The notes beneath the pieces are model-generated. The model was not told where the DNA came from and searched no databases. It saw nothing but the letters and a program-made list of their open reading frames with translations. Shown one piece after another: positions 1 through 23,407 of a DNA stretch of 23,407 nt. Source of the DNA: a virus; IMG/VR virus record IMGVR_UViG_3300025138_000373, positions 1 to 23,407 of that record. One strand, given 5' to 3'. A program made the translations under genes and the position numbers. The first letter of the stretch is position 1; each line of letters starts with the position of its first letter.

Positions 1-189
1 TTGGATACTAAAAATAGTTTACTTACATTATATACATCGGAAGCACCCATTATAAATCAATTATTAACTAATAATGGGGATTGGTTTAAAAGCAATAATC
101 CTTTTACTAACTACATTGAATATGAATGTATTAAAAAGTATGATGTTAATAAAAGTAAAGATAACTATATAGAGTGTTATGAAAAATAA
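1..189 (+). CDS. C-terminal fragment of an unidentified protein (5'-truncated by the window edge)
   Basis: The frame is open from the first base, so the TTG at position 1 is not a reliable start and the gene probably begins upstream. The visible 62 residues are rich in Asn, Tyr and Lys with no recognisable motif. Its last 11 bases overlap the ATG of the following probable glycosyltransferase, which suggests translational coupling within one operon and perhaps a related role in modifying glycans or virion proteins. That role is inference from position only. Confidence 0.5.
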   Translation: MDTKNSLLTLYTSEAPIINQLLTNNGDWFKSNNPFTNYIEYECIKKYDVNKSKDNYIECYEK

Positions 190-1093
190 AAATTTAGTTG
201 TTATTTTGTGTTATTGTGACACTCAACCTAAACTTGACTTATTATCTAGTATGGTTGAATCACTAAAAGACAAGTATAATATAATGATATCTACTCATTC
301 AGCTATACCTTTAAAAATACAAAAAGATATAGATTATTTAGTTTATGATAAATCTAACCCAATTTTACGGTACCCTGAAAGAGGGATGCAGTTTTGGAAA
401 AAAATATTAGATATAAGTATTAAAATAACTCATATCATGGATGATTATGGGTGGACTGTATTTAATTTAAAACAAAATGCAATTTCATTAGGTAAAAATT
501 TAGATTATAATTATTATTCCTTTATTAATTATGATGTAGAAATAACTAAGGAAGTATTAAAAACACTAGATAATCCAAAAGATTTTATTTGTAGTAATTT
601 TATAGACCCTAATTCAAAAAAATCATTATTCCCTAGTTTATTATTTAATATTTTAAGTAAGGATAATGCTAATAAAATTCACAACTTAATATCTAAAAAA
701 TCTTATACAGAATCCCTTCCAGGTACTGATCATGCCTTGTATTTTGATGCCGAAGCATATTGGGGAAAATTAATTTCAAATTTTGATTATGTAAAATTAG
801 ATACTAAAATAGAAGGAATTTTAGAAACCGGAAACTCTGATGTTTTAAATTATAACAAACTAAATAATGAATTTAGATTATTTTTTGATCAAACCCAATT
901 ATTAGTATATGACAATTTATCTAAACATGGTATAAAATTAAATATTAATACCCAAGATATAACAATAACACAGGTAAACCAATTAATAAAATTTTCTACA
1001 ATAAAAAATATCGGTTTTTATCACGATAAAAGGTTAATTGATCTTACTGATATATACCATAATAAAGATCGCAATAAAATAGAAAATTTTTAA
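179..1093 (+). CDS. probable glycosyltransferase (GT-A-like)
   Basis: A 304-residue protein whose N-terminus (residues 5-60) looks like a nucleotide-sugar-binding GT-A fold: a hydrophobic beta strand followed by CYCDTQPK, a THSAIP segment near residue 40, and a DYLVYDKSNPIL stretch at 52-63. A strand ending in NYDVE (about 118-121) could hold the metal/sugar-nucleotide-binding acidic pair. Many large phages carry such enzymes to glycosylate DNA, virion proteins or host surface glycans; the acceptor cannot be told from sequence. No signal peptide or membrane segment is seen, so it should be cytoplasmic. It overlaps the preceding gene by 11 bases and is followed by a late-type promoter motif, so it appears to end an operon. 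The family assignment is by pattern only; a different Rossmann-like enzyme is possible. Confidence 0.5.
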   Translation: MKNKNLVVILCYCDTQPKLDLLSSMVESLKDKYNIMISTHSAIPLKIQKDIDYLVYDKSNPILRYPERGMQFWKKILDISIKITHIMDDYGWTVFNLKQNAISLGKNLDYNYYSFINYDVEITKEVLKTLDNPKDFICSNFIDPNSKKSLFPSLLFNILSKDNANKIHNLISKKSYTESLPGTDHALYFDAEAYWGKLISNFDYVKLDTKIEGILETGNSDVLNYNKLNNEFRLFFDQTQLLVYDNLSKHGIKLNINTQDITITQVNQLIKFSTIKNIGFYHDKRLIDLTDIYHNKDRNKIENF

Positions 1094-1103
1094 TATTTAT
1101 AAT
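1092..1103 (+). promoter_or_regulatory. putative late promoter, AATATTTATAAT
   Basis: An exact copy of the 12-base motif that recurs before structural genes. It overlaps the stop codon of the preceding gene and lies 14 bases before the ATG at 1118. No TTTG -33 box stands at the expected distance, so it resembles -10-only late promoters of T4-like phages, although the T4 word TATAAATA is different. Confidence 0.55.
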
Positions 1104-1117
1104 TAAACTAAAATAAA

Positions 1118-1369
1118 ATGAGTACAACAAAGTTATTAAAAGAAGAGTTACAACAGTTAAGAGATTTTCAATCACAAGATAATGAAATTACTTTTGCCCT
1201 AGGACAAATAGAATTAAGAAAAATATTTATTGAAAAAGAAAAGCAAAATCTTCAAACCCGATATCAAACACAACTCCAACAACAAGAAAAATTAGGTAAG
1301 GAATTACAAGAAAAATATGGGGATGGTAATATTGATTTAGAAAAAGGAGAATTTATTAAGTTAGAATAG
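1118..1369 (+). CDS. small coiled-coil protein of unknown function
   Basis: An 83-residue, highly charged, Gln/Glu/Lys-rich protein. Residues 5-65 show heptad-like Leu/Ile spacing without helix breakers, so a long helical hairpin or coiled coil is expected; the C-terminal EKYGDGNIDLEKGEFI looks like a short beta turn closing the hairpin, reminiscent of prefoldin-like or scaffold-type small proteins. It sits alone between two late-type promoter motifs directly before the tail sheath gene, so expression with the virion proteins is likely. Its role (virion component or assembly factor) is not determined by sequence. Confidence 0.7.
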   Translation: MSTTKLLKEELQQLRDFQSQDNEITFALGQIELRKIFIEKEKQNLQTRYQTQLQQQEKLGKELQEKYGDGNIDLEKGEFIKLE

Positions 1370-1387
1370 TTCTTTGAGAAAATCTTT

Positions 1388-1399
1388 AATATGTATAAT
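1388..1399 (+). promoter_or_regulatory. putative late promoter, AATATGTATAAT
   Basis: One-base variant of the recurring late motif, in the 58-base gap between the coiled-coil gene and the tail sheath gene, 28 bases before the sheath ATG. As in most other copies, the flanks read TTTAAT...AATAAAA. Confidence 0.55.
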
Positions 1400-1427
1400 A
1401 AAACAATATTAAAAATAACATATAAAG

Positions 1428-3791
1428 ATGGCAGAAACATTATTATCTCCAGGTGTATTGGCTAGAGAAAACGACCAATCATTTATTACTCAACAACCCG
1501 CTGAAATTGGTGCCGCAATTATAGGACCAGCAGCTCTGGGTCCAGTTGAAGTTCCTACTTTAGTTACTTCTTTTAGTGAGTATTCAGCAATTTTCGGTAC
1601 TACGGTACAAAGTGCATCAATTGCATATTCGTACTTAACTTCATTATCAGCAAACAACTACTTTCAAAGTGGGGGATCAAGTTTATTAGTTACAAGAGTA
1701 ACACCTGAAAACTTTACTTCTGCAACAAGTTCATTTATGAGTACTGTAGATGGGTCTGGTTTATTAACAGGAGATACAAATGCAGCAGCATTATTTACTT
1801 CAGTTGCAGATGCCGGAACTTCATTTTCAGGGTCAGGAATTGAAATATACGCTGCACCCCAAACTTATACTCAAACAGGTACAGGAACGGGAGCAACATT
1901 TGCCCTTCAAACTAACAATGGAGTATTAACTGGAGTTACTGCATCAGCAGCTGGAAACGGATACGAAGTAGGAGATACAATTACTTTTTCATCAAATGAT
2001 GTAGGTGGTTCTCCATTAGTAACAACAGAATTAACAGGCTCAGCTACTTTAGGATTTTCAAATGGTAATAACGCTTCAGATTTTACAATTACTCAAGGAG
2101 CTACTGTTGGTACAGATGCCATAGTAAGTGGTGTAAATTCTGCTAATGTAACAGGTGTAACATTTACTCTAACTACATCAGGTGGAGTTGGATCTGCTGC
2201 TATTACAACTATAACAGCAACATCAGTAGGAGAAGGGGTTAAAGTAGGAACTATATTTACTATATCCGCAGCTGCCATTAATAGTGCAATAGGTGCAGGT
2301 GCAGGTACAGGTAATACTGTAATTACAGTTACAGCATTAGATTTAGTAGCAGATACTGCAGAATTAAAAATAGTAGAAAGTAATTTAGCAGATTTAAATC
2401 AACCTTTTGTATTAGAAACTATCTCTGAAGGAGAGGTAATGAATACCGGGGTACAACAATTAAGTGAAGGTGCTTTAGCAACTGGTTCGGCACAAAATGT
2501 ACGCTGGTCAATTGCTGGTGTAAATACAGGATCAGGAACATTTAGTTTACTTGTTCGTAGAGGAAATGATAATGCTAATCAACAAACAGTATTAGAACAA
2601 TATTCAAATGTATCATTAGACCCTTACCAACCAAATTATATTGCAGCACAAATTGGTGATATTAGCAAACGTTTGGTTAATGAAGGTGCAGATTATTTTG
2701 TACAAGAATCAGGATCATATGCTAACTTATCAAGATATGTAAGAGTTAAGTCTGTAAATATGAAAACTCCAAATTATTTCGATAATAATGGACAAGCAAA
2801 ATCACAATTTACAGGGTCTTTACCTGCTGTCCAATCTGGTTCATTTAATGGAGCTGTAGGAAAAAATATAGTAGACGGAAGAGTTGCTAATTTTTATGGG
2901 GACATAGGAAATGGTGCCGCATTTGACACACAAGGTTTAACTGGTAGTAATTATGATAACGCAATTGCCTTATTAGGAAATATAGATGAATACCAATATA
3001 ATGTAATAAGTGCTCCTGGATTACTTAACGCAACTCACGCAACACAAACGACAGCTTTAATCAATAACTCAATAAATAGAGGAGATAATATTGCAGTACT
3101 AGACTTAGTAAAATATGGTAGCTCAGTAGCTTCAGTTTCACAAGCAGCATCTGCATTTGATAATAGTTACGCAGCAACATATTGGCCATGGGTTCAAATG
3201 ATTGACCCACAAACGGGTGAATTAGTATTTTGCCCTGCGTCAACTGTAATTCCTGGAGTGTATGTATTTACAGATGCTTCAAGTGAACCATGGTTCGCGC
3301 CTGCAGGTTTAACTAGAGGTGCTTTAGGACAAGTAGTTAGAGCTGAAAGAAGATTAACAGCAAATAACAGAGATACTTTATACGAAGCAAATGTTAACCC
3401 ATTAGCAACCTTTCCACAATCTGGAGTAGTTGTATTTGGACAAAAAACATTACAAAAACGTTCTAGTGCTTTAGATAGAGTAAATGTACGTAGATTGTTA
3501 ATTGCTCTTAAAGGATTTATTTCTGGAGTAGCTGATAATTTAGTATTCGAACAAAATACAATTGCTACAAGAAACAATTTCTTAAGTGTAGTTAATCCTT
3601 ATTTAGAAGGAGTACAACAGAGACAGGGATTATATGCATTTAAAGTAGTAATGGATGATACTAATAATACACCAACTGTAATAGATAGAAATGAGTTAGT
3701 AGGACAAATATTCTTGCAACCAACTAAAACAGCTGAATTTGTAATTCTTGATTTCAATGTATTACCAACTGGAGCAACATTTCCAGCATAA
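1428..3791 (+). CDS. tail sheath protein (T4 gp18-like)
   Basis: A 787-residue subunit of the contractile sheath that surrounds the tail tube and drives injection. The N-terminus (residues 5-60: LLSPGVLARENDQS... then IGPAALGPVEVPTLVTSFSEYSAIFG) and the C-terminal third (RRLLIALKGFI...NTIATRNNFLSVVNPYLEGVQQRQGL... ending ILDFNVLPTGATF) are typical of the gp18 family; the C-terminal part normally forms the intersubunit sheath mesh. T4 gp18 has about 659 residues; the excess lies in a Thr/Ala/Gly-rich, beta-predicted insertion at about residues 150-306 holding two related repeats. This should be an outward-facing domain. The start has no Shine-Dalgarno but an A-rich leader. The tube gene follows after 42 bases with its own late motif. 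Confidence 0.95.
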   Translation: MAETLLSPGVLARENDQSFITQQPAEIGAAIIGPAALGPVEVPTLVTSFSEYSAIFGTTVQSASIAYSYLTSLSANNYFQSGGSSLLVTRVTPENFTSATSSFMSTVDGSGLLTGDTNAAALFTSVADAGTSFSGSGIEIYAAPQTYTQTGTGTGATFALQTNNGVLTGVTASAAGNGYEVGDTITFSSNDVGGSPLVTTELTGSATLGFSNGNNASDFTITQGATVGTDAIVSGVNSANVTGVTFTLTTSGGVGSAAITTITATSVGEGVKVGTIFTISAAAINSAIGAGAGTGNTVITVTALDLVADTAELKIVESNLADLNQPFVLETISEGEVMNTGVQQLSEGALATGSAQNVRWSIAGVNTGSGTFSLLVRRGNDNANQQTVLEQYSNVSLDPYQPNYIAAQIGDISKRLVNEGADYFVQESGSYANLSRYVRVKSVNMKTPNYFDNNGQAKSQFTGSLPAVQSGSFNGAVGKNIVDGRVANFYGDIGNGAAFDTQGLTGSNYDNAIALLGNIDEYQYNVISAPGLLNATHATQTTALINNSINRGDNIAVLDLVKYGSSVASVSQAASAFDNSYAATYWPWVQMIDPQTGELVFCPASTVIPGVYVFTDASSEPWFAPAGLTRGALGQVVRAERRLTANNRDTLYEANVNPLATFPQSGVVVFGQKTLQKRSSALDRVNVRRLLIALKGFISGVADNLVFEQNTIATRNNFLSVVNPYLEGVQQRQGLYAFKVVMDDTNNTPTVIDRNELVGQIFLQPTKTAEFVILDFNVLPTGATFPA
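1875..2345 (+). repeat. two-copy beta-rich repeat inserted in the sheath protein
   Basis: Within the sheath gene, residues about 150-206 and 242-306 align as diverged protein repeats. Both start with a TF-L-T(N/S)-GG/G-V strand, pass through TGVTA.../TTITATS..., then a GxGYEVGDTITF / GEGVKVGTIFTI segment and a small-residue, Thr-rich end. The DNA of the second copy also has a short hexamer repeat (AGGTGC AGGTGC AGGTAC) at 2291-2308. Similar glycine/threonine beta modules occur in decoration and fibre proteins of marine phages; that parallel is from memory and is not tested. Confidence 0.55.
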
Positions 3792-3805
3792 AAACTAAAA
3801 AGATA

Positions 3806-3817
3806 AATATTTATAAT
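3806..3817 (+). promoter_or_regulatory. putative late promoter, AATATTTATAAT
   Basis: Exact copy of the late motif in the 42-base gap between sheath and tube genes, 16 bases before the tube ATG. It would add a separate transcript for the tube protein, which is needed in high copy number. Confidence 0.6.
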
Positions 3818-3833
3818 AAAATAAAAAAATAAA

Positions 3834-4322
3834 ATGGCAGTATTAGATCCAAACGAAATATTTTTCACCGCTTTTGAGCCAAAACAAGCTAATAGGTTTA
3901 TCATGTATATTGATGGTATTCCAGCTTATTTAGTAAAAGAAGTAGGGGCTGTAACTTTATCACAAGGTACAGTTGAATTAAATCATATTAATGTATCAAG
4001 ATATGTAAAAGGAAAATCCACTTGGGATCCAATTTCTTTAACATTATTTGATCCAATTACCCCATCTGGAGCACAAGCAACTATGGAATGGGTACGTTTA
4101 CATCACGAATCAGTTACTGGTCGTGATGGGTATAGTGATTTCTATAAAAAAGATCTTACTTTTAACGTACTAGGACCTGTAGGAGATATTGTATCTGAAT
4201 GGATTATAAAAGGTGCATTTATTACAAACGCATCATTTGGAGATTATAATTGGGATACTGTAGATACTGCTCAAAATATAAGCATTACAGTACAACCAGA
4301 TTATTGTATTTTAAACTTCTAA
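3834..4322 (+). CDS. tail tube protein (T4 gp19-like)
   Basis: A 162-residue protein, almost exactly the length of T4 gp19 (163). The N-terminal strand and loop (PNEIFFTAFEPKQANRFIMYIDGIPAYLVKEV), the middle GKSTWDPISLTLFDPITPSGAQ and the C-terminal WIIKGAFITNASFGDYNW...ISITVQPDYCILNF fit the Phage_T4_gp19 family, which forms stacked hexameric rings lining the DNA channel inside the sheath. The gene has its own late-type motif upstream and a strong hairpin terminator directly downstream, so it ends the sheath-tube transcription unit. Confidence 0.95.
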   Translation: MAVLDPNEIFFTAFEPKQANRFIMYIDGIPAYLVKEVGAVTLSQGTVELNHINVSRYVKGKSTWDPISLTLFDPITPSGAQATMEWVRLHHESVTGRDGYSDFYKKDLTFNVLGPVGDIVSEWIIKGAFITNASFGDYNWDTVDTAQNISITVQPDYCILNF

Positions 4323-4351
4323 AAACATTACTTTCCCCTGATTTAGAAAAT

Positions 4352-4378
4352 AGCTTGGCTTCGGTCAGGCTTTTTCTT
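4352..4378 (+). terminator. rho-independent terminator with UUCG tetraloop
   Basis: An 8-bp stem AGCTTGGC / GTCAGGCT (4352-4359 with 4364-4371, including two G-U pairs) encloses the loop TTCG (4360-4363), giving the very stable C(UUCG)G tetraloop. The run TTTTCTT follows immediately (4372-4378) and four As precede the stem. It lies 29 bases after the tube stop codon and before the late motif of the next gene. Confidence 0.85.
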
Positions 4379-4383
4379 ATATT

Positions 4384-4395
4384 CATATGTATAAT
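4384..4395 (+). promoter_or_regulatory. putative late promoter, CATATGTATAAT
   Basis: A variant of the late motif (differs from AATATTTATAAT at the first base and at the T/G position) between the hairpin terminator and the gp26-like gene, 30 bases before its ATG. Placement directly after a terminator supports promoter function. Confidence 0.5.
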
Positions 4396-4425
4396 ATGAA
4401 CAAACGTTATTATTAAATAAAGATT

Positions 4426-5160
4426 ATGGCAGATTTTAAACTAGCAACAGAAATAGTAGACTTACCTTCTAAAGGATATTTATATTCAAAAGATTCCTCA
4501 CTAGCTGATGGAAAAATTGAAATTAAGTATATGACCGCTAAAGAAGAAGATATTCTTACTAATACCTCTTATATCCAAAAAGGAACAGTATTAGATAAAT
4601 TATTCCAATCATTAATTGTCTCTAAAATAGATTACAATGAATTAATAATTGGAGATAAAAACGCAATTATGATTGCTGCTCGTATTTTAGGATATGGTAA
4701 AGATTATACTTTTACATATGAAGGTGTAGAAGAAACAATAGATTTAACAGAAGTTAACAATTCAGAAATTGATGATGATCTGTTCAAATCCGGTAAAAAT
4801 GAGTTTAGTTTTACATTTCCTCACTCTGGTAATGAAATTACTTTTAAATTATTAAATCACGGAGATGAAACAAAAATCCAACGTGAACTTGATGGTTTAA
4901 AGAAAATTGATAAAAACTCTGATCCAACACTTACTACAAGATTAAAACACACTATTCTTTCAGTTGAAGGAAAAACAGAAAAAAAAGATATTCGAGAGTT
5001 TGTAGATAAATATCTGCTAGCACGAGATGCTCGTGCTTTAAGAGAATATATTAAGTCAATGTCACCGGATGTAGATTTAACTTTTTTTCCCTCTGGTAGC
5101 GAAACAACAAAAACCATTCCAATTGGGGTTGGATTTTTTTGGCCTGACTTTGGAAAATAG
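4426..5160 (+). CDS. gp26-like baseplate hub / tail-assembly protein
   Basis: A 244-residue protein with the pattern of T4 gp26 (208 residues): an N-terminal DLPSKGYLYSKDS...GKIEIKYMTAKEEDILTNTSYIQKGTVLDKL block (residues 12-60), then a GDKNAIMIAARILGYGKDYTF helix-strand, and a C-terminal end in IPIGVGFFWPDF. The T4 protein is classed as a baseplate hub assembly factor. Here the gene lies between the tail tube and the probable tape-measure gene, the position of tail-assembly chaperones in many phages. The last 80 bases overlap a second open frame in the +1 register, and two runs of seven T (5082-5088 and 5134-5140) lie in the overlap, so part of the product may be extended by frameshifting. 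Confidence 0.75.
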   Translation: MADFKLATEIVDLPSKGYLYSKDSSLADGKIEIKYMTAKEEDILTNTSYIQKGTVLDKLFQSLIVSKIDYNELIIGDKNAIMIAARILGYGKDYTFTYEGVEETIDLTEVNNSEIDDDLFKSGKNEFSFTFPHSGNEITFKLLNHGDETKIQRELDGLKKIDKNSDPTLTTRLKHTILSVEGKTEKKDIREFVDKYLLARDARALREYIKSMSPDVDLTFFPSGSETTKTIPIGVGFFWPDFGK

Positions 5161-5407
5161 TCCAGTATACAGAAAAAATTTATTTACTCAAATACATAAC
5201 ATAGTCTTCCATGGAAATGGAGGCTATGATTGGTTTACGATTTATAATATGCCTATTTGGTTACGTAAATTTACTTTTCATGAAATAAATGAGTACAATA
5301 AGTCCCAAAATGAAAAATCAAATAAGTCTAAAGACAAAGATTCTTTGGTTAATACTAAGGGTCAAGTAAACCAACCTAAATTTCAAAATAAAACTAGTTA
5401 TAAGTAA
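5123..5407 (+). CDS. small tail-assembly protein (gp51-like or frameshift extension of the gp26-like gene)
   Basis: A frame of up to 94 residues in the +1 register relative to the gp26-like gene. The informative part is RKNLFTQIHNIVFHGNGGYDWFTIYNMPIWLRKFTFHEINEYNKSQ, resembling the short helical proteins that follow gp26 in T4-like phages (gp51-like, baseplate hub assembly) and the second half of tail-chaperone pairs; the rest is a charged Lys/Asn/Gln tail. The only early start candidates are TTG (5123, 5129, 5150) because the first ATG lies within YNMPIW, deep in the conserved part. The frame is open from 5081. So the true 5' end is uncertain: TTG start with coupling, or +1 frameshift from the preceding gene. 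Confidence 0.6.
   Translation: MGLDFFGLTLENSPVYRKNLFTQIHNIVFHGNGGYDWFTIYNMPIWLRKFTFHEINEYNKSQNEKSNKSKDKDSLVNTKGQVNQPKFQNKTSYK
5134..5140 (+). other. possible +1 frameshift site (T7 run) between gp26-like gene and the downstream frame
   Basis: The gp26-like frame reads GGA TTT TTT TGG here. A +1 slip of the peptidyl-tRNA from TTT to TTT is possible without loss of pairing and continues as GGC CTG ACT into the 94-codon frame, which has no ATG near its beginning. A similar T7 run at 5082-5088 is also inside the stretch where both frames are open (5081-5157). Re-initiation at a TTG codon is the simpler alternative. Confidence 0.3.
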
Positions 5408-5420
5408 AATTATACTCTTT

Positions 5421-5432
5421 AATATTTATAAC
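5421..5432 (+). promoter_or_regulatory. putative late promoter, AATATTTATAAC
   Basis: Copy of the late motif with a single change (final T to C), 11 bases before the ATG of the tape-measure gene. The leader would be very short, which fits the other copies. Confidence 0.55.
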
Positions 5433-5443
5433 AAAATACCCTT

Positions 5444-7444
5444 ATGGCCTTAGGAGACGATGTAAAAAAAGCAAAAGAAGAAGCGCAGGATTTTAAAGAA
5501 ATAATGTTGTCATTAGACTCAACATTAGCATCTTTGGCTGTTACATTTGCAAATGGGTTTGGTAAAGGAGTAGATGATGCTATAGTAAAAGCAGAAAAAT
5601 TAACTAGGGTTTATGAAAAAGATCTTTCAAAAGCCATAACTCAATCTAAAAAAGATCAAGAAGCTATAAATAAACTTCAAGATCAAGCTAATAAAGGTAA
5701 AGCTAGTGAAGCTGCTATAGCTTCAAAAATTGCTGACATAGAATCAAAAAGACAATCGGTTCTTGATAAAATTGAAAATGCTAAAAGGGAAGGTTTAAAA
5801 ATTGATTATGAAGAAGCAAATGCTTTAGTAGGAGTTTACAACCAACAAGAAAAAATTACTAAAGAAATTCAAGATAGAGTTAAAGCCCAAGATAAATCTT
5901 TAGGTGCTATTGGCAAAATTTCAGGAGCATTTACTGGTTTATTAAGTAAGCTAGGAATGGGTGATCTTAATAAGTTTTTTAACTTAGATAAGGCAAATGA
6001 AGCATCTAAAGTACAATTAGAAAACCTAGGTAAAAGTGCAACCGCAGGCCAAAAAATAGGTATTGTTACTAAGAACATGGCTAAAAATTTAGATATGGCT
6101 GCGTTAGGAGCAGGTGCTTTATTTAAAGTCGCAGGATTTCTATTTGACCAGTTTAAAAAGTCAGACCAATCTACAACTGAAATTGCTCGTGGTCTTAGCA
6201 TATCTAAAAAAGAAGCTCAGGCATTTAAAAAAGAAATGCATGAATCCAGTATGGCAGCGGGTAGTATTGGTATTACTATAAAAGAACAGACAAAAGCAGT
6301 AATGTCCCTAAATAAAGCTTTAGGGGGAACAGCAATTGCCTTTGATAAAGATATTAGAGAAGGAGCAGCTGAAGCACTTGGCTTACTTGGACTATCCGAA
6401 GAAGCAGTAGCTAATATGGCTAAAGAAGCCATGATTGCTGGTAAAAGTTTTAAAGAATTAGAAAAAGAACAAACAAAAGGAGTTTTAAATGCTGAAAGAG
6501 AATTTGGTATTAGATTAAAATTATCAGATGTATTAGATGAAACAAACAAAATTACAGGAATTGCCCGAGTTAATGCTATGGGTATTGAAGGTGGTTTAGC
6601 AAAAGCCGTTGCCACAGCTAAATCTTTAGGTATCGAAATGAGTGCAGTTGCGGGATCCGCAGGGCAATTATTGGATTTTGAATCTTCAATTACTAAAGAA
6701 TTAGAAGCTGAAATGTTAATTGGTCGAGATTTAAATCTTGAAAAAGCAAGATCAGCTGCTTTAGCAAATGACCAAGAAGCATTAGCAAAAGCATTAGTTG
6801 AAGAAGCAGGTAGTCTAGAAGAACTACAAGAAATGAATGTTTTTCAACAACAAGCATTAGCAGGTGCTTTAGGAATGAGTGCTGATCAATTAGCAGATAG
6901 TTTAATGACTGGAGAAGCATTATCTACCCAAGCACAAGCTGATTTAGATAGAAAAGCAGATGAAGTAAAAGCAGCTGAACAATTACAATCTTTACAAGAA
7001 CGACAAGCTAGAGCAATGGAAAAATTCTCAGAAACAATTCAAATGTTAGGTCCTTTATTGTTAGTAGCCGCTGCTGCAGCAGCAGCAATTGCTGTTGCTA
7101 TGTCATTTGGTGCAGCAACACCCTTCGTTGTTGCTGGTATTCTTGCAACAGCCGGAGCTGTTGGAGGAATAATGGCTCTTAATAAAGTAGAAGATGGAGT
7201 TGCACCTCCAGGATCGGGACCATTTACAATTCAAGATAAATTTGGTGCTACTACAATAACAGCAGCAGGTGATGGTTTAGCAGTTTCACCAAATATTAAT
7301 ACAACAGGAGGAGCTGGAGGAAATGCCAATATGGGTGAAACAAATATGTTATTAAAACAAATTTTAAGTAAAGAAGGAACAGTTAAAATGGATAGTACTG
7401 AAGTGGGTACTGCTTTTTCTGTAGGTTCTAGACAAATACAATAA
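5444..7444 (+). CDS. probable tail tape-measure protein
   Basis: A 666-residue, Ala/Lys/Glu-rich protein. Residues 1-160 are strongly alpha-helical with coiled-coil character; the middle (about 220-530) is helical with repeated Ala-rich amphipathic segments; residues 536-579 are a long hydrophobic stretch (LLLVAAAAAAAIAVAMSFG... VVAGILATAGAVGGIMAL) suited to membrane insertion; the C-terminus is Gly/Thr-rich and beta-like. This layout is that of tape-measure proteins, which set tail length and may pass into the host envelope. It is close to T4 gp29 in size (590), so a tail of about T4 length is expected. It follows the gp26-like/94-codon pair, as a tape measure follows its chaperones. Sequence similarity to gp29 itself is not obvious. 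Confidence 0.75.
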   Translation: MALGDDVKKAKEEAQDFKEIMLSLDSTLASLAVTFANGFGKGVDDAIVKAEKLTRVYEKDLSKAITQSKKDQEAINKLQDQANKGKASEAAIASKIADIESKRQSVLDKIENAKREGLKIDYEEANALVGVYNQQEKITKEIQDRVKAQDKSLGAIGKISGAFTGLLSKLGMGDLNKFFNLDKANEASKVQLENLGKSATAGQKIGIVTKNMAKNLDMAALGAGALFKVAGFLFDQFKKSDQSTTEIARGLSISKKEAQAFKKEMHESSMAAGSIGITIKEQTKAVMSLNKALGGTAIAFDKDIREGAAEALGLLGLSEEAVANMAKEAMIAGKSFKELEKEQTKGVLNAEREFGIRLKLSDVLDETNKITGIARVNAMGIEGGLAKAVATAKSLGIEMSAVAGSAGQLLDFESSITKELEAEMLIGRDLNLEKARSAALANDQEALAKALVEEAGSLEELQEMNVFQQQALAGALGMSADQLADSLMTGEALSTQAQADLDRKADEVKAAEQLQSLQERQARAMEKFSETIQMLGPLLLVAAAAAAAIAVAMSFGAATPFVVAGILATAGAVGGIMALNKVEDGVAPPGSGPFTIQDKFGATTITAAGDGLAVSPNINTTGGAGGNANMGETNMLLKQILSKEGTVKMDSTEVGTAFSVGSRQIQ

Positions 7445-7447
7445 TAT

Positions 7448-7459
7448 AATATTTATAAT
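7448..7459 (+). promoter_or_regulatory. putative late promoter, AATATTTATAAT
   Basis: Exact copy of the late motif three bases after the tape-measure stop codon and 14 bases before the next ATG. No further copy is seen down to 14445, so it may serve the whole baseplate block. Confidence 0.6.
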
Positions 7460-7473
7460 AAAAACAATTAATT

Positions 7474-7677
7474 ATGGGACTTTTAAACAAATTAGAAACA
7501 GGCCAATCCACATTAACTGGGTTAAATGGTGGTACACCAGCAACACCTGAATTTTCACTATCAAAATTACATGATACTTATTCAGTAAATGGTGATCCAA
7601 ATGTACCTAACAAACCATCTCCATCAAGTTTAGATTCTGGCAATCCAGCAAGATATTTAAATAATTTACCTGGATAA
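7474..7677 (+). CDS. small Pro/Gly/Asn-rich probable virion protein
   Basis: A 67-residue protein starting MGLLNKLETGQSTLTGLNGG and containing NKPSPSSLDSGNPARYLNNLPG at the end. It is low in predicted helix and rich in Pro, Gly, Ser and Asn, so probably an extended linker-like structural peptide. Its first 30 residues weakly resemble the start of the next protein (MGL-hydrophobic-L-T...L...GG...PF), which hints at a shared binding partner. It lies between a late motif and the tube-initiator-like gene, six bases from the latter. No known family is recognised. Confidence 0.65.
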   Translation: MGLLNKLETGQSTLTGLNGGTPATPEFSLSKLHDTYSVNGDPNVPNKPSPSSLDSGNPARYLNNLPG

Positions 7678-7683
7678 TAAAAT

Positions 7684-9567
7684 ATGGGACTTATAGATTT
7701 AACAACTGACCTTAAATCATTAAGGTATGGACAAGACCGTTTAGGTGGTGGGAGTAGTAATGAACCATTTATTACTCAACCCATTGATAGTACACCTGGA
7801 GAGGGTGCTGGTCTTGATTTCCTTTTAAGAGCTAATTCTTTACAAAGAGTAGCTGACGATACTACAAGGATGTTTAAATATCTAAAAAGTCCAAAAGGTT
7901 TACAATTTATAGCAAAACAAAATCTTTTATCTAGATCCGCAGTTAAATCCCAAGCAAGTAATGGACCTTTAAATGATGGGGTTTATTTACCAACTTCAAC
8001 TTTAGCTCAAATAGCAGTAAATGCTGGAGGGGGACATTTGTTAAAACAAGGAATAAATCCCTTTGCAAATACAACAGCAGATGCCTCTAATACTGGTATA
8101 GGTATTCTTGATGATGTTTTAAATTTTTTATCTGATGATTTACCTTTATCTACCCCTTTTTACGCTAAAAAAATTGAAGTAGTAAAAGGAGATCCTAAAG
8201 GGGGAAAAGGTAACAGATTAGTAGATTTAGTTGATTATAAATTAGGAATATCCCAAGGAAATAGTTCTCAATCTTTTTTAGATCAATTAATTAGCGGAGG
8301 TTCAGGTGGTGGTGGTATTGGAGGTTTTTTAGGTGGATTTGGTGGAGGAATATTAAATAATATATTAGCAACATCACCATCAGCAGGACAAAAATATAAT
8401 AGTATATCCTTAAATCAGGGCGAAATATTAAGATATGATGGTGGTCCAGGATCTGCTTTAGGGGTAGGACAAACAAGTTTAAAAAGAGTAACTGATACCA
8501 ATAATATAGAACCTTTTCTTTATAATTATAGTGAGTTAGTTAGTGCTGGGGATTCTAAAACTTCAAAAGACCAAATACTACCAGATTTTAGAGCAATAAA
8601 AGATCCTTCATCTCCAAACTCAATAATATCTACTACTTTAGATTATACTAGAGATAATATAGAAAATAGGGTACATTTAGGTAATCCTGGAAGAAGAAAT
8701 AAAAATTTATCTAACTATAATATTGGAACCGGAGATGGTCCTTTAGATAAAATAAATGCTTTACCTTTATATCTTTCTAGTAAGGTAGTAGGTTCTTATA
8801 AAGGTGATAATATTAAAAATGATTTAATAAAATTTAGAATAGGTATATTAAGTAATGAGTATGATACATTATTAACTTATATACATTTTAGAGCTTATAT
8901 AGATAGCTTCTCAGATAATTATTCAGCAGGTTGGAATGAAGAAAAATTTATGGGTAGAGCCGAATCTTTTTATAGGTATGATTCCTTCAATAGATCAATA
9001 TCCATGGGTTGGACTTTAGCAGCACAATCAGTAGATGAATTAATACCTATGTACCAAAAATTAAACTTTTTAGCTTCTAGTTTAGCCCCTGATTATAGTC
9101 AAGATGGATATATGCAAGGAAATATTGCTTATTTAACTTTTGGAGGTTATTGTTATGAACAACCAGGTGTAATTACAGGTTTAAATTTATCATATCCTAA
9201 AGAATCACCATTTGAAATTGATACCAATAGTAAATCTGACAATAATGATGGAGGGAAAAAAACCAAAGAATTACCTCATATTATGACTGTTAGTGGGTTT
9301 GAATTTAAACCTATTCACAATTTTGTACCAAGAATTCAACAAAATGAATACGATGGCCTTCTAGAAGGAGGAGCATCATTTATATCTAAATTTGGTGATC
9401 AAAGATATATAGCCCTAGAAAACAAAAATGGAAATAGTTATGATGGGTCAGGAGGTTCAGAAAACTTTACAGTACCTTCTTCTAAAAAGGAACAAGAACC
9501 AGCTTCTACGGATATTGATAAAACAAAAGAGGCAATAGGTACAAATACTAATCAAACATTAATATAA
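7684..9567 (+). CDS. baseplate/tail-tube-associated protein (gp48/gp54-like candidate)
   Basis: A 627-residue protein. Residues 1-200 are mixed, followed by a Gly-rich flexible segment at 205-230 (GGSGGGGIGGFLGGFGGG). Residues about 380-545 hold the most informative part: an LIKFRIGIL strand, then RAYIDSFSDNYSAGWNEEKFMGRAESFYRYDSFNRSISMGWTLAAQS, LIPMYQKLNFLASSLAPDY and a YLTFGGYCYEQPGVITGLNLSYP block, ending near EFKPIHNF. Alternating strands with this tube-like pattern are seen in baseplate proteins that start the tail tube (T4 gp48 and gp54 share the tube fold). The C-terminal 80 residues are Ser/Lys-rich. It is followed by a gp53-like protein with a one-base overlap (TAATG), so the two are translationally coupled. 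The exact T4 counterpart is uncertain. Confidence 0.55.
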   Translation: MGLIDLTTDLKSLRYGQDRLGGGSSNEPFITQPIDSTPGEGAGLDFLLRANSLQRVADDTTRMFKYLKSPKGLQFIAKQNLLSRSAVKSQASNGPLNDGVYLPTSTLAQIAVNAGGGHLLKQGINPFANTTADASNTGIGILDDVLNFLSDDLPLSTPFYAKKIEVVKGDPKGGKGNRLVDLVDYKLGISQGNSSQSFLDQLISGGSGGGGIGGFLGGFGGGILNNILATSPSAGQKYNSISLNQGEILRYDGGPGSALGVGQTSLKRVTDTNNIEPFLYNYSELVSAGDSKTSKDQILPDFRAIKDPSSPNSIISTTLDYTRDNIENRVHLGNPGRRNKNLSNYNIGTGDGPLDKINALPLYLSSKVVGSYKGDNIKNDLIKFRIGILSNEYDTLLTYIHFRAYIDSFSDNYSAGWNEEKFMGRAESFYRYDSFNRSISMGWTLAAQSVDELIPMYQKLNFLASSLAPDYSQDGYMQGNIAYLTFGGYCYEQPGVITGLNLSYPKESPFEIDTNSKSDNNDGGKKTKELPHIMTVSGFEFKPIHNFVPRIQQNEYDGLLEGGASFISKFGDQRYIALENKNGNSYDGSGGSENFTVPSSKKEQEPASTDIDKTKEAIGTNTNQTLI

Positions 9568-9863
9568 TGGGTAGATACTCAAACACAGATTTATTAGGAA
9601 ATACTTATTTATATTATGGGACTACTAAATATCCATCTCCTCCTTTATCTTCTTCCGATATATATGTTATTACTCAAGAAGGTGATAGATATGATCAATT
9701 AGCTCAAAAACATTATGGGGATTCTAGTTTATGGTGGATTATTTCTTTATCAAACCCAAATTTAAAACAAAACTCATATTTCCCACCAGTAGGGATACAA
9801 ATAAGAATCCCACAAAATTTACCAGCTATATTAAGTAGTTTTAAACAGTTAAATGACAGATAG
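9567..9863 (+). CDS. LysM-domain baseplate protein (gp53-like)
   Basis: A 98-residue protein. Residues about 30-85 form a LysM-type fold: YVITQEGDRYDQLAQKHYGDSSLWWIISLSNPN followed by PPVGIQIRIP. In T4, wedge protein gp53 carries such a domain and links wedges around the hub; in P2-like phages the tail protein gpX is of this type. In this setting LysM is more likely a structural joint than a soluble wall-binding enzyme. The ATG overlaps the stop of the previous gene by one base and the next gene starts two bases after its TAG. Confidence 0.8.
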   Translation: MGRYSNTDLLGNTYLYYGTTKYPSPPLSSSDIYVITQEGDRYDQLAQKHYGDSSLWWIISLSNPNLKQNSYFPPVGIQIRIPQNLPAILSSFKQLNDR

Positions 9864-9865
9864 TT

Positions 9866-12800
9866 ATGACCGGAAATTTATTAGGTGAAGAGTTTAATGA
9901 TTATGTATTCAAACAAATCAAAGATAGACAACTCCTTATGGGGACGGGGTATGATGTAACAAACTTATCATCCAACAACCTTCTTTCCCCACGAGAAATT
10001 AATGTATTAAATAATAAAAATTCCTTTATTAAATTAGCATCCGGAGTTAATTTTTTTGATACTATTATACCACCTACTTTCGACGAAGCATATCAAGCAG
10101 GAGCATTAGGTGATGATGCAATTTATGAATGGTCTCAAAGGCATAGACTTAAAGATACCCCTGAAGAAATAGCAGGAGGTTATATAATATTAGATCAGGG
10201 AAGAGAAAATTTTAAACTATATAAAGCTCAAATTGAACAAAATATTTTAAACCAACGAAAACAAGGTGAACAAAAACTTAGAAATATTGGGTTTGACGAA
10301 AAACAAATATCTTCCTTTTCTCAAACCAATAAACTTGCTCAAAACGCGGTTTTATATTCTGGTTTAACTTCCTTAGACCCTCAAACTAAAACATTAACCC
10401 CAAGATCAGGAATTTCAGAAGACATAAACTCTCTTTGGAATCAAAATTCAGCCTATGGGTTGGGTGGGAAACAATTTGGATTTCAACCTATGCCGGGTAT
10501 TACTTCAGCAACCATAAATTGTATAAATAGAGGATCAATTAGAACTGCAACTATACAAATAAAAGCATATAATACCTTTCAATTTCAATTAATTGAACTA
10601 TTATATTTAAAGTTAGGTTTTACTATGATGTTAGAATGGGGGCATACTAAATTTATAAATAATGGGTTTGTAGACCCTATGGGGTCAACACTAATTGAAG
10701 ATAGTTTTTTTAATACAACAGAACAAACTCAATTACAAGTATTAAAAGATATTGAATCTTATAGAAAAAAGTATGTAGGTAATTATGATGGTTTTTTTGG
10801 AAGGGTAACTAATTTTTCTTGGGATTTTTCTCCAAATGGTACTTATAATATTACTTTAAAATTAATAACTTTAGGAGATATTGTAGAATCTTTACAAATA
10901 AATATCCCCTCACCTATAAATAGTTTTACATCAGGAGACAATGATAGTTCTTCTAAAGTTAATGCTCCTACTACAATAGATACATGGTTAGATAAATGGA
11001 CAAAACGTAACGCTAGGGTTAGTGGTACTACAATCCCATACAAACCAAATAAAAACTATCTAAACCTTTTAAATGCTAACTATGAGAACCAAGCAGGAGA
11101 TGAAATATTTAGATATACTAACTCAGATGGAACTGTTACTACAGGTCTAGGTTTTGAAATTAAGGCAAACATTTTTACTCAAGAATCTAAAAAGTTAAAG
11201 GACTCGGAAGAAGAATTTAGTTCTAAAGAAGTACTAAGGAGAGCAAATGAGGAGTGGACGTTATTTCAATCTCAAATTAATTCAACCTTTAATCTTAATG
11301 GGGGGTTAACAAAAATGAATAGTTATTATACTACGTTTGGTAATTTATTAAAAAACATTGCAGATAGTGTTATACCTAGAGTAATAAATGGTGATGAAAG
11401 CTCTCCTATTTTAATTATTGGGACCGATGAAAAAATTAATATAGTTAGTGCACAACCAAACCAAGTATCATTTGATCTTAGTGTATGTTATATTAAACCC
11501 CAAGTAAGTGCCGATGGAGTAAATATGCCCCAATTTTTATTAAAAGATAGTATAAAGGATTTTTTTGTGTTAGAAAAAGAAGGAAACCAAGATATACTTT
11601 ATGGTCAGCTAATGAATATATATTTAAACTTTGATTTTATAAAAGCATGTTTAAGAAAAAATACATCAAAAGACGGGACTTTAAGTTTATTTAATTTTTT
11701 AACTGGAATTTGTGATGGGATTAATAGTTCCCTAGGTAATGTAAATAAAATAGAACCCATAATTAATTCTGAAATAAATGAATTGGTTTTTATAGATCAA
11801 AACCCTATAAGGGGTAATAGTGATGTATTAAAAAAACTTTTAGATAAAGTACCTTCCCCCCAAGAAATAGTACCTTTAGAAGTATTTGGTTTTAATACTA
11901 CTTCTGGAAATTCTGTTTCAAACTTTGTAAAAAGCTTTAAATTTGAATCAAAAATCCCATCTAATTTAGCTAGTATGATATCTATAGGAACAACTGCTGG
12001 GGGTTCTTCATCTAAAGTTATTGATGGTACTGCTTTTTCTTCAATAAATTCTGGACTAATAGATAGATTTCAAAAACAAATATTACCTGCTCCAAATTTT
12101 CCAAACCCTGTTGAAGAAGCAAAAATGGTAGAAAAAGCACAAGAAGAGGATATAGATTCAAAATTTGAAATTTTTTGGGGAGTTAGAATTAAAGATGTAC
12201 TTTTTACATCACAATATGGTGTACAAAACAGGAGTCTTTCTCAAGGTCGTACAGGTAATACCCTTAGAGATAAAATTAACGCAGATACAGAACGTAATTT
12301 GGGTGTAGGTAATTCTCTAAGATGGTATATATTAAATGGAAGTGTACAAGCCGCGGGTCAATATGGTTCCCCAAAAGATGTAAAATCAGGAGTATATAAT
12401 GGTTATAGATTTGATAAATTAACTTATAGTGAGGCATTAAAAGGTTTTAAAGAATTTAAAGAGGGTAAAGGAAAAGATGTGTTATCCGAAAATGATATCG
12501 ATCTTTCAACTTCATATCAAACTTGGTTAATATACGCCTTTTCTGGAGGTATTGCAGGTAAAAAAGATGTAAATGGGAATGCCTTTACTATAGGTACTAA
12601 TAGAGCACAATATCTTAATATTGAAAATAAAGATTTTTTTAAAAAAGGTAAACAAGCCTTTAAAGAATATATTAGATTAAGAGACCAAAAGGCCTATAGA
12701 ATAACAGGTACCCCTTCAAACCAATCAGGTTTTATTCCAGTAGAATTAAGTATAACTTTAGATGGTATATCTGGGGTTAAAATATACCAAAAATTAAACA

Positions 12801-13564
12801 TAAATCAAAAGTTTTTACCCCAAGAATACCAAACAAATAGTATAACGGGTACTTTAGATTTTATAATAAAAAAAGTAGATCATAAATTATCGGATAATAA
12901 ATGGGAAACAAACTTATCTACCCTTAGTATACCACCATCTAGGACTATAAACAATAAAAATCTAGATGCCGGTATATTTAACGAAGGGAAAACAGTAGTG
13001 GGTACAAATCAAAGTCAAAATCAAGATAATCGAGAAGTAATTTCATCATACCCTGAATTACCTTTAATATCACCACCACCACCCCCTAATCTACTTACAT
13101 ACGAAAATGCAGTTAAAATTTTAAATAAAATTTCCAAACCCTCTATAGGAAAAGCAGTGTTTGCAGTTCTCTATGCAGAAGCATCTAAAAAAGGACAAGC
13201 ATTTAGCTCAGCTGGTGGTTTTAATTATGCTGGGGTTCAAACAGATGTTAATTATAATGGTAAAGCTATAAGATGGGGTGGGGGATCTAGCAAATATATT
13301 ACTGCAAGATATGTAAGACCAGATGCCGAAAGAAAAAGAGAGTTTGCTGTTTTTGAAAATGACCAAGCCTTTTTAGAATTTATGGTTAGTAGAATAACAT
13401 CTAAAGGGTTTAATGGAAATGATGGTGATAGTTGGACTAATACATATATTAATAAATGGTGGTCCCCAGCTGATAAGGCACAATATACTAAGGGGACAAC
13501 TAAATTTAATCAAAAACTATCTATCTACAATTCATCCCAAGCTAAATATAAACTATATACATAA
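9866..13564 (+). CDS. baseplate hub protein with C-terminal cell-wall hydrolase domain
   Basis: A 1232-residue protein, the largest here. A hub-like region around residues 205-260 reads PGITSATINCINRGSIRTA... and FQLIELLYLKLGFTMMLEWGH, followed by a GRVTNFSWDFSPNGTYNITLKLITLGDIVESL strand set, comparable to gp27-type hub domains. Residues about 260-1060 contain large unassigned, Asn/Ser-rich insertions. A Pro run (PPPPP, near 1068-1073) separates a compact domain at about 1078-1232 resembling a lysozyme/N-acetylglucosaminidase fold: FAVLYAEASKK with E1105 as candidate catalytic acid, GFNYAGVQTD, REFAVFENDQAFLEFM and WSPADK. This parallels T4 gp27 plus gp5, where the tail lysozyme pierces peptidoglycan, but in one chain. 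No gp5-type beta-helix repeat is seen. The hydrolase call rests on pattern, not alignment. Confidence 0.65.
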   Translation: MTGNLLGEEFNDYVFKQIKDRQLLMGTGYDVTNLSSNNLLSPREINVLNNKNSFIKLASGVNFFDTIIPPTFDEAYQAGALGDDAIYEWSQRHRLKDTPEEIAGGYIILDQGRENFKLYKAQIEQNILNQRKQGEQKLRNIGFDEKQISSFSQTNKLAQNAVLYSGLTSLDPQTKTLTPRSGISEDINSLWNQNSAYGLGGKQFGFQPMPGITSATINCINRGSIRTATIQIKAYNTFQFQLIELLYLKLGFTMMLEWGHTKFINNGFVDPMGSTLIEDSFFNTTEQTQLQVLKDIESYRKKYVGNYDGFFGRVTNFSWDFSPNGTYNITLKLITLGDIVESLQINIPSPINSFTSGDNDSSSKVNAPTTIDTWLDKWTKRNARVSGTTIPYKPNKNYLNLLNANYENQAGDEIFRYTNSDGTVTTGLGFEIKANIFTQESKKLKDSEEEFSSKEVLRRANEEWTLFQSQINSTFNLNGGLTKMNSYYTTFGNLLKNIADSVIPRVINGDESSPILIIGTDEKINIVSAQPNQVSFDLSVCYIKPQVSADGVNMPQFLLKDSIKDFFVLEKEGNQDILYGQLMNIYLNFDFIKACLRKNTSKDGTLSLFNFLTGICDGINSSLGNVNKIEPIINSEINELVFIDQNPIRGNSDVLKKLLDKVPSPQEIVPLEVFGFNTTSGNSVSNFVKSFKFESKIPSNLASMISIGTTAGGSSSKVIDGTAFSSINSGLIDRFQKQILPAPNFPNPVEEAKMVEKAQEEDIDSKFEIFWGVRIKDVLFTSQYGVQNRSLSQGRTGNTLRDKINADTERNLGVGNSLRWYILNGSVQAAGQYGSPKDVKSGVYNGYRFDKLTYSEALKGFKEFKEGKGKDVLSENDIDLSTSYQTWLIYAFSGGIAGKKDVNGNAFTIGTNRAQYLNIENKDFFKKGKQAFKEYIRLRDQKAYRITGTPSNQSGFIPVELSITLDGISGVKIYQKLNINQKFLPQEYQTNSITGTLDFIIKKVDHKLSDNKWETNLSTLSIPPSRTINNKNLDAGIFNEGKTVVGTNQSQNQDNREVISSYPELPLISPPPPPNLLTYENAVKILNKISKPSIGKAVFAVLYAEASKKGQAFSSAGGFNYAGVQTDVNYNGKAIRWGGGSSKYITARYVRPDAERKREFAVFENDQAFLEFMVSRITSKGFNGNDGDSWTNTYINKWWSPADKAQYTKGTTKFNQKLSIYNSSQAKYKLYT

Positions 13565-13566
13565 TA

Positions 13567-14445
13567 ATGTACTACCCAAAATCACAAATACAAGAAGGTT
13601 TATACACTAGTGGAGGTGAATACATGATAGTTTCTACATCAGAACCTTATACTGGTTACTACTACCAAGTATCAAACAACCAACGCTTTACAGGTAAAAA
13701 CCCATCTACACCACCTAATAACCAATTGGTGAATATACCACCATCACAAACCCCAAATAGGGAAGGTACTGATGTTGGGTCTGGGATACAGGATACATCT
13801 GACAATTCTTCCTTTTGGTCTTACCAATACCAAACTTTAAAAAAACAACAAGGAATTATATTAAAAACACCACCTTCAACCCCATTACAAACAATCCCAC
13901 TCCCAACGAGTAATGATTATTCTAATGGTTTCTTTAATAGGTACTTTTTATACAATTTTAAGAATAATTCCACTATAGAAACTAATAAATCTACTTATAC
14001 CCAATTTACAACAAAATCCCCAAAGGTGCAAATTGATATGTTTACTCCATTAAAAGTATTTTGGAGTTTAACCGGAAAATTAAATATAGTTTATAAATCA
14101 AACAATAGTAATATAATTAGTATAGAACAAACCAATAAAGTTTATGGGTTTAGTAATTATTTTAAGAAAAAATATACTCAATATTATCAATATAGTAAAA
14201 ATGAAAACATTTATAGTAATGGGGAGGAATTAAAATATTCTAAATCTAAAAAACCATATATTGGTTATTATCATATCCACCCAACAAAAGGGCCAATGGT
14301 AGGAAGACAACATACTATGGAAGCTCATGATTATTTGGAGTTTGCACAAACTGGTTCTATATTAAACCCACTAACCCCTACTATTCAATCCGGTTCATAT
14401 GAAGAGCCTTCTAAGACGATTACAAATACATTTGGAGGCTACTAA
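13567..14445 (+). CDS. unidentified baseplate-block protein
   Basis: A 292-residue protein beginning two bases after the hub stop codon, so almost surely in the same operon. The N-terminus (residues 1-45) has YYPKSQIQEGLYTSGGEYMI then YTGYYYQVSNNQRFTGKNP; residues 50-110 are Pro/Thr/Gln-rich and probably extended; the middle is Asn/Lys/Tyr-rich; residues 232-248 contain GYYHIHPTKGPMVGRQH, with three His that could bind a metal or lie in a structural turn. No signal peptide or membrane helix is seen. The position at the end of the tail block suggests a virion baseplate or adhesin-linking part. I do not recognise a characterised family. Confidence 0.6.
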   Translation: MYYPKSQIQEGLYTSGGEYMIVSTSEPYTGYYYQVSNNQRFTGKNPSTPPNNQLVNIPPSQTPNREGTDVGSGIQDTSDNSSFWSYQYQTLKKQQGIILKTPPSTPLQTIPLPTSNDYSNGFFNRYFLYNFKNNSTIETNKSTYTQFTTKSPKVQIDMFTPLKVFWSLTGKLNIVYKSNNSNIISIEQTNKVYGFSNYFKKKYTQYYQYSKNENIYSNGEELKYSKSKKPYIGYYHIHPTKGPMVGRQHTMEAHDYLEFAQTGSILNPLTPTIQSGSYEEPSKTITNTFGGY

Positions 14446-14460
14446 AAGCATTCGTATATT
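14431..14460 (+). promoter_or_regulatory. bipartite promoter TTTGG-N15-TTCGTATATT before the polymerase gene
   Basis: TTTG (14431-14434) and TATATT (14455-14460) are separated by 20 bases, matching the Bacteroidota primary-sigma layout (-33 TTTG, -7 TAnnTTTG). The element TTCGTATATT and the TTTGG box recur with identical spacing at 15537-15566 and 16196-16225. The -33 part overlaps the end of the preceding gene. The ATG of the polymerase gene is 18 bases downstream. Confidence 0.75.
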
Positions 14461-14478
14461 AGGGTAAAATAAAGGTAT

Positions 14479-15750
14479 ATGTACTGGCTTGTAGAAAACG
14501 AGGAACAGTTAAATGTTTTGATAAATAGTGGTTATAAAAAAGCTTTCATTGAGGTAATACCTTATAATGATACGATACACCCTGTACTAAATCACGTAAG
14601 TTTAGTGTATATTAGACCAATTGAAGCGAGCAAAGGCTTTATGGTATGTGTTACGCATAGTGAGTCTTTAAATGTTTTAAATACGCGTGTAAACGAATTG
14701 ATAGATAAGTTTGAAGTGTTGTATTGCCGAGATAAAAAAGAAATATTACATTATTTCCCAAACAAAACTCTTTATGACATAACACCACCTCCTCATACAT
14801 ATATACGCCCATCTACACCAACACATGAGTTATATTATAGTAAACACAAGGATAACCATGAGTTAAACCTAATTATACCGATTGTTAAACACTATGAAAT
14901 ATGTGAGACAATTTTTGGAGATCTAAAAGCGAATATTAACAGAAAAAAAACAAAATATGATGACTTCTTTAACAGTAGAGTATCCGTGGTATTCAACGCC
15001 ATCGAGAGAAATGGCATACGCATACACAATGACACCTTCAGTGAATACTTCCACGAGGTTGACGGTGAATACGTCCACACTCAGTTCAACTTAAAAACAA
15101 CAACAACAAGACCATCAAATAAATTTAAAAATGTAAATTATGCAGCACTTAATAAAGAAAATGGATGTAGGAAAAGTTTTATACCACGTAATAATAGGTT
15201 CGTGGAAATTGATATTAGTGCTTATCACCCTAGTTTGGCTGCTAATCTCATTGGTTATGCTTTTACCACTGTTGATATTCACTCTCACTTTGCATCCTTA
15301 TATGGCGTGGATTATAAAAAATCGAAAGAACTTACCTTCAAACAGCTCTATGGAGGCGTTTTTGAAAATTACAAAGGTCTGGAATTCTTTCAAAAAATAG
15401 AAAAATACGTAGGAGAAGCATGGCGTAAATTTGAAAGCGACGGGTTTATAGAATGTGAAATTTCTGGATATAGATATAAAAAGGAAAATTTACAAAACAT
15501 GAATCCACAAAAATTATTTAATTATTTGCTACAAAATTTGGAGACGTCAATGAATGTTCGTATATTATGGGATATGTGTGGTATATTGCGGAAATGCAAA
15601 ACAAAGCTAGTACTTTACACATATGATTCATTTTTGTTTGATTTAGATAACAGTGAAGAAGGCATATTAGAAGAGATTAGAGAAGTATTTAAAAAATATA
15701 AATTAAACATTAAAGAAATAGAAGGTTATGACTACAATTTTACAGAATAG
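14479..15750 (+). CDS. small divergent family A DNA polymerase
   Basis: A 423-residue polymerase with family A signatures: the TATGR-like segment TTTTRPS (R211), RKSFIPR (231-237), motif A EIDISAYHPSLAA (catalytic D245), motif B YKKSKELTFKQLYGG (K283, F287, Y291), an NYLLQNLETSMN helix (N348, Q352) matching the family's NxxxQGxxAD motif, and motif C YTYDSFLFD (D383). In motif C the usual HDE is YDS, so the first and third positions are replaced. It is far shorter than E. coli Pol I (928) or T7 polymerase (704). The first 130 residues may be a degenerate 3'-5' exonuclease domain: a strand pattern is present but the DxE motif is absent. No 5'-nuclease domain is attached; a separate one lies at 18179. 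T4 relatives normally use a family B enzyme (gp43). Confidence 0.8.
   Translation: MYWLVENEEQLNVLINSGYKKAFIEVIPYNDTIHPVLNHVSLVYIRPIEASKGFMVCVTHSESLNVLNTRVNELIDKFEVLYCRDKKEILHYFPNKTLYDITPPPHTYIRPSTPTHELYYSKHKDNHELNLIIPIVKHYEICETIFGDLKANINRKKTKYDDFFNSRVSVVFNAIERNGIRIHNDTFSEYFHEVDGEYVHTQFNLKTTTTRPSNKFKNVNYAALNKENGCRKSFIPRNNRFVEIDISAYHPSLAANLIGYAFTTVDIHSHFASLYGVDYKKSKELTFKQLYGGVFENYKGLEFFQKIEKYVGEAWRKFESDGFIECEISGYRYKKENLQNMNPQKLFNYLLQNLETSMNVRILWDMCGILRKCKTKLVLYTYDSFLFDLDNSEEGILEEIREVFKKYKLNIKEIEGYDYNFTE
15537..15566 (+). promoter_or_regulatory. bipartite promoter TTTGG-N15-TTCGTATATT inside the polymerase gene
   Basis: Same two boxes and same 15-base gap as the copies at 14431 and 16196, but within the polymerase coding region (codons for roughly residues 353-363). 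It would start transcription about 155-160 bases upstream of the next gene, the 155-residue protein. Exact retention of both boxes within a coding sequence argues for function. Confidence 0.55.
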
Positions 15751-16195
15751 TACCAATATGTATAATGCGGAATATGATGTTATTACTAACATCCAAAACG
15801 CAGGAGACTTGAATAATAAATTATTTTGTACCTTTACCGACTTAGAAGGTTTAGATACGCTTATAGAAGAAATACAATCAAAGTATACAATCATATATAA
15901 TAAAATGTTTGTGCTTGAAATTGTAGGAAAAAACGAATATGTTGTAACATATAACGTAGACCAAGGGAATGTCCAAACAATCCCTGATAATACTATTCTG
16001 GTTCATAGAAAAAAAGAATCTAATACCTTGTATACTATTAACGCCCTTAACGAATTAATTAAGAAATTAAATGGGGGTGTTGTTGATACTAAATATAAAG
16101 TTGATTGGCAACATTATAAAAATTGTGTTTTACTTACCCAACACAATGATTTAAATCAATTAAATACAAAAATACACAAAATAATTGAAATATAA
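15728..16195 (+). CDS. unidentified 155-residue protein between polymerase and SSB
   Basis: No known family is recognised. The sequence has an alpha/beta look: DLEGLDTLIEEIQSKYTIIYNKMFVLEIV (38-66), YVVTYNVDQGNVQTIPDNTILVHRKKESNTLYTINALNELIKKLN (71-115) and a C-terminal WQHYKNCVLLT...KIHKIIEI helix. The basic HRKKESNT segment and the neighbours (polymerase, gp32) make a nucleic-acid-related role plausible but unproven. The ATG at 15728 overlaps the polymerase stop by 23 bases; the in-frame ATG at 15758, seven bases after that stop, is an equally good start and would remove 10 residues. Two copies of the bipartite promoter flank the gene. Confidence 0.7.
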   Translation: MTTILQNSTNMYNAEYDVITNIQNAGDLNNKLFCTFTDLEGLDTLIEEIQSKYTIIYNKMFVLEIVGKNEYVVTYNVDQGNVQTIPDNTILVHRKKESNTLYTINALNELIKKLNGGVVDTKYKVDWQHYKNCVLLTQHNDLNQLNTKIHKIIEI

Positions 16196-16225
16196 TTTGG
16201 TTCCCCAAAATATAGTTCGTATATT
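16196..16225 (+). promoter_or_regulatory. bipartite promoter TTTGG-N15-TTCGTATATT before the SSB gene
   Basis: TTTG (16196-16199) and TATATT (16220-16225) are 20 bases apart, in the 71-base gap between the 155-residue gene and the gp32-like gene; the SSB ATG is 41 bases downstream of the -7 box. With four closely packed genes following, this may be the main promoter for the SSB-UvsX-nuclease group. Confidence 0.75.
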
Positions 16226-16266
16226 CAGTTACATATAAACAGTTATAATTAAAAATAAGTTACATT

Positions 16267-17094
16267 ATGGATTTAAATGCACTAAAGCAAAAATTGGATA
16301 CCCTCCAATCAAAACCACAGGGTGGTCAAAAGACCGATTACTCATTAATTTATTGGAAACCTACATTAGGTAAACAACAAGTTAGAATTGTACCATCAGC
16401 GTATGATGCTACAAACCCATTTACAGAACTTAAGTTCTATTATGGTATTACTAATAAAGTAATGATCTCACCAGCTAATTTTGGTGAAAAAGACCCAATT
16501 GCTCTATTTGCTGGGAAACTACGTGAAGGAGAGTATAACAAAGAAAATTATGTATTAGCTAAAAAGTTAGATGCTAAAAACCGTGTTTTTGTTCCCGTTA
16601 TAGTACGTGGAGAAGAAGATAAAGGTGTTAGATTATGGCAATTTGGTAAAATGGTATATGAAGAATTATTAGCACTTGCTGTTGATGATGAAATTGGAGA
16701 TTACACTGATATTGTAGGTGGAAGAGACCTCACAGTAGAAACAGTAGGACCAGAAGCAACAGGAACTCCTTATAATAAATCATCAGTACGTGTTAGACTA
16801 AAAACTTCACCACTTAGTGAAGATGCTTCATTAGTAGAAAAATGGACAAGTGAGCAACCAAACCCTAAAGGGGATTTATTTAAGCGTTATTCATTTGAAG
16901 ATATGAAATCTGCATTAGAAAAATGGTTATCACCAGAGGAGGATTCGGAAGAAATAGTTTCATCTCCTGTAACATCAAACCCATCTACTAATTTTAGTTT
17001 AGATACTTCAAAAGCTAAACAAAGTAAAGTAGACCAATTTGATTCATTATTTGATGATAAAAAAAGTAATGATAACGATGATCTTCCTTTCTAA
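16267..17094 (+). CDS. single-stranded DNA-binding protein (T4 gp32-like)
   Basis: A 275-residue protein (T4 gp32: 301) that coats single-stranded DNA at the fork and during recombination. The gp32 layout is visible: a short N-terminal helix (residues 1-20) of the kind used for cooperative binding, an OB-fold core beginning DYSLIYWKPTLGKQQVRIVPS (about 24-44), the VFVPVIVRGEEDKGVRLWQFGKMVYEELLALA block, and an acidic C-terminal tail from about 223 onward. The T4 zinc-binding His/Cys cluster is absent; there are no Cys in that segment. The protein ends in DNDDLPF, which matches the C-terminal tip of bacterial SSB (DD-hydrophobic-PF) rather than that of gp32. It is preceded by a bipartite promoter and followed after two bases by uvsX. 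Confidence 0.9.
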   Translation: MDLNALKQKLDTLQSKPQGGQKTDYSLIYWKPTLGKQQVRIVPSAYDATNPFTELKFYYGITNKVMISPANFGEKDPIALFAGKLREGEYNKENYVLAKKLDAKNRVFVPVIVRGEEDKGVRLWQFGKMVYEELLALAVDDEIGDYTDIVGGRDLTVETVGPEATGTPYNKSSVRVRLKTSPLSEDASLVEKWTSEQPNPKGDLFKRYSFEDMKSALEKWLSPEEDSEEIVSSPVTSNPSTNFSLDTSKAKQSKVDQFDSLFDDKKSNDNDDLPF

Positions 17095-17096
17095 AT

Positions 17097-18170
17097 ATGG
17101 CAAAAAAATCAACAAAGTCTCTCTCAGCAGCAGTGTCTGCTGAGATCAAGAGCAAATTTGATCTTAATAAGTTTAAAGCTTCTAAAGGTTTAAATAAAAA
17201 CGTTAAATTTAAGGAACAAAAATGGATTCCATTATCACCAGCATTTCAAGAAGTATCTGGAGTACCTGGTATTCCAATGGGACATATAGTATTACTTAGA
17301 GGACATTCTGATACTGGTAAAACTACAGCGTTATTAGAAGCAGCAGTATCTGCACAAGATATGGGAATTTTACCTGTATTTATCATTACCGAGATGAAAT
17401 GGAATTGGGAACACGCAGCTCAGATGGGGTTAAAAGTTAATTTAATCAAGGATGATGAAGGTAATGTTATAGATTATGAAGGTGACTTTATCTATGTTGA
17501 TAGAGAAACTGTACATACTGTAGAAGATGTAGCTGCATTTATAATGGATTTACAAAACGAACAGAAAAATGGTAATCTACCAACAGATTTAGCTTTCTTT
17601 TGGGATTCAATTGGATCAATTCCGTGTGCTATGTCAGTTGAAAAACTGAAGAATAACAATGAATGGAATGCTGGAGCAATGTCAACACAATTTGGTAATA
17701 CAGTAAACCAAAGTATTGTAATGTCTCGTAAAGAATCATCACCATATACTAACAGTTTAATTGCTATTAACAAAGTATGGACCGCTAAAGCAGAATCACC
17801 TATGGGTCAACCAAAAATGATGAACAAAGGTGGAATGGCTATGTGGTATGACGCAACATTTGTAGTTACATTTGGTAATGTTTCAAACGCTGGTACATCT
17901 AAAATTAAAGCAATTAAAGGTGGTAAGCAAGTTGAATGGGGTAAACGTACTAATTTACAAATTGACAAAAACCATGTTAATGGTATAGCAGCAAGAGGTA
18001 AAATTGTTATGACTTCTCATGGATTTATCGAAGATACAGATAAAGATAAAAATGCTTATAAAAAAGCACATGCAGATGAATGGTCTAAAATCCTAGGAGG
18101 AGGAACATTCAAGATTGTAGAAGATGATGAAGATGTAACCCCAGTCCTTTACGACGTACAGGACCTATAA
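17097..18170 (+). CDS. uvsX: UvsX-like RecA-family recombinase
   Basis: A 357-residue ATPase of the RecA/UvsX family, which forms filaments on single-stranded DNA and catalyses strand exchange in recombination-dependent replication and repair. The P-loop GHSDTGKT is at residues 69-76, preceded by IPMGHIVLLRG; a FIITEMKW segment holds a candidate catalytic Glu (E99); Walker B is LAFFWDSIGS with D170; a QFGNTVNQ block at about 187-194 and a Gly-rich KGGMAMWYDATFVV strand follow. The N-terminus is Lys-rich. T4 UvsX has 391 residues. It starts two bases after the SSB stop, and gp32 and UvsX act together at the same substrate in T4. Confidence 0.92.
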   Translation: MAKKSTKSLSAAVSAEIKSKFDLNKFKASKGLNKNVKFKEQKWIPLSPAFQEVSGVPGIPMGHIVLLRGHSDTGKTTALLEAAVSAQDMGILPVFIITEMKWNWEHAAQMGLKVNLIKDDEGNVIDYEGDFIYVDRETVHTVEDVAAFIMDLQNEQKNGNLPTDLAFFWDSIGSIPCAMSVEKLKNNNEWNAGAMSTQFGNTVNQSIVMSRKESSPYTNSLIAINKVWTAKAESPMGQPKMMNKGGMAMWYDATFVVTFGNVSNAGTSKIKAIKGGKQVEWGKRTNLQIDKNHVNGIAARGKIVMTSHGFIEDTDKDKNAYKKAHADEWSKILGGGTFKIVEDDEDVTPVLYDVQDL

Positions 18171-18178
18171 ACACAAAC

Positions 18179-19216
18179 ATGAAGCACAAAGAGTTATTTA
18201 GTCTCTTGGATAATATTCAAGAAGACCAGGAAGTACCTACCCAAAATAGGCATGATAGAGTATTAATCTTAGATGGTTTAAATCTATTTTTTAGAAATTT
18301 TGCCATGATGAATATGGTTAACCCCGATGGGATTCATATTGGAGGGTTAGGTGGTTTCTTCCGCTCTTTAGGTGCAATGATCAGACAAACAAACCCAACA
18401 TCTGTTTATGTAGTATTCGATGGGCAAGGTTCTACGGTAAACCGTAAGAACCTGCTCTCCGAGTACAAGGGGACAAGAAATTTATCAAGGATTACTAATT
18501 GGGAAGCATTTGACAATATTGAGGAAGAACATGATTCAAAAATTGACCAGATCGTCCGTATTATCCAATATTTAAAATTACTACCAGTTAAAACTACTAT
18601 CCTCGATAAAGTTGAAGCGGATGATATTATAGCAGTATTAGCTGAAAAATTAGTAGAAAAACATGATTCGACTTGTTTTATTGTATCTAGTGATAAGGAT
18701 TTCTTACAACTAGTAACTGATAAGATTATTGTGTATAGACCAATGGAGAAAGAATACTACACTCCAAAAGTTGTAGAAGAGAAATTTGGTTTACTACCTC
18801 ATAACTTTATTTTACATAAAACCCTACTAGGTGACAATTCAGATAATATTAAAGGTATTAAAGGTTTAGGTGCTAAAGGTATATTTAAAAAATTCCCTGA
18901 ATTAAAAACTCAAGAATTAAATTTAGATGATATTTTCGACATTTCTGCTAGGAAATACAAAGAACATATTGTATATTCACGTATAGTTCAGGAACGATCT
19001 CGTATTGAAACCAATTATAAAGTAATGGATTTAAGCGTACCCATGATTGATGATAAAGGTAAAGAACATATTGATAAATTAATAACTGAGGATTTACCTG
19101 ATTTTAACCCTGAAATGTTTATTTCGTTTTACAATGAAGATAAATTAGGAGGTATGATCAGAAATTTAGATTCGTGGTTAAAAGATATATTTGCTATGTT
19201 TCCAACTTACAAATAA
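18179..19216 (+). CDS. 5'-3' exonuclease / RNase H-type flap nuclease
   Basis: A 345-residue PIN-like (FEN) nuclease, the type that removes RNA primers and flaps behind the fork. Metal-binding acidic residues stand in the expected order: D32 (LILDGLN), D81 (VVFDGQG), E146/D148/D149 (VEADDI), D172/D174 (SSDKDF), and D219/D222 (GDNSDNIKGIKGLGAKG), which leads into the helix-hairpin-helix DNA-binding loop. T4 RNase H (305 residues) and the 5' domain of Pol I are relatives; this stand-alone enzyme probably complements the polymerase here, which lacks that domain. The first 25 residues are an extra, charged N-terminal tail. It begins eight bases after uvsX. Confidence 0.88.
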   Translation: MKHKELFSLLDNIQEDQEVPTQNRHDRVLILDGLNLFFRNFAMMNMVNPDGIHIGGLGGFFRSLGAMIRQTNPTSVYVVFDGQGSTVNRKNLLSEYKGTRNLSRITNWEAFDNIEEEHDSKIDQIVRIIQYLKLLPVKTTILDKVEADDIIAVLAEKLVEKHDSTCFIVSSDKDFLQLVTDKIIVYRPMEKEYYTPKVVEEKFGLLPHNFILHKTLLGDNSDNIKGIKGLGAKGIFKKFPELKTQELNLDDIFDISARKYKEHIVYSRIVQERSRIETNYKVMDLSVPMIDDKGKEHIDKLITEDLPDFNPEMFISFYNEDKLGGMIRNLDSWLKDIFAMFPTYK

Positions 19217-19235
19217 TAAAATAAAAAGGTTATAG

Positions 19236-20609
19236 ATGACATTAAATAGCATAAACCAATACGGACACGATTTTCAAATTAAAGTGTTATCATCCTTATT
19301 AACACATAAAGAATTTTTAGTTAACATCCATGATATTATATCAGAAGAATACTTTGAAAACCAGGCGCAAAAGTGGGCTATTAAAGAAGTTTTAAGGTAT
19401 TATGATAAATACCATACCACCCCTTCTTTAGATATATTAAAGGTAGAACTACTAAAAATAGATAATGAAGTATTACAGTTATCTATTAAAGAACAACTTA
19501 AATTAGCATATGTAACCTCAGATGATGATTTAGAATATGTTCAAGAAGAATTTACAAATTTTTGTAAAAACCAACAATTAAAGAAGGCTTTAATGTCATC
19601 TGTGGATTTATTGAAAGCAGGAGATTTTGATGGTATTCGTTTTATTGTAGATAATGCTTTAAAAGCAGGACAAGATAAAAATATAGGACATGAATATATT
19701 AAAGATATTGAAGAACGTTATAGAGAAAATTCAAGAGAAACTGTTCCAACCCCTTGGCCTAAAATTAATCAATTATTACAAGGTGGACTTGGAAATGGAG
19801 ACTTTGGTCTTATATTTGGTAATCCAGGAGGTGGTAAATCTTGGTCATTAGTATCATTAGGAGGACATGCTGTTAGATTAGGTTATAATGTGCTTCATTA
19901 TACCTTGGAGCTAGGAGAAGAATATGTTGGTAAACGATATGATGCCTTTTTTACTAAAATACCAGTTAATAAAATAGATTCTCACAGAGATCAAGTAGAA
20001 GAACTTATACCCCAATTACCTGGTAAGTTAATTATTAAAGAATACCCAACAGGACGTGCATCTGTATCCACTATTGAATCTCATATTGCAAAAAGTACGA
20101 GCATGGGGGTTAAACCTGATCTGGTAATTATTGATTATGTAGATCTACTTTCATCAAGAAAAACAAATCGTGAGCGTAAAGATGAAATTGATGATATTTA
20201 TACAAGTACTAAAGGATTAGCTAGACAACTTGATATACCAATTTGGTCTGTTTCACAAGTTAATCGTGCGGGTGCAAATGACAATGTTATCCAAGGAGAT
20301 AAGGCTGCAGGATCTTATGATAAGATTATGATTACTGATTTTTGTATGTCTCTTTCTCGTAAAAAAGAAGATAAAGTTAATAATACAGGTAGATTTCATT
20401 TAATGAAAAATAGATACGGTATGGATGGTATTACTTTTGGTATAGAAGCAGATACATCTACTGGTCATTTTACTATAAAAGATGAATATATTGAAGGAGA
20501 AGAATCTGAAAGTTTTGCACCTTCTTCTAAATCTAACAAGTTTGATACTGATGTCGATACTTTTGATAAACAACTGTTACGTAAGAAATTTTTTGAATTA
20601 AACCCTTAA
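19236..20609 (+). CDS. DnaB-type replicative helicase (T4 gp41-like)
   Basis: A 457-residue hexameric helicase, close to T4 gp41 (475). Residues 1-110 form the helical N-terminal domain (HDFQIKVLSSLLTHKEFL...). The RecA-like motor has a P-loop GNPGGGKS at 195-202, an HYTLELGEEYVGKRYDAF segment (H1a, catalytic Glu), Walker B VIIDYVDLLSS with D300, and the SVSQVNRAG motif with sensor Gln. It unwinds the fork 5'-3' on the lagging strand. A gene for its primase partner is not in the window. An AAAAAGG stretch ahead of the ATG (19224-19230) is one of the few places with a possible Shine-Dalgarno. The gap to the nuclease gene is 19 bases. Confidence 0.9.
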   Translation: MTLNSINQYGHDFQIKVLSSLLTHKEFLVNIHDIISEEYFENQAQKWAIKEVLRYYDKYHTTPSLDILKVELLKIDNEVLQLSIKEQLKLAYVTSDDDLEYVQEEFTNFCKNQQLKKALMSSVDLLKAGDFDGIRFIVDNALKAGQDKNIGHEYIKDIEERYRENSRETVPTPWPKINQLLQGGLGNGDFGLIFGNPGGGKSWSLVSLGGHAVRLGYNVLHYTLELGEEYVGKRYDAFFTKIPVNKIDSHRDQVEELIPQLPGKLIIKEYPTGRASVSTIESHIAKSTSMGVKPDLVIIDYVDLLSSRKTNRERKDEIDDIYTSTKGLARQLDIPIWSVSQVNRAGANDNVIQGDKAAGSYDKIMITDFCMSLSRKKEDKVNNTGRFHLMKNRYGMDGITFGIEADTSTGHFTIKDEYIEGEESESFAPSSKSNKFDTDVDTFDKQLLRKKFFELNP

Positions 20610-20628
20610 TATTAAATAAACACAATAA

Positions 20629-21615
20629 ATGGCAAAAAGAGACATTACTAAAGAAAGAATTGTTTACAAACCTTTTGAATACCAAGAAGCATCAGATTAT
20701 TGGTTAAAACAACATCAAGCACATTGGTTACATACAGAAGTACCTATGATGTCAGATGTTAATGATTGGAAACAAAATTTAACAGAATCTGAAAAAAATA
20801 TTATTGGTACTATCTTAAAAGGATTTGCTCAAACTGAAACTGTTGTAAATGATTATTGGACTAATTTAGTAACAAGTTGGTTTAGAAAACCTGAAATAAT
20901 TAAAATGGCTGTTACATTTGGTGCTTTTGAAACCATTCATGCTGAAGCTTATTCTTTATTAAATGAGGAATTAGGATTAGATAACTTTGCTGAGTTTTTA
21001 GAAGATGAAGCAACAATGGCTAAAATTGAAGCATTAACTACCGTAAGAGATTCTCATGATGGAACCCCAAATTGGCATGAGAGAGCAAAATCATTAGCAA
21101 TATTTTCAGCATTTACAGAAGGTGTTAATTTATTTAGTTCATTTGCTGTTTTATTATCATTTAAATTAGATAATAAACTTAAAGGAGTAGGACAAATTGT
21201 AGAATGGAGTATCAGAGATGAGTCATTACATTCAGATGCTGGTTGTTGGTTGTTTAGAACATTAATGGATGAAAAACCTGAATACAACACCCCAGAATTA
21301 AAAAAAGACATTGAAGAAGCAGCATTATTATCCTTAAAACTAGAATTAGATTTTATTGATAAAGTGTATGAAATGGGGGATCTACCAGGTTGTCCAAAAT
21401 ATGATCTAACTTCTTTTATTAAACATAGAGTAAACACTAAAATGAGTGATTTAGGGTATGGACCTATCGTTAATGGTATAGATAAAGATGCAGTGAAAAG
21501 AATGAAATGGTTTGATAGTTTATCTGGAGGTAAACAACACACAGATTTCTTCGCAAATAGAGTAACGAATTATAGTAAAGGAGTCCAAAATTGGGACGCA
21601 GGATCATTATTTTAA
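20629..21615 (+). CDS. nrdB: ribonucleotide reductase class I beta subunit
   Basis: A 328-residue radical-generating subunit that, with NrdA, reduces ribonucleotides to dNTPs. Metal ligands fit the class I pattern: E70 (FAQTE), E101 and H104 (FETIHAEAY), E164 (FTEGVNLF), E198 and H201 (RDESLH). Spacings match E. coli NrdB (84-115 equals 70-101; 204-238 equals 164-198), so E70 stands where E. coli has Asp84. Y108 is at the position of the radical Tyr122. Glu at the first position occurs in class Ic and related manganese-using enzymes; a dimanganese class Id type is known from flavobacteria. There is no ATP-cone. nrdA starts three bases after it, so the two are co-translated; the beta-before-alpha order is the reverse of T4 (nrdA first). 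Confidence 0.95.
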   Translation: MAKRDITKERIVYKPFEYQEASDYWLKQHQAHWLHTEVPMMSDVNDWKQNLTESEKNIIGTILKGFAQTETVVNDYWTNLVTSWFRKPEIIKMAVTFGAFETIHAEAYSLLNEELGLDNFAEFLEDEATMAKIEALTTVRDSHDGTPNWHERAKSLAIFSAFTEGVNLFSSFAVLLSFKLDNKLKGVGQIVEWSIRDESLHSDAGCWLFRTLMDEKPEYNTPELKKDIEEAALLSLKLELDFIDKVYEMGDLPGCPKYDLTSFIKHRVNTKMSDLGYGPIVNGIDKDAVKRMKWFDSLSGGKQHTDFFANRVTNYSKGVQNWDAGSLF

Positions 21616-21618
21616 AAT

Positions 21619-23334
21619 ATGGAAAACAACGCACTACAAGTAGATTATAGTAACTGGGAAGCTGGAAAACAGTACCCAGAATGGATGGATGAAATTTCAC
21701 TAGCTACAATTTCTAAAGGTTATCTATTACCTAATGAAACCGTAAGAACAGCTTATAAGAGAGTATCAAATGCAGCGGCTAATAGACTTAAAAAACCAGA
21801 ACTAGCAAATAAATTCTTCAAAATAATGTGGAATGGATGGTTAGGATTAGCATCACCTGTGTTGTCAAATATGGGAACTGATAGAGGTTTACCTATTTCG
21901 TGTTTTGGTGTTGATACACCTGATTCAATACGTGGAATCGGTTTAACTAACGCGGAACTAATGAAGTTAACAGCATCCGGTGGTGGTGTAGGTATTTCGT
22001 TATCTCGCATTAGAGAACGTGGAGAAGGAATTACTGGAAATGGTAAAAGTGAAGGTGTAGTGCCGTGGGCTAAAATATTTGATTCATCAATTATAGCAAC
22101 TAACCAAGGAAATGTAAGAAGAGGGGCAGCATCTGTCAATTTAGATATTGAACATGGAGACATTGATGAGTTTTTACAAATTCGTAGACCTAAAGGTGAT
22201 CCTAATAGACAATGTCTTAACTTACACCAATGTGTTGTTGTAGGTGATTCATTTATGAGAAAATTAGAAGCAAGAGATCCAGAATCAATGAATAAATGGG
22301 CTACTGTTTTAAAATCTAGAATGGAAACAGGTGAACCTTATATAATGTATAAGGATAATGTTAATAAAGATAACCCAATTGCTTATAGGTTAAACAATTT
22401 AGAAGTATCAATGACAAATATTTGTTCTGAAATTACCTTATTTACGGATGAAGAACATTCATTTATTTGTTGTTTATCTTCGATGAATTTAGCAAAATAT
22501 GATGAGTGGAAAGATACAGATGCCGTTGAGTTAGCCACTTGGTTCTTAGATGGTGTAATGCAAGAATTTATTGATAAATCAGCTGGTAAAACCTCATTAG
22601 AAAGGACATATAATCATGCTCGTAAAGGTCGTGCTTTAGGTTTAGGTGTAATGGGTTGGCATTCGTTTTTACAACAAAAAGGATTACCTTTTAACTCTAT
22701 AGCATCCACAGCTCACACACATAACATATTTTCAGATATTAGGGGTAAAGCAGAAAAGGCATCAATGGCTTTAGCTCAAGAATATGGAGAACCATTATGG
22801 TGTAGAGGGACAGGTATGAGAAATACTCATTTGTTAGCTATAGCACCAACAGTATCAAATTCAGTAATTGTAGGTGGTATCAGTGCAGGTATTGAACCTT
22901 TACCCGCTAATATTTATACATTTAATGGTGCTAAAGGAACATTTATCCGTAAAAATAAAGAATTACAGAAAATTTTAATTGAAAAAGGAGAAGATAAAGA
23001 TAAATGGTGGGATGTAATGTTAGAACAAGAGGGCTCAGCACAAGGCCTACCAGATAATGTTTTAACCCCTGAAGAAAAAGAATTATTTCTAACATTTCCT
23101 GAAATTAATCAATTAGAATTAGTTAGACAAGCAGCAATCAGACAACGTTATATTGATCAAACACAATCATTAAACCTATCATTTGATGTTAATGATTCAC
23201 CAAAATGGATTAATCAGGTACATTTAGAGGGGTGGAAATTAGGTATTAAAACATTTTATTACTTAAGAACAGATTCAGTAATTAAAGGAGATTTAGGATC
23301 AAGAATGGCAGATTGTGTAGCTTGTGATGGTTAG
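21619..23334 (+). CDS. nrdA: ribonucleotide reductase class I alpha subunit
   Basis: A 571-residue catalytic subunit, complete at both ends but much shorter than E. coli or T4 NrdA (about 760), because the N-terminal ATP-cone (overall activity site) is absent; the protein begins almost directly with the catalytic ten-stranded barrel. Active-site residues are present: C95 (LPISCFG) and C284 (FICCLSS) as the redox pair, N267/C269/E271 (NICSE), Y547/Y548 (KTFYYLRT) for radical transfer, and the C-terminal redox pair C566/C569 (ADCVACDG). ASGGGVGISLS (119-129) is the usual substrate-loop region. Without the cone, feedback shut-off by dATP through that site is not expected, which suits a phage that needs high dNTP levels. 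Confidence 0.95.
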   Translation: MENNALQVDYSNWEAGKQYPEWMDEISLATISKGYLLPNETVRTAYKRVSNAAANRLKKPELANKFFKIMWNGWLGLASPVLSNMGTDRGLPISCFGVDTPDSIRGIGLTNAELMKLTASGGGVGISLSRIRERGEGITGNGKSEGVVPWAKIFDSSIIATNQGNVRRGAASVNLDIEHGDIDEFLQIRRPKGDPNRQCLNLHQCVVVGDSFMRKLEARDPESMNKWATVLKSRMETGEPYIMYKDNVNKDNPIAYRLNNLEVSMTNICSEITLFTDEEHSFICCLSSMNLAKYDEWKDTDAVELATWFLDGVMQEFIDKSAGKTSLERTYNHARKGRALGLGVMGWHSFLQQKGLPFNSIASTAHTHNIFSDIRGKAEKASMALAQEYGEPLWCRGTGMRNTHLLAIAPTVSNSVIVGGISAGIEPLPANIYTFNGAKGTFIRKNKELQKILIEKGEDKDKWWDVMLEQEGSAQGLPDNVLTPEEKELFLTFPEINQLELVRQAAIRQRYIDQTQSLNLSFDVNDSPKWINQVHLEGWKLGIKTFYYLRTDSVIKGDLGSRMADCVACDG

Positions 23335-23407
23335 TAATATGTATGATATGGAATTCCACCAAACTTCATAGTTGCTAGTTACATTTTGTTTAACTAAAAT
23401 CATATAT
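23335..23407 (+). other. non-coding end of window with a weak late-type motif
   Basis: The 73 bases after nrdA hold no convincing gene. AATATGTATGAT at 23336-23347 differs from the late motif at two positions. The ATG at 23340 opens only ten codons. A TTTG at 23385-23388 could be a -33 box, but its -7 partner would lie beyond the window. No terminator hairpin is visible. Confidence 0.3.

Follow-up and report, generated by a model that had tools for sequence, protein, structure and literature searches.

The locus and its repeated element

The window, by which we mean the whole stretch of 23,407 nucleotides that was analysed, is part of the genome of a T4-like myovirus and encodes tail sheath, tube and baseplate proteins, a polymerase, SSB, a RecA-like recombinase, an exonuclease, a DnaB helicase, NrdB and NrdA (Table 1). 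Among cultured phages the nearest is Flavobacterium phage vB_FspM_immuto (immuto), whose recombinase shows 60% identity and whose gene order is the same; close relatives are common in IMG/VR. Considering that immuto grows on Flavobacterium and that a related phage contig was binned in a Winogradskyella MAG, the hosts of these phages are likely Flavobacteriaceae. The polymerase ORF has an immuto orthologue that is annotated as DNA polymerase family A, while Pfam and PHROG searches gave no match for the 155-aa ORF that follows it. Searches for known RNA elements and tRNAs in the window returned none.

Table 1. Positions of the genes and sequence elements in the window
Feature	Position	Strand	Remarks
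AATATTTATAA, candidate late promoter box	1092..1102	+	before ORF 1118
AATATTTATAA, candidate late promoter box	3806..3816	+	before tail tube gene 3834
Terminator-like hairpin and T-run	4352..4375	+	fold -10.6 kcal/mol, z = -4.05
Copy 4 (weaker), CTTGG-N15-TTCTTATATT	4354..4383	+	2 mismatches; 42 bp upstream of baseplate hub ORF 4426
AATATTTATAA, candidate late promoter box	5421..5431	+	before ORF 5444
AATATTTATAA, candidate late promoter box	7448..7458	+	before ORF 7474
Copy 1	14431..14460	+	exact match; upstream of DNA polymerase gene (ATG 14479), 18 bp from end of copy to start codon; predicted RNA start near 14467
Copy 1, -33 box TTTGG	14431..14435	+	
Copy 1, extended -7 TTCG	14451..14454	+	
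Copy 1, TATATT	14455..14460	+	
Family A DNA polymerase-like gene	14479..15750	+	phrog_17 DNA polymerase, E 8.9e-08; downstream of copy 1, contains copy 2
Copy 2	15537..15566	+	exact match; within polymerase CDS, 161 bp upstream of ORF 15728; predicted RNA start near 15573
155-aa ORF	15728..16195	+	open reading frame after copy 2
Copy 3	16196..16225	+	exact match; 41 bp upstream of gp32 (SSB) ATG 16267; predicted RNA start near 16232
gp32 mRNA leader	16226..16266	+	three GTTAYA repeats, unstructured
gp32 - recA/uvsX - 5'-3' exonuclease - DnaB helicase - nrdB - nrdA	16267..23334	+	Pfam, immuto synteny

A first-pass annotation of this DNA had described three identically spaced copies of a bipartite element, and all three were recovered as exact matches to TTTGG-N15-TTCGTATATT, with the reported spacing of 15 bases and all on the plus strand; the minus strand of the window holds no exact match. 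In 200 dinucleotide shuffles, in which any 5-mer, any gap of up to 30, any 10-mer and three copies with dissimilar spacers were allowed on both strands, no such triple occurred, and neither did an exact TTTGG-N15-TTCGTATATT. The same free choice applied to the real window returned only this element and its one-base-shifted form. A chance origin of the triple is ruled out by the shuffles, and the spacers differ from copy to copy, which rules out a copied segment, as the annotation had maintained. Its description of the spacers as unrelated is mostly correct, but base 8 is an A in 79% of 146 sites in related phages (see below) and some spacers form hairpins with TTTGG.

The fourth and weaker copy precedes the baseplate hub gene, and a site before this gene was also found in a related phage (G001) and in immuto, making it a conserved exception among the late genes. 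Considering this copy, together with the sites before unrelated genes in the relatives, the claim that the element is confined to replication genes had to be abandoned. Within the run that starts with gp32, no further sites were found before uvsX, the exonuclease gene or nrdB. The hairpin at the hub gene overlaps copy 4, so that terminator and putative promoter have bases in common. Such terminator-like hairpins, in which the spacer itself folds and the left arm contains the -33 box, were also observed at 33321-33350 and 67961-67990 of immuto and at several sites of another related phage (G009).

Conservation and distribution of the element in related phages

For the comparison we collected 80 loci from IMG/VR that surround the SSB gene; the counts given below refer to distinct upstream regions and the reversed sequence served as control. 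The element was present upstream of the SSB gene in nearly all 80 loci, with a spacer of exactly 15 bases whose sequence varies. A site at up to 3 mismatches was found in 62 of the 63 upstream regions of gp32 orthologues (51 exact; control 0/63) and in 38 of the 45 upstream regions of polymerase orthologues (control 0/45), and the helicase orthologues had a site in 7 out of 42. No site was found upstream of the orthologues of the recombinase, exonuclease, NrdB, sheath, tube, tape-measure-like and ORF 7684 genes, the structural-gene sequences being few. Over 930 kb of related loci, all 135 matches with at most one mismatch were located on the gene strand. The comparison shows the sequence of the element, its exact spacing, and the strand and position of the sites, and it shows that they are conserved and recur throughout the genomes. 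The copies look like real transcription start signals that natural selection has maintained at numerous positions in a family of large Bacteroidota viruses.

Thirteen phage records had all their sites on the gene strand, and the control with the reversed pattern was almost empty. Six larger records together contained the 146 sites mentioned above (at up to 2 mismatches), the -7 boxes of which are mostly outside ORFs, with a median distance to the ATG of 22-41 bases. A relaxed pattern yielded 51 sense sites in immuto, against 3 antisense sites and 4 for the control; these are mostly located around 30 bp upstream of early, replication and metabolism genes and are densely packed at 60-76 kb, where the genes are small. 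Sites recurred across distant genomes upstream of the genes for polymerase, SSB, DUF932 (five genomes), DksA and endolysin, and sites upstream of primase, thymidylate kinase, PhoH and GroES genes were each found in a single genome. The late structural genes are largely without sites, the exceptions being the hub gene and the terminase gene of G001 (3 mismatches), and a gene-by-gene check across the phage genomes found none before the genes for recombinase, exonuclease, sheath, tube, major capsid and wedge. The view of the first-pass annotation that the copies constitute a promoter family is borne out in so far as the sites have sigmaA geometry, occur on the coding strand only, lie near start codons and precede the same genes in the relatives, and its early or middle assignment agrees with the pre-late genes that the sites appear to mark.

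For T4-like phages of Bacteroidota, our literature searches retrieved no map of the promoters. The element may provide a sequence rule by which these genomes can be split into early/middle and late transcription units, and a phage-host pair in culture that has it exists, namely immuto on Flavobacterium LMO8.

In immuto, the gene at 72676-72930 (NC_055915; L207:22676-22930) is annotated on the minus strand. A sense site (72647-72676) lies directly before it and is followed by a plus-strand ATG, and for this reason the strand given in the annotation may be wrong.

The copy within the polymerase gene

Lying within a coding sequence, copy 2 could have no promoter role and be a mere by-product of the encoded protein. 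It does encode conserved residues, and recombination may explain the patches that the relatives have in common. Nevertheless, a site with at most one mismatch was present at this position in 32 of 54 relatives, against 0.74 expected when codons were resampled synonymously with the proteins kept, although relatedness and recombination make this sample effectively smaller than it looks. The same resampling gave no comparable excess in the rest of the polymerase gene. The internal site occurs in one of two registers that are 21 bp apart, and well-supported branches of the tree force at least 3 changes of register label. Among the carriers of register 1, synonymous identity is 0.95 in the element and 0.77 elsewhere in the gene. 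Measured against all relatives at once the synonymous identity is not raised, a result that speaks for a by-product but that we consider misleading because the two registers are mixed in it. Taken together, these results make a by-product of the protein an unlikely origin, and the internal copy appears to be under selection.

Comparison with Bacteroidota promoters

Bacteroides promoters read by sigma-ABfr/sigmaA have a -33 TTTG and a -7 TAnnTTTG, as described in the promoter passages of PMC7366714. All three exact copies contain TTTG-N20-TA, and the TTTG of Bacteroidales chromosomal sites peaks at the equal offset (-24), so that the Bacteroidota layout proposed earlier (TTTG, 20 bp, TAnnTT) stands. 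The two types of site also have the TTCG directly upstream of the -7 box in common. They differ in the end of the -7 box: TAnnTT is present, but none of the 102 intergenic sites in the window's clade combines T at -6 with G at -5, and in most related phages the box mostly ends in TA; in five of the six other phage genomes, 77-96% of the sites have an A at -5. One related phage (G010) kept the TG, in combination with the same -33 box and TTCG, and the matches in Bacteroidota chromosomes were followed by TG in 32 of 50 cases. A further difference with the sigma-ABfr promoters is that the distance between TTTGG and TTCG is fixed at 15 in the phages.

The TTCG had been put forward as phage-specific. 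In chromosomal loci rich in Bacteroidales, which were found through the motif, TTCG preceded TAnnTTTGC in 14 of 130 sites when the seed sites were left out (a second count keeps them), whereas around 0.5 was expected from base composition, and it was the commonest tetramer at this position. Two whole Bacteroidales genomes contained TTTG-N16-TTCG-TAnnTTTG 83 and 70 times, against 2 and 1 for the reversed control. Given this enrichment before the TAnnTTTG boxes of Bacteroidales chromosomal promoters, the TTCG is a host-type promoter part and no phage invention, and a phage-specific TTCG is ruled out. In the Bacteroidales chromosomes (G019 and G020) the TTCG before TAnnTTTG has the appearance of an extended -7 element for the primary sigma factor; the promoter passages of PMC7366714 do not mention such an element.

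Outside this setting the pattern was not enriched, neither in Flavobacterium and Kaistella nor in 60 Flavobacteriaceae genomes, which rules out a general Flavobacteriaceae promoter. Likewise, 11 unrelated Flavobacteriaceae phages and T4 showed no excess of the element, and a general promoter of Flavobacteriaceae phages is ruled out for those 11. The sigmaA promoters of F. johnsoniae and F. psychrophilum have the TA..TT core of the -7 box in common with the phage sites, but they almost invariably carry a G at -5 and have little -33 box, if any (PMC6847099, PMC9723704; for F. johnsoniae this is based on 241 promoters, in which the -33 motif is hardly evident), the reverse of what is seen in the phages. 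The element resembles an older form of the host start signal, in which a part lost by the likely hosts is kept and a near-essential base is missing. This raises the question why the phages keep a -33 box and TTCG that their likely hosts have given up, yet drop a base that those hosts hardly ever drop.

Who reads the element

The recognition segments of sigmaA, LTRERVRQIKEKA in region 4.2 and that of region 2.4, are equal in Flavobacterium, Winogradskyella and Bacteroidales, and the sigmaA of Flavobacteriaceae should therefore be able to read the element. We consider it probable that the element is a pre-late promoter of a T4-like lineage of Bacteroidota myoviruses that is read by host RNA polymerase with sigmaA; promoter identity, timing, the polymerase involved and the RNA starts are, like every statement on transcription made here, deduced from sequence. 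The primary sigma factor (sigma-ABfr type) would contact TTTGG via region 4.2 and TTCG-TATATT via regions 2.4/3, and RNA would start around 12 bases past the first T of TATATT; at Bacteroidota sigmaA promoters the start lies 4-5 bases downstream of the -7 box. The strength of the -33 box, together with the extension by TTCG, would compensate for a -7 box without the terminal TG. Within the window, the element would drive the polymerase gene, the run gp32-uvsX-exo-helicase-nrdBA and one baseplate gene, ORF 15728 would probably be transcribed from the copy inside the polymerase gene, and the late genes would use a separate box, AATATTTATAA.

Reading by sigmaA is supported by the position-locked conservation at gp32 and the polymerase gene despite the drift of the spacer. 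Moreover, immuto and G009 show no excess of host-like TAnnTTTG promoters, and since no other early-type motif was found in them the element is the sole visible candidate for first transcription. Unless a factor comes in with the virion, such transcription has to rely on host polymerase that is still unmodified, which argues for recognition by host sigmaA. Against it speak the -33/-5 pattern, opposite to that of the F. johnsoniae promoters, and the lack of enrichment in the 60 Flavobacteriaceae genomes and 11 unrelated phages, as would be expected if the reader were lineage-specific. Given the missing G and the occurrence in this phage lineage only, a phage factor may be involved. Tentatively, unmodified Flavobacteriaceae holoenzyme may read sites without G at -5 poorly, and a virion-borne or early phage factor might retune host sigmaA to TTTGG/TTCG, separating phage from host transcription, with the internal copy of the polymerase gene having moved between two registers; we regard this combination as possible, though not as the expected outcome.

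In T4, the phage proteins AsiA and MotA act on the sigma factor and on the DNA, and the middle promoters, used with AsiA and MotA, have an activator box at -30 in place of the -35 element. By analogy, the element could be a middle-type promoter that needs an early phage protein on sigmaA or on the DNA, which would make the holoenzyme tolerate the lack of TG in the -7 box and rely on TTTGG/TTCG. This would fit the loss of a G that the hosts hardly ever lack, as well as the occurrence in a single phage lineage, but the element also precedes the small early-region genes of immuto and G009, where no other early motif was found, TTTGG takes the sigma -33 position with no extra box, the information profile of the 146 sites contains no upstream activator box, and G010 has TG with the same -33 box and TTCG. 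Considering these points we judge a middle-type promoter of this kind to be rather improbable. The likeness with the early and middle promoters of T4 is in the organization, i.e. a pre-late family in many copies before replication and small early genes and a separate late box, whereas the phage sites have the Bacteroidota sigmaA layout and no MotA box was seen.

A candidate late box and a sigma-like protein

The AATATTTATAA copies of the window are found on the plus strand only, 23-28 bp upstream of four late-side ORFs. In the window 4 of 4 copies lie within 60 bp of an ORF start, and the same holds for 12 of 12 in G001, 6 of 6 in G009 and 6 of 7 in G012, with 0-1 in antisense. On this positional evidence AATATTTATAA is a candidate late promoter of these phages. 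The T4 late promoter, TATAAATA, is read with sigma gp55. The resemblance lies in an AT-only box near late genes and a sigma-like phage protein; AATATTTATAA differs from TATAAATA in sequence, and unlike gp55 the phage protein is larger and matches the late sigma family weakly.

This sigma-like protein (232-245 aa; L207:28174-28869, which is immuto gp118, and L360, L361, L362 and L336) shows weak matches to sigma70 region 2 (PF04542) and to the T4 late sigma family (phrog_234). Its predicted fold is of moderate quality (pLDDT 72.6, pTM 0.45) and the sigma-factor neighbours are suggestive but not decisive: sigma factors make up most of the best PDB fold matches, none of which reaches E<0.001. Given its conservation in immuto, G001, G008, G009 and G012, the protein might itself read the pre-late element. 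The layout of the element is, however, that of host sigmaA, the immuto sigma gene is itself located downstream of such elements, and the T4 logic and the weak phrog_234 match indicate the late genes, which have AATATTTATAA. Recognition of the element by this protein is thus improbable, and the protein fits the late box better than the pre-late element.

The gp32 leader

Two to three GTTAYA repeats were present in 39 of 41 distinct gp32 leaders, whereas shuffled leaders almost always had 0, and folding of the leader of the window (16226-16266) gave no structure. The repeats may constitute a translational operator, and considering that the element itself lies near replication genes one could suppose that it is no promoter, but a protein-binding or RNA element such as a replication origin or an operator in the mRNA leader. 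This is very improbable in view of the fixed spacing with a drifting spacer, the single orientation relative to the genes, the exact sigma geometry and the tens of copies per genome upstream of unrelated genes. Separate from the element, the leader repeats are a candidate site for self-regulation of SSB, by analogy with T4, in which gp32 regulates its own mRNA.
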